From: Rhizobiales bacterium NRL2
GTDB lineage: Bacteria; Pseudomonadota; Alphaproteobacteria; Minwuiales; Minwuiaceae
Direction of reading: 5' to 3'
Length of the DNA stretch: 64,000 nt
Assembly (NCBI GenBank): GCA_001664005.1
Contig: CP016093.1
Location: 434,001 to 498,000, forward strand
This document shows positions 1 to 64,000 of this stretch, piece after piece. The translations under genes were made by a program, and so were the position numbers. Within the stretch, counting starts at the first letter, position 1, and each line of letters opens with the position of its first letter. The notes beneath the pieces were generated by a model that was not told where the DNA came from, did not search any database, and was given only the letters and a program-made list of their open reading frames with translations.

Positions 1-363
1 GTCCAGGTCGAGGTCGGGGACCTCGGCGGCGTAGAGCGCGCTGTCGGCCAGCCCGCACCACTTGTCGTCCGGGCTGACGGCGGCCATGGCGTTGGCGCGC
101 TCGGCCAGTTCGTCGAGCATGGCCGGTTTCAGGTCGGTCGAGGCGACGGTCGCCTGCTTCTTGCCCCGGATCACGCGCAGGCCGACGTCGCGGCTTTCGG
201 AACGCTCCAGGTCTTCGGGCTTGCCCATGCGCCAGGAGGCGCCGACGGAATCGCTCTGGATCATCACCGCGTCGGCGGCGTCGGCCCCGTGGGCCAGCGC
301 CCGTTTCAGCAGGTCATCCAGCAGTTCGAGGGCGTCGTCGGCGGTGCGGGCGGTGTCGGGCAT
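1..363 (-). CDS. pmbA: TldE/PmbA-family peptidase, N-terminal part, cut by the window edge
   Basis: The first 121 residues read without a stop from an ATG at 363 to base 1, so the rest lies outside the window. The text around SRDVGLRVIRGKKQATVAST matches the beta-strand region that opens PmbA/TldE proteins. In the family, TldD and TldE form a cytoplasmic metalloprotease complex that degrades peptides and matures modified peptides such as microcin B17; TldE itself lacks the metal site. The next gene on the same strand, a NUDIX hydrolase, ends 178 bases upstream. That gap holds only a weak CCTCCC/GGGAGG inverted repeat (472-498) and no clear promoter. Confidence 0.75.
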   Translation of the reverse strand, partial: MPDTARTADDALELLDDLLKRALAHGADAADAVMIQSDSVGASWRMGKPEDLERSESRDVGLRVIRGKKQATVASTDLKPAMLDELAERANAMAAVSPDDKWCGLADSALYAAEVPDLDLD

Positions 364-541
364 GAAGATCCTGATTGCGTGGAGGTCGGGGGAACGCGGC
401 GCGCGGCGCCAGAATACACGTCCATCATCTAGTGTCGGAACCGGGCTGCGTTCAAGAGCGGAAGCCGGAGACCTCCCTTACCCTTCGCCAGGGGGAGGCG
501 GATCAAGGGGACGGGTCTTGACGGTCAACGCCCCGCCCCCG

Positions 542-1186
542 CTATTTCCAGGCGAAGACCGGCTGTTCGTAGTGGGCGACGCGGGTGGGGCGGCCGTGCA
601 GCGCCGCCTCCCGGAACTGGTAGAGCACGGCGGCGGTCGGCGCGTGGATCAGGTTGTCCATCAGCGGCAGACGGATCACCGGCCGGTCGCTTTCGGGAAT
701 TTCCACGAACTGCGGCGAGTCCTTCCGGTCCAGGTCGGCCAGCGGCAGCATGTGCAGCTCCTGCACCTCCGCCGGGTTGAGCGTGAAGGCCGGGCGCTCC
801 CCCGCCCAGGCCACGACCGGCGCAATGCAGTAGCCCGAGCGGGTGACGTAATCGTCGAGCCGGCCGAGGACGTCCGCATCGGGAATGTGCAGGCCGATTT
901 CCTCCCGCACCTCGCGCAGCGCCGCCTCGATCACGCTCTCGCCGGGGTCGATCCGGCCCCCGGGCAGGGCCCATTGCCCCTTGTGGCTGGAAAGCTTCGA
1001 GGAGCGGCGGGTGATGACGAAGCAGGGGATGCCGTCATCGTCATGGGTGATGAGACAGGCGACCGCGGCGCGCTTGGCCGGCTCCCGGTTCGGCGGCGTC
1101 CGCTCGAAGCTCGCCAGGTTGCGGGCCGCGTGCTCGCGCAGGCGGCCGGTGGCGGCCGCGTCCATCCAGCTTGATTTCAAATGCAT
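542..1186 (-). CDS. NUDIX hydrolase, CoA-diphosphatase-like
   Basis: A 214-residue protein with a complete Nudix box: GRIDPGE at about residues 77-83, followed by REVREEIGL. The preceding KLSSHKGQWALPGG resembles the region before the box in NudL/CoA pyrophosphatases, which cleave CoA and its derivatives to phosphopantetheine and 3',5'-ADP. Substrate assignment is inference; the hydrolase fold is firm. The reading frame continues upstream antisense to dapB, but that part has no Nudix character, so I start at ATG 1186. ATG 1165 is an alternative; neither has a good ribosome site. It is divergent from dapB, with 49 bases between the starts. Confidence 0.85.
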   Translation of the reverse strand: MHLKSSWMDAAATGRLREHAARNLASFERTPPNREPAKRAAVACLITHDDDGIPCFVITRRSSKLSSHKGQWALPGGRIDPGESVIEAALREVREEIGLHIPDADVLGRLDDYVTRSGYCIAPVVAWAGERPAFTLNPAEVQELHMLPLADLDRKDSPQFVEIPESDRPVIRLPLMDNLIHAPTAAVLYQFREAALHGRPTRVAHYEQPVFAWK

Positions 1187-1235
1187 GGCCGTGAGTTTAT
1201 GGCCTTTCACGTCAGGGCGGAAGCCGGAGGGAAGC

Positions 1236-2045
1236 ATGAGGATCGCAATTGCGGGCGCCGCCGGGCGCATGGGACGGATGCTGCTGAAGCAGGTCAGCGA
1301 AACCGAGGGCGCGGAAATCGCCGGCGGGCTGGAGGCGAAGGGCGGCGGCGCGGTGGGCCAGGACCTCGGCCGGCTGGCTGGCCTCGAGCCGATCGGCATC
1401 GCGGTTTCCGACGACCCGGCCGCGGTTTTCGGCGCCGCCGACGTGGTCATCGACTTCACCGTGCCCGAGGCGACGGTCGCCAACGCGAAGGCCGCCGCCG
1501 CGGCCGGCTGTGCGCTGGTGATCGGCACCACGGGACTGTCGAAGGACCAGCAGGCCGAGATCGAACGCGCGGCCGAAAGGGTCGCCGTGGTCCAGGCCGG
1601 CAACATGTCGCTCGGCGTCAACCTGCTGATGCAGACCGCGAAGCAGGTCGCCGCCGCCCTCGGCCTCGACTGGGACGTGGAGGTGGTGGAGATGCATCAC
1701 CGCTGGAAGATCGACGCGCCGTCCGGCACCGCGCTGATGCTGGGCAAGGCCGCCGCCGAGGGCCGGGGCCAGGACCACGACAGGGTCGCCGTGGGCGGGC
1801 GTTACGGTCATACCGGCGCGCGGGAGAAGGGCCAGATCGGCTATGCGGCGCTGCGCGGCGGCAATGTCGTCGGCGAGCACTCGATCGTCTTCGCCACCGA
1901 CAACGAGCGGGTCACCCTCAGCCACACGGCGACCGACCGCGCCATCTTCGCCGCCGGCGCGGTGCGGGCCGCGATGTGGACCAAAGGGCGCCCGCCCGGC
2001 CTCTATGGCATGGTCGACGTGCTGGGACTGGGCGGCGGGCTCTGA
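1236..2045 (+). CDS. dapB: 4-hydroxy-tetrahydrodipicolinate reductase
   Basis: DapB reduces hydroxy-tetrahydrodipicolinate with NAD(P)H in the diaminopimelate/lysine pathway of the cytoplasm. The 269-residue length is normal. Residues 1-15 carry the nucleotide-binding GAAGRMG, VIGTTG lies near 90, and the catalytic signature HHRWKIDAPSGTA holds the paired histidines and the lysine; Trp replaces a usual third His without touching catalytic residues. The start ATG at 1236 has a GGAGG 6 bases upstream. Its TGA ends at 2045, and the stop of the convergent acyl-CoA dehydrogenase begins at 2046, so the two genes abut with no spacer for a terminator. Confidence 0.97.
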   Translation: MRIAIAGAAGRMGRMLLKQVSETEGAEIAGGLEAKGGGAVGQDLGRLAGLEPIGIAVSDDPAAVFGAADVVIDFTVPEATVANAKAAAAAGCALVIGTTGLSKDQQAEIERAAERVAVVQAGNMSLGVNLLMQTAKQVAAALGLDWDVEVVEMHHRWKIDAPSGTALMLGKAAAEGRGQDHDRVAVGGRYGHTGAREKGQIGYAALRGGNVVGEHSIVFATDNERVTLSHTATDRAIFAAGAVRAAMWTKGRPPGLYGMVDVLGLGGGL

Positions 2046-3197
2046 TCAGAGCCGCTTGGCCACCTCCTCCAGCATCACCTCGGAAGCGCCGCCGCCGATC
2101 GACATCACCCGCGCGTCCCGGTACATGCGCTCGACCGGGTTCTCGGTCATGAAGCCCATGCCGCCGAAGAACTGGGTGCACTCGTAGAGCACGTGGTTGA
2201 CCATGTCGCCGGTCAGCGCCTTCACCATGGAGACCTCGCGCGTGCAGTCGAGGCCCTGCGCGTCGAGCCAGGCGGCATGCCAGGTCAGCTGCCGCGCGGC
2301 CTCGACCTCGGCGGCGGCCTTCGCCATGCGCTGGCGCACCGCGCCGAGATCCCACAGCGGGTTGCCGAAGGCGCGGCGCTGCTTGACCCAGTCGAGCGTC
2401 TGCTCGATCCCGGCCATGGCCATGCCGACGCAGGCCGCGCCGAGGGTCAGCCGCTCGTTCTGGAAATTGTCCATGATGGCGTAGAAGCCCCGGTTCTCCT
2501 GTCCCAGCAGGGCGTCGGCGGGCAGGCGCGCGTCCTCGAACACCAGCTCCGCGGTGTCCGAGGAGCGCCAGCCGGTCTTGTCCAGCGTGCGCGCCGTCTC
2601 GAAGCCCGGGGTGTCGCGCTCGACGATGAAGATGGAGATGCCGCGGCTGCCCTTGACCGAGCTGTCGGTCTTGGCCGCGACGAACAGCACGTCGGCGGTG
2701 GCGCCATTGGTGATGAAGATCTTGCGCCCGTTGAGCCGCCAGCCATTGCCGTCGCGCACGGCCTTGGTCGATATGCCGGCGACGTCGGAACCCGCGCCGG
2801 GCTCTGTCACGGCGACCGCGGTCAGGATGTCGCCGGCGATGATGGCGGGCATGTACTTCTGCTTCTGTTCGTCGGTGCCGTAGCGGGCCAGATGCGGCGA
2901 GGCCATGTCGGTGTGGACCGAGACCATGGCGTGAAAGCCGCCATAGGTGGAGCGGCCGAGTTCCTCGTGCAGCGCCACGGTGGCCAGGGTGTCGAGTTCG
3001 GAACCGCCATACTCGGCCGGATAGCGCACGCCCAGCACACCGAGATCGCCCAGCTTCTTCAGCACCGACTTCGGCGTGCGCCCCTCCTTCTCCCAGGCGT
3101 CACCCTTGCCGGTCACTTCGTCGGCGACGAAGCGGCGTACGGTGTCGCGCAGCATGCCGAGCTCTTCGGTCATGTGGACCGGATCGCGGAATATCAT
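2046..3197 (-). CDS. acyl-CoA dehydrogenase, isovaleryl/long-chain-like catalytic layout
   Basis: A 383-residue FAD enzyme that introduces a 2,3 double bond into an acyl-CoA. Visible are the FAD/substrate motif VTEPGAGSD (130-138), a WRSSDTAEL segment near 210 and the C-terminal YRDARVMSIGGGASEVM. In medium-chain enzymes the catalytic Glu sits in that last motif; here it reads GGG. The isovaleryl/long-chain group uses a Glu on an internal helix instead, and E248 in FQNERL occupies that position. Ribosome site GGGGAGGG precedes ATG 3197. Substrate unknown. It abuts dapB tail to tail, and its upstream region contains a perfect 12-base inverted repeat. Confidence 0.9.
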   Translation of the reverse strand: MIFRDPVHMTEELGMLRDTVRRFVADEVTGKGDAWEKEGRTPKSVLKKLGDLGVLGVRYPAEYGGSELDTLATVALHEELGRSTYGGFHAMVSVHTDMASPHLARYGTDEQKQKYMPAIIAGDILTAVAVTEPGAGSDVAGISTKAVRDGNGWRLNGRKIFITNGATADVLFVAAKTDSSVKGSRGISIFIVERDTPGFETARTLDKTGWRSSDTAELVFEDARLPADALLGQENRGFYAIMDNFQNERLTLGAACVGMAMAGIEQTLDWVKQRRAFGNPLWDLGAVRQRMAKAAAEVEAARQLTWHAAWLDAQGLDCTREVSMVKALTGDMVNHVLYECTQFFGGMGFMTENPVERMYRDARVMSIGGGASEVMLEEVAKRL

Positions 3198-3233
3198 CGT
3201 TTCGGGCCCTCCCCGGCCTCGCTCACCGGCGCG

Positions 3234-3263
3234 GGAACGAATCGGCGCGTCCCGATTCGTTCC
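3234..3263. promoter_or_regulatory. perfect 12-base inverted repeat, possible operator
   Basis: GGAACGAATCGG (3234-3245) is repeated exactly inverted as CCGATTCGTTCC (3252-3263) with a 6-base spacer. It lies 37 bases upstream of the acyl-CoA dehydrogenase start and 122 bases upstream of the SnoaL-like gene on the other strand. The dyad size would fit a TetR-type operator, but no regulator gene is adjacent. It could instead form an RNA hairpin in the leader of the minus-strand gene. Confidence 0.45.
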
Positions 3264-3385
3264 GCCGCCACCGGTCTGTCCCCTTTCGTTCGCGCCTGTT
3301 CCGGAAATGCGACTCGGAAATGTTCCGGTCGCGGCGCGGCGTCACCCTGCTGTAGCATGGGCCGAAAGACCGGGGGAGATGCCAG

Positions 3386-3904
3386 ATGGTGGATTTCGAG
3401 AACGTGCTGAAGCGCTTCACCGACGCGGTGGAGTCCAATGACGGCGCGGGGCTGGCGGCCCTGTTCGCCGGGGACGGCGTCTATCACGACTATATCTACG
3501 GCCCGTTCGAGGGCCGCGAGCGAATCGCCCACATGCTGTCGAGCCATTTCTGGGGCGATGCGAAGGATTTCCGCTGGCAGATGATCGATCCCGTCTGCGA
3601 CGGGCGCACCGGCTATGCCCGCTACCTGTTCAGCTTCATCTCCACCATGCCGGCCTTCGCGGGCAACCACGTGCTGCTGGAAGGCACCTCCATCTTCGTC
3701 TTCGGCGAGGACGGCCTGATCGAGAGCTACCGGGAGACGGCGAACGGCGCCGCGGCCATGGTCCAGCTCGGCGTGCCGCCGGAGGTCATGGCGGCCAAGA
3801 GCCGGAAGTGGGCGAAGGAACTGCGCGGGCGCGCGGAAGCGGCGGGTCATGTCGCCGCCGGCCGCTCGGCGCTCGACGATCCGGCGGCGGGTGGAACCGG
3901 ATAG
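3386..3904 (+). CDS. SnoaL/NTF2-like fold protein
   Basis: A 172-residue protein whose first 130 residues fit the NTF2/SnoaL cone fold: an opening helix (VLKRFTDAVESNDGAGLAAL), then GDGVYHDYIYGPFEGRERI and a strand-rich half with FGEDGLIESYRE. Members are enzymes (isomerases, hydrolases, ketosteroid-isomerase-like) or binding proteins for small hydrophobic ligands; nothing here fixes the ligand. The C-terminal 40 residues are low-complexity and Ala/Gly-rich. GGGGGAG lies 8 bases before ATG 3386. The gene is divergent from the acyl-CoA dehydrogenase and ends 132 bases before coxB; that gap shows no clear motif. Confidence 0.65.
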   Translation: MVDFENVLKRFTDAVESNDGAGLAALFAGDGVYHDYIYGPFEGRERIAHMLSSHFWGDAKDFRWQMIDPVCDGRTGYARYLFSFISTMPAFAGNHVLLEGTSIFVFGEDGLIESYRETANGAAAMVQLGVPPEVMAAKSRKWAKELRGRAEAAGHVAAGRSALDDPAAGGTG

Positions 3905-4036
3905 TACAGCTTCAATTGCGACATTATCGCCCCTGTGGCGCGGCTCGCTTGGAGGGTAGGTTCCGGCGCAGCTATAAGGGGGGTCTGCGGCCGGGGTGCC
4001 GCGGACGGGTTACAGGTATCGAGGATCGGAACGGAA

Positions 4037-6512
<2,476 letters not shown>

Positions 6513-6525
6513 GGACCGCACCGCC

Positions 6526-7446
6526 ATGAGCGACGCCGCATATGCTGCGAAGAACGAAGCCACCCGGGCCACGGAAGCCCGGGCGGTCGACTTCATGCGT
6601 CTGCTCAAGCCGCGGGTGATGTCGCTGGTGGTGTTCACCAGCGCCGTCAGCCTGCTGGCCGCGCCCGGGTCCGTGCATCCGGTCACGGCGCTGATCGCGG
6701 TGATCTGCATCGCCGTCGGCGCCGGCGCCTCCGGCGCCATCAACATGTGGTTCGACGCCGACATCGACGCCGTCATGTCCCGCACCGCCGCCCGGCCCGT
6801 GCCGGCGGGGCTCGTCGGACGCGGCGACGCGCTCGTCTTCGGCCTGTTCCTGGCCGCAGCCTCGGTCTTCACCATGGGCCTGCTGGTCAACCTGGCGGCC
6901 GCGGCCATGCTGGCCTTCACCATCTTCTTCTACGCCGTCATCTACACCATGTGGCTGAAGCGGCTGACGCCCCAGAACATCGTCATCGGCGGCGCCGCGG
7001 GCGCGTTTCCGCCGGTGATCGGCTGGGCCGCGGTGACGGGCGACCTCGCCGCGCCGGGCGCGTGGGCGCTGTTCGCCATCATCTTCCTGTGGACGCCGCC
7101 GCACTTCTGGGCGCTGGCGCTCTACCGCAGCGGCGACTACGCCCGCGCGGGCGTGCCGATGCTGCCGGTCGTGGCGGGGGAACCGGCGACGCGGCGGCAG
7201 ATCCTGGTCTACGCGGTCCTGCTGGCGCCGGTGGCGCTGCTGCCCTGGGTTCTCGGCGTCGGCGGGGCGCTCTACCTCGCCGTCGCCGTTGCGAGCAGCC
7301 TGGTGTTCATCGCCCTCGCCGCCGTCGTCTGGCGGCAGCCCACGGGCTTTTACGAGGGCGCGAAGCGGCTGTTCGGCTATTCCATCCTGCATCTCTTCGC
7401 GCTGTTCGCGGCGCTGGGGATCGAGCATGCGGCGGGGTGGGTCTGA
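6526..7446 (+). CDS. ctaB: protoheme IX farnesyltransferase (heme O synthase)
   Basis: CtaB adds a farnesyl group to heme b, giving heme O, the precursor of heme A for subunit I. The 306-residue protein is a polytopic UbiA-family prenyltransferase with the first Asp-rich motif NMWFDADID near residue 76 and the lower-loop text [26 protein letters not shown] is the family signature. Its TGA overlaps the ATG of the next small gene (TGATG at 7444-7448), implying coupled translation. Heme A synthase (ctaA) is not in the window. Confidence 0.96.
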
Positions 7447-7619
7447 TGGACCGCTTCGAGCCGCTGAACGAGCAGGAGGCGAAACGCCGCCGCGGCCGCA
7501 ATCTGGCCGTCGCGCTGGCGCTGGCGGCCTTCGTGGGGCTGGTCTTCGCCGGCTCGCTGGTGAAGATGAGCCAGGGCGATCTGCCCGTGATGAATGGGGA
7601 TATCGGTGTCCAGCGCTAG
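7446..7619 (+). CDS. small single-pass membrane protein of the oxidase operon (CoxF-like)
   Basis: A 57-residue protein with a charged N-terminus (EQEAKRRRGRN) and one membrane helix at about 20-40. Short proteins of this kind sit between ctaB and ctaG in many alphaproteobacterial oxidase operons and are often called CoxF; their role in assembly is not settled. Here the start overlaps the ctaB stop and the end overlaps the ctaG start region, so translation of the three genes looks coupled. The assignment rests on position, size and topology rather than on catalytic residues. Confidence 0.7.
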   Translation: MDRFEPLNEQEAKRRRGRNLAVALALAAFVGLVFAGSLVKMSQGDLPVMNGDIGVQR

Positions 7620-8205
7620 CGGCCGCAGCAACGGACGGATCGTCGTCGTCTGCCTCGCCATGGTGGCGGGCATGGCCGGCCTGTCCTACGCCGCCGTGCC
7701 GCTCTACGACCTGTTCTGCCGGGTCACCGGCTTCGCCGGCACCACCCAGCAGGCCGAGGCCGGGTCCGACATGCTGGGCGAGACCACGATGAAGGTGGAG
7801 TTCGATTCAACCCTGGCCCGCGGCATGCCCTGGTCCTTCGAGCCCGTGCAGCGCAACATGACGGTGCGCACCGGAGAGACGGGGCTCGCCTTCTACCGGG
7901 CCACCAACCCGACCGACCGGACCATCACGGGCACGGCGAGCTTCAACGTCGCGCCGCTGAAGGCCGGGCAGTATTTCGTCAAGATCGAGTGCTTCTGCTT
8001 CACCGAGCAGACGCTCGCACCCGGGCAGTCGGTGGACATGCCGGTACAGTTCTACGTCGATCCCGCCATCGAGCAGGATCCCAACGCGGACGAGGTGCGC
8101 ACCATCACGCTCTCGTACACGTTCTTCGAGGCGAAGCCCGCCAAGGGCGAGCCGGACAGCAGGGTCAGCGCCGCCGGTGGGGACGGCGCGGCAAGGAGGG
8201 AGTGA
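7594..8205 (+). CDS. ctaG: cytochrome c oxidase assembly protein CtaG/Cox11
   Basis: Cox11 delivers copper to the CuB site of subunit I. Counted from ATG 7594, the protein has one membrane helix (15-38), the conserved [13 protein letters not shown] (C42) and the copper motif CFCF (C133, C135) in a periplasmic Ig-like domain with QFYVDP. The ATG lies 26 bases inside the preceding small gene. GTG 7606, with GGGGA at a good distance upstream, is an equally plausible start and would trim only four residues. The last 25 residues are variable and charged. Confidence 0.95.
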
Positions 8206-8209
8206 GAGC

Positions 8210-9046
8210 ATGGCTGACGCTCACGCCAAGAACCACGATTACCATCTCGTCGATCCGAGCCCCTGGCCGATCATCGGCGCCATAGCCGCCTTTCTCATGG
8301 CGGTGGGCGGCATCCTCTCGATCCCGCGGCACAATACCGATGGCTCGATCATCCCGGTCATCGTCTTCGCCGTGGGCTTCCTCGGCGTGATCTACACCAT
8401 GATCGTGTGGTGGCGGGACGTGATCGACGAGGCCGAGCACAAGGGCCACCACACGCCGGTCGTCCAGTTGCACCACCGCTACGGCATGATCCTGTTCATC
8501 GCCTCCGAAGTGATGTTCTTCGTCGCCTGGTTCTGGGCCTTCTTCGGCGCCGCGCTCTATCCCAACGAGGGGATCGGCGGGCAGTGGCCGCCGCAGGGCA
8601 TCGAGGTCTTCGATCCCTGGCATCTGCCCTTCGTCAATACCGTCATCCTGCTGCTCTCCGGCACCACGGTGACCTGGGCGCATCACGCGCTCAGGGAGGG
8701 CGACCGCAAGGGCCTGGTCAACGGGCTGATCTGCACCGTCCTGCTGGGGGCGCTGTTCTCCTGCGTGCAGGCCTATGAATACGCCTACGCGCCCTTCGGT
8801 TTCCGGGACGGCATCTACGCCTCGACCTTCTTCATGGCGACGGGCTTCCACGGCTTCCACGTCCTGATCGGCACCATCTTCCTGCTGGTCTGCCTGGTGC
8901 GGTCGATCAAGGGCCACTTCAGCCCCGACCACCATTTCGGCTTCGAGGCGGCGGCCTGGTACTGGCACTTCGTCGACGTGGTCTGGCTGTTCCTGTTCGT
9001 CTGCATCTACTGGTGGGGCGGCGCCGGCGGCGTCATCCACCAGTGA
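8210..9046 (+). CDS. ctaE: cytochrome c oxidase subunit III
   Basis: Subunit III stabilises the oxidase and helps proton uptake into the D path. The 278-residue protein has seven predicted helices and the conserved text [28 protein letters not shown] (with the conserved Glu) and the C-terminal [17 protein letters not shown] 8210 follows a strong AGGAGG, just after the ctaG TGA at 8203-8205. A frame extension upstream to 8177 has no family similarity and no better ribosome site. Confidence 0.97.
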
Positions 9047-9071
9047 CCGCCTGATCGCCGGCCCGGAATCG

Positions 9072-9434
9072 ATGGAAGACGGCTTCGTCTCGCCATTCCG
9101 GGCCGGCTTCGGCTGCCGCTGTCCGCGCTGCGGGGAGGGGCGGCTTTACAGCGGTTTCCTGCAGGTGGCGCCGGCCTGCGACGTCTGCGACCTGGATTAT
9201 TCGAAGGTCGATTCGGGCGACGGCCCCGCCGTCTTCATCATCTTCATCATCGGCGCCGTCGCCGCGGCCCTGGCGCTCTGGGTGGAGTTCAGCTTCGCCC
9301 CGCCCGTCTGGGTCCATCCGCTCTACCTGCTGCCGGTCGTGATCGGCGGCTCGCTCATCCTGCTGCGCCCGGCCAAGGCCCTGCTGATCGCGCTGCAGTT
9401 CCGCAACCGGGCGACGCAGGACGTCGATATCTAG
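9072..9434 (+). CDS. DUF983 membrane protein with zinc-ribbon-like cysteines
   Basis: A 120-residue protein with CPRCGEG near residue 18 and CDVCDLDY near 36, forming a four-cysteine knuckle, followed by two membrane helices (about 52-75 and 83-100). DUF983 proteins commonly sit between coxC and surf1 in alphaproteobacteria and are presumed to assist oxidase assembly, though their biochemical role is unknown. It is co-directional, 25 bases after coxC and 18 before surf1. Confidence 0.9.
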   Translation: MEDGFVSPFRAGFGCRCPRCGEGRLYSGFLQVAPACDVCDLDYSKVDSGDGPAVFIIFIIGAVAAALALWVEFSFAPPVWVHPLYLLPVVIGGSLILLRPAKALLIALQFRNRATQDVDI

Positions 9435-9452
9435 AACCGCAGGACAGCCGCG

Positions 9453-10151
9453 TTGCGTTTTCGTCCCTCTCTCTGGCTCACGATCTTTGCCGCCATGGCC
9501 TTCGCCGTGCTTTGCGGACTCGGCTACTGGCAACTGCAGCGGCTGGACTGGAAGCAGGGTCTGATCGAGCAGATCGCCGCCCGCATGGACCAGCCGGCAC
9601 GGCCCCTGCCCCAGGCGCTCGCCGACCCGACCGAATGGCGCTTCCGCCGCGTCGAACTGAGCGGCGTGTTCCGCCATGAGGGCGAGGTCTACCGCGCCGG
9701 AAGGCCGGAAGACGGCGAGATCGGCTATCGCGTCTTTACCCCCCTGGTGAGGGAAAGCGGCCGGGTCGTCATGATCGAGCGCGGCTGGGTGCCGGGCCGC
9801 TTCCGCGATCCCGCGGCGCGGCCGGGCGAGCCGCCCCGGGGCGAGGTAACGGTGACCGGCGTGTTGCGCCTGCCCGACCCCGACACCATCTTCACGCCCG
9901 GCCCGGACGCGGCGAGCCGCACCTGGTTCGCGGTCGATCCGCCGGCGATGGCCGCCGTTTCCGGACTGGATGCGCCGGCCTGGTACGTGGTGGCCGAGGG
10001 CGGCGGCGAATGGCCCCGCGCGGAACGCCCCGACCTCAACCTGCGCAATACGCATCTGAACTACGCGCTGACCTGGTTCTCGCTGGCCGCGGTGCTGGCG
10101 GTCATCTGGCTGATCATGGGTTTCAGACGCGGCCGGGAGCGACGCCGGTGA
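9453..10151 (+). CDS. surf1: SURF1-family oxidase assembly protein
   Basis: SURF1 assists heme a insertion into subunit I. The 232-residue protein shows the family plan: N-terminal helix, GYWQLQRLDWKQ after it, a periplasmic domain with ERGWVPG, and a C-terminal NTHLNYALTWFSLA helix. The start is TTG 9453, preceded by AGGA; no ATG fits in frame. The stop TGA at 10149-10151 overlaps the GTG start of the peptidase gene, so the oxidase operon runs on into it. Confidence 0.93.
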   Translation: MRFRPSLWLTIFAAMAFAVLCGLGYWQLQRLDWKQGLIEQIAARMDQPARPLPQALADPTEWRFRRVELSGVFRHEGEVYRAGRPEDGEIGYRVFTPLVRESGRVVMIERGWVPGRFRDPAARPGEPPRGEVTVTGVLRLPDPDTIFTPGPDAASRTWFAVDPPAMAAVSGLDAPAWYVVAEGGGEWPRAERPDLNLRNTHLNYALTWFSLAAVLAVIWLIMGFRRGRERRR

Positions 10152-11644
10152 ACGGCATGGACGCCTATGCGGCGCTGGTCGCGCGCTTCCGCCGGCGCGG
10201 GCGCGTCGAGGACGCGCTCGGCATCCTCTACTGGGACCGGGCGACGCTGATGCCGGCCGGTTCGGCGGAGGGCCGCGCCGACCAGATCGCCGAGCTCAGT
10301 CTGATCGCCCGCGAGATCCTGATCGCGCCGGAAACGGCCGAGCTGCTGGACCGCGCCGAAGCCGACCGGAACCGGCTGGAGAGCTGGCAGGCCCGGAACC
10401 TGGAACTGATGCGCCGCGAGTACCTGCTCGCCACCGCCGTGCCCACCGACCTTGTCGAGGCACTGCAGCGGGCTGGCGCGGCCTCGGAAATGTGCTGGCG
10501 CGAAACCCGTCCCGCCAACGACTTCGCCCGCCAGCAGCCCCATCTTGAGAAGGTCTTCGCCCTGGTGCGGGAGGCCGCGGCGGCGCGGGGCGAGGCGCTC
10601 GGTCTCGCGCCCTATGACGCCCAGCTCGAGCTCTTCGAGCCGGGCCTGAGAGAGGCCACGGTCGCGCCCGTGTTCGAGGATCTGGCCGTCTGGCTGCCGG
10701 ACATGATCGATGACATCCTGTCCCGTCAGGCCGAGGCGCCCGAACCGGCGCCGCCGCGCGGCCCCTTTCCCCTCGCCGGCCAGAAGGCGCTGGGCCAGCG
10801 GGTCATGGCGGCGCTCGGCTTCCGCTTCGCACAGGGCCGGCTGGACGAAAGTGTCCACCCCTTCACCGGGGGCGTGCAGGACGACGTCCGCCTGACCACG
10901 CGTTACGCGCCCGAGGGCTTCGCCGAGGCGCTGATGGGCATTGTCCACGAAACCGGCCATGCCCTCTACGAACAGGGCCTGCCCGCCAAGTGGCGGGGCC
11001 AGCCGGTCGGCCGCTCGGGCGGCATGGCGCTGCACGAGAGCCAGTCCCTGATCTGCGAGATGCAGCTTTCCCGCGGGCCGGCCTTCCTGCACTGGCTCGC
11101 GCCCCTTCTGGCGGAGACCTTCGGCCCGCAGGCCGCCTTCGACCCCGACAATCTGAACCGGCTGGTCACCCGCGTGGCGCGCGGCCTGATCCGCGTCGAC
11201 GCCGACGAGGCGACCTATCCGCTGCATATCGTGCTGCGGCACCGTCTGGAGAAGGCGCTGCTGTCGGGCGATCTCGCCGTCGGCGACCTGCCCGGCGCAT
11301 GGAACGACGGCATGGCGGGGCTTGTCGGCATCCGCCCGCCCGACGACCGCGACGGCTGCCTGCAGGACATCCACTGGATGGACGGCGCGGTGGGCTATTT
11401 CCCGACCTACACGCTGGGCGCGCTGGCGGCGGCGCAGCTCATGGCGGCGCTCAGGCGCGATGTCGCTGATCTGGACGAACGGGTCGCCGGCGGGGACTTC
11501 ACGGCCTTCACCGGCTGGCTCAGGGAGAAGGTCCACCGCCGCGGCCTTTCCGCGACGACGGAAGAAGTGCTCGCCGACGCCACCGGCGCGCCGCTGTCGG
11601 CCGAGGCGTTCCGGACCCATCTGGCGGCCCGCTATCTCGGCTGA
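10148..11644 (+). CDS. carboxypeptidase Taq-type (M32) metallopeptidase
   Basis: A cytoplasmic M32 metallocarboxypeptidase that trims C-terminal residues from peptides. From GTG 10148 the protein is 498 residues, the family's usual size. The zinc site is H267-E268-T-G-H271, with E297 in MALHESQS as the third ligand, and the signature DIHWMDGAVGYFPTYTLG lies near the C-terminus. The GTG overlaps the surf1 stop as GTGA and has GGGAG upstream; ATG 10157 is a less well placed alternative. It belongs to the oxidase transcript by position only; no functional link is obvious. Confidence 0.92.
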   Translation: MNGMDAYAALVARFRRRGRVEDALGILYWDRATLMPAGSAEGRADQIAELSLIAREILIAPETAELLDRAEADRNRLESWQARNLELMRREYLLATAVPTDLVEALQRAGAASEMCWRETRPANDFARQQPHLEKVFALVREAAAARGEALGLAPYDAQLELFEPGLREATVAPVFEDLAVWLPDMIDDILSRQAEAPEPAPPRGPFPLAGQKALGQRVMAALGFRFAQGRLDESVHPFTGGVQDDVRLTTRYAPEGFAEALMGIVHETGHALYEQGLPAKWRGQPVGRSGGMALHESQSLICEMQLSRGPAFLHWLAPLLAETFGPQAAFDPDNLNRLVTRVARGLIRVDADEATYPLHIVLRHRLEKALLSGDLAVGDLPGAWNDGMAGLVGIRPPDDRDGCLQDIHWMDGAVGYFPTYTLGALAAAQLMAALRRDVADLDERVAGGDFTAFTGWLREKVHRRGLSATTEEVLADATGAPLSAEAFRTHLAARYLG

Positions 11645-11740
11645 GCGCCGGGGACCGGTGAGAAATTTGTATCTTCAAGAAGCCGGATTTCCGCACTAGG
11701 GTTCGGCCAACGAACAGTCGGGCAAGGGGAAGGACACGTC

Positions 11741-12592
11741 ATGCGGCTGATGAGCTTCGAGATCGACGGAAAGACGAGCTTCGGCGCCGTCGAGGGCGAC
11801 GCGGTGATCGACCTGTTCCCGCTGCTGGGCCAGAAGTACCACAGCCTGCGCGAGGTGCTCGCCGACGACGCGCTGGGCAAGGCCATCCAGGCCGGCTCCG
11901 AGGGCAAGCCCGATCATGCGCTGAAGGACGTGACCTTCCTGCCCGTCATTCCCGATCCCCGCAAGATCGTCTGCGTCGGTCTGAACTACGAGGATCACCG
12001 CATCGAGACCGGCCGCGATCCGACGGGCTACCCGGTGCTGTTCCCGCGTTACGCCAACTGCCAGGTCGGTCATGGCCAGGCCATGGTGAAGCCGCGCAAC
12101 TCCGACCAGTTCGACTATGAGGGCGAACTCGCCGTGATCATCGGCAAGGCCGGCCGCCATATCGACCGCGACGACGCCCTGAAGCACATCGCGGGCTATG
12201 CCTGCTACAATGACGGCTCGGTGCGCGACTGGCAGGCCCACACCCACCAGTTCATGCCGGGCAAGAACTTCACCGCGACCGGCGCCTTCGGGCCGTGGAT
12301 GGTCACCTCCGACGAAATCCCCGATCCCTCCCGGCTGACGCTGACCACGCGCCTCAACGGCGAGGTCATGCAGCACGCCAATACCGACCAGCTCATCTTC
12401 AACGTGCCGTTCCTGATCTCCTACATCACCAGTTTCATGGAACTGGAGCCGGGCGACGTCATCGTCTCCGGCACGCCGGGCGGCGTGGGCATGAAGCGGA
12501 CGCCCCCCGTGTTCATGAAGGATGGCGATACGGTCGAGGTCGAGATCACCAATGTCGGCGTTCTGATCAACCCGATCGAGAACGAGGGCTGA
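11741..12592 (+). CDS. fumarylacetoacetate hydrolase (FAH) family protein
   Basis: A 283-residue protein of the FAH/MhpD fold, whose members hydrolyse or decarboxylate beta-diketo acids and ureidoglycolate-type substrates using a divalent metal. The metal ligands lie in FDYEGELAVIIG and YNDGSVRDWQ; the fold signature GDVIVSGTPGGVG is near residue 240. AAGGGGAAGGA precedes ATG 11741. It stands alone: the upstream peptidase ends 96 bases before it and the next gene is convergent. Substrate not predictable from sequence. Confidence 0.9.
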   Translation: MRLMSFEIDGKTSFGAVEGDAVIDLFPLLGQKYHSLREVLADDALGKAIQAGSEGKPDHALKDVTFLPVIPDPRKIVCVGLNYEDHRIETGRDPTGYPVLFPRYANCQVGHGQAMVKPRNSDQFDYEGELAVIIGKAGRHIDRDDALKHIAGYACYNDGSVRDWQAHTHQFMPGKNFTATGAFGPWMVTSDEIPDPSRLTLTTRLNGEVMQHANTDQLIFNVPFLISYITSFMELEPGDVIVSGTPGGVGMKRTPPVFMKDGDTVEVEITNVGVLINPIENEG

Positions 12593-12607
12593 GGCCAGGC
12601 CCGGCGG

Positions 12608-14299
12608 CTATTTGGAGGCCGGAAAGGGCGGCGGGCCGGCCTGCCGCGCCATCGCTAGGTCGCGCCATTCCGGCGGCGGCAGCGGTCTGGAGAAGAAATA
12701 TCCCTGCAGGCGGTCGCAGCCATTGGCGACCAGCCAGTCGGCGATCTCCTGCGTCTCGACGCCCTCGGCGACGATGTCCATGCCCAGGTCCTTGCCGATC
12801 TGGATGGTGCGCCGGACCAGAATGGCGTCGCGTTCCGAGCTCATGACGTCGCGGACGAAGGACTGGTCGATCTTCAGCGTGTCGGCCGGAATCCTCTTGA
12901 GATAGACGAGCGACGAATAGCCGGTCCCGAAGTCGTCGATGGCGATGCGGACGCCGGTTTCGCGCACGCGTTCCAGGACGGGGACGAGGCGTTCCATATC
13001 CTCGATGATCGCGGTTTCGGTGATCTCGAGTTCGAGCAGGGCGAGGTCGGCGGGATCGTCGCCGAAGGCCTCGCGCAGCATGTCCGGGAAGCGCGGATCG
13101 GTGACGTCGCTGCCGGAGACGTTGACCGAGAACCGCAGCGCCGAGTGCGGCGCAAATCCGCGGACGTCGAGGACATGGCGCTTCGCGGTCTCGAAGCCGA
13201 AGCGGGTGAGATCGAAGATCAGCCGCGATTTTTCCGCCAGCGGGATGAACCGGGCGGGCGAAATGAAGCCGTTCTCCGGATGCGCCCAGCGGACAAGCAG
13301 TTCGGCGCCCCAGAGTGAACCGTCCACGGCGAACTTCGGCTGCGCATGGAAGACCAGCAGCCGCCCGTCGATGGCGCCGCGCAGGTCCGACAGCAGGCGC
13401 AGGTTGTCGCGCTGTGCGCCGTCCTGCCCGGAGTCGAAAAGATGCACCGTTCTGTTCGGGGCCTGACCGGCGCGGGCGATGGCGGCGAAGGACGCCCGCA
13501 GCAGTTCCTCCGGCTCATCTCCGTGGTCCGGATAGGTCGCGATACCGATCTCGCAGTCCACCAGCGCCGGCAGGCCGCCCATGTCCAGCGGATCACGCAG
13601 CGCCGAGCGCAGATCCTGGCCGACCGCCACCGCGTCCGCTTCCGGCGTGTTGATCAGGAAGCAGAGGAACCGCGCCTGACCGCCGCGCGCCAGGAAGCCG
13701 TCGTCGGGAAGGGCCCCGGCGATGCGCCGCGCGCAGGACCGCATCAGCGTCTCGTAGGCGTCGACCCCGAACGAGGAATGGATGTCGTCGCCATTTGTCA
13801 GGTTGAGGTGGATGACGGCGTGCTGGCCGCTGGAGCCGCCCTCGGCCTCCAGGGTCTGGGCGATATGACGCCGCAGCGGTCCGGCGAGCGGCAGTTCGGT
13901 GCTCGCATCGTAGTTGGCCAGGCGGAAGCGCTCTTCCCGGCCCCGCAGGACGATGCGGTTGAGCAGGCCGATCACCACGCCGATGGCGCAGAGGTAGACG
14001 CCGCGGAACAGCCAGTTCGAGGCCGGCTGCATCTCGCCCGTCGCGACGTCGAGCGGCATCAGCGGCCCCATGAGGATCATGCCCACGAGACCGGCGACGA
14101 AGCCGCCGAGCTCGTCGTAACGGAAGGCGGCCAGCAGGATCGGAAAGTAGATGACGTGCAGGTGGACGTATTTCGTGCCGCCGTCAGCGTGCACCAGCAG
14201 CCAGGCCCCGGCAAAGGCCAGGATAATCAGGGGTATCGCAACCCAGTGACGCCGGAACAGCCGGATCGCTTCGAACGCGGACGCAACGCGGTAACTCAT
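12608..14299 (-). CDS. membrane-bound cyclic-di-GMP phosphodiesterase: degenerate GGDEF plus EAL
   Basis: A 563-residue protein. Residues 1-117 hold about four membrane helices with a short charged loop. Residues 125-290 have the GGDEF fold, but the active motif reads ARGGQARF (204-211), so synthase activity is not expected. From about 300 an EAL domain follows: the signature is ELL (333-335) within GAELLVRW, with IDDFGTGYSSL, LKIDQSFV and EGVET all present, consistent with active hydrolysis of c-di-GMP. The degenerate GGDEF may bind GTP as an activator, as in known hybrids. It is transcribed away from its neighbours, and the ATG at 14299 is 144 bases from the AEC gene. Confidence 0.9.
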   Translation of the reverse strand: MSYRVASAFEAIRLFRRHWVAIPLIILAFAGAWLLVHADGGTKYVHLHVIYFPILLAAFRYDELGGFVAGLVGMILMGPLMPLDVATGEMQPASNWLFRGVYLCAIGVVIGLLNRIVLRGREERFRLANYDASTELPLAGPLRRHIAQTLEAEGGSSGQHAVIHLNLTNGDDIHSSFGVDAYETLMRSCARRIAGALPDDGFLARGGQARFLCFLINTPEADAVAVGQDLRSALRDPLDMGGLPALVDCEIGIATYPDHGDEPEELLRASFAAIARAGQAPNRTVHLFDSGQDGAQRDNLRLLSDLRGAIDGRLLVFHAQPKFAVDGSLWGAELLVRWAHPENGFISPARFIPLAEKSRLIFDLTRFGFETAKRHVLDVRGFAPHSALRFSVNVSGSDVTDPRFPDMLREAFGDDPADLALLELEITETAIIEDMERLVPVLERVRETGVRIAIDDFGTGYSSLVYLKRIPADTLKIDQSFVRDVMSSERDAILVRRTIQIGKDLGMDIVAEGVETQEIADWLVANGCDRLQGYFFSRPLPPPEWRDLAMARQAGPPPFPASK

Positions 14300-14443
14300 G
14301 CCCGGACCTTTCGGACCATACGGTATCCCTTATAGGATGCACGCTAGGGTAATATGATCCCACGTTCAGTCGCGAACCAGCGCTCATGCTTCCCCTTTGA
14401 ACTGCGTCAGACGCATGGCCTGGGCCCCTGGCTGCATTCTCCG

Positions 14444-15379
14444 TCAACTGGCGGCGATCAGCAGCCCCGAGACGGAGAGCACGGCAAGGCCCGTGGTCAG
14501 CAGCACGATGGTCGAGGCGCGGGCGACCGCCGCATCGTACTGAGCCGCCAGCACGTAGATGTTCGCGCCGGTGGGCAGGCTGGCGATGACCACCACCAGA
14601 AGCGCCAGATCGGGGGGCAGATCGAGCACCAGGAAGGCCAGCACCGCCGCCAGCGCCGGATGCACGGCGAGCTTGCAGACCGTGGCGAAGCCCACCTCCG
14701 CGCGGCCTTCGGCAATGGGTCGTCCGTAGAGGCTGCCGCCCAGCGCGAACAGGGCGCAGGGGCCGGCCGCGCCGCCCAGCAGGTCGCCGAAGCGTTCCAC
14801 CGGTCCCGGCAGCGGCAGGGCCAGAAGGCCCCAGACCACGCCCAGCACCATGCCCAGCATGAAGGGATTGCGCCCGAAGCCCTTCAGCACGTTCAGCGCA
14901 AGCCGCGCGGGGCGGAAGCTGGGCGCCGAAGCGGCCTCCAGGAAGCCCATGATCAGGGTGATCAGGATCAGGTTGTCGGCGAGCAGGATCAGTCCCGCCG
15001 GCGCGCCCGCCGCAGGCCCCAGCGCACCGATCACCAGCGGCACGCCCAGATAGGCGATGTTGGAGAAGGAGGCGCCGCCGGCGACCACGGTGCGTTCGGC
15101 CAGGCTCCGCCCCGGAAAGACGGCGCGGCCCAGCAGCAGGGTGGCGAAGAACAGGATCACCGAAGCCCCGGAATAGGCCGCTACCAGCCGCCAGTCCGAC
15201 AGCGCGCCCATCGGCGCGCGGGCGAAGATGAAGAACAGCAGCACCGGCAGGGCGAAGTAGTAGACGAAGCGGTTGAGGCCCGCGAGGCCTTCGGTGCTGA
15301 GCACCCGGAAGCGCATCGCCGCGAAGCCGAGCAGGACCAGCGCGAACAGTGGGACGACCGATTCCAGAACCGCGGTCAC
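14444..15379 (-). CDS. AEC-family transporter (auxin efflux carrier-like)
   Basis: A 311-residue integral membrane protein with about ten helices and the split-helix feature of the AEC/BART fold (ASFSNIAYLGVPLV near 105 and SLPTGANIYVLA near 275). Bacterial members export or import small organic anions such as malate. The start is GTG 15379, overlapping the upstream stop as GTGA. It is the last gene of a four-gene unit begun by the CyaC-like cyclase, so a substrate related to acyl-CoA or organic-acid metabolism is possible but unproven. Confidence 0.87.
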   Translation of the reverse strand: MTAVLESVVPLFALVLLGFAAMRFRVLSTEGLAGLNRFVYYFALPVLLFFIFARAPMGALSDWRLVAAYSGASVILFFATLLLGRAVFPGRSLAERTVVAGGASFSNIAYLGVPLVIGALGPAAGAPAGLILLADNLILITLIMGFLEAASAPSFRPARLALNVLKGFGRNPFMLGMVLGVVWGLLALPLPGPVERFGDLLGGAAGPCALFALGGSLYGRPIAEGRAEVGFATVCKLAVHPALAAVLAFLVLDLPPDLALLVVVIASLPTGANIYVLAAQYDAAVARASTIVLLTTGLAVLSVSGLLIAAS

Positions 15380-16248
15380 GGGGCCAGCAGGGCCCGGAAT
15401 CCCTCCAACGCGGCGGCATCGGGCGGGCTGCGCCGGCCGCTGGCGCGGTCGAAGAAGCTCATGACGTACTCGACCCGGGCCACGATCTCCCCGTCGGTCT
15501 CGTCGGCGATGAGCTGGCCGAAGCGGACCGAGGTCTCGCCGAAGCCGAGCGTCGCCACCCGTACGGAAAGCAGGTCGCCCATGCGCGCCGGCCGGCCGTG
15601 GCGCACCTGGACGGCGGTCATGGCGCCGGCTGCGCCGCGCTGGCCCATCTCCCGCCGGTGGCCGCCCAGCGGGATCTGCACCGCCCAGAGCGCGCGGGTG
15701 ACGATGTCGAAGATCGCCCGGGGCGACTGCAGTTCGTGCTCGTCGCAGTCGCGCACCTCCACGGTGCCGCGCCAGGCGAGCAGCGCGTGCGCCGGCAGGC
15801 GCGCCGGCGTCCACGGCTCCGGCATCGGCCTCAGCCGCGCGTCGCCGCCGAGCGCCAGCAGGTCGTGGCCCGCTCCGTCGGAATGGACGCGGCGCTCGAC
15901 ATCGTGGATCGCCCAGCTCGTCTCGAAGCGCATGACCGGCGCGTCGTCATGCGGACGCAGCATGCGGCCCGCCAGCGTCGTTTCCCCGTCATTGTCCAGA
16001 CCGCCCGCGCCCTCGATGAAGGCGGCGTTGCCCGGCGCCAGCTCCCGGCGGAAGTCGATGCGCTCCTTCAGCGGGCGGACGGCCAGTCCATTCGCGCGCA
16101 GTTCGATCGGGTCGTGGCCCAGTTCGAAGGCGTGCGCCCGGCGCGCCTCCTCGATGGCGTTGGCGTAGTGCTGGATGTTGACGTGGCCGCCCAGGCCGCG
16201 CTGCCACTGGTTGAACACCCCGCGCCAGTAGACCGCATCCCCGCTCAC
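15376..16248 (-). CDS. double hot-dog thioesterase-fold protein
   Basis: A 290-residue protein with two consecutive hot-dog domains. The first (about 1-140) has GLGGHVNIQHYANAIEEAR, the helix motif of 4HBT thioesterases, but lacks the Asp that normally precedes GH. The second (about 145-290) has CDEHELQSP, keeping the Asp but losing the GHxN part. A single composite active site would be possible. Family members cleave acyl-CoA or acyl-ACP thioesters. GTG start at 16248 overlaps the upstream stop, and its own stop overlaps the AEC start, both as GTGA. Confidence 0.82.
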   Translation of the reverse strand: MSGDAVYWRGVFNQWQRGLGGHVNIQHYANAIEEARRAHAFELGHDPIELRANGLAVRPLKERIDFRRELAPGNAAFIEGAGGLDNDGETTLAGRMLRPHDDAPVMRFETSWAIHDVERRVHSDGAGHDLLALGGDARLRPMPEPWTPARLPAHALLAWRGTVEVRDCDEHELQSPRAIFDIVTRALWAVQIPLGGHRREMGQRGAAGAMTAVQVRHGRPARMGDLLSVRVATLGFGETSVRFGQLIADETDGEIVARVEYVMSFFDRASGRRSPPDAAALEGFRALLAP

Positions 16249-16682
16249 AGGCCGAACACCTCTTTCGGGGCGACGAAGGTCCGGGCGGCGGCGAGAATGT
16301 CGTCGGGCATGGTGGTCCGCTTGCGCGCCTCCAGATCGAAGGGGAAGCCCAGCGAATGCGCGTTCAGCGCCAGCACGCCATCGGTCAGCCGGGTCATGCG
16401 GTGGGCGGTGTGGACCTGCCGCTCCGTCACTTCCAGGAAGCCGGTCTCGACCATGTACAGATCGCCGGGCCGCAGCTCGCGGCGGAACTTCAGCTCCATG
16501 GAGACGGCGGCGAGGCCGAGCCGGCGCTGCTTCACCACCGCGGGGCCCAGCCCGATCAGCGACAGCATGTGCAGGAAGGCGTCGCTCAGCGCGGCGTCGT
16601 AGAACTGCACGTTCATGTGGCCGAAATGGTCGCACTGTTCGGCGCGGACGACGCCGCGGAACGTCTCCGTCGGTCCGCTCAC
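16245..16682 (-). CDS. single hot-dog acyl-CoA thioesterase
   Basis: A 145-residue 4HBT-type protein with the complete catalytic helix motif CDHFGHMNVQFY at about 17-28, where the Asp is the usual general base. It probably hydrolyses a small acyl-CoA; betaine/carnitine-type thioesterases have a similar length and motif. GTG 16682 overlaps the cyclase stop and its stop overlaps the double hot-dog start, each by four bases. Translation therefore appears tied to that of the cyclase. Confidence 0.85.
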   Translation of the reverse strand: MSGPTETFRGVVRAEQCDHFGHMNVQFYDAALSDAFLHMLSLIGLGPAVVKQRRLGLAAVSMELKFRRELRPGDLYMVETGFLEVTERQVHTAHRMTRLTDGVLALNAHSLGFPFDLEARKRTTMPDDILAAARTFVAPKEVFGL

Positions 16683-18355
16683 GGTTTCGTCTCGCCCCCG
16701 CTCTCCGGCAGGTCCGTGGCCGAATCGAGGACGAAGGCGTCGACGGTGCGGTCGCGGCCGGGAATGGCGATCTGCCGCCGGGTCCGCCCGCTCATGTCCA
16801 GTCCTGCAGTCGCCGCGGTTTCGGCCGACAGCACCAGCTGGCTGCCGAATTCCTTGTTGGCCGCCTCCAGCCGGCTGGCGGTGTTCACCGCGTCGCCGAT
16901 GGCGGTCAGCGAGACCGTGTCGCGGTAGCCCATCTCGCCGACGATGACGTCGCCGACATGGACGCCGATGCCGATGCGCATGGGCTGGCCCAGATCGTCG
17001 GCCAGGGCCTGGTTCATGCGATCGAGCGCCACGGAGATGTCGCGCGCCGCCGCCAGCGCCCGCCGCGCCCCTTCCTCGGGTCCAGATTCGATGCCGAACA
17101 GCGCCATTACCCCGTCGCCGATGAACTTGTCGAGCCGGCCGCCATTGGCCTCGACCGCGCGGCCCATATAGCGGCAATACTGGTTGATGACAAAGACCAC
17201 GTCATAGGGCAGCCGGCCCTCGGCGAAGCGGGTGAAGTCGCGCAGGTCGGCGAACAGGATGGCGATGCGGCGCTCCGCGCCCTGAGCGTAGCCGTTGCGG
17301 CCATAGGCGTCGCGGACCTCCGCCGGCTCCGCCACCAGGGGGAGGACGCGCAGATCGGCCTCGGGCCGGAGCTGGCAGGCCAGCCGGACCCCTTCCGGCG
17401 CGCCGATCCGGCGCAGCACGCGGCGCTCGGTGTCCTCCGGCGGCGGCATCTCCTCCCAGCCCTCCAGCACCCGGACACGGCAGGTGGAGCAGCGCCCGCG
17501 GCCGCCGCAGACGCTGGCGTGGGCGATGCCGGCGCGGCGGCTGGCCTCCAGCACCGTGACGCCTGGCTCGACGATGGCGCGGCGGTTGTCGGGATAGCGG
17601 ATGGTGACCAGGTTGCGCCGCCGCTCCCACAGATAATGGGCGCCCCGTGCGGCGCCGAAAAAGGCGATGAAGGCGATCATGGCGGTCCACGTCGCATCGC
17701 GCGTCTCGTAGACCCAGGCAGCCGCCTCCGCCGGCAGGGCGGTGCGCTGCGTGTAGGCTTGCAGCCAGACCGGATCCTGAGCGCGCAGGCTCACTTCCTG
17801 ACCGCCGCTGACGAAGCCGGCGAGGCCGAGAACCAGCACCATCAGCGCGGCGGTGTAGAGCGCCGGGGCGCAGGGGCGGTAGCGTGGCTTCAGCCTGAGC
17901 CACATGTGGACGCCGAGACAGCCATGGATCCAGGCGATGATCGTCAGCGCCGCCTGCTTCAGGCCCTCGAAGGGGTCGAGCTGCCACAGTCCCATCAGCA
18001 CCCAGCTGTAGGTGTCCTCCAGGCCGTGCAGTTCGTGCAGGCCCCGGTTGGCGAGAATGTGGAGCACCAGCAGCGGCGGGATGGCCAGTGCGGTGACGTA
18101 CTGGATGATCTCGGATGTCGTGATGCCGCGCCAGGTCCGCCGGCGGTAGATCGAGGCGAGGCCGGTGGCGACATGGGCCACGGTCGCCGCCAGCAACACC
18201 GCCGTGCCGGCCCAGGAGCGCCAGACGAACAGGAATACCTCGCGCCCCCCGTCCATCGCCTGCAGCGAGACGATGCCCAGGGCGTGATTGACCAGATGCG
18301 TGGCCAGGAAGGCGAACAGCACCAGCCCCGAATAGATCCGCACCCGGTTGATCAT
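16679..18355 (-). CDS. cyaC: CyaC-like adenylate cyclase: diheme-type membrane anchor, 2Fe-2S ferredoxin domain, class III cyclase
   Basis: From ATG 18355 the protein is 558 residues. Residues 1-250 form about six membrane helices rich in His (H20, H24, H61, H99, H144, H150), like the diheme-b anchors of succinate:quinone reductase. Residues 250-345 carry a plant-type ferredoxin pattern C283-x5-C289-x2-C292-x34-C327. Residues 360-550 form a class III cyclase: metal Asp D370 and D414, purine-selecting K410 and D488, transition-state N491 and R495. Sinorhizobium meliloti CyaC has this plan and is controlled by quinone redox state; cAMP is the expected product. An in-frame extension to 18520 lacks a good start signal. 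It heads a four-gene overlapping operon. Confidence 0.88.
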   Translation of the reverse strand: MINRVRIYSGLVLFAFLATHLVNHALGIVSLQAMDGGREVFLFVWRSWAGTAVLLAATVAHVATGLASIYRRRTWRGITTSEIIQYVTALAIPPLLVLHILANRGLHELHGLEDTYSWVLMGLWQLDPFEGLKQAALTIIAWIHGCLGVHMWLRLKPRYRPCAPALYTAALMVLVLGLAGFVSGGQEVSLRAQDPVWLQAYTQRTALPAEAAAWVYETRDATWTAMIAFIAFFGAARGAHYLWERRRNLVTIRYPDNRRAIVEPGVTVLEASRRAGIAHASVCGGRGRCSTCRVRVLEGWEEMPPPEDTERRVLRRIGAPEGVRLACQLRPEADLRVLPLVAEPAEVRDAYGRNGYAQGAERRIAILFADLRDFTRFAEGRLPYDVVFVINQYCRYMGRAVEANGGRLDKFIGDGVMALFGIESGPEEGARRALAAARDISVALDRMNQALADDLGQPMRIGIGVHVGDVIVGEMGYRDTVSLTAIGDAVNTASRLEAANKEFGSQLVLSAETAATAGLDMSGRTRRQIAIPGRDRTVDAFVLDSATDLPESGGETKP

Positions 18356-18518
18356 CTGGCAAGCGCCCGCATTTCCCCCTTCATGACCCGAACCTAGACG
18401 AAATTCCCCCGGGCGGGCAGGCTTTCCGGCGGGTGCGCCGATCAAGGCTTTGTGCATTCGATTTGCCGCGCCGGGCGGTTTATAGCTCGGTCGGAATGAA
18501 ACAGGGGGAGGAGCGGCC

Positions 18519-19136
18519 ATGTCCGCTGATGGCGTGATCGAATATTTCTATGCGGCCCATTCGGCCTTTGCCTATCTGGGCTCGAGGCGGTTCATGGCGA
18601 TCGCGGCGAAGGCCGGGCGGCGGATCGTCCACCGGCCGGTGGACCTTCGACTGGTCGTGGCAGAAGCCGGCGCGACGCCGTTCCCGAAGCGCTCGAAGGC
18701 GCATGTCCAGTATTTCTTCGGCCGCGAGATCCGGCGCTGGTCGGAGGAGCGCGGTGCGCCGGTGCTGGGCCGGACACCCACCTTTCACCACCACGATATC
18801 GGGCTGCCCAACTGCTTCCTGATCGCCGGCATGGAGCAGGGGCTGGTGATCGACGAACTGGCGCACCGCCTGCTGGAAGCGCACTGGAAGGAGGACGCCG
18901 ATCTCGCCGACCGAGGCACGCTGCTGCGTCTCGGCCGGGAAGCGGGCGTCGATCCGCAACCGCTGCTGGAGGCCGCCGACAGCCCGGCCGTGCGCGAGAT
19001 CTATGACCGCTACAGCCGGGACGCGATCGAGCGCAGCATCTTCGGCTCGCCCACCTATTTCGTCGACGGCGACATGTTCTACGGCCAGGACCGCCTGGAG
19101 ATGGTCGAACGCGCGCTGGCGAAGCCCTACGCGTGA
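18519..19136 (+). CDS. DsbA-like 2-hydroxychromene-2-carboxylate isomerase family protein
   Basis: A 205-residue protein of the kappa-GST/HCCA-isomerase branch of the thioredoxin fold. The opening strand and loop IEYFYAAHSAFAYLG and the late cis-proline segment IFGSPTYFVDGDMFYGQDRL are typical. Ser/Ala rather than Cys occupy the active-site loop, which suits glutathione-dependent isomerase chemistry rather than disulfide exchange. Members act in naphthalene-type aromatic degradation, but no such genes are nearby. GGGGGAGGAG precedes ATG 18519. It is divergent from the cyclase; the 163-base gap has no striking motif. Confidence 0.85.
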   Translation: MSADGVIEYFYAAHSAFAYLGSRRFMAIAAKAGRRIVHRPVDLRLVVAEAGATPFPKRSKAHVQYFFGREIRRWSEERGAPVLGRTPTFHHHDIGLPNCFLIAGMEQGLVIDELAHRLLEAHWKEDADLADRGTLLRLGREAGVDPQPLLEAADSPAVREIYDRYSRDAIERSIFGSPTYFVDGDMFYGQDRLEMVERALAKPYA

Positions 19137-19244
19137 ACACGGCCGCAATCCGCCCCACCCCCGGAAAGGCTCAGGCATGGATCCCGCGCCGGCGCTTGCG
19201 CGCCGCGCAGGACTCGAAACCTGCCTTCAAGGAGCCCGGGGCCC

Positions 19245-19287
19245 ACGCCTGAGCAGGGCCGCTGGAACGGCGATGCCGGTCAGGCGT
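19245..19287. repeat. inverted repeat between convergent genes, with a flanking direct repeat
   Basis: ACGCCTGA (19245-19252) and TCAGGCGT (19280-19287) are exact inverted copies enclosing a 27-base GC-rich loop that can itself pair. A near-identical 18-base word, CGCGCCGCGCAGGAC followed by TCG or CCG, occurs at 19199-19216 and 19289-19306. The block sits between the convergent isomerase and manC genes and may end transcription from both sides, though there is no T-run. Confidence 0.5.
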
Positions 19288-19334
19288 CCGCGCCGCGCAG
19301 GACCCGCGCGTGGCCGCGCCGCCGGACCCGTCTC

Positions 19335-20777
19335 CTACTTCGTCTCGTGGTCGGCGCGGTTGTAGGGATCGTCGAGGCGGACGATGTCGTCCTCGCCCAG
19401 ATAGCTGCCCGACTGGATCTCGATGACCTCCAGCGGCACCTTGCCGGGATTGGCGAGGCGGTGGGCGGTGCCGATGGCGATGTAGGTGGATTCGTTCTCC
19501 GACAGCAGCACGGTCTCCTCGCCGGTCGTCACCTTCGCGGTGCCGGAGACCACCACCCAGTGCTCCGCGCGGTGGTGGTGAAGCTGGTAGGAGAGCTGCG
19601 CGCCGGGGTTCACCACCAGGCGCTTGACCTGATAGCGGGCGCCGAAATCCAGCGGCTCGTAATAGCCCCAGGGGCGGTAGTGGCGGACATGGCTCTCGTG
19701 CTCGGCCCGGCCCTCCGCCTTCAGCATCTCGACCACCTCCTTGACCTCCTGGGTGCGGTCGCGGCGGGCGACCAGCACGGCGTCGGAGGTCTCGACGATG
19801 GTGAGGTCGGAGACGCCGATGGCGGCGACGACCGTCTTCTCGGTGCGGATATAGCTGTTGCTCACGTCGCGCAGGATGACGTCGCCCTGGACGGCGTTGC
19901 CGTTCGCGTCCTTCTCGGCGATGTCCCACAGCGCGGTCCAGGAGCCGATGTCTGACCAGCCGATGTCGCAGGGCATGACGGCGGCGCGCTCGGTCTTCTC
20001 CATCACCGCGAAGTCGATCGACTGCGCCGGGCAGGCGGCGAATGCGGCCTCGTCCAGGCGCAGGAAGTCGAGATCGCGCTCCGCGCCGTCCAGCGCCCGC
20101 TCCACTGCGTCGACGATATCGGGGCGGAAGCGCCGCATCTCCCCGATCAGGGCGTCGGCCCGGGCGACGAACATGCCGGAATTCCAGGAATAGCCGCCAT
20201 CGGTGAGATAGCCGGCGGCGGTCGTCGCGTCGGGCTTCTCGGTGAACTGGTCGACGTGGAAGACGCCATCGGCGATGGCCGCGCCCTGGCGGATATAGCC
20301 ATAGCCCGTGTGCGGCTCGGTCGGCCGGATGCCGAAGGTGACGATGTGGCCGGCGTCGGCCATCTCCACCGCCCGCGCCAGCAGGCGGCGGAAGCCTTCG
20401 ATTTCCCGGATGACGTGGTCCGCCGGCAGCAGGGCGATCACCGCTTCCGGGTTGCGCGCGAGACACCAGAGCGCTGCCGCGGCCGCCGCCGGTGCGGTGT
20501 TGCGGCCCACCGGCTCCAGCATGATGGCCAGCGGCTCGCGGCCGATGGCGCGAAGCTGCTCGGCGATGATGAAGCGGTGGTCGTTGTTGCAGATCGCCAG
20601 CGGCGCGGCGTAGGCAGGATCGTCGGGCACGCGCAGCGCCGTCGCCTGCAGCATGGTTTCCTCGCCGGCCAGCGGCAGGAGCTGCTTGGGGTAGAGACTG
20701 CGCGAGAGCGGCCAGAGCCGTGTCCCCGCGCCGCCTGAAAGCAGCACGGGAAAGATCCGCGCGGTCCCGCTGGTCAT
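19335..20777 (-). CDS. manC: bifunctional mannose-1-phosphate guanylyltransferase / mannose-6-phosphate isomerase
   Basis: The 480-residue protein makes GDP-mannose, precursor of exopolysaccharide and LPS sugars. The N-terminal two thirds is the nucleotidyltransferase with LLSGGAGTRLWPLSR near residue 12, PKQ after it and FTEKP near 160. The C-terminal cupin (about 350-480) holds the type II isomerase signature PGAQLSYQLHHHRAEHW. ATG 20777 overlaps the EamA stop as ATGA. The frame continues upstream through the EamA gene but that portion is not coding. Confidence 0.95.
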   Translation of the reverse strand: MTSGTARIFPVLLSGGAGTRLWPLSRSLYPKQLLPLAGEETMLQATALRVPDDPAYAAPLAICNNDHRFIIAEQLRAIGREPLAIMLEPVGRNTAPAAAAAALWCLARNPEAVIALLPADHVIREIEGFRRLLARAVEMADAGHIVTFGIRPTEPHTGYGYIRQGAAIADGVFHVDQFTEKPDATTAAGYLTDGGYSWNSGMFVARADALIGEMRRFRPDIVDAVERALDGAERDLDFLRLDEAAFAACPAQSIDFAVMEKTERAAVMPCDIGWSDIGSWTALWDIAEKDANGNAVQGDVILRDVSNSYIRTEKTVVAAIGVSDLTIVETSDAVLVARRDRTQEVKEVVEMLKAEGRAEHESHVRHYRPWGYYEPLDFGARYQVKRLVVNPGAQLSYQLHHHRAEHWVVVSGTAKVTTGEETVLLSENESTYIAIGTAHRLANPGKVPLEVIEIQSGSYLGEDDIVRLDDPYNRADHETK

Positions 20778-21694
20778 CCTGCCGCCCTCCGTGCCGGTCG
20801 CTGGCCGCCGAGATTTACCATGGCCACGCCCACGGTCACCAGAACCATGCCGGCGATGGCGGCCGGTCCGAAGGTCTCGCCGAAAAGGGGCCAGGCGATC
20901 AGCGCCGTGGAGGCAGGCACGAGGAAGAACAGGCTGGAGACCTTGGACGCGGCGCCCTGACGGATCAGGATCATCAGCAGGGTGATGGCGCCGATGGACA
21001 TGACCAGGACCAGCCAGCCGAGCGCGAAGACGAACTCGCCCGACCAGGTGATCTCGCGGGTCTCGATGGCGAAGGCGATGACGCCGAGCGCGACCGCGGC
21101 CGCGGCGAACTGGATGGCGTTGCCCGTGCGCAGGTCCATCTGGGTGCAGAAGCGTTTCTGGTAGAGCGTGCCGATGGTGATGCCGAACAGCGCCATCACT
21201 GCCAGCGCCATGCCTTCCGGCGTGCCCAGCCCCTGCTCCAGCTTGCGGTAGACCACCAGGAAGACGCCGGCGAGGCCGAGAAAGAAGCCGATCCACTGGC
21301 GCAGGCTGACGCGCTCGCCCAGCACCGGCCCGGCCAGGATGGCGGTCAGGATGGGCTGCAGGGCGACGATCAGGGCCGCGGTGCCGGCCTCCACGCCCAG
21401 GCTGATCGCGGCGAAGACGCCGCCCAGATAGACCCCGTGCAGCAGCACGCCGACGATGGCGATATGGCCCACGTCGGCGGCGCGGTCCGGCCAGGGCGCC
21501 CGCATCAGCAGCGCCAGCGGCGCCAGGATCGCCACGACGAGGGCGAAGCGCAGCGCCAGAAAGGTCATGGGCTCGGCATAGGGCAGGCCGAGCTTGGCGC
21601 CGATGAAGCCGGTCGACCACAGAAAGACGAACACCGCCGGCATCAGCACGGCGGCGACGAATCCGGGCGACGGGGTCTGCGCGGGCGCGGTCAT
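20774..21694 (-). CDS. EamA/DMT-superfamily transporter
   Basis: A 306-residue protein with ten predicted helices in two EamA repeats; the first repeat opens with FVFLWSTGFIGAKLGL and the second has LFFLVPASTALIAWPLFGE. Such proteins export metabolites or amino acids; no substrate can be named. The stop overlaps the manC start as ATGA, so the two are translationally coupled, which hints at but does not prove a role in polysaccharide precursor traffic. Confidence 0.88.
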   Translation of the reverse strand: MTAPAQTPSPGFVAAVLMPAVFVFLWSTGFIGAKLGLPYAEPMTFLALRFALVVAILAPLALLMRAPWPDRAADVGHIAIVGVLLHGVYLGGVFAAISLGVEAGTAALIVALQPILTAILAGPVLGERVSLRQWIGFFLGLAGVFLVVYRKLEQGLGTPEGMALAVMALFGITIGTLYQKRFCTQMDLRTGNAIQFAAAAVALGVIAFAIETREITWSGEFVFALGWLVLVMSIGAITLLMILIRQGAASKVSSLFFLVPASTALIAWPLFGETFGPAAIAGMVLVTVGVAMVNLGGQRPARRAAG

Positions 21695-21774
21695 CGGTCT
21701 GCCATAGCCGGGCGGGGGCAGACGGACAAGGCCGGACCTCTTATAAGGGTGCTGATTCGAACCCGGAGTTCCTC

Positions 21775-22797
21775 ATGAGCAAGGTCGCGCGCTGGATCGG
21801 TCCCATCATCCTGCTGGCAGTGGTCGCCGCCGGCGTGGGCTACTGGTTCTACTGGAATGCGCTGGCCGACGGCCTGGAACGCGGTTTCAACCGCTGGGTC
21901 GAGCAGCGCCGCGCCGAGGGCGTCTCGGTCCGCCATGGCGCCGTCGAGGTGACGGGGTTCCCCTACCGGCTGGAACTGCACGTCGCCCAGCCGGAGATCG
22001 CCGCGCCCCGCCTCAACATGGCGCCCGAATGGTCGGCCGACGAGGCCGTGATCTACTTCCAGCCCTGGAAGCGCGGCCACGCCATCGCCGAAACCCGCGG
22101 GCCGCAGAAGCTGGGCTGGATCGAGGGCGGGGTCCAGCGCCGCGCCACGGTGGTGGCGGAGCGGGCGCTGTCCTCCGTGCGCTTCACCGACCGGGGGCGG
22201 ATCACCCGCTATGACGCCGATCTGGTCCAGGTGGAGGCCTCGGGCGACCTCGCGCTCAGGCGCGCGGCGCGGCTGCAGAGCCATGGCCGGCTGGCCGATG
22301 CCGGGGACAGCGGTCCGCCGGCGCTGGAGCTGACCTTCCGGGGCGACGAGATGCGGGTTGACCCGGCGGCCAGTCCCCTGGGCGAGGCGGTCGACCTGGC
22401 GCGGATCGCCGTCACCCTTGCGCCCATGCCGGAATCGACCGCGCCCTCGGCGCTGGACGCCTGGCGGGACCGGGGCGGGGTGCTGGAGGTCAACGCGCTG
22501 GACGTCCGCACCGGGGAGCTGGCGGTCACCGGCGACGGCACCTTCGCCCTCGACGCGGCGCGCCGGCCGGAGGGCGCAGGCGTGCTGCAGGTCTTCGGCG
22601 CCGAGGCCTTCGTCGACGCGCTGGCGGCGGCGGGCGACCTCTCCGGCGGCGCGCAGCTCGGCCTGAAGCTGGCCATCAAGGCGCTGGAACAACGCGACGG
22701 GGAAGGGCGCGCCGTCGTGCGGGTGCCTTTCTCGATCCAGGACGGCCGTGTCCGCCTGCTCGAATTCGGCCTGTTCGACGCGCCGCCGCTTTATTGA
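21775..22797 (+). CDS. DUF2125 envelope protein
   Basis: A 340-residue protein anchored by one N-terminal helix (8-27). The segment VRHGAVEVTGFPYRLEL, followed by repeated beta-strand stretches, is the hallmark of DUF2125, a family largely restricted to alphaproteobacteria and of unknown function. The rest is predicted periplasmic. It is divergent from the EamA gene (80 bases apart) and 72 bases from the next gene. Confidence 0.85.
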   Translation: MSKVARWIGPIILLAVVAAGVGYWFYWNALADGLERGFNRWVEQRRAEGVSVRHGAVEVTGFPYRLELHVAQPEIAAPRLNMAPEWSADEAVIYFQPWKRGHAIAETRGPQKLGWIEGGVQRRATVVAERALSSVRFTDRGRITRYDADLVQVEASGDLALRRAARLQSHGRLADAGDSGPPALELTFRGDEMRVDPAASPLGEAVDLARIAVTLAPMPESTAPSALDAWRDRGGVLEVNALDVRTGELAVTGDGTFALDAARRPEGAGVLQVFGAEAFVDALAAAGDLSGGAQLGLKLAIKALEQRDGEGRAVVRVPFSIQDGRVRLLEFGLFDAPPLY

Positions 22798-22869
22798 TGG
22801 CCGTCGCTTGCCGCAGGCGGGCCGAAGCCTGATATCAACCGGCAGTGATCATCCAGGAGGCCAACAACA

Positions 22870-23298
22870 ATGAAATCGCTGATCGCCGCGCTCGTCATCC
22901 TTGCCGCGCCTGCTCTGGCCCTGGCGGAGTCCTCGCCCTGGCCGGCGGATGCGGAACTCTACATCGTCTCGCCGAAGGACGGCGACACCGTCTCCAGCCC
23001 GTTCCGCGTGGAGTTCGGCGTCAAGGGCGTCACCGTCCGGCCCGCCGGCGACGAGACGCCGGGCTCCGGCCATCATCACCTGCTGATCGACCGCACCGTG
23101 CCGGCCGGCGAGGATCTGCAGTATTCGCTGCCGGCCGAAGACAGCCTGGTGCATTTCGGCAAGGGCCAGACCGCCGTCGAACTCAGGCTGCCGTCCGGAC
23201 CGCACACGCTCCAGCTCATCATGGGCGACGCCAATCACATCCCCCACGATCCACCGCTGGTCTCCGAGCCGATCAGGGTCATCGTGCGGAACCAGTAG
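22870..23298 (+). CDS. DUF4399 exported protein
   Basis: A 142-residue protein with a clean signal peptide (MKSLIAALVILAAPALALA) and the DUF4399 core: VSPKDGDTVSSPFRVEFGVKG, then GHHHLLID near 73 and PHTLQLIMGDANHIPH. The clustered histidines suggest metal binding, perhaps copper, but the family's function is not established. A full AGGAGG precedes ATG 22870. Likely periplasmic. Confidence 0.87.
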   Translation: MKSLIAALVILAAPALALAESSPWPADAELYIVSPKDGDTVSSPFRVEFGVKGVTVRPAGDETPGSGHHHLLIDRTVPAGEDLQYSLPAEDSLVHFGKGQTAVELRLPSGPHTLQLIMGDANHIPHDPPLVSEPIRVIVRNQ

Positions 23299-23335
23299 GG
23301 ACGGATGCCGCCGCGGATGGCGGCGGCACGCTGTG

Positions 23336-24271
23336 TCAGTCGTCGCCGGCGCCGTCGACATCGCGGCCGAAGTTCGGCGCCGCCGAATCCTGGCCCGCAT
23401 CGATGATGGCGCGGCGGATGGCGCGGGTGCGGGTGAAGAGCTGGAACAGCGTCTCGCCGTCGCCCCAGCGGATGGCGCGCTGCAGCGCCGTCAGATCCTC
23501 GGAAAAGCGCGCCAGCATCTCCAGCACGGCTTCCCGGTTGTTGAGGAAGACGTCGCGCCACATGGTCGGATCGGAGGCGGCGATACGCGTGAAGTCGCGG
23601 AAGCCGGCGGCGGAGAACTTGATCACCTCCGACTTGGTCACCGTCTCCAGGTCGTCGGCCGTGCCGACGATGTTGTAGGCGATCAGATGCGGGATGTGGC
23701 TGGTGATCGCCAGCACCTGGTCGTGATGGCCGGCGTCCATGACTTCCACTTCCGCGCCCATGGCGGTCCAGAAGGCCGTCAGCCGCGCCACCGATTGGTC
23801 ATCGGAGAGGCCATTGGGCGTGATGACCAGCCAGCGCCCTCGGAACAGCGACGCGAAACCCGCCGCGGGGCCGGAATTCTCGGTACCGGCGATGGGATGG
23901 GCGGGCACGAAACGCACATGGTCGGGCAGGTGGGGCGAGACGGCGTCGATCACGCCCTGCTTCACCGAGCCCACGTCGGAGAGTATCGCGCCTTCGTCCA
24001 GATCACCGCCGATTTCGTGCGCCACGGCGCCCATCACGCCCACCGGCGTGCACAGGATGACCAGATCGGCGCCGCGCACGGCTTCGGCGTTCGATGCGAA
24101 GGCTTCGTCGGCGATGCCCAGCGCCAGCGCCTCGGCGCGGTGGGCGGCGTCCGGCGAGGCGCAGACGATGGTCTCGGCCAGGCCGTGCTCGCGCGCCGCC
24201 CGGGCAATCGAAGAGGCGATCAGGCCGATGCCGACCAGGCACAGCCTGCGGAAGGGTTGCGCGTCGGCCAT
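23336..24271 (-). CDS. tyrC: prephenate/arogenate dehydrogenase
   Basis: A 311-residue NAD(P)-dependent enzyme converting prephenate or arogenate to the tyrosine precursor. Seen are the Rossmann loop VGIGLIASS (13-21), SDVGSVKQ near 118 and the active-site PAHPIAGTENSG (His near 140). Its ATG overlaps the hisC stop as TGATG, which fits the block chorismate mutase, aminotransferase, dehydrogenase transcribed together. Whether prephenate or arogenate is preferred is not evident. Confidence 0.93.
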   Translation of the reverse strand: MADAQPFRRLCLVGIGLIASSIARAAREHGLAETIVCASPDAAHRAEALALGIADEAFASNAEAVRGADLVILCTPVGVMGAVAHEIGGDLDEGAILSDVGSVKQGVIDAVSPHLPDHVRFVPAHPIAGTENSGPAAGFASLFRGRWLVITPNGLSDDQSVARLTAFWTAMGAEVEVMDAGHHDQVLAITSHIPHLIAYNIVGTADDLETVTKSEVIKFSAAGFRDFTRIAASDPTMWRDVFLNNREAVLEMLARFSEDLTALQRAIRWGDGETLFQLFTRTRAIRRAIIDAGQDSAAPNFGRDVDGAGDD

Positions 24272-25359
24272 CAGCTTTCCAGGAAGGCCTTCAGCGCGTC
24301 GATGACGGCCAGGTTGTCGTCCTCGGTGCCGATGGTGATGCGCAGGCAGTCGGGCAGGCCATAGGCGCCGACCGGGCGGACGATGATGCCGCGCGCCTTC
24401 AGGAAGGCGTCGGCCGCCAGCGCCTGCTCGGCGCCGCCGGGAAAACGCGCCAGCGCGAAATTGCCGATCGAGGCGGTCGTCTCCAGGCCGAGTCCGTTCA
24501 GCGCCGCGGTCAGCTTCGGCAGCCAGACGTCGTTGTGGGTGCGCGCGGCGTCGATGTGGGCGGTGTCGTCCAGCGCCGCCAGGGCGGCCTCCTGCGCGGC
24601 CAGGTTGACGTTGAACGGGCCGCGGGCGCGGTGCAGCACGTCGATCACCGCGGCGGGCGCGTAGGCCCAGCCGACACGCAGCCCCGCCAGCCCGTAGATC
24701 TTCGAGAAGGTGCGGGTCATGACGACGTTGTCGTTTGCGTTCACCAGCTCCACGCCGGGCTCGTAGTCGTTGCGGGAAACGTATTCCGCATAGGCGGCGT
24801 CGATCACCAGCAGGACGTTGTCGCGCAGACCCGCGCGCAACCGCGCGACCTCGTCGGCGGTGACGAAGGTGCCGGTGGGGTTGTTGGGGTTGGCCAGGAA
24901 GACCAGCCGCGTGCGTTCGGTCACCGCGGCGAGCAGGGCGTCGACGCTGGCGGTGTAGTCCGTCTCCGGCGCCATCACCGGCGTGGCCCCATTGGCCTTG
25001 GCGGCGATGGCGTACATCAGGAAGCCGTGGCGGCTGAACAGCACCTCGTCGCCCGCCCCCGCATAGGACGAGACCAGCAGTCCGATCAGTTCGTCGGAGC
25101 CGTTGCCGCAGACGATCCGGTCGGGGTCCAGGCCGTGGCGGCGGCCCAGCGCGCGGCGCAGCCGGGTGGCGCCGCCGTCCGGATACTGGCCGATGCGGCC
25201 GGCCATGGCGCGGAACGCCTCGATCGCCTTCGGGCTGGGGCCGAGCGGCGTCTCGTTGGCGGAGAGCTTGCGCACGTGGCTCTGGCCCTCGATCTCGGAT
25301 TCGCCACCCTTGTAGGGCGTGATGTCCATCAGGCCTGGCTGCGGCGTCGGGTTGGTCAT
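24271..25359 (-). CDS. hisC: histidinol-phosphate / aromatic aminotransferase
   Basis: A 362-residue class I/II PLP aminotransferase. PLP contacts: FLANPNNPTGT near 175, IDAAYAEYV near 200 and the Schiff-base Lys in RTFSKIYGLAGLRVG near 235. In this context, between chorismate mutase and prephenate dehydrogenase, it probably aminates prephenate or phenylpyruvate-type keto acids as well as serving histidine synthesis. It starts 10 bases after the chorismate mutase stop. Confidence 0.92.
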   Translation of the reverse strand: MTNPTPQPGLMDITPYKGGESEIEGQSHVRKLSANETPLGPSPKAIEAFRAMAGRIGQYPDGGATRLRRALGRRHGLDPDRIVCGNGSDELIGLLVSSYAGAGDEVLFSRHGFLMYAIAAKANGATPVMAPETDYTASVDALLAAVTERTRLVFLANPNNPTGTFVTADEVARLRAGLRDNVLLVIDAAYAEYVSRNDYEPGVELVNANDNVVMTRTFSKIYGLAGLRVGWAYAPAAVIDVLHRARGPFNVNLAAQEAALAALDDTAHIDAARTHNDVWLPKLTAALNGLGLETTASIGNFALARFPGGAEQALAADAFLKARGIIVRPVGAYGLPDCLRITIGTEDDNLAVIDALKAFLES

Positions 25360-25369
25360 GGGAGGTCCT

Positions 25370-26239
25370 CTACTCGGTGTCCAGCACGCCGAGCGGCCGC
25401 GCCGAGGCGCCGATGACGGCGGCCCGGGTGATCGCGCCGTCGCTGCCGCCGACCAGGCGGCCCAGCCGCTCGTCCTGGCGGCCGATGAAGCCCTCCAGCT
25501 CCAGCAGCTGCTTCATCAGGCCCTCCCGGCCGTAGGTGGCCATCACGCCGCCCTTCAGCTCCGCCTGGTTGAGCAGCGCGCCGAGGCGCGTGCGGCTGAG
25601 CTCCGGGTCGGTGTCGACGATCATGTAGCTGACGTCGTCGCTGGAGGGTTCGGGCGGGTAGGTCGCCACCGCCATCAGGCGACGGCTCTCGAAGCGGCCT
25701 GTGGCGCTTTCGTAGAAGGGCAGGGCGCTGACGATGTTGACGGCCCGCGCGTCCTCGCTGGCCAGGTTCGGCCACCAGGGCTGCGCCTCCTCGTGGTCGG
25801 GCCAGGGCAGCACGCCGATGGTGTTCTGCTGGCCGACCTCCTGCAGTACGCGCTGGGCACTGGCGCAGAGCCGGATCGGCGTCAGGCTGCCGAAATGGTT
25901 GCGCACCAGGTCCCAGTGGGAGATCGAGCGTTCCGGCGAATAGAGCGCGACGCCGAAGGGGGCCTGCATCTGGCAGGCGCCGGAGAGAATCTCGCGCCAG
26001 ATGCGCGCCACCGCGGCGGCGGGCAGCGCGCCGTCATGGTCGCCGATCCGGCCGCGCATCAGCTCCGCCTCGCGTCCCGGGCGGATGAATGCGGCCCGCT
26101 CGCCGCTGGCGGTCCGCTTGGCCAGGCCGATGCGGCGCACCACCGCCGCCCGCTCGCGCAGGAGCTGGTGCAGCTCCCGGTCGATGCGGTCGATGTCCTC
26201 GCGCAGCTTGTCCAGACCTGCCGGCGCTTCCTCCGACAT
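25370..26239 (-). CDS. chorismate mutase with C-terminal prephenate-dehydratase-like region
   Basis: Residues 10-95 are an AroQ-type chorismate mutase helix bundle (LREDIDRIDRELHQLLRERA, then RIGLAKR and REAELM). The remaining 190 residues resemble the P-protein layout (a dehydratase-like domain, then an ACT-like end: LGALLNQAELKGGVMATYGR), but the usual dehydratase signatures around the catalytic Thr are not recognisable. Mutase function is well supported; dehydratase activity is doubtful. First gene of the aromatic block, with ATG at 26239. Confidence 0.8.
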   Translation of the reverse strand: MSEEAPAGLDKLREDIDRIDRELHQLLRERAAVVRRIGLAKRTASGERAAFIRPGREAELMRGRIGDHDGALPAAAVARIWREILSGACQMQAPFGVALYSPERSISHWDLVRNHFGSLTPIRLCASAQRVLQEVGQQNTIGVLPWPDHEEAQPWWPNLASEDARAVNIVSALPFYESATGRFESRRLMAVATYPPEPSSDDVSYMIVDTDPELSRTRLGALLNQAELKGGVMATYGREGLMKQLLELEGFIGRQDERLGRLVGGSDGAITRAAVIGASARPLGVLDTE

Positions 26240-26417
26240 TGCGACCGTTCTCCTCCTGATTGCCCTGGCGGCGGCGGAGCATAGTCACAAGCGCCATGCC
26301 CCGCAAAGGCCGAATCGCCGCCCCGCAGCACCCGGCCGCGGCGCATGCTGGACAAGGCCTGGGCCCGCTGCTACTGACCCTCACACGTCCATGAGGCCCT
26401 TCGAGGGGAAGCCGCCT

Positions 26418-27404
26418 ATGAGCTCGCAGAAGAAACCGCTGGTCATCGTCACCCGGAAGCTGCCAGACGCGATCGAGACGCGGATGATGGAGCTGTTCGA
26501 CACGCGGCTGAACCTGGACGACAAGCCGATGTCCAAGACCGAGCTGATGGAGGCGGTGAAGGTCGCGGACGTGCTGGTGCCCACGGTGACGGACCGCATC
26601 GACGCGGGCATTCTCAGCCAGGCCAATCCGGATCTCAGGCTGATCGCCAGCTTCGGCACCGGTGTCGATCACATCGATCTCGCCGCCGCCCGCCAGCGCG
26701 GCATCACCGTCTGCAACACGCCGGGCGTCCTGACCGAGGACACCGCCGACATGACCATGGCGCTGATGCTGGCCGTGCCGCGGAGGCTGACCGAGGGCGA
26801 GCGGCAACTGCGCGAGGGCGACTGGAGCGGCTGGTCGCCGACCCACATGCTGGGCCACCGCATCTGGGGCAAGCGCCTGGGCATCATCGGCATGGGCCGC
26901 ATCGGCACCGCGGTCGCCCGCCGGGCCAAGGCCTTCGGCCTCTCGATCCACTATCACAACCGCCGCCGCGTGCACGAATCCGTCGAGCAGGAGCTGGAGG
27001 CGACCTACTGGGAGAGCCTGGACCAGATGCTGGCGAGGATGGACATCATTTCCGTCAACTGCCCGCACACCCCGGCAACCTATCACCTGCTGTCGGCCCG
27101 GCGGCTGAAGCTGATGCAGCCGACCTCCTACATCGTCAACACCTCCCGCGGCGAGGTGATCGACGAGAACGCGCTGACGCGGATGCTGCGCGCCGGCGAC
27201 ATCGCGGGCGCCGGGCTCGACGTCTTCGAGCACGAGCCGGCGGTGAATCCGAAGCTGATCGAGATGGACAACGTCGTCCTGCTGCCGCACATGGGCTCGG
27301 CCACCATCGAGGGCCGCGTCGACATGGGCGAGAAGGTGCTGATCAACATCAAGACCTTCGTCGACGGCCACACCCCGCCCGACCGGGTGCTGCCGGACCT
27401 CTGA
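26418..27404 (+). CDS. D-isomer-specific 2-hydroxyacid dehydrogenase (glyoxylate-reductase-like)
   Basis: A 328-residue NAD(P)-dependent enzyme. The Rossmann motif is GIIGMGRIGTAVARR near residue 157; the catalytic triad is Arg in NTSRGEVID, Glu in FEHEP and His in LLPHMGSAT. It interconverts 2-keto and D-2-hydroxy acids; similarity of the loop after the Rossmann motif suggests a glyoxylate/hydroxypyruvate reductase type. ATG 26418 follows GAGGGGAA; an in-frame extension upstream is not coding. Monocistronic, divergent from the aromatic block. Confidence 0.9.
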   Translation: MSSQKKPLVIVTRKLPDAIETRMMELFDTRLNLDDKPMSKTELMEAVKVADVLVPTVTDRIDAGILSQANPDLRLIASFGTGVDHIDLAAARQRGITVCNTPGVLTEDTADMTMALMLAVPRRLTEGERQLREGDWSGWSPTHMLGHRIWGKRLGIIGMGRIGTAVARRAKAFGLSIHYHNRRRVHESVEQELEATYWESLDQMLARMDIISVNCPHTPATYHLLSARRLKLMQPTSYIVNTSRGEVIDENALTRMLRAGDIAGAGLDVFEHEPAVNPKLIEMDNVVLLPHMGSATIEGRVDMGEKVLINIKTFVDGHTPPDRVLPDL

Positions 27405-27436
27405 CGCCGGCACGCAGGCGGCGGGACATCGCAGAA

Positions 27437-27471
27437 GGCGTGCGGGCCAGCCATGCCATCCCCCGCGCGCC
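27437..27471. repeat. 35-base palindromic element, copy A
   Basis: GGCGTGCGGG (27437-27446) and CCCGCGCGCC (27462-27471) can pair (one G-T wobble) around a 15-base loop, CCAGCCATGCCATCC. The same 10-15-10 design and much of the loop recur at 48220-48254 and 52165-52199. This copy lies between convergent genes. Confidence 0.7.
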
Positions 27472-27478
27472 GACCCGG

Positions 27479-28579
27479 TCACGTGAACAGCGAGAGCACG
27501 CCCGTATAGGTGTAGAGCCGGGCGTTGGAGATTTCCCCGTTGCAGAAGAAGCCGGTCAGCGGGAAGTCGCCGAAACGCTCGGCGATCATGTCCAGTTCGG
27601 TGCGGTCGGCGTCGAACATGTTCGGCCCCCGGCCCAGGCAGGAATAGTACAGCCCGCCGCGCGGCCGTTTGCCGTCCAGCGAGCGCTCCAGCTTGTCCAG
27701 CATCCGCGTCATGTCCTCGGCCGCGCTGGCCCCGTCGCGGCGGCAGAACATCAGCCGCCCGCCGACCTCGACCTCCTCGGCGACGGCGACCAGGCCGTGC
27801 TGCGGGTCCAGGCCGGTGATGTCGCGCACCAGATAGTCGCCGCTGTCGGCGCCGCTGACCGGCAGGCCGGCGAAGATGAAGCCCGGCACCCGTTCCAGAT
27901 TGCGCGCCAGAACTTCGCCGGCCTCCTCGCGGAAGACCTCGAAGGCGGGTTGTCCATCCAGTTCGACGACCACGTTCTTTTCCGCGCGCGTGATTTCGCG
28001 GGGCGGACCGATGGGCGAGCAGCCCTGGCTCAGCGCCGTGCTGACGCCGATGTCCGCGGAAAGCGCGACGCCGCTCAGCGGCGTGTCGGCCAGGCCGCGC
28101 GCGATCATCGGCCAGGCGGCGCGGGAGGCGGCGATGCCGCCCACCCAGTAGCCGCCGAGCCGCGCTGCCAGTTCCGCCACGCCCTCGGGCAGGTCGGGCG
28201 CGCGGGCGTCGGCGTGCAGGACGCCGAACCAGGGTTCGATCCCCTCGATGTCATCCTCGGCGCGGCGCAGCAGGCGGTAGTGCGCGCGTGGCGCGGCCAT
28301 CGCCATCGCCGCCACGCCCGGTTCGTCGAACAGTTGCCGGCGGCCGGCGACCACGCCGATGCCGGTGGTGCCGACCCAGTCGTCGATGCCGGTGCGCCCG
28401 CGCAGCACGGTCAGGATGTCGCTGGCGTGGGCCGAGAAGTGGTCGGTGAGATAGACGAAGCCGAGGCGGCAGCCGGCGGCGCCGCTGGCTTCCAGCTGGT
28501 CGAGGCAGGCGCTCACCGCCGTGCGCCAGTCGCGGTCCGCGCCGGCGCCGAACGCGAATGTGTCGGCGGGTTCCGTCAT
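27479..28579 (-). CDS. FIST-domain sensory protein
   Basis: A 366-residue cytoplasmic protein with a FIST N domain (about 20-200) and FIST C domain (about 210-350); PRGGLYYSCLGRGPNMF and DFPLTGFFCNGEISN are typical of the C domain. FIST domains are proposed to bind small ligands such as amino acids and usually partner with signalling proteins; none is encoded next door. A GTG at 28612 in frame is an alternative start. Convergent with the dehydrogenase gene, separated by one palindromic element. Confidence 0.85.
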   Translation of the reverse strand: MTEPADTFAFGAGADRDWRTAVSACLDQLEASGAAGCRLGFVYLTDHFSAHASDILTVLRGRTGIDDWVGTTGIGVVAGRRQLFDEPGVAAMAMAAPRAHYRLLRRAEDDIEGIEPWFGVLHADARAPDLPEGVAELAARLGGYWVGGIAASRAAWPMIARGLADTPLSGVALSADIGVSTALSQGCSPIGPPREITRAEKNVVVELDGQPAFEVFREEAGEVLARNLERVPGFIFAGLPVSGADSGDYLVRDITGLDPQHGLVAVAEEVEVGGRLMFCRRDGASAAEDMTRMLDKLERSLDGKRPRGGLYYSCLGRGPNMFDADRTELDMIAERFGDFPLTGFFCNGEISNARLYTYTGVLSLFT

Positions 28580-28624
28580 GGGGCCATCAAAGGACGGCAG
28601 CCGCCGCGGCACAAGGGGGTGCGC

Positions 28625-29206
28625 CTAGATTTCCCTGTCCTTGAGTTCCTTGGCGATGGCGCCGGCGCGGCTGCGCACCTGATCCATATGCGGGTTGATC
28701 AGCAGCGCCCGCTCGAACGCCTTCAGGGCGGCTTCGGGCTGATCGAGCCGGTCGTAGATCATGCCGAGCCCCGAATAGGCGCCGAAATGGCGGGGCTCCA
28801 GATCCAGGACGCGCTGGATGTCCTCGATCGAGCCGCGGTAGTCGCCACGGATGAAGCGCAGGGTGGCGCGCCGGTTCCAGCCCTCGGCGAATTCCGGGGC
28901 CAGATCGATCACCGCGTCGTACTGCGCCTCGGCCTGCTCGTGCAGGCCGCGCTGCATCGCTTCGGCGGCGTCGACCATCAGCAGATCCACGGTGTCGGAG
29001 CCCGATTCGTGCCAGACGCCCCAGATCCGGTTCTGCACCTTCAGGGCTTCCGGCCCCTCGATGCTCTGCAACTCGCCGAACAGGCCGTCCAGGCGTGGAT
29101 CGTTCTGATCGGCCGCCGCCGGCGTCCAGACCGTCAGCAGGCCGGCCAGGGCCGCCGCGGCAAGCGGCATTGTCATGGAACGTCGGTACATGCGCATATT
29201 CTGCAT
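28625..29206 (-). CDS. exported TPR-repeat protein
   Basis: About 193 residues: a signal sequence (MTMPLAAAALAGLLTVWTPAAA region) and then roughly three TPR units, seen in QAEAQYDAVIDLAPEFAEGW, GDYRGSIEDIQRVLDLEP and AALKAFERALLINP. TPRs mediate protein contacts; location should be periplasmic. Four ATGs lie close together (29206, 29197, 29191, 29176) without a decisive ribosome site, so the exact start is uncertain. It follows glmS by 37 bases and may share its transcript. Confidence 0.8.
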   Translation of the reverse strand: MQNMRMYRRSMTMPLAAAALAGLLTVWTPAAADQNDPRLDGLFGELQSIEGPEALKVQNRIWGVWHESGSDTVDLLMVDAAEAMQRGLHEQAEAQYDAVIDLAPEFAEGWNRRATLRFIRGDYRGSIEDIQRVLDLEPRHFGAYSGLGMIYDRLDQPEAALKAFERALLINPHMDQVRSRAGAIAKELKDREI

Positions 29207-29243
29207 ATGGGCGGCGGCGGCGTCGAGACGAGGCCGCGGCCGC

Positions 29244-31067
<1,824 letters not shown>

Positions 31068-31081
31068 GCCCTGTTTTCCTT

Positions 31082-32437
31082 CTACTTCGCGTTCTTGTTC
31101 TTGCGGTCCTGCCGTCCGGCGCGGAAGCCGGCGGCCCAGCCGCTCTTCGCCGTCTGCGGCGCGCGGGTGAACGCCAGGTCGTCGGCGGCGACGTCCTCGG
31201 CGATGGTGCTGCCCGCGCCGACGATGGCGCCGTCGCCGATGCGGACCGGCGCCACCAGCGCCGAGTTGGAGCCGATGAAGGCGCCGGCGCCGATGTCGGT
31301 GCGGTGCTTGTCGAAACCGTCATAGTTGCAGGTGATGGTGCCGGCGCCGATATTGGCCTGCCGCCCGACCCGGGCGTCGCCGATATAGCTCAGGTGGTTG
31401 ACCTTGGCGCCCGCCTCGATCACCGCCTTCTTCACCTCGACGAAATTGCCGATGCGGGCCGCCGCCTGGATTTCCGCGCCGGGGCGGAGGCGGGCATAGG
31501 GGCCGATCTCGGCGGTGGCGTGCACATTGGCCCCCTCCAGATGGCTGAAGGCCTTGATACGGACATCGTCGCCCACGGTGACGCCGGGGCCGAAGACGAC
31601 ATGGGGCTCCACGGTGACGTCGCGGCCCAGCTTCGTGTCCCAGCAGAAATGCACGGTCCCGGGATCGATCAGCGTCGCGCCGTTCGCCATGGCGTCGTTG
31701 CGCAGCCGGCGCTGCGCCACCCGCTCCGCCGCCGCCAGCCGCAGCCGGTCGTCGACGCCCATGACCTCCTCCGCATCGCCCTCCACGGTGACGCAGGCCC
31801 GGCCCTCGGCGCGGGCGAGGGCCACGATGTCGGTCAGGTAGTATTCGCCCTTGGCGTTGTCGTTGCCGATGCGGTCCAGCAGGGCCAGGGCCACGCGGCC
31901 GTCCAGGCCCATGATTCCGGCATTGCAGAAGCCGATCCGCTTCTGCGCCTCGTCGCAGTCGCGGAACTCGACGATCGCCTCCAGCGCGCCGTCACCGCCC
32001 GTCACCAGCCGGCCATAGGCGGCCGGATCCTCAGGCCGGAAGCCGAGCACGGCGACGGCCGGGTCCGCCGGTCCCTCCATCGCCCCGGCCATGGCGCGCA
32101 TGGTCTCCGCCGTCAGCAGCGGCGTGTCGCCGAACATGACCAGGACGATTCCGTCGAAGCCCTCCAGATGCTCGCGGGCGGCCAGCACGGCGTGGGCGGT
32201 GCCGAGCGCGGGCTGCTGCACGGCGGTCTTCGCCGGCGCGACCGCCGCCCGGACCGCGTCGTGATCCGGCGCGGTGACGACGACCGTGCGCTCGGGGCGC
32301 AACGGCGCCAGGGTGTCGATGATGCGGTTGATCATCGGCCGGCCGGCCACCGGATGCAGCACCTTGGGCAGGGCCGACTTCATCCGCGTTCCCATGCCGG
32401 CCGCCAGGATGACGGCCGCGACCGCGCGTTGGGTCAT
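31082..32437 (-). CDS. glmU: bifunctional UDP-N-acetylglucosamine pyrophosphorylase / glucosamine-1-phosphate acetyltransferase
   Basis: A 451-residue enzyme making UDP-GlcNAc. The uridylyltransferase half starts with VILAAGMGTRMKSALPKVLH, with a GDTPLL loop near 105 and YYLTDIV; the second half is a left-handed beta-helix of hexapeptide repeats with NFVEVKKA and GAGTITCNYDG holding the acetyltransferase residues. Together with glmS it forms a UDP-GlcNAc operon. The start is 119 bases from the divergent HAD gene. Confidence 0.98.
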   Translation of the reverse strand: MTQRAVAAVILAAGMGTRMKSALPKVLHPVAGRPMINRIIDTLAPLRPERTVVVTAPDHDAVRAAVAPAKTAVQQPALGTAHAVLAAREHLEGFDGIVLVMFGDTPLLTAETMRAMAGAMEGPADPAVAVLGFRPEDPAAYGRLVTGGDGALEAIVEFRDCDEAQKRIGFCNAGIMGLDGRVALALLDRIGNDNAKGEYYLTDIVALARAEGRACVTVEGDAEEVMGVDDRLRLAAAERVAQRRLRNDAMANGATLIDPGTVHFCWDTKLGRDVTVEPHVVFGPGVTVGDDVRIKAFSHLEGANVHATAEIGPYARLRPGAEIQAAARIGNFVEVKKAVIEAGAKVNHLSYIGDARVGRQANIGAGTITCNYDGFDKHRTDIGAGAFIGSNSALVAPVRIGDGAIVGAGSTIAEDVAADDLAFTRAPQTAKSGWAAGFRAGRQDRKNKNAK

Positions 32438-32556
32438 TTCGTGATTCTCCGCTCCCGAATTCGCGAATTGCTATGCCATGCCGGCGTCGGCAGGGCCAAT
32501 TCAAACACTGTTTCAAAGCCTTGCAGAAGGCGCGCCACTGGGGCAAAGGATCGGTC

Positions 32557-33228
32557 ATGACCCGACCCACCATCGTCTTCGATCTCGACGGCACGCTGGC
32601 CGACACCGCGCCGGACCTCTACCAGACCGTCTGCTGGCTGCTGGCCATGGAGAATCGTCCGCGCGTCAGCTTCGAGCGGATGAAGGGCCTGATCGGCGAC
32701 GGCGCAGGCCCGATGATCCGCGGCAGTTTCGGCGACACCGGCGGCGTGCCCGAGGGCGACGGGTTCGAGCGGCTGCTGCGCATGTTCCTGGCCTATTACG
32801 CGCAGCACCTGGCCGATCACAGCGAGCCTTTCCCCGAGGCGCTGGCGGCGATCCACCGCTTCCGGGCGCGGGGCACCATGATCGCCATCTGCACCAACAA
32901 GCGCTACGAGTTCGCCGCCGAGCAGCTCAGGATCTGGCGCATCGGCCACCTGTTCGATGCGGTCAAGGGCGCCGACAGTTTCCCCTTCCGCAAGCCCGAC
33001 GGGCGGCATCTGAGCGAGACGATCAAGGCGGCCGGCGGCGATCCCGCCCGGGCGCTGATGATCGGCGATTCGTCCGCCGACGTGGGCGCCGCACGCGATG
33101 CCGGCGTGCCCTGCATCGCCGTCACCTTCGGCTATGGCTCGACGCCGGCGCACGAGCTTGGCGCGGATCTGGTGATCGAGGGGTTCGGTCAGCTCGACGC
33201 TGCGGCCCGGCGGCTCGGCGTGATCTGA
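32557..33228 (+). CDS. gph: HAD-family phosphoglycolate phosphatase-like enzyme
   Basis: A 223-residue HAD phosphatase. Motif I is D9-x-D11 in FDLDGTLADT, motif II is in ICTNK, motif III Lys is in RKPDG and motif IV is MIGDSSADV; the small helical cap suits phosphoglycolate phosphatase, which recycles 2-phosphoglycolate. Close paralogues act on other phosphates, so the substrate is probable rather than certain. AAAGGA precedes ATG 32557. Its stop lies 2 bases before the convergent MocR gene. Confidence 0.87.
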   Translation: MTRPTIVFDLDGTLADTAPDLYQTVCWLLAMENRPRVSFERMKGLIGDGAGPMIRGSFGDTGGVPEGDGFERLLRMFLAYYAQHLADHSEPFPEALAAIHRFRARGTMIAICTNKRYEFAAEQLRIWRIGHLFDAVKGADSFPFRKPDGRHLSETIKAAGGDPARALMIGDSSADVGAARDAGVPCIAVTFGYGSTPAHELGADLVIEGFGQLDAAARRLGVI

Positions 33229-33230
33229 GT

Positions 33231-34679
33231 TCAGCCGTCCCACCGCGCCAGTACCTGTTCCAGCCGCGCGAATCCTTCGGCCATCTCCGCCGGTTCACAG
33301 GCGCAGAAGCCCAGCAGCAGGCCGCGCGGGCCGCCCGGCCGGGCGCGGTAGCGCGACAGCGGCGGGCAACGCACGCCGGCTTCGGCGGCGAGCCGCGACA
33401 GGGCCGCGTCGTCGGCCCCCTCCTCGAGGCGGAGCGCGATCTGCATGCCCGCCTGGCTTTCCTCCCAGGCGAACCGCCCGCCCACCGACGCCGTGAGCAG
33501 GCCCAGGAAGGCGCGGTAGCGCTCGGCGTAGATTCGGCGCATGCGCCGGATGTGGCGGTGGAACTCCCCCTCCGCCATGAAGGCGGCCAGCGGCCGCTGC
33601 AGCGCCGCCGACGCCTTGGGCCGGGAGCGGCGCTCCAGCGTGTCGCGGAAGGCCGGCAGCAAGGCTTCCGGCGCCACCATGTAGCCGAGCCGGAGGCCCA
33701 TGGAGAAGACCTTGGAGAAGCTGCCGACATAGATCACCCGTCCGCCCCGGTCGAGGCTGGCGAGGGCCGGGATCGGCCGGCCGGCATAGCGGAACTCGCT
33801 GTCGAAATCGTCCTCCACCAGCCAGGCGCCGGTGGCCTCGGCGAAGTTGAGGAAGGCGAAGCGCCGGCTCGTTGGCATCGCCCCGCCGAGCGGGAACTGA
33901 TGCGAGGGGGTCAGGATGCTGAGCCCCGGCGGGTCGCCGGCCGGGGGCGGCGCGGCGCCCTCCGCGTCGACGTCGAGCCAGAGCGGCCGCAGGCCGAGAC
34001 CGAGGACGAATTCGCGCAGCGGCAGATAGCCGGGATCCTCCAGGCCCACCGCATCGCCCGGCCCGGCCAGGGTGCGGATGGCGATTTCCAGCGCGTCGCC
34101 CGCGCCGGCGGTGACGATGATCTGTTCGGGCCGCGCCTCGACGCCGCGCCATTCGGCGAGGTGGCGGGCGATCTCCGCCCTGAGGTCCGGGTCGCCGAAG
34201 GCCTCGGTTTCCTGGACCAGCGCTTCCGGCGTCGCCCGCGCGGTCCGCGCCACCGTGCGGCCCCAGGCGCGGTAGGGAAAGGCGCGCATGTCCGGCACGC
34301 CCGGATCGAAGGCCACCGGCGGGGAGGGCGCGGCTAGCGGCCGCCGGCGTTCGGACGGTGCGGCGGCCGCGGCCGGGGCGGGCACGGCGCCGATATCGCC
34401 GACATAGACGCCCGAACCCCGCCGTCCCTCGGCATAGCCCTCGGCGACGAGCTGATCGTAGGCCGCGACGACCGTGGCTCGGCTGACCCCCAGCTCGGCG
34501 GCGAAGGGACGGCTTGCCGGCAGGGCGGAGCCCGCCTTCAGCCGCCCGTCGGCGATCAGCGCTCTCAGTGCGTCATAGACCTGCGCCGCCAGGGGGGCGG
34601 GCAGGGTGCGGTCCAGCGTCAGGGCGGCGAGCAGGGCGTCGGACATATTGGTCTGTTTGAATTCTTCCAGATTGGCCAT
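33231..34679 (-). CDS. MocR-family transcriptional regulator (GntR helix-turn-helix plus aminotransferase fold)
   Basis: A 482-residue fusion: GntR winged helix (about 20-95; SRPFAAELGVSRATVVAAYDQL) and a class I aminotransferase-like domain with the PLP Lys in SFSKVFSMGLRLG near 330. MocR proteins sense PLP or amino-acid adducts and often control a divergently placed gene; here that is a PNPOx-like flavin-fold protein, a pairing that suggests B6-related control. ATG 34679 is the longest start; ATG 34646 (MSDALLAAL) is a plausible alternative. Confidence 0.9.
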   Translation of the reverse strand: MANLEEFKQTNMSDALLAALTLDRTLPAPLAAQVYDALRALIADGRLKAGSALPASRPFAAELGVSRATVVAAYDQLVAEGYAEGRRGSGVYVGDIGAVPAPAAAAAPSERRRPLAAPSPPVAFDPGVPDMRAFPYRAWGRTVARTARATPEALVQETEAFGDPDLRAEIARHLAEWRGVEARPEQIIVTAGAGDALEIAIRTLAGPGDAVGLEDPGYLPLREFVLGLGLRPLWLDVDAEGAAPPPAGDPPGLSILTPSHQFPLGGAMPTSRRFAFLNFAEATGAWLVEDDFDSEFRYAGRPIPALASLDRGGRVIYVGSFSKVFSMGLRLGYMVAPEALLPAFRDTLERRSRPKASAALQRPLAAFMAEGEFHRHIRRMRRIYAERYRAFLGLLTASVGGRFAWEESQAGMQIALRLEEGADDAALSRLAAEAGVRCPPLSRYRARPGGPRGLLLGFCACEPAEMAEGFARLEQVLARWDG

Positions 34680-34680
34680 T
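34647..34680. promoter_or_regulatory. possible MocR operator: ATTGG direct repeats
   Basis: ATTGG occurs at 34647-34651 and 34671-34675, with a 24-base period and similar flanks (ATTGGTC, ATTGGCC). MocR proteins usually bind two direct repeats about two helical turns apart. If the regulator starts at ATG 34646 the repeats lie in the 85-base divergent promoter; if it starts at 34679 they are inside its first codons. Suggestive only. Confidence 0.3.
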
Positions 34681-34731
34681 TCGATCAGGCCAGTCTCAGC
34701 CTAGCTTCGCCGCCGCCGAGGAGGAAGAGCC

Positions 34732-35388
34732 ATGACCGAGCACGACCTGACCACGACCGACCGCACCCGGCTGAGGCGCTCGCACCTGCGCGGCCATGCG
34801 GACCGGGAGACCGCCTACGCCATCCTGGACGCCACCATGCACTGTCATGTGGGCTACACCATCGACGGCAGTCCCTATGTCACGCCGACCTTCCAGTGGC
34901 GCGAGGGCGACGACGTGTTCTGGCACGGCTCCAGCGCCAGCCGGGCGCTGCGCGCCGCGGAAGGCGCCGAGGTCTGTCTCACCGTTTCCCTGCTCGACGG
35001 GCTGGTGCTGGCGCGGTCCGGGTTCCATCACTCGGTCAACTACCGCTCGGTGATGCTGTTCGGGCGCGCCAGGAAGATCGAGGATCCGGCGGAAAAGACC
35101 GAGCGGCTGAGGACCTTCGTCGAGATGATCACGCCGGGCCGCTGGGAAACCCTCAGGCCGATGACCGATCAGGAGCTGAAGGGCACCACGATCCTGACCA
35201 TGCCGATCGACGAAGGTGCGGCCAAGGTGCGCGATGGCGGCCCCATCGACGACGAGGAGGACTACGCGCTGCCCATCTGGGCGGGCGTGGTGCCGATACG
35301 CCAGCAGGTCGGCGAACCGGAGCCCGATCCGCGCAACCTGCCGGGGCTGGACGTTCCCGGGCACGTCCGGGCCTTCCGCATCGGCTGA
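34732..35388 (+). CDS. pyridoxamine 5'-phosphate oxidase-family flavin-fold protein
   Basis: A 218-residue split-barrel protein. YAILDATMHCHVGYTIDGSPYVTPTFQWREG and the later SGFHHSVNYRSVMLFGRARKI match the PNPOx-like group that binds FMN, F420 or heme. It is not PdxH itself (different C-terminus). A full GGAGGA lies before ATG 34732. Divergent from, and presumably regulated by, the MocR gene. Confidence 0.85.
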   Translation: MTEHDLTTTDRTRLRRSHLRGHADRETAYAILDATMHCHVGYTIDGSPYVTPTFQWREGDDVFWHGSSASRALRAAEGAEVCLTVSLLDGLVLARSGFHHSVNYRSVMLFGRARKIEDPAEKTERLRTFVEMITPGRWETLRPMTDQELKGTTILTMPIDEGAAKVRDGGPIDDEEDYALPIWAGVVPIRQQVGEPEPDPRNLPGLDVPGHVRAFRIG

Positions 35389-35435
35389 CCGGCCGGGCAT
35401 AGGCCGGCAGGGCCCGGTTTACCGCGAAAGAGGGG

Positions 35436-35464
35436 TTGCGCGGGGGCGCTAATTGCGCCATATC
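35436..35464 (+). promoter_or_regulatory. candidate sigma-70 promoter of the rpsF operon
   Basis: TTGCGC (35436-35441) and CATATC (35459-35464) are separated by 17 bases, about 100 bases upstream of rpsF. It is the only reasonable pair in the 182-base gap before the ribosomal genes, though both hexamers are imperfect. Confidence 0.4.
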
Positions 35465-35500
35465 CCGCGCCTTGGCGTCCCGTCCGGGCCCGCATGAAGC

Positions 35501-35536
35501 GGTTCCGGGCGTCCGAGCCCCGGGCTTTCCGGAACC
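35501..35536 (+). promoter_or_regulatory. rpsF leader hairpin, possible S6:S18 autoregulatory site
   Basis: GGTTCCGG (35501-35508) pairs perfectly with CCGGAACC (35529-35536). The 20-base interior has a GGGC/GCCC pair around GTCCGA. Many bacteria have an rpsF leader hairpin with an exposed CCG bound by the S6:S18 complex to repress the operon; a CCG is present in this loop, but I cannot confirm the full motif. It ends 34 bases before the start codon. Confidence 0.4.
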
Positions 35537-35570
35537 TTGGGGCGGGCGTCGAGAACCCGGAAGGAAAGCA

Positions 35571-36053
35571 ATGTCCTACTACGAAACCGTGTACATCGCA
35601 CGGCCCGACATCTCGGCCCAGCAGGTCGAGCAGATGAACGAAGAGTTCAACACCCTCGTTCAGGCGCAGGGCGGCGAGATCAAGAAGACCGAGTACTGGG
35701 GTCTCAAGTCGCTTGCCTACAAGATCAAGAAGAACCGCAAGGGCCACTACGTGCTGTTCAATCTGGACGCACCGGCCGCAGCGCTGCAGGAGTTCGAGCG
35801 GGTGATGCGCCTGCACGACGACGTGCTGCGCTACATGTCCATCCGCATGGAAGAGCTGGAGGAAGGACCCTCGGCGCAGATGCAGTCCCGCGGCGGCGGA
35901 CGCGACGCCGGCCGTGGCGGACGCGGCGGCCCGCGCGGCGACCGCGACCGGGGCCCGCGCGGCGACCGTGACCGCGGCGACCGTGGTGACCGTGGTGATC
36001 GTGGCGACCGCAGCGAGCGTCCGGCCCGTTCCAAGGAAGGAGAGCGCGCATGA
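35571..36053 (+). CDS. rpsF: 30S ribosomal protein S6 with Arg-Gly-Asp-rich tail
   Basis: S6 binds 16S rRNA as a dimer with S18. Residues 1-100 are the normal fold ([34 protein letters not shown]). Beyond that runs a roughly 55-residue tail of RGG, RGD and DRGDRG repeats, predicted disordered. Alphaproteobacterial S6 proteins often have charged tails, but this repetitiveness is notable. AAGGAAAG precedes ATG 35571, and the stop overlaps the rpsR start as ATGA. Confidence 0.97.
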
Positions 36054-36325
36054 GCATCGGCACCGAGCACAAGGGCGTTGTCCGCGCCGCCGTCAAGGGC
36101 GGCCGCCGTCCGTTCTTCCGCCGCCGCAAGACCTGCCCGTTCTCGGGCGCGAACGCGCCGAAGATCGACTACAAGGACACCAAGCTCATGCAGCGCTACC
36201 TGTCGGAGCGCGGCAAGATCGTCCCCAGCCGGATCACGGCCGTTTCCGCCAAGAAGCAGCGCGAACTGGCGCGGGCGATCAAGCGGGCGCGGTTCCTGGC
36301 GCTCCTGCCCTACGTGCAGGACTGA
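36050..36325 (+). CDS. rpsR: 30S ribosomal protein S18
   Basis: A 91-residue protein with the family core [32 protein letters not shown] and the C-terminal [21 protein letters not shown]. It partners S6 on the 30S platform. The start overlaps rpsF, so the two partners are made in step. Confidence 0.98.
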
Positions 36326-36346
36326 GGCAGCCGGGCCGGACGCACG

Positions 36347-37279
36347 ATGAATGCGCGCGTCCCGATCGCTATCGCCTGCGGCCTCGCCGCGGCGCTGTGC
36401 AATCTGGCCCCGCAGTCCGGTTTTCCGGGAGGATTGATGCTGTCCCTGGTCACCTCATTGCCGCTGTTCTACGCCGGCCTGACCCAGAGCTGGCTCTGGG
36501 CCCTGGTCGCGGGACTGGTGGCCACGGGGGTCATGCTGGCCTTCGGCGGGGGCTGGATGGCGCTGATCTTCCTGGCGGCGACGGCGATGCCGGTGATCGT
36601 TCTGGTGCGCCAGGCGCTGCTGGCCCAGCCGCTGCAGGACGGGGGGCTGATCTGGTATCCGGTCGACCGCCTCGCCTGGTGGCTTGGGGGCATCGGGCTG
36701 CTGTTCGGTCTCGGCGTCTTCATGGTGATGGAGACCGGGCCCTTCCGCGAGACGGTGGACCAGGTCTTCCAGGCCGTGTTCGCCACGGCGGAGATGAGCG
36801 AGACGGACCTGGCCCGGTTCCAGGAAATGTTCCGGCGGATCATTCCGCCGGTCTTCGCCGGCTCGACCATGCTGCTGCTGGTGTTCAACGGGGCGCTGGC
36901 GCAGTGGATCGCACGGCGCAGCGGACGCGCGGTGCGCGCCGAACTGCCGCTCGCCGGGCTCCGGCTGCCGATGGCCGCGGCGGTGGCGCTGGCGGCGGCG
37001 TCGCTGGGATCGGCCGTGATCCCCGGCGATGCCGGCCTGTTGCTGGCGATCGCGGCGGCGGTGCTGTCGACGCTGTTCGTGCTGCAGGGTCTGGCCGTGG
37101 CGCACCGGCTGATCGGCTCGCGGACCGGCGGCGGCGGCGGGCTGGCGATCTTTTACGTGGTGGCGCTGATCATGCTGTTCGTGCTGACGCCGCTGGTGAT
37201 TCTTATGCTGATGCTTCTGGGCGTCGCCGACTGTTTCCTCGACCTGCGTCGGCGCAATACCAGCGGCACGGGAACCTGA
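36347..37279 (+). CDS. DUF2232 membrane protein of the rpsF-rplI operon
   Basis: A 310-residue protein with about eight membrane helices. DUF2232 proteins lie between rpsR and rplI in many Rhodospirillales and relatives; their function is unknown. Nothing catalytic is visible; the hydrophilic stretch [20 protein letters not shown] separates the two helical halves. It starts 21 bases after rpsR and ends 13 bases before rplI. Confidence 0.85.
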
Positions 37280-37292
37280 AGGAGAAGACGGA

Positions 37293-37952
37293 ATGAAGGT
37301 CATTCTGCTGGAGCGGATCGACAAGCTCGGTCAGATGGGCGACGTCGTCGCCGTGAAGAACGGCTACGCGCGCAACTTCCTGCTGCCGCACGGCAAGGCG
37401 CAGCGGGCCACCGACGCGACGCTGCGGGAGTTCCAGTCCCGCCGCAAGCAACTCGAAGCCAAGAACCTGGAGCTCCGCAAGGAGGCCGAGGACATTGCCG
37501 GCCGCATGAAGGGCCTGAAGGTCACGGTCATCCGTCAGTCGTCGGATTCCGGGCAGCTCTACGGCTCGGTCAACACCCGCGACATCACCGACGGGATCTC
37601 CGAGGCGGGCTTCACCATCGAGCGCCGTCAGGTGCAGCTGACCCGTCCGATCAAGACCATCGGCGTCCATGACGTCACCATCCGCCTGCATCCCGAGGTG
37701 ATGGTGGAGGTGGGCATCAACGTCGCCCGGTCCGAGGACGAGGCGGCGGCGCAGCTCCGCGGCGAGAACGTCTTCACCCGCGGCGACGAGGACGAGGAAG
37801 AATACTTCGACGTCGAAGAGGCGGCCGAGGAGATCTTCGAGAAGGGTCCCGCATCGCACGAAGAGCTGATGGACGCGATCTCCCGCGCCACCGAAGACGG
37901 CGACGATGAAGACGGCGAAGGCGCCGCGGCGGAGGAAGAAGAAAAGGCCTGA
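37293..37952 (+). CDS. rplI: 50S ribosomal protein L9 with long acidic tail
   Basis: L9 contacts 23S rRNA near the L1 stalk and limits frameshifting. The N domain has [19 protein letters not shown] and NFLLPHGKA; the long helix and C domain follow to about residue 150. The last 60-70 residues are an extra, strongly acidic tail ([13 protein letters not shown] ... [11 protein letters not shown]). At 219 residues it is much longer than the usual 150. Last gene of the operon. Confidence 0.96.
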
Positions 37953-37957
37953 TCCGG

Positions 37958-37978
37958 GCCGCCCTGCGGCCGGGCGGC
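37958..37978 (+). terminator. possible terminator hairpin after rplI
   Basis: GCCGCCC (37958-37964) and GGGCGGC (37972-37978) form a 7-base stem with a 7-base loop starting 6 bases after the rplI stop. There is no T-run, so intrinsic termination would be weak. Confidence 0.35.
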
Positions 37979-38071
37979 TCGCCCGGCTTGCAGGTCTAGC
38001 CACGCCTCCGCTATTTTGCCTCTTTGCAACAGTGTGTTTGCTAAAGCGGTGATGTGCGGAGGGTGGACGCC

Positions 38072-39331
38072 ATGATTCTGCTATCGATGTTCATACGCCG
38101 GCTGATCAGGGTCGGCCGGCTGACCATCATCGACCACAACGGCAAGCGCCACGAATTTCCCGGCGAGCACGAGGGGCCATCGGCGGCCATCCAGCTGCAC
38201 GACGCGAAGGTGGCCGGCGAGATCGCGCGGAACCCGCGCCTGAAGGTCGGCGAGGCCTATATGGACGGCCGCCTGACCATCCCCGAGGGCACGCTGTACG
38301 ACTTCCTCGAGGTCGCGGTCCGCAATCTGGCCTGGCACAACCGCACCCGCAGCCGGCTGGCCCTGAAGCTTCAGAAGATCGTCACCGCGGCCCAGCACTA
38401 CAATCCCGTCGGCAAGGCGCAGAAGAACGTCGCTCACCATTACGACCTGTCCGGCGAGCTCTTCGGCCTGTTTCTGGACGAGGATCGCCAGTACTCCTGC
38501 GCCTACTACCGCGATCCGTCCGACGATCTGGAATCCGCGCAGGAGCAGAAGAAGCGCCACATCGCCGCCAAGCTGCTGCTGGGGCCGGGCCAGAAGGTGC
38601 TCGACATCGGCTGCGGCTGGGGCGGGATGGCGCTGTTCATCGCCCGCGAGACCGGGGCCGACGTCACCGGCCTGACGCTGTCGCGGGAGCAGCACGCCGT
38701 CGCCACCCGGCGCGCCGCGGAGGCCGGGCTCGCCGACCGGGTCCGTTTCAAGCTGCTCGACTACCGTCAGGAAACGGGCGTCTATGACCGCATCGTCTCG
38801 GTGGGGATGTTCGAGCATGTGGGTAATCTTCATTACGGCGAGTTCTTCGCCAAGCTGGACACCTTGCTGAAGCCCGACGGCGTGGCACTGCTGCACACGA
38901 TCGGCTCGGCCGACGTGCCGGGGCCGGTGGCGTCCTGGATCCGCAAGTACATCTTCCCCGGCGGGTACCTGCCGTCACTGTCGGAGATCGCGCCGCACCT
39001 GGAGCGGCTCGGCCTGTGGATGACCGACTTCGAGAGCCTGCGCTTCCACTACGCCGAGACCCTGAAGGCCTGGAACGAACGCTTCCAGCGGCACCGCGAC
39101 CACATCCGGGACGATCTCTACGACGAGAGATTCTGCCGCATGTGGGAGTTCTACCTGCAGTCCTGCGAAGCCAATTTCAGGGAGTCGTTCCTGACGGTCT
39201 TCCAGATCCAGATCGCCAAGTCCATCGCCGCCGTGCCGATGACCCGGGACTACATGCTGGACTGGGAGCGGGCGCATGCGCCCGACAACCGCGCCCCGAA
39301 ACAGGGACCGATGATGGCGGCGGGGGAGTAG
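38072..39331 (+). CDS. cfa: cyclopropane-fatty-acyl-phospholipid synthase
   Basis: A 419-residue SAM-dependent methyltransferase that adds a methylene bridge to unsaturated phospholipid acyl chains. The SAM motif VLDIGCGWGGMALFIA is near residue 180; NVAHHYDLSGELFGLFLD, SVGMFEHVG and YIFPGGYLPSL are family signatures. An N-terminal lipid-binding domain precedes. ATG 38072 with GGAGGG upstream is preferred over GTG 38054. Monocistronic; the 119-base upstream gap holds the rplI hairpin. Confidence 0.95.
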   Translation: MILLSMFIRRLIRVGRLTIIDHNGKRHEFPGEHEGPSAAIQLHDAKVAGEIARNPRLKVGEAYMDGRLTIPEGTLYDFLEVAVRNLAWHNRTRSRLALKLQKIVTAAQHYNPVGKAQKNVAHHYDLSGELFGLFLDEDRQYSCAYYRDPSDDLESAQEQKKRHIAAKLLLGPGQKVLDIGCGWGGMALFIARETGADVTGLTLSREQHAVATRRAAEAGLADRVRFKLLDYRQETGVYDRIVSVGMFEHVGNLHYGEFFAKLDTLLKPDGVALLHTIGSADVPGPVASWIRKYIFPGGYLPSLSEIAPHLERLGLWMTDFESLRFHYAETLKAWNERFQRHRDHIRDDLYDERFCRMWEFYLQSCEANFRESFLTVFQIQIAKSIAAVPMTRDYMLDWERAHAPDNRAPKQGPMMAAGE

Positions 39332-39338
39332 GCCGGGT

Positions 39339-40259
39339 TCAGGCCGCCTTGCCGGCGACCTTGCGCTCCCGGTAGAGGACATAGGCGCCCGAGCCCATGA
39401 TGACCGCCGCGCCGATCAGCATTTCCGGCGTCGGCATGTCGCCGAAGATCAGCATGCCCGCAGCGATCGCCCAGATCAGTTCGGTGTAGACGAAGGGTGC
39501 GATGGCCGAGGCTTCGGCCTGCTCGAAGGCGCGGATCATGAGGAAATGGCCGGTGCCGCCGATCAGGCCCATGGCCGCGAAGGCCAGCCAGTGCCAGGGC
39601 TCCGGCGTCTGCCAGATGAAGGGCAGCGGGATCGTCGCGACCACGGCGCCGACGATCGCGGTGTAGAACAGCGAGTTCATCTGCGGCGCGGCGCCCCGGA
39701 TCATGCGGGTCATGATCATGAACGTCGCGTAACAGGCCGCCATGGCCAGCGGCAGCAGCGACCACCAGGAGAAATCGGCCTGGTCGGGCCGCAGGATGAC
39801 GAAGACGCCGAGGAAGCCGACCAGAACCGCGGCCAGGCGGCGCGGCCCGACCTTCTCCTTCAGGATCAGGATCGACAGGCCCGTGACGATGAGCGGCGCG
39901 ACATAGCCGATCGCCGAGACCTGGGCCATGGGCATCATGCTGAGCGAAGTGAAGCCGAAGGCGGTGGCCATGAAAACGACCACGGAACGGGTGATCTGCA
40001 GGCCCAGCCGCTTCGTCCGGAACAGCGAGAGGATGCGCGTCGGAAACAGCATCATGATCAGCAGCACGTGGAAGAAGTAGCGGCCCCAGATCACCTGTTC
40101 GACCGGATAGATGGTCGACAGCCATTTCGCGGTGGTGCCCATGCCGACGAACAGGATCAGCGCCAGGCAGTAGAACCCGATCCCCTTCAGGGTCGGGTCC
40201 ATGCCGGCGCGGGGCTCGATCGGAAGGGCGCTGACGGGGCGGACGGACAACTCGCTCAT
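39339..40259 (-). CDS. EamA/DMT-superfamily transporter
   Basis: A 306-residue, ten-helix drug/metabolite exporter with two EamA repeats (LILFVGMGTTAKWLSTIYP; FVYTELIWAIAAGMLIFGD). This subset of EamA proteins resembles RarD/YdcZ-distant exporters with a KTKRLGLQ loop after helix 3. Substrate unknown. ATG 40259 is chosen because the frame upstream has no membrane or domain character; ATG 40277 is possible. Convergent with cfa, 7 bases apart. Confidence 0.86.
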   Translation of the reverse strand: MSELSVRPVSALPIEPRAGMDPTLKGIGFYCLALILFVGMGTTAKWLSTIYPVEQVIWGRYFFHVLLIMMLFPTRILSLFRTKRLGLQITRSVVVFMATAFGFTSLSMMPMAQVSAIGYVAPLIVTGLSILILKEKVGPRRLAAVLVGFLGVFVILRPDQADFSWWSLLPLAMAACYATFMIMTRMIRGAAPQMNSLFYTAIVGAVVATIPLPFIWQTPEPWHWLAFAAMGLIGGTGHFLMIRAFEQAEASAIAPFVYTELIWAIAAGMLIFGDMPTPEMLIGAAVIMGSGAYVLYRERKVAGKAA

Positions 40260-40350
40260 GACATGGGAAGGTAGCGTCATTTCGCAGGTGCACAATGAAC
40301 ACCTTTCCTGCGGCGTCATGCATCTGGCGCATGGCTCCGAAAGGAAGCGT

Positions 40351-40818
40351 TCACGGTTCTTCCCGTCTCTCCTCCAGCCTTGCCCGCATGCGCTGCAGCA
40401 GGGCTCGCGCTGTGTCGATCTCCCCCGGGGGCAGGCCGCGCGCAAGGTCGTTGGCCCAGGGCGCCTGTCGCGCCGAAGCGGCGGCGTAGGCGGCTTCCCC
40501 GGCTGCCGTCAGCGTCACCAGCCGTGCGCGCCGGTGATGCGGGTTGGGGCGGAACTCGGCCAGCCCCTCCGCCGCCAGTTCGTTGACGATCCGCTGCACG
40601 CCCTGGCGGGCGAGTCCCATCTTGCGGGCCAGCCGCGCCACCGGCTCCGGCGAGTCGGCCTGGGCGATGGCGCCCAGCACCTGCCAGCGCGCGCTGGTCA
40701 GGCCGAGATCGCCCACCAGACGGTCACCGGCCTGCAGCAGCGCACCATTGAAGCGGAAGGTTTCCAGGATCAGCGCGGTCAGGGTGCCGCCGCCGGGATC
40801 ATGGCCGTTGTCATTCAT
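40351..40818 (-). CDS. MarR-family transcriptional regulator
   Basis: A 155-residue winged-helix protein: LGLTSARWQVLGAIA, the recognition region VARLARKMGLARQGVQRIVNELAAEGL and the beta-wing PNPHHRRARLVTLT. MarR dimers usually repress their own gene and a divergent one and release DNA on binding a phenolic or lipophilic ligand. A palindrome lies directly between this gene and the divergent DUF1772 gene. Its predicted transcript begins at or next to the ATG (leaderless). Confidence 0.93.
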   Translation of the reverse strand: MNDNGHDPGGGTLTALILETFRFNGALLQAGDRLVGDLGLTSARWQVLGAIAQADSPEPVARLARKMGLARQGVQRIVNELAAEGLAEFRPNPHHRRARLVTLTAAGEAAYAAASARQAPWANDLARGLPPGEIDTARALLQRMRARLEERREEP

Positions 40819-40855
40819 GTGACAATCAATTACCGATATGGCAATATGTTGTCAA
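40819..40855. promoter_or_regulatory. overlapping divergent promoters with a MarR-type palindrome
   Basis: Minus strand: TTGACA (40855-40850), 17 bases, TAATTG (40832-40827), reading into marR at 40818. Plus strand: GTGACA (40819-40824), 17 bases, CAATAT (40842-40847), reading into DUF1772 at 40875. The palindrome ATTACC-GATAT-GGCAAT (40829-40845) lies inside both, so a bound repressor would block both promoters. Confidence 0.65.
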
Positions 40856-40874
40856 ATAGAATGAGTAGATCGAC

Positions 40875-41303
40875 ATGCCGACCGGACAGTTCGCCCTCCT
40901 CGCTGCCGCCCTTTTTGCCGGGGCGGCCGTCTACATCCTCGTCGCCGAGCAGCCGGCGCGGCTCCGGCTCGACGGACCGGCGCTGCTGGCCCAGTGGAAG
41001 CCGAGCTACGAGCGCGGCTTCGCCATGCAGGCGAGCCTCGCCGTCCTTTCCGGCCTGCTCGGTCTGTGGGCGTGGCGGAACTCCGGCGACTGGCGCTGGC
41101 TGGCCGGCGCGGCGCTGATCCTGGCCAACTGGCCCTACACGCTGCTGGCCATCATGCCGCTGAACAAACGCCTGATGGCGACGCCGAACCCGTCGGACGA
41201 AGATGAACTACGGGCGATGGTTGGCCGCTGGGGGCGGCTGCATGCGGGTCGCGCCGTCCTCGGCGCGTTGGCGTGCGGGGTCTATCTCGGCGCGCTGATC
41301 TGA
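40875..41303 (+). CDS. DUF1772 membrane protein
   Basis: A 142-residue protein with four membrane helices and the family features [21 protein letters not shown] and [17 protein letters not shown], with [12 protein letters not shown] near the end. DUF1772 is related to anthrone-oxygenase-like proteins, but most bacterial members are uncharacterised. Likely the target of the divergent MarR regulator. Its stop lies 4 bases before the convergent EAL gene. Confidence 0.85.
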
Positions 41304-41307
41304 GCGT

Positions 41308-42450
41308 TCAGGCGTCGGGGCGCATGGGACGGGGTTCGCCGAACAGGTACCCCTGTGCGAGGCCGATTTCGGCGTCGACGAGTTCGACGACCTGGTCCTC
41401 GCTTTCCACCATCGAGGCGATCAGCGTGGTGCGGGCCGCCTGCAGCCGCTCGCGGACCGCGCCGGCGCTCATGGAGGCGTCGCCGATCAGCGGCCCGGCG
41501 TCGATCTTCATGAAGGCGACGCCGCGCGCCGCGATCTCGTTCAGGTCCATGTCGAGACTGGTGACGTGATCGGCCGACAGGCGGAAGCCGAGCCGCCTCA
41601 GCGCGTCGAGATTGGCCTGCATGCGCCCGCCGGCGTCCAGCAGCCGCGCCGCCTCGATCTCGAAGACGATGCGGTCGGCGAGGTCGCGGTTGCCGGCCAG
41701 GAACTCGGTGAACTGGTCGAAGAATTCGTCGTCGTCCAGCGTCGCCGGCGACAGGTTGCAGAAGAAGCCGATGCCGGCCATGTCCGGGCCCCGCCGGGTC
41801 TTGAGGGTCTGGACGCAGCGGAACAGCGACAGGTTGTCGATGGCGTTGACCAGACCGCGGTCCTCGGCGATCGGCATGTACTGGTCGGGCGTGATGATGC
41901 GGTCCGCGCCGTCGCGCAGACGGGTGAGGCATTCGTGGAACACGGTGCGGCGCTGCGGCAGGCGCACCACCGGCTGCAGGTAGAGATCGATGCGGTTCTC
42001 CCGCAGCGCCTCGGTCGTCGCCTCCAGCAGCAGCTGCCCCGTCAGCGGCGGCGCCGGCGCCGGCAACGGGATGGCGGCGGGCCGGCCGGTCTCCTCGGCG
42101 CGCTCCTTCAGCCGCGACAGCTGGGAGCGGACCAGCCGCATCTCGGCGACCAGTTCGCCCTTGTCGCGGCTTTGCTGCAGGGTCTCGATTTCGGAGGTCA
42201 GCATGGCCACGGTGCGGTACTGGGCCTCGCGTTCGCGGCGTTCCAGGTCGATTCGCTCCATCAGCGTGCGGCGCTCCATGCGCCGCGCCGCTCCTTCGGC
42301 CAGGGTGACCCCCAGCAGCAGCACGCACAGGCCGACGAACGCGGCCTCGTTCACCCCGGCGTCCGGCACCAGGTTGAAGGCGGCCACGGCGGCGGCGGCG
42401 GCGAACAGGACGCTCGCGGCGTGGAACATCGAAAGCGCGGCGAAGGGCAT
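41308..42450 (-). CDS. degenerate EAL-domain protein, TipF-like layout
   Basis: From ATG 42450, 380 residues: two membrane helices (about 5-25 and 35-55), a coiled coil (about 62-120; RRMERRTLMERIDLERRERE and on) and an EAL domain (about 145-375). The EAL signature reads HECLTRLR, the DDFG loop reads ADHVTSL, and EGVE reads MVESE, so the metal-binding acids for catalysis are mostly lost, while FMKID and GYLFGEP remain. Caulobacter TipF has this same plan and binds c-di-GMP to place the flagellum; orthology is inference. No flagellar genes are in the window. Confidence 0.8.
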   Translation of the reverse strand: MPFAALSMFHAASVLFAAAAAVAAFNLVPDAGVNEAAFVGLCVLLLGVTLAEGAARRMERRTLMERIDLERREREAQYRTVAMLTSEIETLQQSRDKGELVAEMRLVRSQLSRLKERAEETGRPAAIPLPAPAPPLTGQLLLEATTEALRENRIDLYLQPVVRLPQRRTVFHECLTRLRDGADRIITPDQYMPIAEDRGLVNAIDNLSLFRCVQTLKTRRGPDMAGIGFFCNLSPATLDDDEFFDQFTEFLAGNRDLADRIVFEIEAARLLDAGGRMQANLDALRRLGFRLSADHVTSLDMDLNEIAARGVAFMKIDAGPLIGDASMSAGAVRERLQAARTTLIASMVESEDQVVELVDAEIGLAQGYLFGEPRPMRPDA

Positions 42451-42489
42451 GGGATCCGCTTCTTCCCGAATGGCGTATACTGCACCGAT

Positions 42490-42521
42490 CGTTAACCAGA
42501 ATCCTTTTGGTTCGGTTAACG
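42490..42521. promoter_or_regulatory. inverted repeat CGTTAACC in a divergent promoter
   Basis: CGTTAACC (42490-42497) and GGTTAACG (42514-42521) are exact inverted copies 16 bases apart, between the TipF-like gene and the glutathione peroxidase gene. An inner pair, AACCA/TGGTT, extends the symmetry. TTAACC resembles half-sites of the alphaproteobacterial cell-cycle regulator CtrA, but spacing does not match the TTAA-N7-TTAA full site. Confidence 0.45.
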
Positions 42522-42548
42522 GCGGCAATGAGCGGGGGGAGGCCGGCC

Positions 42549-43124
42549 ATGCGCATCATGAAGACACGTCATATCGTCGTCGTCCTGGCGGCGACCCTGG
42601 CCCTCGCCTGTCTCGTCCTCGGCGGCCGCGAAGCGCGGGCCGAGACTGCGCATGATTTCACCTTCCGCGCCATCGACGGCGCCGACCTGCCCCTGGCGCA
42701 GTATCGCGGCCAGCCGGTCCTGGTGGTCAATACAGCCTCCTTCTGCGGCTACACCCCGCAATATGACGGGCTTCAGGCGCTCTACGACGCTTACCGGGAT
42801 CAGGGCCTGGTGGTGCTGGGCGTACCGTCGAACGATTTCGGCAATCAGGAGCCCGGCTCGGCGGCCGAGATCAAGGAGTTCTGCGAGGTCAACTTCGCCA
42901 TCGACTTCCCGCTGACCGAGAAGCAGACGGTCCGCGGCCCGGACGCGCACCCGCTCTACCGCTGGATCGGCGCGGAGCTGGGCCGGCAGGGTCTGCCGCG
43001 CTGGAACTTCCACAAGTACCTGATCAACGGCGCAGGCCGCATCGCCGGCCACTGGCCCAGCCGGGTGGAGCCGATGTCGGCCGAGATACGCCAGGCGGTG
43101 GAGGCGATGCTGCCGGGAGGCTGA
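42549..43124 (+). CDS. periplasmic glutathione peroxidase-family thiol peroxidase
   Basis: From ATG 42549, with GGGGGAGG upstream, 191 residues: a signal peptide (MRIMKTRHIVVVLAATLALA region) and the peroxidase fold. The catalytic set is complete: C66 in NTASFCGYTPQY, Q100 in NDFGNQEPG and W152-N153 in RWNFHKYL. Bacterial members usually use thioredoxin-like reductants. The exported location is less common than the cytoplasmic form and suggests protection against peroxides in the periplasm. Confidence 0.9.
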   Translation: MRIMKTRHIVVVLAATLALACLVLGGREARAETAHDFTFRAIDGADLPLAQYRGQPVLVVNTASFCGYTPQYDGLQALYDAYRDQGLVVLGVPSNDFGNQEPGSAAEIKEFCEVNFAIDFPLTEKQTVRGPDAHPLYRWIGAELGRQGLPRWNFHKYLINGAGRIAGHWPSRVEPMSAEIRQAVEAMLPGG

Positions 43125-43204
43125 CCCCCGCCATTGGCTGTTGGCCGTTCGCGCCGTTGGCTGTATTGCGTCGGCAGGGATTCAGGGCTTCGGGGAGCGT
43201 TATC

Positions 43205-44017
43205 ATGGCGGTGCTGGAAATCGGGTCCGGAGACGGACTCCACTACGAATACGAGCCGCCCCGGCAGGGCCGGCCGACGATCGTCTTCGTCAACGCGCTG
43301 ACCGGCAGCACAGCCGCCTGGCAGGGCCACGTTGCGCCCGCCTGCCGCGCGGTGGGGCTGGGCACGCTCTGCTACAACTTCCGCGGCCAGGCCGACAGTC
43401 CCTTCTCCGGGGATATCGCGTTCAGCGATGACCTGATCGTCGCGGATCTCCGGCGGCTGATCGAGGCGGTGGCGCCGCCGCGTCCGGTGTACTGCGGCCT
43501 GTCCATCGGCGGGCTCTACGCCGCCCGGGCCATCCTCGAGGGCGCGCCGGCTGCGGGGCTGATCCTGCTCAACACGCTGCGCGAGATCGGGCCGCGGCTG
43601 CGCTGGATCAACGATGCCACGTTCCATGCGGTGAAGGTCGGCGGGTTCCCCCTGCTGCTGGACATGATGCTGCCGCTGCTGACCAATCCGGAGTTCGTCG
43701 AGGCGCAGCGTCCGAACCACCTGCAGACCACGGACTACACGCCGGAGGACCCGTCCTCGGGCCACTTCCGGCTGATGGCCACCCAGGCGGACACCGACTG
43801 GAACGTCGACTGGGCCGCGCTGACGCTGCCGGTGCTGACGGTTACGGGACTCTGCGACCGGCTGTTCTACGACGAGGCGGTGGTGGAGCGCCTGCGCGAG
43901 CTGTTTGCCGACGCGCGCCATATCGACTGGCCCGACTGCGGCCACCTGGTGCCGGCGGAGCGGCCCGAGCGGCTGGCGCAGGCCATTGTGGATTTTGCAG
44001 GGGCGCTGCCCGGCTGA
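43205..44017 (+). CDS. alpha/beta hydrolase
   Basis: A 270-residue hydrolase. The nucleophile elbow is GLSIGG (S100); oxyanion text VFVNALTGS follows the first strand, the acid is the Asp in TGLCDRLFYDE and the His is in DCGHLVPAERPE. Overall form resembles 3-oxoadipate enol-lactonase-type or haloperoxidase-like esterases; substrate unknown. GGGGAG lies before ATG 43205. It may share a transcript with the peroxidase, 80 bases upstream. Confidence 0.88.
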   Translation: MAVLEIGSGDGLHYEYEPPRQGRPTIVFVNALTGSTAAWQGHVAPACRAVGLGTLCYNFRGQADSPFSGDIAFSDDLIVADLRRLIEAVAPPRPVYCGLSIGGLYAARAILEGAPAAGLILLNTLREIGPRLRWINDATFHAVKVGGFPLLLDMMLPLLTNPEFVEAQRPNHLQTTDYTPEDPSSGHFRLMATQADTDWNVDWAALTLPVLTVTGLCDRLFYDEAVVERLRELFADARHIDWPDCGHLVPAERPERLAQAIVDFAGALPG

Positions 44018-44091
44018 ACGGTTCGCCGCCCGGCGGCCTGCGATGTTACACTTCCCCGACGACAAGCCGAGCAACGCCTGGGGAGGACAGC

Positions 44092-45195
44092 ATGCACGTC
44101 GGAATGACCACGTTTTTCCAGAACAAGATCGAGGGCATGTCGGACCGGGAGGTCTGGGCTCACGAGGTCGGCATGGCCGAGCAGGCGGAGCCCATGGGCT
44201 TCCAGTCCGTCTGGTCGGCCGAGCACCACTTCGACGACTACACCATGTGCCCGAACGTGGCGCAGTTCCTCACCTACATGGCCGGCCGGACGAAGCATGT
44301 CCGTCTCGGCTCCATGGTCATGGTGCTGCCCTGGCATGATCCCGTGCGGATCGCCGAGGAGGTGAGCGTGCTCGATCACGTCTCGAACGGGCGCGCCATT
44401 CTGGGCGTCGGCCGCGGCCTGGGGCGGATCGAGTTCGAGGGCTTTCGCCGCGAGATGGGGCACAGCCGCGAGCATTTCGTGGAGTATGCCGAGGCCATCC
44501 TGGAATCGCTCGAGACCGGCGTGATCCGGTATGACGGCAAGCACTACAAGCAGCCGGCGAAGGAAATCCGCCCCGCCCCGTTCCAGACCTTCAAGGGCCG
44601 CACCTACGCTTCCGCCGTCAGCCCGGAATCGGCGCGGATCATGGCGCGTCTCGGCATCGGGGTGATGATCATCGCCCAGAAGCCTTGGGACAAGACGGTC
44701 GAAGAATTGAACATGTACCGCGAGATCTACCGCGAGGAGAACAACGGCGCCGAGGCGCCCCGCCCGCTGGTGGCCTGCTTCACGGCGACCCATCCGGACG
44801 CGTCCGTCGCCGACGAGATGCACAGGAACTACATCCGCGGCTATTCGCGCTCGGCCCTGGAACACTACGAGTTCCACAACGAGGGGCTGGCCGACATCAA
44901 GGGCTACGAGTACTACGGCGGCCTGGCGAAGAACATCAAGAAGCACGGCGTCGACGCGTTCTGCAATTTCCTGGCGGATCTGCAGGTCTGGGGCACGCCC
45001 GACGCCGTCTACGAGAAGATGCGCGAATATCAGGACCTGACGGACTGCGCCGGCTTCATGTGCTCGTTCTCCTATGGCGGCATGCCGCACGAGATGGCGC
45101 GCGAGAACATGAAGTGTTTCGCCGAAACCGTGCTGCCGCGGCTGAAGGACCTGGAGATCGGCGGCGAGGTCGATGCCCTGAGAATGGCGGCGTAG
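44092..45195 (+). CDS. luciferase-like (LLM) flavin-dependent monooxygenase
   Basis: A 367-residue TIM-barrel flavoprotein. Typical text: MGFQSVWSAEHHFDDYTMCPN, LGSMVMVLPWHDPVRIAEEVSVLDHVSNGRAILGVGRG and later WGTPDAVYEKMREY. These enzymes use reduced FMN and O2 to oxidise ketones, alkanes, sulfonates and the like. GGGGAGG precedes ATG 44092. Given the downstream CoA-catabolic region it may feed that pathway, but there is no direct link. Convergent with the Amt-kinase gene, 21 bases apart. Confidence 0.88.
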   Translation: MHVGMTTFFQNKIEGMSDREVWAHEVGMAEQAEPMGFQSVWSAEHHFDDYTMCPNVAQFLTYMAGRTKHVRLGSMVMVLPWHDPVRIAEEVSVLDHVSNGRAILGVGRGLGRIEFEGFRREMGHSREHFVEYAEAILESLETGVIRYDGKHYKQPAKEIRPAPFQTFKGRTYASAVSPESARIMARLGIGVMIIAQKPWDKTVEELNMYREIYREENNGAEAPRPLVACFTATHPDASVADEMHRNYIRGYSRSALEHYEFHNEGLADIKGYEYYGGLAKNIKKHGVDAFCNFLADLQVWGTPDAVYEKMREYQDLTDCAGFMCSFSYGGMPHEMARENMKCFAETVLPRLKDLEIGGEVDALRMAA

Positions 45196-45216
45196 GTCGC
45201 CAGGCCAGCTCTGACC

Positions 45217-47340
45217 CTAATCCGCCGCTTCGGCGGCGGCGATGGTGCGAGCGGCGGGGAAGCGGACGATGACCGTCGTGCCGTGGTCCTTCATGGAATC
45301 GATGGTCAGCGTGCCGCCGTGCAGCTTGACCATGGACTTGACCAGCGGCAGGCCCAGGCCCGTGCCGCCATGGGTCTTGTTGTAGTCCTCGTTGAGCTGC
45401 ACGAAAGGTTCCATCGCCCGCGCGATCTCGCTGCGGTCCATGCCGATGCCGGTGTCGGTGACGACGATGGCTAGGCGGTTGTCCGGCTCCAGGCGGGTGA
45501 CCACCTCGACGCGGCCGCCCTGGGGCGTGAACTTGATGGCGTTGTTGATCAGGTTGAGCAGGATCTGGCGCACGATCCGCTCGTCACCCGACAACAGCGG
45601 CTGGTCGGGATCGTTGTCGGCGCGCAGGTTGACGCCGGAGCGGTCGGCGATCGGGCGGACGCTCCGGGTCACCGTCTCGGTGATCTGTCCCAGGTCGATC
45701 TCCCGTTCGTTCAGGTCCACCTTGCCGGCCTCGATCGAGGTGTGATCCAGCATGTCGTTGACGATGCCCAGCAGGTGCGTGCCCGCGCCATGGATATCGC
45801 CGGCGTAGTCGCTGTAGCGGTCGTTGCCGAGCGCGCCGAAGGTCTGCTTCACCATGATCTCGGAGAAGCCGATGATGGCGTTGAGCGGGGTGCGCAGCTC
45901 GTGGCTCATGTTGGCCAGGAAGGCCGACTTGGCGCGGTTGGCGGCCTCGGCCTCGTCGCGGGCGACGGCCAGTTCCTCGACCGATTTCTCCAGCCGGGCC
46001 GTGTCGCTCTTCACCCGCATGGCCACGCGGTTGTACTGGCGGGCGACGATCTCGACGTCGCTGCCGATCTCGACGGGCACGGATTCGCCGACATCTCCCC
46101 TGCGGAAACGCTCCTCCATCGCCAGCGCTAGGTCGTGGGCGGCCGAGGAGGCGTCGTGCTCGGAGGCGTTGAGGCCGATCTGCTGTTCGGTGGCGGTCGC
46201 CCGCAGACGCATGACCCGCGACAGCGCCCAGATCGCCGTGAGCGAGACGGCAAAGGTGAATCCGCCATAGGCGGCGACGCCGATCGCCTGGATGCGGAGC
46301 TGTTCCGTCCAGCTCCGGCCCAGCATCTCGGGATCGCCGAACAGCGCGACGGCCAGCGTGCCCCAGATGCCGGCGAACAGATGCACCGGCACCGCGGCGA
46401 CCGCGTCGTCGATCCTGAGGCGGGCCAGCAGCAGTGTGGACGGCGTGATGATCATGCCGCCCAGCGCGCCGATGGCGAGCGCCCCCGTGGGGCCGACCAC
46501 GTCCGCGCCCGCCGTGATCGCCACCAGGCCGCCCAGGACGCCGTTGATCAGCCCGTCGATGCGCGGGCGGCCAAAGATCGCCCGGGAGCAGGCGACAGCG
46601 GCGAGACCGCCGGCGCAGGCCGCCAGCATGGTGTTGACGATGATGGGCGCCACGGCGCCGTTCATGGCGAGCACGGAGCCGCCGTTGAAGCCGATCCAGC
46701 CGAACCAGAGGAACAGCAGGCCGAGGGAGGCGAGCGGCAGGCTGTCGGGCTGCGGCGGCGCGGCGCCCCGGTCGAAGCGGCCGTGCCGGGGTCCGATGAC
46801 CAGCACGGCGGCCAGCGCCACCCAGCCGCCGACGGAATGCACCACCGTCGAGCCGGCGAAATCGACGAAACCCATATCCGCCAGCCAACCGGCTTCGCCG
46901 CCGTCGAGACCGGCCCAGGCCCAGGACCCGGCAAAAGGATAGATGAAGCCGGAAACGAGGATCGCCAGCACGGCATAGCCGCCGAAGCGGATGCGCTCGG
47001 CCACGGCGCCCGAAACCAGGGTCACGGCGGTGCCGCAGAACATCAGCTGGAACAGGAAGAAGGCCGCCGGCCAGCCGTTTTCGACGCCGGCTGCGCTGAT
47101 TTCGCTCTCGCCGAACATCAGGCCGAAGCCCACGGCCCAGAACAGGCAGCCCGCAATACAGAAATCGATCAGGTTCTTGGCGGCGACGTTGATCGTGTTG
47201 CGGGCTCTCACGAAGCCCGATTCCAGGCCGCAGAAGCCGGCCTGCATCAGGAAAACCAGGGCCGCGGCCAGCACCAGCCACGCGGTATCAATTACGGACG
47301 GATCGATCAACTCGCCGGAATCCCCTCTGGACCTGATCAT
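45217..47340 (-). CDS. ammonium transporter-histidine kinase fusion
   Basis: A 707-residue protein. Residues 15-380 are a complete Amt domain of about 11 helices: QAGFCGLESGFVRARN, pore residues D160, H168 and H320 (the twin histidines) and the cytoplasmic tail motif EQQIGLNASEHD. Residues 400-470 form a HAMP-like/coiled linker. Then a histidine kinase: H480 in MSHELRTPLN, N600 in NLINNAIKF, DTGIGM and GTGLGLPL. Amt-kinase fusions are known (for example Kuenenia Amt5) and act as ammonium sensors. No response regulator or GlnK gene is adjacent. ATG 47340 lacks a clear ribosome site. Confidence 0.93.
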   Translation of the reverse strand: MIRSRGDSGELIDPSVIDTAWLVLAAALVFLMQAGFCGLESGFVRARNTINVAAKNLIDFCIAGCLFWAVGFGLMFGESEISAAGVENGWPAAFFLFQLMFCGTAVTLVSGAVAERIRFGGYAVLAILVSGFIYPFAGSWAWAGLDGGEAGWLADMGFVDFAGSTVVHSVGGWVALAAVLVIGPRHGRFDRGAAPPQPDSLPLASLGLLFLWFGWIGFNGGSVLAMNGAVAPIIVNTMLAACAGGLAAVACSRAIFGRPRIDGLINGVLGGLVAITAGADVVGPTGALAIGALGGMIITPSTLLLARLRIDDAVAAVPVHLFAGIWGTLAVALFGDPEMLGRSWTEQLRIQAIGVAAYGGFTFAVSLTAIWALSRVMRLRATATEQQIGLNASEHDASSAAHDLALAMEERFRRGDVGESVPVEIGSDVEIVARQYNRVAMRVKSDTARLEKSVEELAVARDEAEAANRAKSAFLANMSHELRTPLNAIIGFSEIMVKQTFGALGNDRYSDYAGDIHGAGTHLLGIVNDMLDHTSIEAGKVDLNEREIDLGQITETVTRSVRPIADRSGVNLRADNDPDQPLLSGDERIVRQILLNLINNAIKFTPQGGRVEVVTRLEPDNRLAIVVTDTGIGMDRSEIARAMEPFVQLNEDYNKTHGGTGLGLPLVKSMVKLHGGTLTIDSMKDHGTTVIVRFPAARTIAAAEAAD

Positions 47341-47462
47341 GCCGGGAAAGGGAACGTTATCATGCAGTTCGTTAAGCTTAGGCTAATGCTGCAACTGCGA
47401 AAAGGTCGATTAAATCGGTATTGTTACTGGAAATGCCGGGGCAATAGTGGCATATTGACAGC
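47341..47462. promoter_or_regulatory. divergent intergenic region with AT-rich palindromes
   Basis: The 122 bases between the Amt-kinase and repressor starts are much richer in A and T than their surroundings. They contain CGATT-A-AATCG (47407-47417) and an ATGCC/GGCAT inverted pair 13 bases apart (47432-47454), the latter just upstream of the repressor start. Either may be an operator for the S24 repressor. No strong -35/-10 pair could be fixed. Confidence 0.35.
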
Positions 47463-48158
47463 ATGAATCAGGAACTTCTCGACAGGATCGACGACCGGCT
47501 GCGGGCCCGGGGGCTGACCGATTACCGCGCCTCCATGCTGGCAGCGGGACGGCCGGAGATCATCCGCAACATTCGCCGCGGCCGGTCGCGCAATCCCCGG
47601 CGCGACACGCTGGAGAAGCTGGCGCACGTGCTCGATTGCTCGTTCGAGTGGTTGGCGACGGGGCGCGGCCCGGTGGCGCCGCCGCCCGAGAATCCCGGCG
47701 ACGCAGAATCCGCCCACGCCGGCGATCCCGCCCTGCCGCCGCGCCGCGGAATGCCGGCGGACGTGCCCGTGCTCGGCACCGCGGCCGGCAGCCTGCAGGG
47801 CGCCTTCCAGCTTCATGCCGGCGCGCCGATCGATCATGTGCGCCGTCCGCCCGGCGTGGCGACCGCGGTCGACATCTACGCCATCTACGTCGTGGGCGAT
47901 TCCATGGCGCCGCGTTTCGAGGACGGGGAACTCGTCTATGTCTCGGGCCGCCGCCCGGCCCGCGCCGGGGACTATGTCGTGGTCCAGGTCGGCGGCGAGG
48001 ACGAGGACGTCGAGGCCTATTGCAAGCGCCTCGTGCGCCGCGACGCCGACCGCGTGGTGCTGGAACAGTACAATCCCGCCGGCACCTTCGAGCTTCCCGC
48101 CGCGACCGTCACCGCCGTCCACAAGGTGCTGACGCTGAACGACCTGTTCGGAGTTTGA
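47463..48158 (+). CDS. LexA/S24-type repressor with N-terminal helix-turn-helix
   Basis: A 231-residue protein: a Cro/CI-like helix-turn-helix (about 5-65; ASMLAAGRPEIIRNIRRGRSR) and an S24 peptidase domain with catalytic S147 (GDSMAPRFEDGELVYV) and K188 (AYCKRLVRR). A candidate self-cleavage site A108-G109 lies in VLGTAAGS, about 38 residues before the Ser as in LexA-like proteins. Such repressors are inactivated by RecA-stimulated cleavage or act as stable regulators. Phage genes are absent, so this looks like a chromosomal regulator. Confidence 0.88.
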   Translation: MNQELLDRIDDRLRARGLTDYRASMLAAGRPEIIRNIRRGRSRNPRRDTLEKLAHVLDCSFEWLATGRGPVAPPPENPGDAESAHAGDPALPPRRGMPADVPVLGTAAGSLQGAFQLHAGAPIDHVRRPPGVATAVDIYAIYVVGDSMAPRFEDGELVYVSGRRPARAGDYVVVQVGGEDEDVEAYCKRLVRRDADRVVLEQYNPAGTFELPAATVTAVHKVLTLNDLFGV

Positions 48159-48167
48159 CGAAGGGCA

Positions 48168-48254
48168 GGCGGGCTGGGGCTGGTTGGGTCGGCCAGCCCG
48201 CCGTCTCCCGAATTCGGAAGGCGCGCGAGCCGGCCATGCCAACCCTCGCGCGCC
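48168..48254. repeat. paired palindromic element, copy B
   Basis: Two hairpins in tandem. First: GGCGGGCTGG (48168-48177) and CCAGCCCGCC (48193-48202) with a 15-base loop. Second: GGCGCGCGAG (48220-48229) and CTCGCGCGCC (48245-48254) with a 15-base loop. Both stems are perfect. It lies between convergent genes; the same pair occurs at 52101-52199 and the second hairpin alone at 27437-27471. Confidence 0.8.
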
Positions 48255-48279
48255 AACCGGAAACGCCTGCCTGTTCCGA

Positions 48280-48885
48280 CTACGCCTCGTAGGCCTTCTG
48301 CAGCGCCGGGCGCGCCTTCAGCCGCTCGACATAGGCGGTGACGTTGGGCAGGTGGCTGACATCGCCGGCCAGCCGCGAACCGACGATGGTGGCGTGGCCG
48401 GTCATGATGTCCGCGCCCGAGAACTCCCGGGCCAGGTATTCCCGGTCCGCCAGGGCGCCGTCGATCGCCGTCAGCATGTTGCCGAGCAGCTTCTTCGCGC
48501 GGTCGACATTGGTCTGGTTCCGCTTTTCCTCGGGCAGGAACATGGTTTCCACCACGATGGTGTTGACCGGCGGCATCAGCATGCCTTCGGCATAGTTGAA
48601 CCACTGCAGATAGGCCGGGAAATCCGGGGAATCCACGGCCGGCTTCAGCTTGCCCGGAGCGTGCCGCGCCAGCACGTATTCGACGATGGCGCCGGATTCG
48701 AACAGCGTCACGTCGCCGTCCTCCAGCGCGGGCACGCGGCCCATCGGGTGGACGCGGCGGTACTCGGCCGAGCGCATCGCCGGGTCTCCCAGCTTGAATT
48801 TCTCCAGCTCGTAGGGCAGGCCGAGTTCCTCGAACAGCCAGACGATGCGCAGCGAGCGGCTGTTGGGTGCGTGGAAGATCTTCAT
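48280..48885 (-). CDS. glutathione S-transferase
   Basis: A 201-residue GST. The N-terminal thioredoxin-like domain starts MKIFHAPNSRSLRIVWLFEE and holds the ESGAIVEYV glutathione-binding segment; the helical C domain contains REYLAREFSGADIMTGHA, the capping box region. Ser in APNSRSLR probably activates glutathione. It follows the thiolase-like gene by 39 bases and may be the third gene of the ligase-thiolase operon. Confidence 0.92.
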   Translation of the reverse strand: MKIFHAPNSRSLRIVWLFEELGLPYELEKFKLGDPAMRSAEYRRVHPMGRVPALEDGDVTLFESGAIVEYVLARHAPGKLKPAVDSPDFPAYLQWFNYAEGMLMPPVNTIVVETMFLPEEKRNQTNVDRAKKLLGNMLTAIDGALADREYLAREFSGADIMTGHATIVGSRLAGDVSHLPNVTAYVERLKARPALQKAYEA

Positions 48886-48924
48886 CGATTTCGTCCCCTT
48901 CGGATTTGTTCGTATGCGTGGCGT

Positions 48925-50454
48925 TCAGAACGTCATGGTATTGCGCCGGTCGGCATTGGCCACCTTGCCGCGCCGGCCGATGAAATCCTCCTCGGTCATG
49001 GCGCGGAGCAGGTCCGGATCGGGCGGCGTGTTGGCGATGAAGCGCGGGGCCATGGGATCGGTGCCGTTGCCGAGACGGCCGAACAGGATGCCGGCCTCGG
49101 GCTCGCCGCCGCGGCCGAAGGCGACCGTGTAGGTCTCGATCACCGCGTCGCCCTCGGCCGCCTTGACCACCGGCGGCGTCGCCAGCGCGTCGAGTTCGGC
49201 CTGGTAGACCGCCGGGTCCTCGCGGCGCCAGCCGCGGCCGTCATGGGCCGGCGAGGGCTCGGTCGAGTAGATGCCGGCGGCGTGCTTGGTCAGGAAGCCG
49301 CCATTGGCGGTGACCATGCCCTTCGAGCCCGGCCGGGCGCGGACCCTGTCGGCCATCGCTGCGATGGAGTTCATGACGTAGTTGTTGCCCGCGCCGCCGT
49401 GATAGGGCAGGCCGCCGGTCACGGTGAGCGGGCGCGGATCGTCCGCCGGGACGCCAAGCTCGTCGCGGGCGATCTCGACCGCCACGGGGAAGCAGGAATA
49501 GAGATCGAAATGATCGATCGCCCCGATGTCGGTTCCGGCCATCTCCAGCGCCTTGCGGCCCATCATCCGGATCGCGGGGCAGTCGTGATAGGTCTGCCGC
49601 TCCGAGACAAGCAGCGGCTCGTTGGTGTCGGCGCAGCCGTGCAGATGGACGAGCCGGTTCTCGGGCACGCCCATCTCCCGGGCGAAACCGCGGCTGGTCA
49701 TCAGGATCGCCGCCGACTGGTCGACATGGTTCATGGCGTTCATGAACTTGGTGTAGGGCCAGCCGACGAAGCGGTTGTCCGGTCCCGGCGTCGCGATCTC
49801 CGCCGCCGAGCGCTTCACCGGGAACCAGGCGCCCGGCGTCGCCGCCGCAACCTCGGTGAAGCGTTCGAACAGCCGCCCCATGGCCATCTGATGCTCGGCA
49901 ATGCCCCGGCCCAGGTGGTGGCGGTAGGCGTTCTCGAACATCGGATAGACGTGCGCGGCCAGCCAGACCCCGTGCGCGGTCTCGTAGCCGCTCGCCATCT
50001 TCGGCTCGGGCACCAGGAACTCGGCCTCGGTTTCCGGCGGCTCCGCCCAGTCGATGGGCCGGCCGGCCTTCTTCAGCCGCCGCACGCTGTCCTTGGCCTC
50101 CGCGCCGGCGAAGAGGACGAAGCGGTTCTCGCCCTTCGCGATCGTCTCGGCATAGCGGTTGACCAGATATTGCGGGCCGTTGCCGCCATTGGGCATCAGC
50201 CGGCAGAGCGCGTTCTCCGCACCCAGCCGCCGGGCCACGGAGGCGGGCGTGTTGGGCGTCGATTCCCGGAAGGACCGGACCACGGCGATCAGATCGAGAT
50301 CGCCCGCCCGCTCCGCGCCGATGCCGGCGTCCGCGAAGGCGCGCCGCACCGCCTGTTCGATCAGGCCCACCGGCCCCGGCAGGTCATCCAGGTCGCGGCC
50401 CTTGTCGGTCACCTGGCCGACGCCGATCAGGACCGGTGTCAGGTCTTCGCTCAT
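48925..50454 (-). CDS. thiolase-like protein with extra C-terminal domain (TLP1 type), nucleophilic Cys absent
   Basis: A 509-residue thiolase-fold protein. Where thiolases have a CxSG nucleophile, this reads RLMPNGGNGPQ; the late motif GLPYHGGAGNNYVM is kept. The last 100 residues (EGDAVIETYTVAFGRGGEPE, RFIANTPPDPDLL, GRRGKVANA) match the additional domain of mycobacterial thiolase-like protein type 1. Thiolytic activity is therefore unlikely; acyl-CoA binding or another lyase reaction is possible. ATG 50454 overlaps the upstream ligase stop as ATGA. Confidence 0.87.
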   Translation of the reverse strand: MSEDLTPVLIGVGQVTDKGRDLDDLPGPVGLIEQAVRRAFADAGIGAERAGDLDLIAVVRSFRESTPNTPASVARRLGAENALCRLMPNGGNGPQYLVNRYAETIAKGENRFVLFAGAEAKDSVRRLKKAGRPIDWAEPPETEAEFLVPEPKMASGYETAHGVWLAAHVYPMFENAYRHHLGRGIAEHQMAMGRLFERFTEVAAATPGAWFPVKRSAAEIATPGPDNRFVGWPYTKFMNAMNHVDQSAAILMTSRGFAREMGVPENRLVHLHGCADTNEPLLVSERQTYHDCPAIRMMGRKALEMAGTDIGAIDHFDLYSCFPVAVEIARDELGVPADDPRPLTVTGGLPYHGGAGNNYVMNSIAAMADRVRARPGSKGMVTANGGFLTKHAAGIYSTEPSPAHDGRGWRREDPAVYQAELDALATPPVVKAAEGDAVIETYTVAFGRGGEPEAGILFGRLGNGTDPMAPRFIANTPPDPDLLRAMTEEDFIGRRGKVANADRRNTMTF

Positions 50455-52091
50455 GCCGCGCCCTCCGCCTGTTCCTTCGCCCAGCGATAGTCCGGCTTGC
50501 CATTGGCCGAGCGCCCCACCTGATCCACGAAGCGGAAGGCCTTGGGCAGCTTGTAGCGGGCGATGTGTTTCGCCGCCTCGGCGTTGAGCGCCGCCGGGTC
50601 CGGGGCCGCGCCATTGGCGAGCTGCACCAGCGCCACCACCTCCTGGCCCCAGCGTTCGCTGGGCCGTCCGGCGACCAGCACGTCGGCGACGGCCGGATGG
50701 TGCTTCAGCGCCTCCTCGACCTCCTCGGCGAAGATCTTCTCTCCGCCCGAGTTGATGGTCACGGAGTCGCGGCCGAAATACGCGATCTCGCCGTTCTCCA
50801 GCAGTCGAACCTTGTCGCCGCCGATGACGTAGCGGACACCGTCGATCTCGGGGAAGGTCTCCCTCGTCTTGGCCTCGTCGCCGTAATAGCCGTAGGGCAC
50901 GCGCCCGCCGATGGCGAGCCAGCCGGTTTCCGGTTCGCCGGGCTCGAGGAAGCGGCTGCGATCCTCCGCCATCACCCGCGTGTCGGCCATGGTGCGGAAG
51001 TCGCCCTTCTGGACGCCCGCCTTCGCGCCGGTGACGTTCTGCGCCTGGATACCCGTCTCCGACGATCCCAGCGAATCGATGATGGTGAGGCCGGGGATCA
51101 TCTCCATCAGGCCGGCCTTCACGCCCTTCGACATGATCGCCCCGGTGTTGGTGACGAATTTCAGGCTGGTGGTGTCGTAGGGCTTGCGGCGGAGCTCGTC
51201 GAGCAGCGGGCGGCCGAAGGCGTCGCCGATGGCCAGCATCAGATTGGCCCGCTCCTTCTCGGCCAGCGAAAGCACGTCCGCCGGATCGAAGCGGTCCGTG
51301 ACGCTCTGGATCAGCAGCGTGTTGCCCTCGAACAGGGTCCTCAGCGCCAGGTACTTGCCCGCCCCGTGCATGAAGGGCGGCGACGGGAAGATGGTGTAGC
51401 GCTTCTTGTTCACGGCGCGCTCGACCGCTTCATCCAGGCTGCCGGTCTCGTGCACGCCGTCATGACGTCCACCCATCTGGCTGAGATAGGCGTCGGCCTG
51501 GCGCCAGAGCACGCCCCGGGGCATGCCGGTGGTGCCGCCGGTATAGAGGATGAACAGGTCGTCCGGTTCGCAGGTCTGGCCGGTCGGTCCCGGCGAGCTC
51601 TGCGCCAGCACCGCCTCGTAGTCGTAGGCGCCGTCCAGCAGCGGCTGGCCCGAGCCGTCGTCGACCTGGATCAGCAGCCGGCAGGTCGGCACGTCGGCCA
51701 GCACCTCCCGGACCACCGGCGCGAAGCAGCCATGATAGACGATCGCCTTCGCGTCGGCGTCGTTCAGCAGGTATTCCAGCTCTTCGCGGACATAGCGGTA
51801 GTTGACGTTGAAGGGGACGGCGCGCGCCTTGTAGCCGCCGAGCAGGGCTTCAACGTATTCGTTGCAGTTGAACATGTAGAGCGCGACGTGATCCTGCCCC
51901 GACTCCCAGTTCTCCAGCTCCCGGCGCGGGCGGTGGATCGTGATGCCCTGGTCCAGCAGGAAGTTGGCCAGCCGCCGGGAGCGCTCGGCGACCTCGGCAT
52001 AGGTCAGCCGCCGGTCGCGGAAGACGATCGCCTCCCGGTCGGGCAGGGCGGCCGCGACGGCCTCGTGCAGGGGCGCGAGGGGGAGAGTCAT
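50451..52091 (-). CDS. AMP-dependent acyl-CoA synthetase
   Basis: A 546-residue ANL-superfamily ligase that activates a carboxylic acid to acyl-CoA with ATP. Core motifs: ILYTGGTTGMPRGVLW (P-loop), SLGSSETGIQ, YGYYGDEAKTRETF, GRDSVTINSGGEKIFAEEVE and, at the end, the catalytic Lys in GKPDYRWAK. The GVLWR text resembles fatty-acid/steroid-side-chain ligases of actinobacteria and sphingomonads. It is translationally coupled to the thiolase-like gene. A palindromic element begins 9 bases upstream of its start. Confidence 0.93.
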   Translation of the reverse strand: MTLPLAPLHEAVAAALPDREAIVFRDRRLTYAEVAERSRRLANFLLDQGITIHRPRRELENWESGQDHVALYMFNCNEYVEALLGGYKARAVPFNVNYRYVREELEYLLNDADAKAIVYHGCFAPVVREVLADVPTCRLLIQVDDGSGQPLLDGAYDYEAVLAQSSPGPTGQTCEPDDLFILYTGGTTGMPRGVLWRQADAYLSQMGGRHDGVHETGSLDEAVERAVNKKRYTIFPSPPFMHGAGKYLALRTLFEGNTLLIQSVTDRFDPADVLSLAEKERANLMLAIGDAFGRPLLDELRRKPYDTTSLKFVTNTGAIMSKGVKAGLMEMIPGLTIIDSLGSSETGIQAQNVTGAKAGVQKGDFRTMADTRVMAEDRSRFLEPGEPETGWLAIGGRVPYGYYGDEAKTRETFPEIDGVRYVIGGDKVRLLENGEIAYFGRDSVTINSGGEKIFAEEVEEALKHHPAVADVLVAGRPSERWGQEVVALVQLANGAAPDPAALNAEAAKHIARYKLPKAFRFVDQVGRSANGKPDYRWAKEQAEGAA

Positions 52092-52100
52092 GAGGGAACA

Positions 52101-52199
52101 GGCGGGCTGGGGATGGCCGGGCCGGCCAGCCCGCCGTCGACCCGCGCCCGATCATGATTCAGCAGGTGCGCGGGCCAGCCCGGCCGGCCCCCGCGCGCC
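52101..52199. repeat. paired palindromic element, copy C
   Basis: First hairpin: GGCGGGCTGG (52101-52110) and CCAGCCCGCC (52126-52135), identical arms to copy B. Second hairpin: GGTGCGCGGG (52165-52174) and CCCGCGCGCC (52190-52199), one wobble pair. All loops are 15 bases. It lies between the co-directional nitronate monooxygenase and ligase genes. Confidence 0.8.
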
Positions 52200-52212
52200 G
52201 TCCGGGAATCCG

Positions 52213-53358
52213 TCATTCGTCGAACAGCCCCGTCATCCGCTCCCAGGCGCCGAGGAAGTCCTCCTTGAAGGCCTGGACGACCTGACCGGCGCCGAGCGTC
52301 TCGTTCATCATCCCGACGCCCTGGCCGACGAAGTAGGAGGCGAGCTGCTTTGCGCCCTCGTGGCCGCCTTCGGCGAGCCGCGTCACCCGGCCCATGACAG
52401 GCTCCGTGATGATCGACTGGTAGGGCATGGGCAAGGGCGCCGGCGCGCCTTCGGCCTCCCAGGCGTCGGTCCAGGCGGAACGGAGCTGGCGCGAGTATTT
52501 CCCCGTCCTGGCCTTGGAGCGGATGGTGTCGCGGCTGCCGGCGGCGAGATACTTCTCCTTCACCACGGGCGAGGTCTCGGCCTCCGTGGTCGTCAGCCAG
52601 ACCGAGCCGGTCCAGGCCCCGTCGGCGCCCATGGCCATGCAGGCCGCCATCTGCCGGCCCGTGACGATGCCGCCGGCGGCCAGGATCGGCACGTCGCGGA
52701 TCGGCTTTACCGCCTGCACGATTTCCGGCACCAGCACCAGGGTCGAGACATCGCCGCAATGTCCCCCGGCCTCGCCGCCGGCGACCACCAGGATGTCGAC
52801 ATCGGCCTCGACCTGCTTGATGGCGTGTTCCTTCGCGCCGACCAGCGCGGCGACCGGCACGCCTTCCCTCTTGGCCCGCTCGGTCATGTAGGGCGGCGGC
52901 GTGCCCAGCGCGTTGGCGATCAGCCGGATCGGGTGGGCGAAGCAGACGTCCAGCAACGCGCCCGCGCCCTGGTCGCCCATGTTGTCGCCCAGCCGGGTGC
53001 CCCGGCTCAGCCGTTCCTCGGTGACGATGGTGGACGGATCGATGCCGTGCTTCTGCAGCAAGTCGCGCACGAAGGCGCGGTGCTCCTCCGGCACCTTGGA
53101 GACGCTCTCGCCCGGTTTCGTGGTCTGGCCCTTGGAGGCGAATTTCGTCGGCACGATCAGGTCGACGCCATAGGGCCGGCCGCCGATATGGGCATCGATC
53201 CAGGCGAGTTCCTGCTCCAGCTTCTCCGCCGACATGCCGGCGGCGCCCAGCACGCCCATGCCGCCGGCCTTCGAAACCTCCACGACGACGTCGCGGCAAT
53301 GGCTGAAGGCGAGCAGCGGGAACTCGATGCCCAGCATCTCGCAGATGGGCGACTTCAT
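52213..53358 (-). CDS. nitronate monooxygenase-family flavoprotein
   Basis: A 381-residue TIM-barrel FMN enzyme (2-nitropropane dioxygenase family). Features: the opening ICEMLGIEFPLLAFSH, the phosphate-binding GGEAGGHCG with the catalytic His, and PILAAGGIVTGRQMAACMAMGADGAWTGS. Family members oxidise nitronates, but many act on unknown substrates within lipid or terpenoid clusters. It lies upstream of, and co-directional with, the ligase operon, separated by 121 bases containing the palindromic element. Confidence 0.9.
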   Translation of the reverse strand: MKSPICEMLGIEFPLLAFSHCRDVVVEVSKAGGMGVLGAAGMSAEKLEQELAWIDAHIGGRPYGVDLIVPTKFASKGQTTKPGESVSKVPEEHRAFVRDLLQKHGIDPSTIVTEERLSRGTRLGDNMGDQGAGALLDVCFAHPIRLIANALGTPPPYMTERAKREGVPVAALVGAKEHAIKQVEADVDILVVAGGEAGGHCGDVSTLVLVPEIVQAVKPIRDVPILAAGGIVTGRQMAACMAMGADGAWTGSVWLTTTEAETSPVVKEKYLAAGSRDTIRSKARTGKYSRQLRSAWTDAWEAEGAPAPLPMPYQSIITEPVMGRVTRLAEGGHEGAKQLASYFVGQGVGMMNETLGAGQVVQAFKEDFLGAWERMTGLFDE

Positions 53359-53516
53359 GGCCTTCCTCCCCGACTGACCTTTGCGTCAAGCATCGTCCAG
53401 GGGGTGGCCTGCGTTCAAGCCCTTCCTGCGCGGACCCGCCGCCCGGCCCGCATGGATGGACCTGGCGCGCGCGCGGCGTCATCATGGCCGGCGGACATAC
53501 CGGGGAGGGAACATCC

Positions 53517-54284
53517 ATGGCCGTCGTCGAGACCGAACGCCGCGAACACATCCTGATCATCACGCTGAACCGTCCCGAGGCGCGCAACGCCGTCAACGGC
53601 GAGGTCGCCCGCGGCATCGAGGCGGCGATCGACGAGCTGGAAGACGACCGCGAGCTCTGGGTCGGCATCATCGCCTCCTCGGGCAAGGTCTTCTCCGCCG
53701 GCGCGGACCTGAAGGCGGTCTCGGCGGGCAAGGGCAACGAGCTCTGGACCGACCGCGGCGGCTTCGCCGGCCTGGTCAAGCGCGATCGCACCAAGCCGCT
53801 GATCGCCGCCGCCAATGGCGCGGCGCTGGCCGGCGGCTGCGAGATCGTGCTGGCCTGCGACATGTGCGTCGCCGCCGAGGAGGCGGTCTTCGGCGTGCCG
53901 GAGGTCAAGCGCAGCCTGATCCCCGGCGCCGGCGGGCTCTTCCGCCTGCCGCGCGCGGTGGGCCCCGCCGTCGGCATGGAGCTGATGCTGACCGGCGATC
54001 CGATCCCGGCCGCCCGGGCCTACGAGCTCGGCCTGGTCAACAAGGTCGTGCCGCAGGCGAAGCTGATGGACGAGGCGCTGGCGCTCGCCGGCCGCATCAC
54101 CGCCAACGCGCCGCTGGCCGTGCAGGCGGCGAAGAAGATCACCGAACGCGCGCTCACCGACACCGACGATCAGCTCTGGGCCGCCAGCGCCGCGTCGATG
54201 AAGGAGCTGTCGAAGACGGAAGACTACAAGGAAGGCCCCCGCGCCTTCATCGAGAAGCGCGAGCCGGTCTGGCAGGCGAAGTGA
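53517..54284 (+). CDS. enoyl-CoA hydratase (crotonase family), both catalytic Glu present
   Basis: A 255-residue crotonase. The oxyanion segment is FSAGADLKA; E109 in AGGCEIVLACDM and E129 in FGVPEVKRSL correspond to the two acids of enoyl-CoA hydratase, so true hydration of 2-enoyl-CoA is likely. GGGGAGGG precedes ATG 53517; a longer in-frame start at 53484 is poorer. It is followed by an acyl-CoA dehydrogenase across a hairpin-rich spacer. Confidence 0.9.
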   Translation: MAVVETERREHILIITLNRPEARNAVNGEVARGIEAAIDELEDDRELWVGIIASSGKVFSAGADLKAVSAGKGNELWTDRGGFAGLVKRDRTKPLIAAANGAALAGGCEIVLACDMCVAAEEAVFGVPEVKRSLIPGAGGLFRLPRAVGPAVGMELMLTGDPIPAARAYELGLVNKVVPQAKLMDEALALAGRITANAPLAVQAAKKITERALTDTDDQLWAASAASMKELSKTEDYKEGPRAFIEKREPVWQAK

Positions 54285-54296
54285 ATCCGATCTGTC

Positions 54297-54362
54297 GTCC
54301 CGGGGCTTGACCCCGGGACCCAGTCTTTCTGTTCGCTGGGCCCCTGGATCAAGTCCAGGGGC
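54297..54362. repeat. intergenic element of two GC hairpins with CTTGA/TCAAG loops
   Basis: GTCCCGGGG (54297-54305), loop CTTGA, CCCCGGGAC (54311-54319); then GCCCCTGGA (54340-54348), loop TCAAG, TCCAGGGGC (54354-54362). The two loops are reverse complements, and CCCAG/CTGGG lets the halves pair as one large hairpin. Such elements are common, dispersed in alphaproteobacterial intergenic DNA. It ends 19 bases before the next start codon. Confidence 0.75.
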
Positions 54363-54381
54363 TTCATTCAGGGAGAGCGGA

Positions 54382-55572
54382 ATGGAACTGAACCTCAGCC
54401 CCGAATACGAGGCCTTCCGCGAGGCGGTGCGCGCCTTCCTCAGCGAACGCGGCGGCGAGGCGCCGCGGGGTACGCGGGATCCGCGCGACCCGAAGCGGCT
54501 GGCCTGGCAGAAGACGCTGATCGAACACGGCTACGCCGCGCGCACCATCCCCGCCGAGTATGGCGGCTATGGCGCCGAGCCGGACATCCTGAAATCGCGC
54601 ATCATCGCGGAGGAGTTCGCCGCCGCCGGCGTGCCGGGCGGCATCGCCAGTCAGGGCATCTCCATGCTGGTGCCGACGCTGCTGGAGTTGGGGACGGAAG
54701 AGCAGAAGCGGCAATGGATCGGCCCGACTCTGCGCGGCGAGGTGGTCTGGTGCCAGGGCTATTCGGAACCGGGGGCGGGCAGCGATCTCGCCAGCCTGCG
54801 CACCTCGGCGACGATCGAGGACGGCCATTTCGTCATCAACGGCCAGAAGATCTGGACCTCGACGGCGCAGGAGGCGGACATGATGTTCGCCCTCGTCCGC
54901 ACCGAGCCGGAGGCGCAGAAGCACCGCGGCATCTCCTTCCTGCTGCTGTCGATGGCGACGCCGGGCATCGAGGTCCGGCCGCTAACGACGATGACCGGCT
55001 CGGCCACCTTCAACGAGGTCTTCTTCACCGATGTCCGCGTGCCGGTGGATCAGATCGTCGGCGAACGCGGCCAGGGCTGGCAGGTGGCCAACGCGGTGCT
55101 GACCCACGAACGCGGCATGCTGGGCGATCCGAACGCCGGGCTGAACCGGCTCGGCGCCATCATCCGTCTGATGGAGACCGAAACCGTCGACGGTTACCGG
55201 GTGATGGACAACCCGGTCTTCCGCGACCGGCTGATTCGCCTGCAGGCGGAGGTTCACGCCATGAAGTTCCACGGGCTCAGGCTGATGACCATGACCCAGC
55301 GCGGGGAATCGAAGGGGATCGCGGGACTGATCGTGAAGCTGCAGGGCTGCGAACTGAACCACCAGCTCGCCGCCCTGGCCATCGACGTGATGGGGGAACT
55401 GGGCGTGCTCTACGAGGATGGCGACTATCTCCGTGACGGCGGCAACTGGCAGTACCGCTACATGTTCGATCTCGGGCTGATCATCGGCGGCGGCACGGCG
55501 CAGATCCAGAAGAACATCATCGCCGAGCGCGGCCTCGGCCTGCCCCGGGAGCCGAAACCGGCGAAGGCGTGA
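54382..55572 (+). CDS. acyl-CoA dehydrogenase
   Basis: A 396-residue enzyme. FAD/substrate motifs: CQGYSEPGAGSDLASL and KIWTSTAQEADMMF; the C-terminal segment GLIIGGGTAQIQKNIIAERGLG is of the type in which the catalytic acid is supplied from elsewhere, probably E in LTHERGML. It belongs to the group of bacterial dehydrogenases acting on bulky or dicarboxylic acyl-CoAs (PimC-like). ATG 54382 has GGGAGAG upstream. With the preceding hydratase it forms a beta-oxidation pair. Confidence 0.9.
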   Translation: MELNLSPEYEAFREAVRAFLSERGGEAPRGTRDPRDPKRLAWQKTLIEHGYAARTIPAEYGGYGAEPDILKSRIIAEEFAAAGVPGGIASQGISMLVPTLLELGTEEQKRQWIGPTLRGEVVWCQGYSEPGAGSDLASLRTSATIEDGHFVINGQKIWTSTAQEADMMFALVRTEPEAQKHRGISFLLLSMATPGIEVRPLTTMTGSATFNEVFFTDVRVPVDQIVGERGQGWQVANAVLTHERGMLGDPNAGLNRLGAIIRLMETETVDGYRVMDNPVFRDRLIRLQAEVHAMKFHGLRLMTMTQRGESKGIAGLIVKLQGCELNHQLAALAIDVMGELGVLYEDGDYLRDGGNWQYRYMFDLGLIIGGGTAQIQKNIIAERGLGLPREPKPAKA

Positions 55573-55662
55573 AGGACGGCGGAAAGATCAGTGTCATGCC
55601 TGCCGCCCTTGGGCGCGCGGGCATCGCGAGCTCCAAGGACTGCTGCATTCCTGCTTCACCCG

Positions 55663-55694
55663 ATCCCCGAGCGGCCCTGCGGGCCGTCGGGGAT
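55663..55694. terminator. strong hairpin between convergent genes
   Basis: ATCCCCGA (55663-55670) pairs with TCGGGGAT (55687-55694), and inside it CGGCCC pairs with GGGCCG around a TGC loop, with one bulged G. It lies midway in the 154-base gap between the convergent acyl-CoA dehydrogenase and crotonase genes. Suited to stop transcription in both directions, although without T-runs; it may equally be a dispersed repeat. Confidence 0.5.
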
Positions 55695-55726
55695 GACATC
55701 GACAGTCGCTGACTTTCCGGTCCGCC

Positions 55727-56521
55727 CTACACCCCTCGGAAACGCGGCCTGCGCTTCTCCATGAAGGCGGTGCGGCCCTCGGCATAATCGGCGCTGGCGA
55801 AGCACTGCGATATCGCCGCCTCGCAGGCGTCGAGGTCGCGGCGCTCGGCGTCCTTCAGCAGTTCGTCGATGGTCATCTTGGCGGCGCGGATGGTCAGCGG
55901 CGCGTTCTCGGCGATGCGGCGGGCGTAGTCGAGCACGTAGCTCTCCAGCTCGGCGGCCGGGACGACGCGGTTCACCAGGCCCATGGCCAGCGCCTCGGCG
56001 GCGTCGAACTGGCGCGCGGTGAAGAAGATCTCCTTGGCGAAGGCGGGGCCCACCACGTCGATAAGCCGCTTCAGCCCGCCTGCGCCATAGCCGAGGCCCA
56101 GCCGCGCCGCGGGCACCGCGAAACGGCCATTGTCGGCGGCGATGCGGATGTCGGCCGACAGCGCCACGGCGACGCCGCCGCCGATGCAGAAGCCGTTGAT
56201 CATGGCGATGGTCGGCTTGGGCGAGAGCGCCAGCGCCCGGTGCGCCTCGGCCGAGACGGCGTCGTAGTGCTTGGTCGCTTCGGGCGAGTTGCGCTTCTCG
56301 CCGAATTCCGAAATGTCGGCGCCGGCGATGAAGGCCTGCTCGCCCGCGCCCTTGAGCACGACGCAGCGCACCTCCGGGTCGGCGTCGTAGGCGGCCATGA
56401 TCTCCGGCACCGCGGCCCACATCTCGACCGAGACGGCGTTCCGCTTTTCCGGCTGATTGAAGATGATCCAGCCGACGCCGTCGCGGGCCTCGGCCTTCAT
56501 TTTCGTCGTGCTGAGCTGCAT
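55727..56521 (-). CDS. crotonase-family protein lacking both catalytic Glu
   Basis: A 264-residue crotonase fold with an intact oxyanion hole region (FIAGADISEF; CIGGGVAVALSADI). The positions of the two hydratase acids are A118 (GGGVAV) and A138 (FAVPAAR), so simple hydration is improbable. Such variants catalyse isomerisation, C-C cleavage or hydrolysis with other residues. It is the last gene of the minus-strand set monooxygenase-crotonase-CoA transferase-crotonase, 11 bases after the CoA transferase. Confidence 0.85.
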   Translation of the reverse strand: MQLSTTKMKAEARDGVGWIIFNQPEKRNAVSVEMWAAVPEIMAAYDADPEVRCVVLKGAGEQAFIAGADISEFGEKRNSPEATKHYDAVSAEAHRALALSPKPTIAMINGFCIGGGVAVALSADIRIAADNGRFAVPAARLGLGYGAGGLKRLIDVVGPAFAKEIFFTARQFDAAEALAMGLVNRVVPAAELESYVLDYARRIAENAPLTIRAAKMTIDELLKDAERRDLDACEAAISQCFASADYAEGRTAFMEKRRPRFRGV

Positions 56522-56532
56522 CCCTCTCCCCG

Positions 56533-57711
56533 TCAGATGACGCCGTCGCGGCGGAAACCCTCGATGGTCTCGGCGTCGTAGCCGGTTTCCTTCAGGATCG
56601 CCACCGTGTCGGCGCCCTTGGCCCCGGCGCGGCGACTGATGCGGGGCTGGCGGTCATCCATCTCGATCGCCTGGCCGACCAGGCTCAGCGGTTCGCCGTC
56701 GTCCTCGACCTGGCGCGCCATGCCGAGATGGCGCACCTGCGGATCCTCGAAGACCTCGTCGATGGCGTTGATCGGGCCGCAGGGCACCCCGGCGGCGTTC
56801 AGCAGCTCGACCCATTCCGCGGTGGTCCGGCCGGCGAGGATTTCCGCGATGCGTTCGTTCAGCGCCGCGCGGTTGCGGTAGCGCAGCGCCCCGGTGGCGA
56901 AATCGGGATGCTCGATCAGTTCCGGCGCGCCTACGGCATTGCAGAAGCGGGTGTAGAGGCGGTCGCCGGCGGGGGCGACGTTGATATGGCCGTCGGCGGT
57001 CGCCCAGGCGTTGGTCGGCACGCCGGTCGGATGCTCGTTGCCGACCTGGCCGGCGACATCCCCGTCCACCAGCCAGCGCGCGGCCTGGAAGTCCAGCATG
57101 AAGACCTGCGCCTGCAACAGGCTGGTACGCACCCACTGGCCGCGGCCGGTGCGCTGGCGCTGGATCAGAGCCATCAGGATGCCCTGGGCAGCCAGCAGGC
57201 CGGCGGTCAGATCGGCGACGGGAATACCGACGCGCATCGGCCCCTGGCCGGGCTGTCCGGTGATCGACATCAGCCCGCCCATGCCCTGGGCGATCTGGTC
57301 GACCCCGGGGCGCTTCTCATAGGGGCCGTCCTGGCCGAAACCGGAGATGGAACAGTAGATCAGCCCTTCGTTCACCGACTTCAGCGCCTTGTGGTCGATC
57401 TTCAGCCGCTTCTTCACGTCGGGGCGGAAGTTCTCCACGACCACGTCGGCCTGGCGGGCCATGTCGAGCAGGATCTGGCGGCCGCGCCGATCCTTCAGGT
57501 TCAGCGTCATGGAGCGCTTGTTGCGGTGCAGGTTCTGGAAGTCCGGCCCCTCGCGCGGGCCGCCCAGACCGCCGTCGCCGCCGGCGCTGTCGGGCACCTC
57601 GATCTTGATGACCTCGGCGCCCCAGTCGGCGAGCTGACGCACCGCCGTCGGTCCGGCGCGCACGCGTGTGAGATCCAGTACGCGGATCCCGACCAGCGGC
57701 AGATCGTCCAT
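56533..57711 (-). CDS. CaiB/BaiF (class III) CoA transferase
   Basis: A 392-residue family III CoA transferase. The N-terminal VLDLTRVRAGPTAVRQLADWGAEVIKIE and LNLKDRRGRQ bind CoA; the catalytic Asp that forms the acyl anhydride is D138 in PGVDQIAQGMGG. It would transfer CoA to a free acid made in the pathway. ATG 57711 follows CAGGGGGAG; the frame upstream is non-coding. It lies between two crotonase genes. Confidence 0.92.
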   Translation of the reverse strand: MDDLPLVGIRVLDLTRVRAGPTAVRQLADWGAEVIKIEVPDSAGGDGGLGGPREGPDFQNLHRNKRSMTLNLKDRRGRQILLDMARQADVVVENFRPDVKKRLKIDHKALKSVNEGLIYCSISGFGQDGPYEKRPGVDQIAQGMGGLMSITGQPGQGPMRVGIPVADLTAGLLAAQGILMALIQRQRTGRGQWVRTSLLQAQVFMLDFQAARWLVDGDVAGQVGNEHPTGVPTNAWATADGHINVAPAGDRLYTRFCNAVGAPELIEHPDFATGALRYRNRAALNERIAEILAGRTTAEWVELLNAAGVPCGPINAIDEVFEDPQVRHLGMARQVEDDGEPLSLVGQAIEMDDRQPRISRRAGAKGADTVAILKETGYDAETIEGFRRDGVI

Positions 57712-57798
57712 TGGCTCCCCCTGCGATCCCGACCGTCCCGAGCTTAGCCGCCGCGACAGAAAGGGCAATGGCCGGCGGGGAAGGTGCGGCCCCCGGCG

Positions 57799-58608
57799 CT
57801 ACTGCCGTTCGATCCAGCGCGCCTTGCGTTTCTCCAGGAAGGCGCCGACGCCCTCCCGGCCTTCGTCGGAAAGCATGCAGGCCGCGAAGTGGTCGGCGGC
57901 CATGTCCAGCGTCGCCGCCAGCGGTTCCCGGCGGCTGGTCAGCACGATGTCCTTGGTCGCCGCGTTGGCGGCCGGGGCGCAGCGGTCGATCTCGCCCAGC
58001 ACCTCGTCCAGCCGCGCCTCCAGCGCCGCCGTGTCGGCCTCGCAGAAGTGCACCAGGCCGAGTTCGGCCGCGGTTTCGCCCTTGAAGCGCGCCCCGGTCA
58101 GCATCAGCCGCCGGGCTTGGGTGACGCCCAGCCGTTCGGCGACGAAGGGCGCGATCTGCGCCGGCGGAATGCCGAGGCTGGTCTCGGTCATGGAGAAGCG
58201 GGTTTCGGCGGTTGCGATGGCCACGTCGGAGACGCAGACCAGCCCCAGGCCGCCGCCCATGGCCGCGCCCTCCACCAGCATGACGACGACCTGCGGCAGG
58301 TTGTTCAGCTTGATCAGGAAGTCGCCGAAGGTGCGGTTGGAGGCGGCGATGGCCTTCGGGTCGGCGTCGGCCTGGAAGCCGGCCTTGAAGCCCTTGATGT
58401 CGCCGCCGGCGCAGAACATCCCGCCGGCCCCGCGCATGACCACGGTGCGGATGGAGCGGTCGGGCGCGATGGCGTCGAGGACCTGATGGAGTTCGTCCAC
58501 CATCTCCCCCGAAAGCGCGTTGCGCCGTTCCGGGTTGTTCAGCGTCAGGTCCAGCCGCGAACCGTCCCGGTTCAGCAGCAGCATCGTGGTCTCGGGCAGT
58601 CCGCTCAT
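57799..58608 (-). CDS. enoyl-CoA hydratase/isomerase, LiuC/AtuE-like
   Basis: A 269-residue crotonase. At the first acid position it has G122 (GGGLGLVCVSD); the second acid is kept as E142 in FSMTETSLGIPPAQIAPFV. This Gly plus Glu pattern with PAQIAPFV is typical of methylglutaconyl-CoA and isohexenylglutaconyl-CoA hydratases of leucine and acyclic-terpene catabolism. Function by motif is tentative. ATG 58608 overlaps the monooxygenase stop as ATGA. Confidence 0.87.
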   Translation of the reverse strand: MSGLPETTMLLLNRDGSRLDLTLNNPERRNALSGEMVDELHQVLDAIAPDRSIRTVVMRGAGGMFCAGGDIKGFKAGFQADADPKAIAASNRTFGDFLIKLNNLPQVVVMLVEGAAMGGGLGLVCVSDVAIATAETRFSMTETSLGIPPAQIAPFVAERLGVTQARRLMLTGARFKGETAAELGLVHFCEADTAALEARLDEVLGEIDRCAPAANAATKDIVLTSRREPLAATLDMAADHFAACMLSDEGREGVGAFLEKRKARWIERQ

Positions 58609-60083
58609 GCCACCAGCCTGAAATCGCCGAGATCCGGCACCTGCATCTCGCGCTCGAAGCGCTCGAAATCCCAGGGCCACATCGCCGGGTTGCCGTTCTT
58701 GTCCAGGTACCAGCTCGCACAGCCGGAGACCCAGACGGTGTTCACCATGGCGTCCTGGATCGCCTTGTTGAAGCGGTTTGTCGCTTCGCGGGTCGGCTCG
58801 ACCTCGCGCGCCTCGCCGCTGGCGATGCGGTCGACGAGCTGCATGATGAAGTCGAACTGCATCTCCGAGATCATGATCAGCGAGAAATTGCCGATCGGGC
58901 TGTTGGGCCCGACCATCATGAAGAAGTTCGGGAAGTCCGGCACGGCGACCGAGCGATAGGCGCGGTTGGCCTCCGACCATTCTTCCTCCAGCGTGTGGCC
59001 GCCGCGGCCGACGACCTCCATCGGGCGCATGAACTTGTGAGCCTCGAAGCCGGTGGCGCAGACCAGCATGTCCAGTTCGTGCAGGCGGCCGTCGGCGGTG
59101 CGCACGCCGTTCGGCTCGATGCGCTCGATCTTCTCGGTCACCAGATCGACCGTGTCGCGCTGGACCTCGCGATAGAAGGTGTCGGACATGATCAGCCGCT
59201 TGCAGGCGACCTGGTAGTCGGGGGTGAGCTTCCGCCGCAGCTCCGGATCCTTCACCGTCGACAGGTGCTCCTCGCAGGCCTGCGCCACCTTGTCGAGCTC
59301 CTCCTTATCGCCGACCACGGCACGCGCGAAGGTGTTCTGGAAGCGGTCGGCCAGAAACTCGTAGAGGTCGTCCATGCGCTTGGGATCCTTGCGCAGGGCC
59401 TCCCGCTCGCGCTCGGTGATTTCCGGGTTCTCCACCGGCACGACCCATTGCGGCGTGCGCTGGAACAGCGACAGCTTGCCCACCTCCTTCGCGACCGCAG
59501 ACGTGATCTGGATCGCCGTGGAGCCGGTGCCGATCAGGCCGACGCGCTTGCCGCGCCAGTCATGGCTGTGGTCCCAGCGGGCCGAGTGGAACATCGGTCC
59601 CTCGAAGTCCTCCAGGCCCGGAATGTCGGGATAGACGGGATCGCGCAGCACGCCGGTCGCGGTGATGACGATGTCGAAGATCTCCGTCTCGCCGCCCTTC
59701 GGCGTGACCTTCCAGACGCCGTCGTCCCACTCGGCGCGCGCGATCTCGGTGTTGTAGCGGATGCGCTGGGCGATGCCGTAGTCATGGGCGACGCGGTTCA
59801 GATACTCCCAGATCTCCGGACCGGGCGAGAAGCGGTACGACCAGTCCGGATTCGGCGCGAAGCGGTAGCGGTAGACGTGGCTCGGCACGTCGCAGCTCAG
59901 CCCCGGATAGGTATTGTCGCGCCAGGTGCCGCCCAGCTTCGATTCCCGCTCGAAGATCTCGACATTCCGGAAGCCGGCTTCCTCCAGCCGGATCGCCGCC
60001 AGAATGCCGGACATGCCGGCGCCGATGACGGCGAAGCGCAGATCGGCGCGGGCGGGCGCGGCGCGGTCTTCGGCAACGCTCAT
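58605..60083 (-). CDS. flavin-containing Baeyer-Villiger-type monooxygenase
   Basis: A 492-residue NADPH-FAD enzyme. FAD site GAGMSG (21-26), NADPH site GTGSTA (185-190), and between them the Baeyer-Villiger fingerprint F160-x-G-x3-H166-x3-W170-D171; GGTWRDNTYPGLSCD follows the FAD site. Class I enzymes insert oxygen next to a ketone, giving an ester or lactone. It is the first gene of a set with a crotonase (ATGA overlap), CoA transferase and second crotonase. The 101-base gap upstream holds no clear signal. Confidence 0.92.
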   Translation of the reverse strand: MSVAEDRAAPARADLRFAVIGAGMSGILAAIRLEEAGFRNVEIFERESKLGGTWRDNTYPGLSCDVPSHVYRYRFAPNPDWSYRFSPGPEIWEYLNRVAHDYGIAQRIRYNTEIARAEWDDGVWKVTPKGGETEIFDIVITATGVLRDPVYPDIPGLEDFEGPMFHSARWDHSHDWRGKRVGLIGTGSTAIQITSAVAKEVGKLSLFQRTPQWVVPVENPEITEREREALRKDPKRMDDLYEFLADRFQNTFARAVVGDKEELDKVAQACEEHLSTVKDPELRRKLTPDYQVACKRLIMSDTFYREVQRDTVDLVTEKIERIEPNGVRTADGRLHELDMLVCATGFEAHKFMRPMEVVGRGGHTLEEEWSEANRAYRSVAVPDFPNFFMMVGPNSPIGNFSLIMISEMQFDFIMQLVDRIASGEAREVEPTREATNRFNKAIQDAMVNTVWVSGCASWYLDKNGNPAMWPWDFERFEREMQVPDLGDFRLVA

Positions 60084-60184
60084 TTCTCGGTCCTCCCCTG
60101 AACCTCGTGCAAATGGCTACTCGCCGGTAGCATTTAGCACAGATCACGGCCGATGGAAGGGGCTCGCGCGCTGGCCGGCGATAC

Positions 60185-60928
60185 CTACTCGCAGCCGGCC
60201 TTTGCGGCGCGGTCGCGCCAGTGGCCGACCAGTTCGCGGAAGTGCGCCTCGTCCCCGCCCGGCGGCGGCGCTGCCGCGGCGATCCGCTCCACCATGCCAC
60301 AGCCGGCCTCGACCTTGCCCTGTTCGAAATAGCCGTGGGCGAGGTGCATCATCGCCCAGGCGTGGCCGGGTTCCTTCTCCAGCGCCTTCTCGAGCTGCGG
60401 CCGCGCGGCGTCGTAGTCGCCCTGCATGGTCAGGAACTGGCCGTAATCGGCGAAGCGGCCCGAGCGGCCCTCGGGCGCCTCGACCGCCTGGCGGAACCAG
60501 TAGCCGGCCACCCGCGGCGGCATCCCGGCGTTGGCCATGACGATGGCGATACCCTGATAGACCTCGCCATTGTCCGGGGCGTATTCGAAGGCGAGGTTGA
60601 AGCGGTTCAGCGCCGCCGGAAGCTGTCCGGCGCCGAGCCATTTCCAGCCCATGCCGATCAGTTCCTCGCCCAGCCGGGCGTCCGAGAATCCCTTCGCCTT
60701 CAATTCCTCGACGAACTGCTGGTCGGCGTCCCGGCGCGGGCCGGAGCGCTCGCTGCAGCCGAACAGCGGCCTGTACTGCAGCGGCGTGTCTTCCCCGCCG
60801 AAGGCCCAGTCCGGATGGCTCGCGGCCTCGCACCTTTCGGCGTAGGTCGGCGCCGCGGTCTCGGCGGACGCGGCGGAGACGGCAGCCATCAGCATGGCGG
60901 CCGCGGCAAGAAGCAAACGGCAGGTCAA
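60185..60928 (-). CDS. exported TPR-like protein coupled to an acyl-CoA dehydrogenase gene
   Basis: From TTG 60928 the protein is 247 residues with a good signal peptide (LTCRLLLAAAAMLMAAVSAA). ATG 60889 would leave a signal with no positive charge. Two to three TPR-like units follow: ALNRFNLAFEYAPDNGEVYQ and DYDAARPQLEKALEKEPGHAWA. Four cysteines (two early, two late) may form disulfides. The TTG overlaps the dehydrogenase stop as TTGA, linking a periplasmic protein to a cytoplasmic enzyme; the reason is unknown. Confidence 0.75.
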   Translation of the reverse strand: MTCRLLLAAAAMLMAAVSAASAETAAPTYAERCEAASHPDWAFGGEDTPLQYRPLFGCSERSGPRRDADQQFVEELKAKGFSDARLGEELIGMGWKWLGAGQLPAALNRFNLAFEYAPDNGEVYQGIAIVMANAGMPPRVAGYWFRQAVEAPEGRSGRFADYGQFLTMQGDYDAARPQLEKALEKEPGHAWAMMHLAHGYFEQGKVEAGCGMVERIAAAAPPPGGDEAHFRELVGHWRDRAAKAGCE

Positions 60929-62127
60929 AGCCCGAGCACGGCCTTGGCGATGACGTTCTTCTGCACTTCCGTGGTGCCGCCATAGATGGTGGCGGCGCGC
61001 TTCAGCAGGTGCTCCGGCATCACCCCGTCGGCGTGCTTCGGGCCGACCGGTTCCTCGTTGCCCTGCCAGTTCAGCCCGGTATGGACGTAGGGGGCGCTGA
61101 AGTACGCGATCGCCTCGACCATGGTCTCGTTGATCGCCTGCTCGATCTCGGTGCCGCGGATCTTCAGCATCGACGCCTCGGCGCCGGGCGGCTTGCCCGC
61201 CGCGGTGTCGGCCAGGCAGCGCAGGTTGTACATTTCCAGCGCATTCAGGTCGGCCTCGATCTGCGCCAGCTTCGCGGCGAAGCCCGGATCGTCGATCAGG
61301 CGCTGGGCCCCGTTGTCTGGTTCGGCGCGGGCCATGTCCTTCAGCTCCGCCAGGCGGGACTTGGAGCGGCCGATGCCGGCGATGCCGGTGCGCTCGTTGC
61401 CCAGCAGGAACTTGGCGTAGGTCCAGCCCTTGTTCTCCTCGCCGATGCGGTTCTCCACCGGTACGCGGACGTCGTCGAAGAAGACTTCGTTGAGGTTGTT
61501 GTAGCCGTCCATGGAGATGATCGGCTTCACTTCGATGCCGGGCGTCGTCATGTCGATCAGCAGGAAGGTGATGCCCTCCTGCTTCTTGCCTTCCGCCGAG
61601 GTGCGGACGAGGCAGAACATCCAGTCGGCGCGGTGGGCGCCGGAGGTCCAGATCTTGTGGCCGTTGACGACATAGTGGTCGCCGTCCAGCACCGCCTTCG
61701 TCGCCAGGCCCGCCAGGTCGGAGCCGGCGCCGCGCTCGGAATAGCCCTGGCACCACCAGTCGTCGGAGGAGAGGATGCGCGGCAGGAAGCGGTCCTTCTG
61801 GGCCTGGTTGCCGAAGGTGTAGATCACCGGCCCGACCATGGTGACGCCGAAGGGCTGCACGCGCGGGCAGTTGGCGCGGGCGCATTCCTCCTCGAAGATG
61901 AAGCGCTGGGCGGCGTTCCAGCCGGTGCCTCCATGCTCCTTCGGCCAGCCCGGCGCGATCCAGCCCTTGTCGTGGAGCGCCTTCTGCCAGCGGATGTAGT
62001 CCTCCTTCGGCAGATAGTTCCAGCCGATCTTTGCCCGCTCCTTGATGTCGGCGGGGATGTTCTCCTTCAGGAAGGCGCGCACCTCGTCGCGGAACGCGAT
62101 CTCCTCGTCGGTGAATTGCAGATCCAT
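60925..62127 (-). CDS. acyl-CoA dehydrogenase, PimC-like
   Basis: A 400-residue enzyme with WPKEHGGTGW near 61, CQGYSERGAGSDLAGL near 127, KIWTSGAHRADWMF near 158 and the C-terminal ATIYGGTTEVQKNVIAKAVLGL. It resembles pimeloyl-CoA dehydrogenase large-type subunits and steroid-side-chain dehydrogenases, some of which need a small partner subunit; none is encoded next to it. NERTGIAG near 250 may supply the base. Its stop overlaps the start of the exported TPR protein. Confidence 0.9.
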   Translation of the reverse strand: MDLQFTDEEIAFRDEVRAFLKENIPADIKERAKIGWNYLPKEDYIRWQKALHDKGWIAPGWPKEHGGTGWNAAQRFIFEEECARANCPRVQPFGVTMVGPVIYTFGNQAQKDRFLPRILSSDDWWCQGYSERGAGSDLAGLATKAVLDGDHYVVNGHKIWTSGAHRADWMFCLVRTSAEGKKQEGITFLLIDMTTPGIEVKPIISMDGYNNLNEVFFDDVRVPVENRIGEENKGWTYAKFLLGNERTGIAGIGRSKSRLAELKDMARAEPDNGAQRLIDDPGFAAKLAQIEADLNALEMYNLRCLADTAAGKPPGAEASMLKIRGTEIEQAINETMVEAIAYFSAPYVHTGLNWQGNEEPVGPKHADGVMPEHLLKRAATIYGGTTEVQKNVIAKAVLGL

Positions 62128-62174
62128 GCTCGTCTCTCCCCCCGGGGCCGGCTGTTCGTTGATTGCCCGGGCGT

Positions 62175-62588
62175 TCAGTGCTCGCCCGCGCAGAGTTCAT
62201 GATCGGATAATGCCCTGATGACCCGGCACTCGCCAACCGTGCCGTTGCGGCAGTGCGCAACCATCCGTTCCAGTTCGCCCTCGAGGCGCTGCAGCCGGGC
62301 GATCCGCGCCCGCACGCCGGCCAGGTGTTCGGTGGCGATGCGGTCCGCATCCTCGCACGGCGCATCCGGGTGCCGGCTGAGCCGGAGCAGTTCCCGGATC
62401 GCCTCGATGGAGAGGCCGAGATCGCGCGAATGGCGGATGAAGGCCAGCCGTTCCAGCTCGGCCTCCGTGTAGCGGCGCTGCCCGCCGGCGGAGCGTTCGG
62501 GCGCGTCGAGCAGGCCCATCTGCTCGTAATAGCGGATGGTCGGCACCTTCACGCCGGTGCGTTCGGCGAGATTTCCGATGGAGAGCAT
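62175..62588 (-). CDS. MerR-family metal-responsive regulator (CadR/PbrR-like)
   Basis: From ATG 62588, 137 residues. The winged helix is LSIGNLAERTGVKVPTIRYYEQMGLL; the dimerisation helix carries metal ligands C78, C113 and C121 (HCRNGTVGEC), with C133 near the end. C78/C113 and a third Cys 7-9 residues on is the cadmium/lead-sensing arrangement. It is divergent from a CDF transporter, and the operator between them matches the CadR/PbrR type. AAGGGAAA lies upstream. Confidence 0.93.
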   Translation of the reverse strand: MLSIGNLAERTGVKVPTIRYYEQMGLLDAPERSAGGQRRYTEAELERLAFIRHSRDLGLSIEAIRELLRLSRHPDAPCEDADRIATEHLAGVRARIARLQRLEGELERMVAHCRNGTVGECRVIRALSDHELCAGEH

Positions 62589-62599
62589 CGAATTTTCCC

Positions 62600-62630
62600 T
62601 TGAAGCTATAGTTGCTAGAGACATTAGGTA
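62600..62630 (+). promoter_or_regulatory. MerR-type promoter and operator of the CDF gene
   Basis: TTGAAG (62600-62605) is the -35 box; the -10 is TTAGGT or TAGGTA (62624-62630), giving the long 18-19 base spacer of MerR-controlled promoters. The spacer contains the dyad CTATAG-TTG-CTAGAG (62606-62620), very close to known CadR and PbrR operators. Repression without metal and untwisting on metal binding would be expected. Confidence 0.75.
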
Positions 62631-62659
62631 TGGCGCATGGACCGATCAAGGAGGTTCCG

Positions 62660-63322
62660 ATGAGCGCCGGATGCTGTGGCGGGGAACAGGACTTCGAAGG
62701 CCTTTCGCCGGGCTATCGCCGCCGACTCTGGATGGTGATCGCCATCAACGCGGCGATGTTCGCGGTCGAGATCGTCGCCGGCCGCATGTCGGGTTCGCTG
62801 GCGCTGCAGGCCGATGCGCTGGATTTCCTGGGCGATTCCCTGACCTACGCCATTTCGCTGTTCGTCATCGGCATGTCGCTGCGTGTGCGCGCCACCGCGG
62901 CCATGGCCAAGGGGATCAGCCTGCTGGCAATGGGACTGTGGGTGCTGGGATCGACCGTCTGGGGCGTCTTCGCCGGCGGCACGCCGGAGGCCGCGACCAT
63001 GGGCGTCGTCGGTTTCATGGCCCTGTCGGCCAACCTGGCCAGCGTGGCGCTGCTGCTGGCGTACCGGGACGGCGACGCCAATGTCCGCTCGGTCTGGCTC
63101 TGCAGCCGCAACGACGCCATCGGCAATGTCGCCGTGATGATCGCGGCGCTGGGCGTCTGGGGCTCGTCGACCGGCTGGCCGGACCTGATCGTCGCCGGGC
63201 TCATGGCCGCTCTGTTCGTGACCTCGGCGGTGCAGATCATCCGCCGCGCGGGTGGCGAACTGCGCCGTGCGCGCGGCGAGCGGGCGGCGCAGGAGGGGCC
63301 GGCGGGGCGCCGGGCGACCTGA
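62660..63322 (+). CDS. CDF-like cation transporter, short form
   Basis: A 220-residue protein with about six membrane helices, ending soon after the last; the C-terminal cytoplasmic dimer domain of normal CDF exporters (about 300 residues) is missing. The helix-2 metal motif, usually HxxxD, reads D55xxxD59 (LDFLGD), and the helix-5 motif reads D152xxxN156 (NDAIGN). A CC pair at 5-6 may capture metal. GGAGG precedes ATG 62660. Regulated by the divergent MerR, it probably exports Cd, Pb or Zn. Confidence 0.88.
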   Translation: MSAGCCGGEQDFEGLSPGYRRRLWMVIAINAAMFAVEIVAGRMSGSLALQADALDFLGDSLTYAISLFVIGMSLRVRATAAMAKGISLLAMGLWVLGSTVWGVFAGGTPEAATMGVVGFMALSANLASVALLLAYRDGDANVRSVWLCSRNDAIGNVAVMIAALGVWGSSTGWPDLIVAGLMAALFVTSAVQIIRRAGGELRRARGERAAQEGPAGRRAT

Positions 63323-63421
63323 GCGCGGCGCAACGCCCCCCTGCATTTGACTTTGTTCACGCCTCCCCATTTCATGCTAGGTTGAGACAAGCTTCTGTTT
63401 CCACGGTGGGAGGACACGACA

Positions 63422-64000
63422 ATGCCGTCAGGAATTCGCGACAAGGTAGCCATTCTCGGCATGGGCTGCTCCAAGTTCGGCGAGCGCTGGGATTGCGACG
63501 CCGAAGACCTGATGATGGAGGCCTATGAAGAGTGCCTCCAGGACGCCGGCATCGAGACGTCCCAGATCGACGCCGCGTGGTTCTCGACGGCCATCGAGGA
63601 AGTGCATGTCGGCAAGTCGGCGCTGCCGCTGGCGACCGCCCTTCGTCTGCCGTACATCCCCGTGACCCGTGTCGAGAACATGTGCGCTTCCGGCACCGAG
63701 GCCTTCCGCGGCGCGGTCTATGCCGTGGCCTCCGGCGCCGCCGACATCGCGCTCGCGGTCGGCGTCGAGAAGCTGAAGGACACCGGCTATGGCGGCCTGC
63801 CGCAGCGCGGCCGCGGTCCGCTGAACGACATGGTCAACCCGAACAGCTCGGCGCCCGGCAACTTCGCGCAGCTGGCCTCGGCCTACCGCAAGAAGCACGG
63901 CGTTTCCCCTGAGGATCTCAAGCGGGCGATCGGCCAGGTCTCGGTCAAGAGCCACCAGAACGGCGCCAAGAACCCCAAGGCCCATCTCCAGAAGGAAGTG
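63422..64000 (+). CDS. thiolase-family acetyl-CoA acetyltransferase, N-terminal part, cut by the window edge
   Basis: The first 193 residues of an SCP-x-like thiolase. VAILGMGCSKFGERW opens the fold and the nucleophilic Cys is in VENMCASGTEAFRG near residue 88; VGVEKLKDTGYGG follows. Unlike the other thiolase-like gene here, the Cys is present, so thiolysis or condensation is possible. GGGAGGA lies before ATG 63422. The 99-base gap upstream shows no clear motif. Probably continues the CoA-catabolic region outside the window. Confidence 0.9.
   Translation, partial: MPSGIRDKVAILGMGCSKFGERWDCDAEDLMMEAYEECLQDAGIETSQIDAAWFSTAIEEVHVGKSALPLATALRLPYIPVTRVENMCASGTEAFRGAVYAVASGAADIALAVGVEKLKDTGYGGLPQRGRGPLNDMVNPNSSAPGNFAQLASAYRKKHGVSPEDLKRAIGQVSVKSHQNGAKNPKAHLQKEV

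Follow-up and report, generated by a model that had tools for sequence, protein, structure and literature searches.

In Sinorhizobium meliloti, according to the excerpted text of PMC10463352, the CyaC protein (SMc01818) joins a six-helix membrane anchor, carrying two b hemes and resembling those of succinate dehydrogenase and fumarate reductase (SDH/FRD), to a 2Fe-2S domain and a class III cyclase domain, and its gene has as neighbours a TetR-type gene (cycR) and a LysR-type gene. A similar membrane fold is found in the diheme C subunits of the fumarate reductases and succinate dehydrogenases of Wolinella, Desulfovibrio gigas and Chloroflexus, which serve a dehydrogenase. We analysed a window of 64,000 nucleotides from the genome of Rhizobiales bacterium NRL2 (contig CP016093.1), in which a cyclase of this plan heads a unit of four genes, with the following features:

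16679..18355, minus strand: CyaC-type class III adenylate cyclase, ATG start, 558 aa, heading the unit
17621..18355, minus strand: six-helix membrane anchor of the cyclase, residues 1-245, with invariant H20, H61, H99 and H144 (structure model)
17363..17578, minus strand: 2Fe-2S ferredoxin domain of the cyclase, residues 260-331, with C283, C289, C292 and C327 (Pfam Fer2, E 6.9e-11)
16748..17272, minus strand: catalytic domain of the class III cyclase, residues 362-536 (Pfam Guanylate_cyc, E 9.1e-16)
16245..16682, minus strand: hd1, 4HBT_2 hot-dog protein, GTG start, 145 aa, GTGA overlap with the cyclase
15376..16248, minus strand: hd2, double hot-dog protein, GTG start, 290 aa, GTGA overlap with hd1
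14444..15379, minus strand: AEC-family (Mem_trans) permease, GTG start, 311 aa, GTGA overlap with hd2

The four minus-strand reading frames and the three junctions, each a 4-base stop/start overlap with the sequence GTGA, were confirmed in the sequence as the initial annotation had described them. Overlaps of this type are common in bacterial operons and are unremarkable alone. All four genes look constrained, judging from dN/dS values relative to the sister genome G007 of 0.14 (cyclase), 0.05 (hd1), 0.26 (hd2) and 0.06 (AEC). Simple pattern searches of the 163-base stretch preceding the cyclase gene revealed no CRP- or FNR-like sites.

The anchor was modelled with a pLDDT of 95.9 and comprises long helices at residues 2-28, 48-71, 80-110, 128-153, 159-192 and 209-244. 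The residues H20, H61, H99 and H144, each situated on a separate long helix, were unchanged in 50/50 aligned rows and are candidate heme ligands, whilst H150 was dropped from consideration as a ligand, since this residue varies among the aligned rows. Comparison of the model using VIA-align gave as best match the diheme fumarate reductase C subunit FrdC of Wolinella with a Z of 12.9, which is close to the level of approximately 13 that unrelated helical bundles can reach by this method; six QFR/SDH chains scored 11.2-12.9, and the next row, of the cytochrome b561 type, scored 6.2. Foldseek alone returned no significant match for the anchor model (best E 1.1), and a weak profile match placed H20 and H61 on histidines of solved C subunits. 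The modelled fold is like that of the C subunits named above, though fused here to ferredoxin and cyclase domains, and the His-rich six-helix anchor originally proposed is borne out by the modelled helices and the four invariant histidines.

The ferredoxin cysteines follow the spacing C283-x5-C289-x2-C292-x34-C327, exactly as had been claimed, and are invariant in 7/7 rows. Equally invariant (7/7 rows) are D370, K410, D414, T484, N491 and R495 of the catalytic domain, of which we take D370/D414 to be the metal-binding Asp pair, K410/T484 the substrate pair and N491/R495 the class III Asn/Arg, such that the cyclase residues are intact, as also claimed. All these elements of the CyaC-type plan, namely four invariant anchor histidines, a diheme fumarate-reductase-like fold, four ferredoxin cysteines and the cyclase residues, are thus present, and they are shared with the domain plan of S. 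meliloti CyaC. Assignment of the protein to this known kind of cyclase is supported at the level of sequence and modelled fold, the histidines having been compared with the family and not with the CyaC sequence. Such cyclases look widespread, with anchor plus ferredoxin present in 112 of 385 sampled genomes of the class. The gene neighbours, however, are different: in place of cycR and a LysR gene, the window cyclase has a DSBA-fold gene running divergently on one side and the hot-dog/AEC trio on the other.

The identities of the three downstream genes, given earlier as hot-dog, double hot-dog and AEC proteins, were upheld by Pfam matches and by the hd2 model. For hd1, the 4HBT_2 match (E 2.8e-23) scored 83.1 bits against a cut-off of 25.5, and its motif CDHFGHMN supplies an Asp together with GHxN. 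The same family matched two stretches of hd2 (E 1.2e-12); the motif Asp is missing from the N-terminal half and kept as D169 in the C-terminal half, where the sequence CDEHELQ has its Asn and His out of place and GHxN is absent. The motif of the FatA/FatB thioesterases is an Asp-x-Asn-x-His set, which was not found complete in the C-terminal half of hd2. The hd2 model nonetheless has a double hot-dog fold, with FatA as the best Foldseek row (E 2.7e-16) and a Lactobacillus acyl thioesterase as the best VIA-align row (Z 23.3; Z 21-23 over approximately 240 residues). Its likeness to FatA/FatB and other double hot-dogs is one of fold, but with only about 14% identity, and a search by sequence against solved chains gave no significant match (best E 0.039). 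The permease matched Mem_trans (E 6.5e-37) with 127.4 bits against a cut-off of 25.7, and fell under that of TIGR00946 (89.6 versus 246). Genes of acyl-CoA metabolism were found near the trio or hd2-like genes in G001, G009, G106 and G377.

The cyclase and the trio were found joined in 2/9 genomes of the family, these being the window genome and G007, which has the same gene order and each of the three overlaps. In 6/9 family genomes the trio forms a separate unit apart from the cyclase, with the AEC gene truncated in one of them; both trio junctions are ATGA overlaps in G003, G005, G006 and G008. A wider scan of genome contigs gave 80 named cyclase loci among 140 confirmed relatives, and in the neighbourhoods covered, those of 78/80 loci, relatives of hd1, hd2 or AEC were absent, as judged from rough gene calls (the GC-by-codon-position script overlooked the cyclase in L128 and L169) and with 7/80 loci containing fewer than 500 bases past the assumed cyclase end. 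The neighbouring genes are therefore not conserved in relatives, which is the refuting outcome that the initial annotation had named, and its description of the cyclase as locked to the trio is not supported. These neighbourhoods rule out a general alphaproteobacterial operon. A dedicated, conserved system of the class, in which redox cAMP signalling would be combined with acyl-thioester turnover and organic-acid traffic, could draw on the tight unit formed by the four genes in the window and in G007, yet it is highly improbable given the trio-free cyclase loci, the trios standing apart in six family genomes and the disparity between anchor plus ferredoxin (112/385) and hd2, which is present in 10/385 sampled class genomes; as a general alphaproteobacterial system it is refuted by the neighbourhoods seen.

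Because the cyclase and the trio each occur alone elsewhere, the trio is not part of the sensor. We favour, with a probability of roughly 0.7, the explanation that a CyaC-type cyclase came to head an older, separately conserved trio in one small branch of Minwuia. The order of events, with the trio older and the cyclase joined later, rests on parsimony. The arrangement is local and probably young, though its presence in two species leaves the alternative that the order may be older and was lost elsewhere.

The history of the cyclase was inferred from a 47-row tree that combines 45 of the 80 named loci with the window genome and G007. In it, the cyclases of the latter two are sister to those of four Minwuia, with 100/100 support. 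This position within Minwuia indicates that the cyclase looks vertically inherited and that its neighbours changed; horizontal arrival in the window/G007 branch is accordingly disfavoured. A PfkB-family gene precedes the cyclase in Minwuia relatives and likewise in G002, G001 and Sneathiella. Of 7 genomes searched, 6 contain a relative of the DSBA-fold gene that adjoins the window cyclase, in other surroundings, and neither a CyaC-type cyclase nor the trio was called near these relatives; no empty site can hence be named, and a shared insertion site was rejected. A neutral rearrangement, in which the cyclase simply came to lie ahead of an overlapping operon with an unconnected function, would fit the joining in 2/9 family genomes, the many different surroundings in which the cyclase occurs and the fact that relatives do not share those of the window locus. 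We place the chance of such a neutral adjacency a little below even; against it, order and three overlaps were kept in G007, the four genes are constrained, and coincidence would have to account for the second hot-dog partner seen in sister genomes.

This second partner is designated c21. A six-frame search with a hot-dog HMM detected a hot-dog gene differing from hd1 in 4/80 named cyclase loci, all of Minwuia, and none in the loci outside those four. In G003, G004, G005 and G008, c21 shares a four-base overlap (ATGA) with the end of the cyclase gene and precedes rplU; in the window genome and G007 its orthologue also stands before rplU, with the cyclase absent there, so that c21 does not need the cyclase. 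A c21-like gene of G002 (41%) was not beside rplU within the stretch read. BLASTP gave no real match between c21 and hd1 (15 residues, E 0.8). Both resemble YbgC/FadM-type 4HBT_2 thioesterases, exceeding the Pfam 4HBT_2 cut-off and carrying Asp and GHxN, but differ from the named NCBIfam families, scoring far under those cut-offs. A hot-dog gene thus overlaps the cyclase end by 4 bases in all six readable Minwuia genomes (c21 in four, hd1 in two), the contig of G006 stopping within the cyclase, and one genus holds two different hot-dog partners, which suggests a functional link between the cyclase and hot-dog genes. Of the linkage to thioesterase-fold proteins first proposed, the part concerning a locked trio is not supported, whilst a narrower part does stand, since the cyclase of four other Minwuia is overlapped by another gene of the hot-dog kind.

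Taken further, the cyclase and a hot-dog protein might be a functional pair in Minwuia, with a thioesterase that is co-produced with the cyclase adjusting an acyl-thioester/free-acid pool that feeds the cAMP circuit. Beyond the six overlaps and the dissimilarity of c21 and hd1, the rarity of such genes argues for this pairing, as 11 PF13279 matches among an estimated ~4,500 genes of the window genome would put a random hot-dog neighbour at approximately 0.2%, odds that were calculated post hoc for two junctions in one genus. A precedent exists in Shewanella, where, in the excerpted text of PMC5479800, c-di-GMP falls when the hot-dog thioesterase YbgC is lost, and the thioesterase activity of YbgC is needed. 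The pairing is nevertheless doubtful, given that the named loci outside the four Minwuia yielded no hot-dog gene, that a scan of ten same-strand cyclase neighbours at other loci turned up genes of various kinds, and that both the window genome and G007 have c21 before rplU without a cyclase. It is likewise unlikely that a predicted hot-dog thioesterase was twice independently recruited in Minwuia as the translationally coupled partner of a quinone-redox cyclase.

Returning to the favoured explanation of a cyclase newly heading an older trio, the diheme-b anchor would probably, as is reported for CyaC, exchange electrons with the quinone pool, the redox state of which would set the rate of the cyclase. 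From fold, motif and the acyl-CoA gene neighbours in some relatives, hd1 most likely hydrolyses an acyl-thioester, and hd2 most likely hydrolyses or merely binds one; the AEC permease most likely moves the freed acid, a role to which the same neighbours point. Judging from the overlaps, the joining would have the trio transcribed together with the sensor gene and their translation coupled.

No paper on the combination of cyclase, hot-dog, double hot-dog and AEC genes was among the matches listed from the open-licence literature, and the sole downstream cascade of a CyaC-type cyclase that was found described is that of S. meliloti (excerpted text of PMC10463352). This lineage, where a CyaC-type cyclase shares an operon with metabolic genes, offers a candidate output that can be tested. 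Were the recurrent hot-dog partner to prove functional, acyl-thioester metabolism would be tied to redox-controlled cAMP, and a twice-recruited hot-dog partner, if true, would point to the acyl-thioester/free-acid level acting in the cAMP circuit.

Four minus-strand genes in the window were found to be joined by three GTGA overlaps, as had been stated in the initial annotation, and the domains of all four encoded proteins are clear. These genes and their flanking neighbours are as follows:

16679-18355 (-), cyclase
16245-16682 (-), hot-dog gene, hd1
15376-16248 (-), double hot-dog gene, hd2
14444-15379 (-), AEC permease gene
12608-14299 (-), GGDEF-EAL gene, 144 bases after the AEC gene, likewise in the sister genome (G007)
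18519-19136 (+), DSBA-fold gene, divergent from the cyclase

The GGDEF-EAL neighbour could indicate a c-di-GMP link to the four-gene unit, or chance. The 163 bases between the DSBA-fold gene and the cyclase differ at 4 positions between the window and G007.

The cyclase is of the kind represented by CyaC of Sinorhizobium meliloti, a plan proposed earlier and upheld here, with the histidine likeness judged via the family and not against the CyaC sequence directly. In an alignment of its six-helix membrane anchor with 49 relatives, H20, H61, H99 and H144 were invariant (50/50 rows) and H24 almost so, and H150 was not invariant. The top-scoring alignment of the anchor model (pLDDT 95.9) was to the Wolinella fumarate reductase diheme C subunit (Z 12.9 over 197 residues, rmsd 4.2); the top six rows were all fumarate reductase or succinate dehydrogenase chains from three organisms (Z 11.2-12.9), followed by cytochrome b561 types (Z 6.2 and 5.8). 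Since the aligner cautions that unrelated helical bundles may score ~13, most weight was placed on how far the next rows fall behind, the single family of the top six and the invariant histidines. A plain Foldseek search gave no significant match to the anchor model (best E 1.1). By profile search the anchor was weakly matched to chains of known structure, SdhC (E 0.01) and FrdC (E 0.21), with H20 and H61 placed on histidines of those chains. The ferredoxin cysteines were invariant across 7 aligned rows, as were D370, K410, D414, T484, N491 and R495, which we take to be the catalytic residues. A TetR gene (RutR-like type, below NCBIfam cut-offs) adjoins the cyclase in two scanned Rhizobium loci; kinship with CyaC fits, as a TetR gene, cycR, is reported to adjoin cyaC (PMC10463352).

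The four-gene unit is a local arrangement, and the earlier claim that the cyclase is locked to the other three genes was not borne out. Nine family genomes were compared, the identical nine serving for the order, whose members include Minwuia (the genus of the window genome, a single contig of 4.70 Mb), other Minwuiaceae, 'Kordiimonadales bacterium IMCC3096' and one Sneathiellales MAG. The cyclase was present in 9/9, albeit as a contig-end fragment in G006 and in two pieces in G008. The hd1, hd2 and AEC genes were grouped in 8/9 (the window genome, G007, G001, G003, G004, G005, G006 and G008; not in G002), yet the window genome and G007 were the only two in which they followed the cyclase. Elsewhere hd1 was preceded by an SDR gene ending 39-40 bases ahead (G003, G004, G005, G008) or by acyl-CoA dehydrogenase and biotin carboxylase genes (G001); in the window genome, ~59 kb separate the cyclase from the best SDR relative (71%). 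Both trio junctions were ATGA overlaps in G003, G005, G006 and G008, as was the one printed for G004, hence the trio forms an overlapping unit without need of the cyclase. The G004 AEC gene (locus L097, 9113-9454) carries an in-frame internal deletion, which may be an assembly fault.

Among 385 sampled genomes of the class, 112 encoded the anchor plus ferredoxin (E<=1e-20) and 10 encoded hd2 (E<=1e-12). A six-frame search of 80 of the 140 confirmed cyclase loci detected a hot-dog gene only in L106, L107, L112 and L119, which are G004, G003, G008 and G005, already among the family genomes. In the 78 loci with a called cyclase, the next gene was on the opposite strand in 42 and the same strand in 31, with 5 reaching a sequence end; ten scanned same-strand next genes (of 27 outside Minwuia) were of mixed kinds. 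A carbon-nitrogen hydrolase gene overlaps the cyclase by 4 bases in L136, and in L130 (Acetobacteraceae MAG) a cyclic-nucleotide-binding-domain gene (7665-8180), encoding a candidate cAMP receptor, begins directly behind it. A PfkB-family gene ahead of the cyclase looks like the older arrangement, being common to G001, G002 and Sneathiella loci; by parsimony, the four-gene unit is young.

The hd2 model (pLDDT 82.0) is a FatA-like double hot-dog (Foldseek E 2.7e-16, Z 21-23). In an 11-row alignment leaving out the G001 and G100 relatives, D169 of the C-half was invariant (11/11), and the motif Asp of the N-half was missing from 7/7 Minwuia rows and retained in 4/4 distant rows (ECDxMGHMN or ECDIMGHFN); this sequence difference may mean that hd2 binds without cleaving. 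In G001, G009, G106 and G377 (a tally leaving out G287 and G100 neighbours), the trio or hd2-like genes have nearby genes for an acyl-CoA dehydrogenase, biotin carboxylase, BKACE or enoyl-CoA hydratase, which supports a putative acyl-thioester role, with no substrate named. G377 (L231, 7157-8548) encodes a fused form of the trio: enoyl-CoA hydratase and TetR genes come first, then a 463-aa ORF with three 4HBT_2 stretches, then an AEC gene (39% to that of G003).

A second hot-dog partner, c21 (4HBT_2, PF13279), was identified in G003, G004, G005 and G008, where a PfkB-family gene precedes the cyclase, which runs by an ATGA overlap into c21, followed by rplU, rpmA and obgE. BLASTP detected no convincing similarity of c21 to hd1; the window genome and G007 carry a c21 relative (55%) ahead of rplU, rpmA and obgE, with the cyclase located elsewhere. 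Thus, of seven Minwuia genomes, six readable at the cyclase end, all six had a hot-dog gene overlapping it (c21 in four, hd1 in two), and the c21-joined and hd1-joined cyclases formed sister clades in the cyclase tree (100/100). With 11 PF13279 matches among an estimated ~4,500 genes in the window genome, a random neighbour would belong to this family in ~0.2% of cases, a post hoc figure. A hot-dog thioesterase with an effect on a second messenger has a precedent in Shewanella YbgC and c-di-GMP (PMC5479800). This twofold hot-dog partnership, seen at two junctions in one genus, might be the part for specialists to test.
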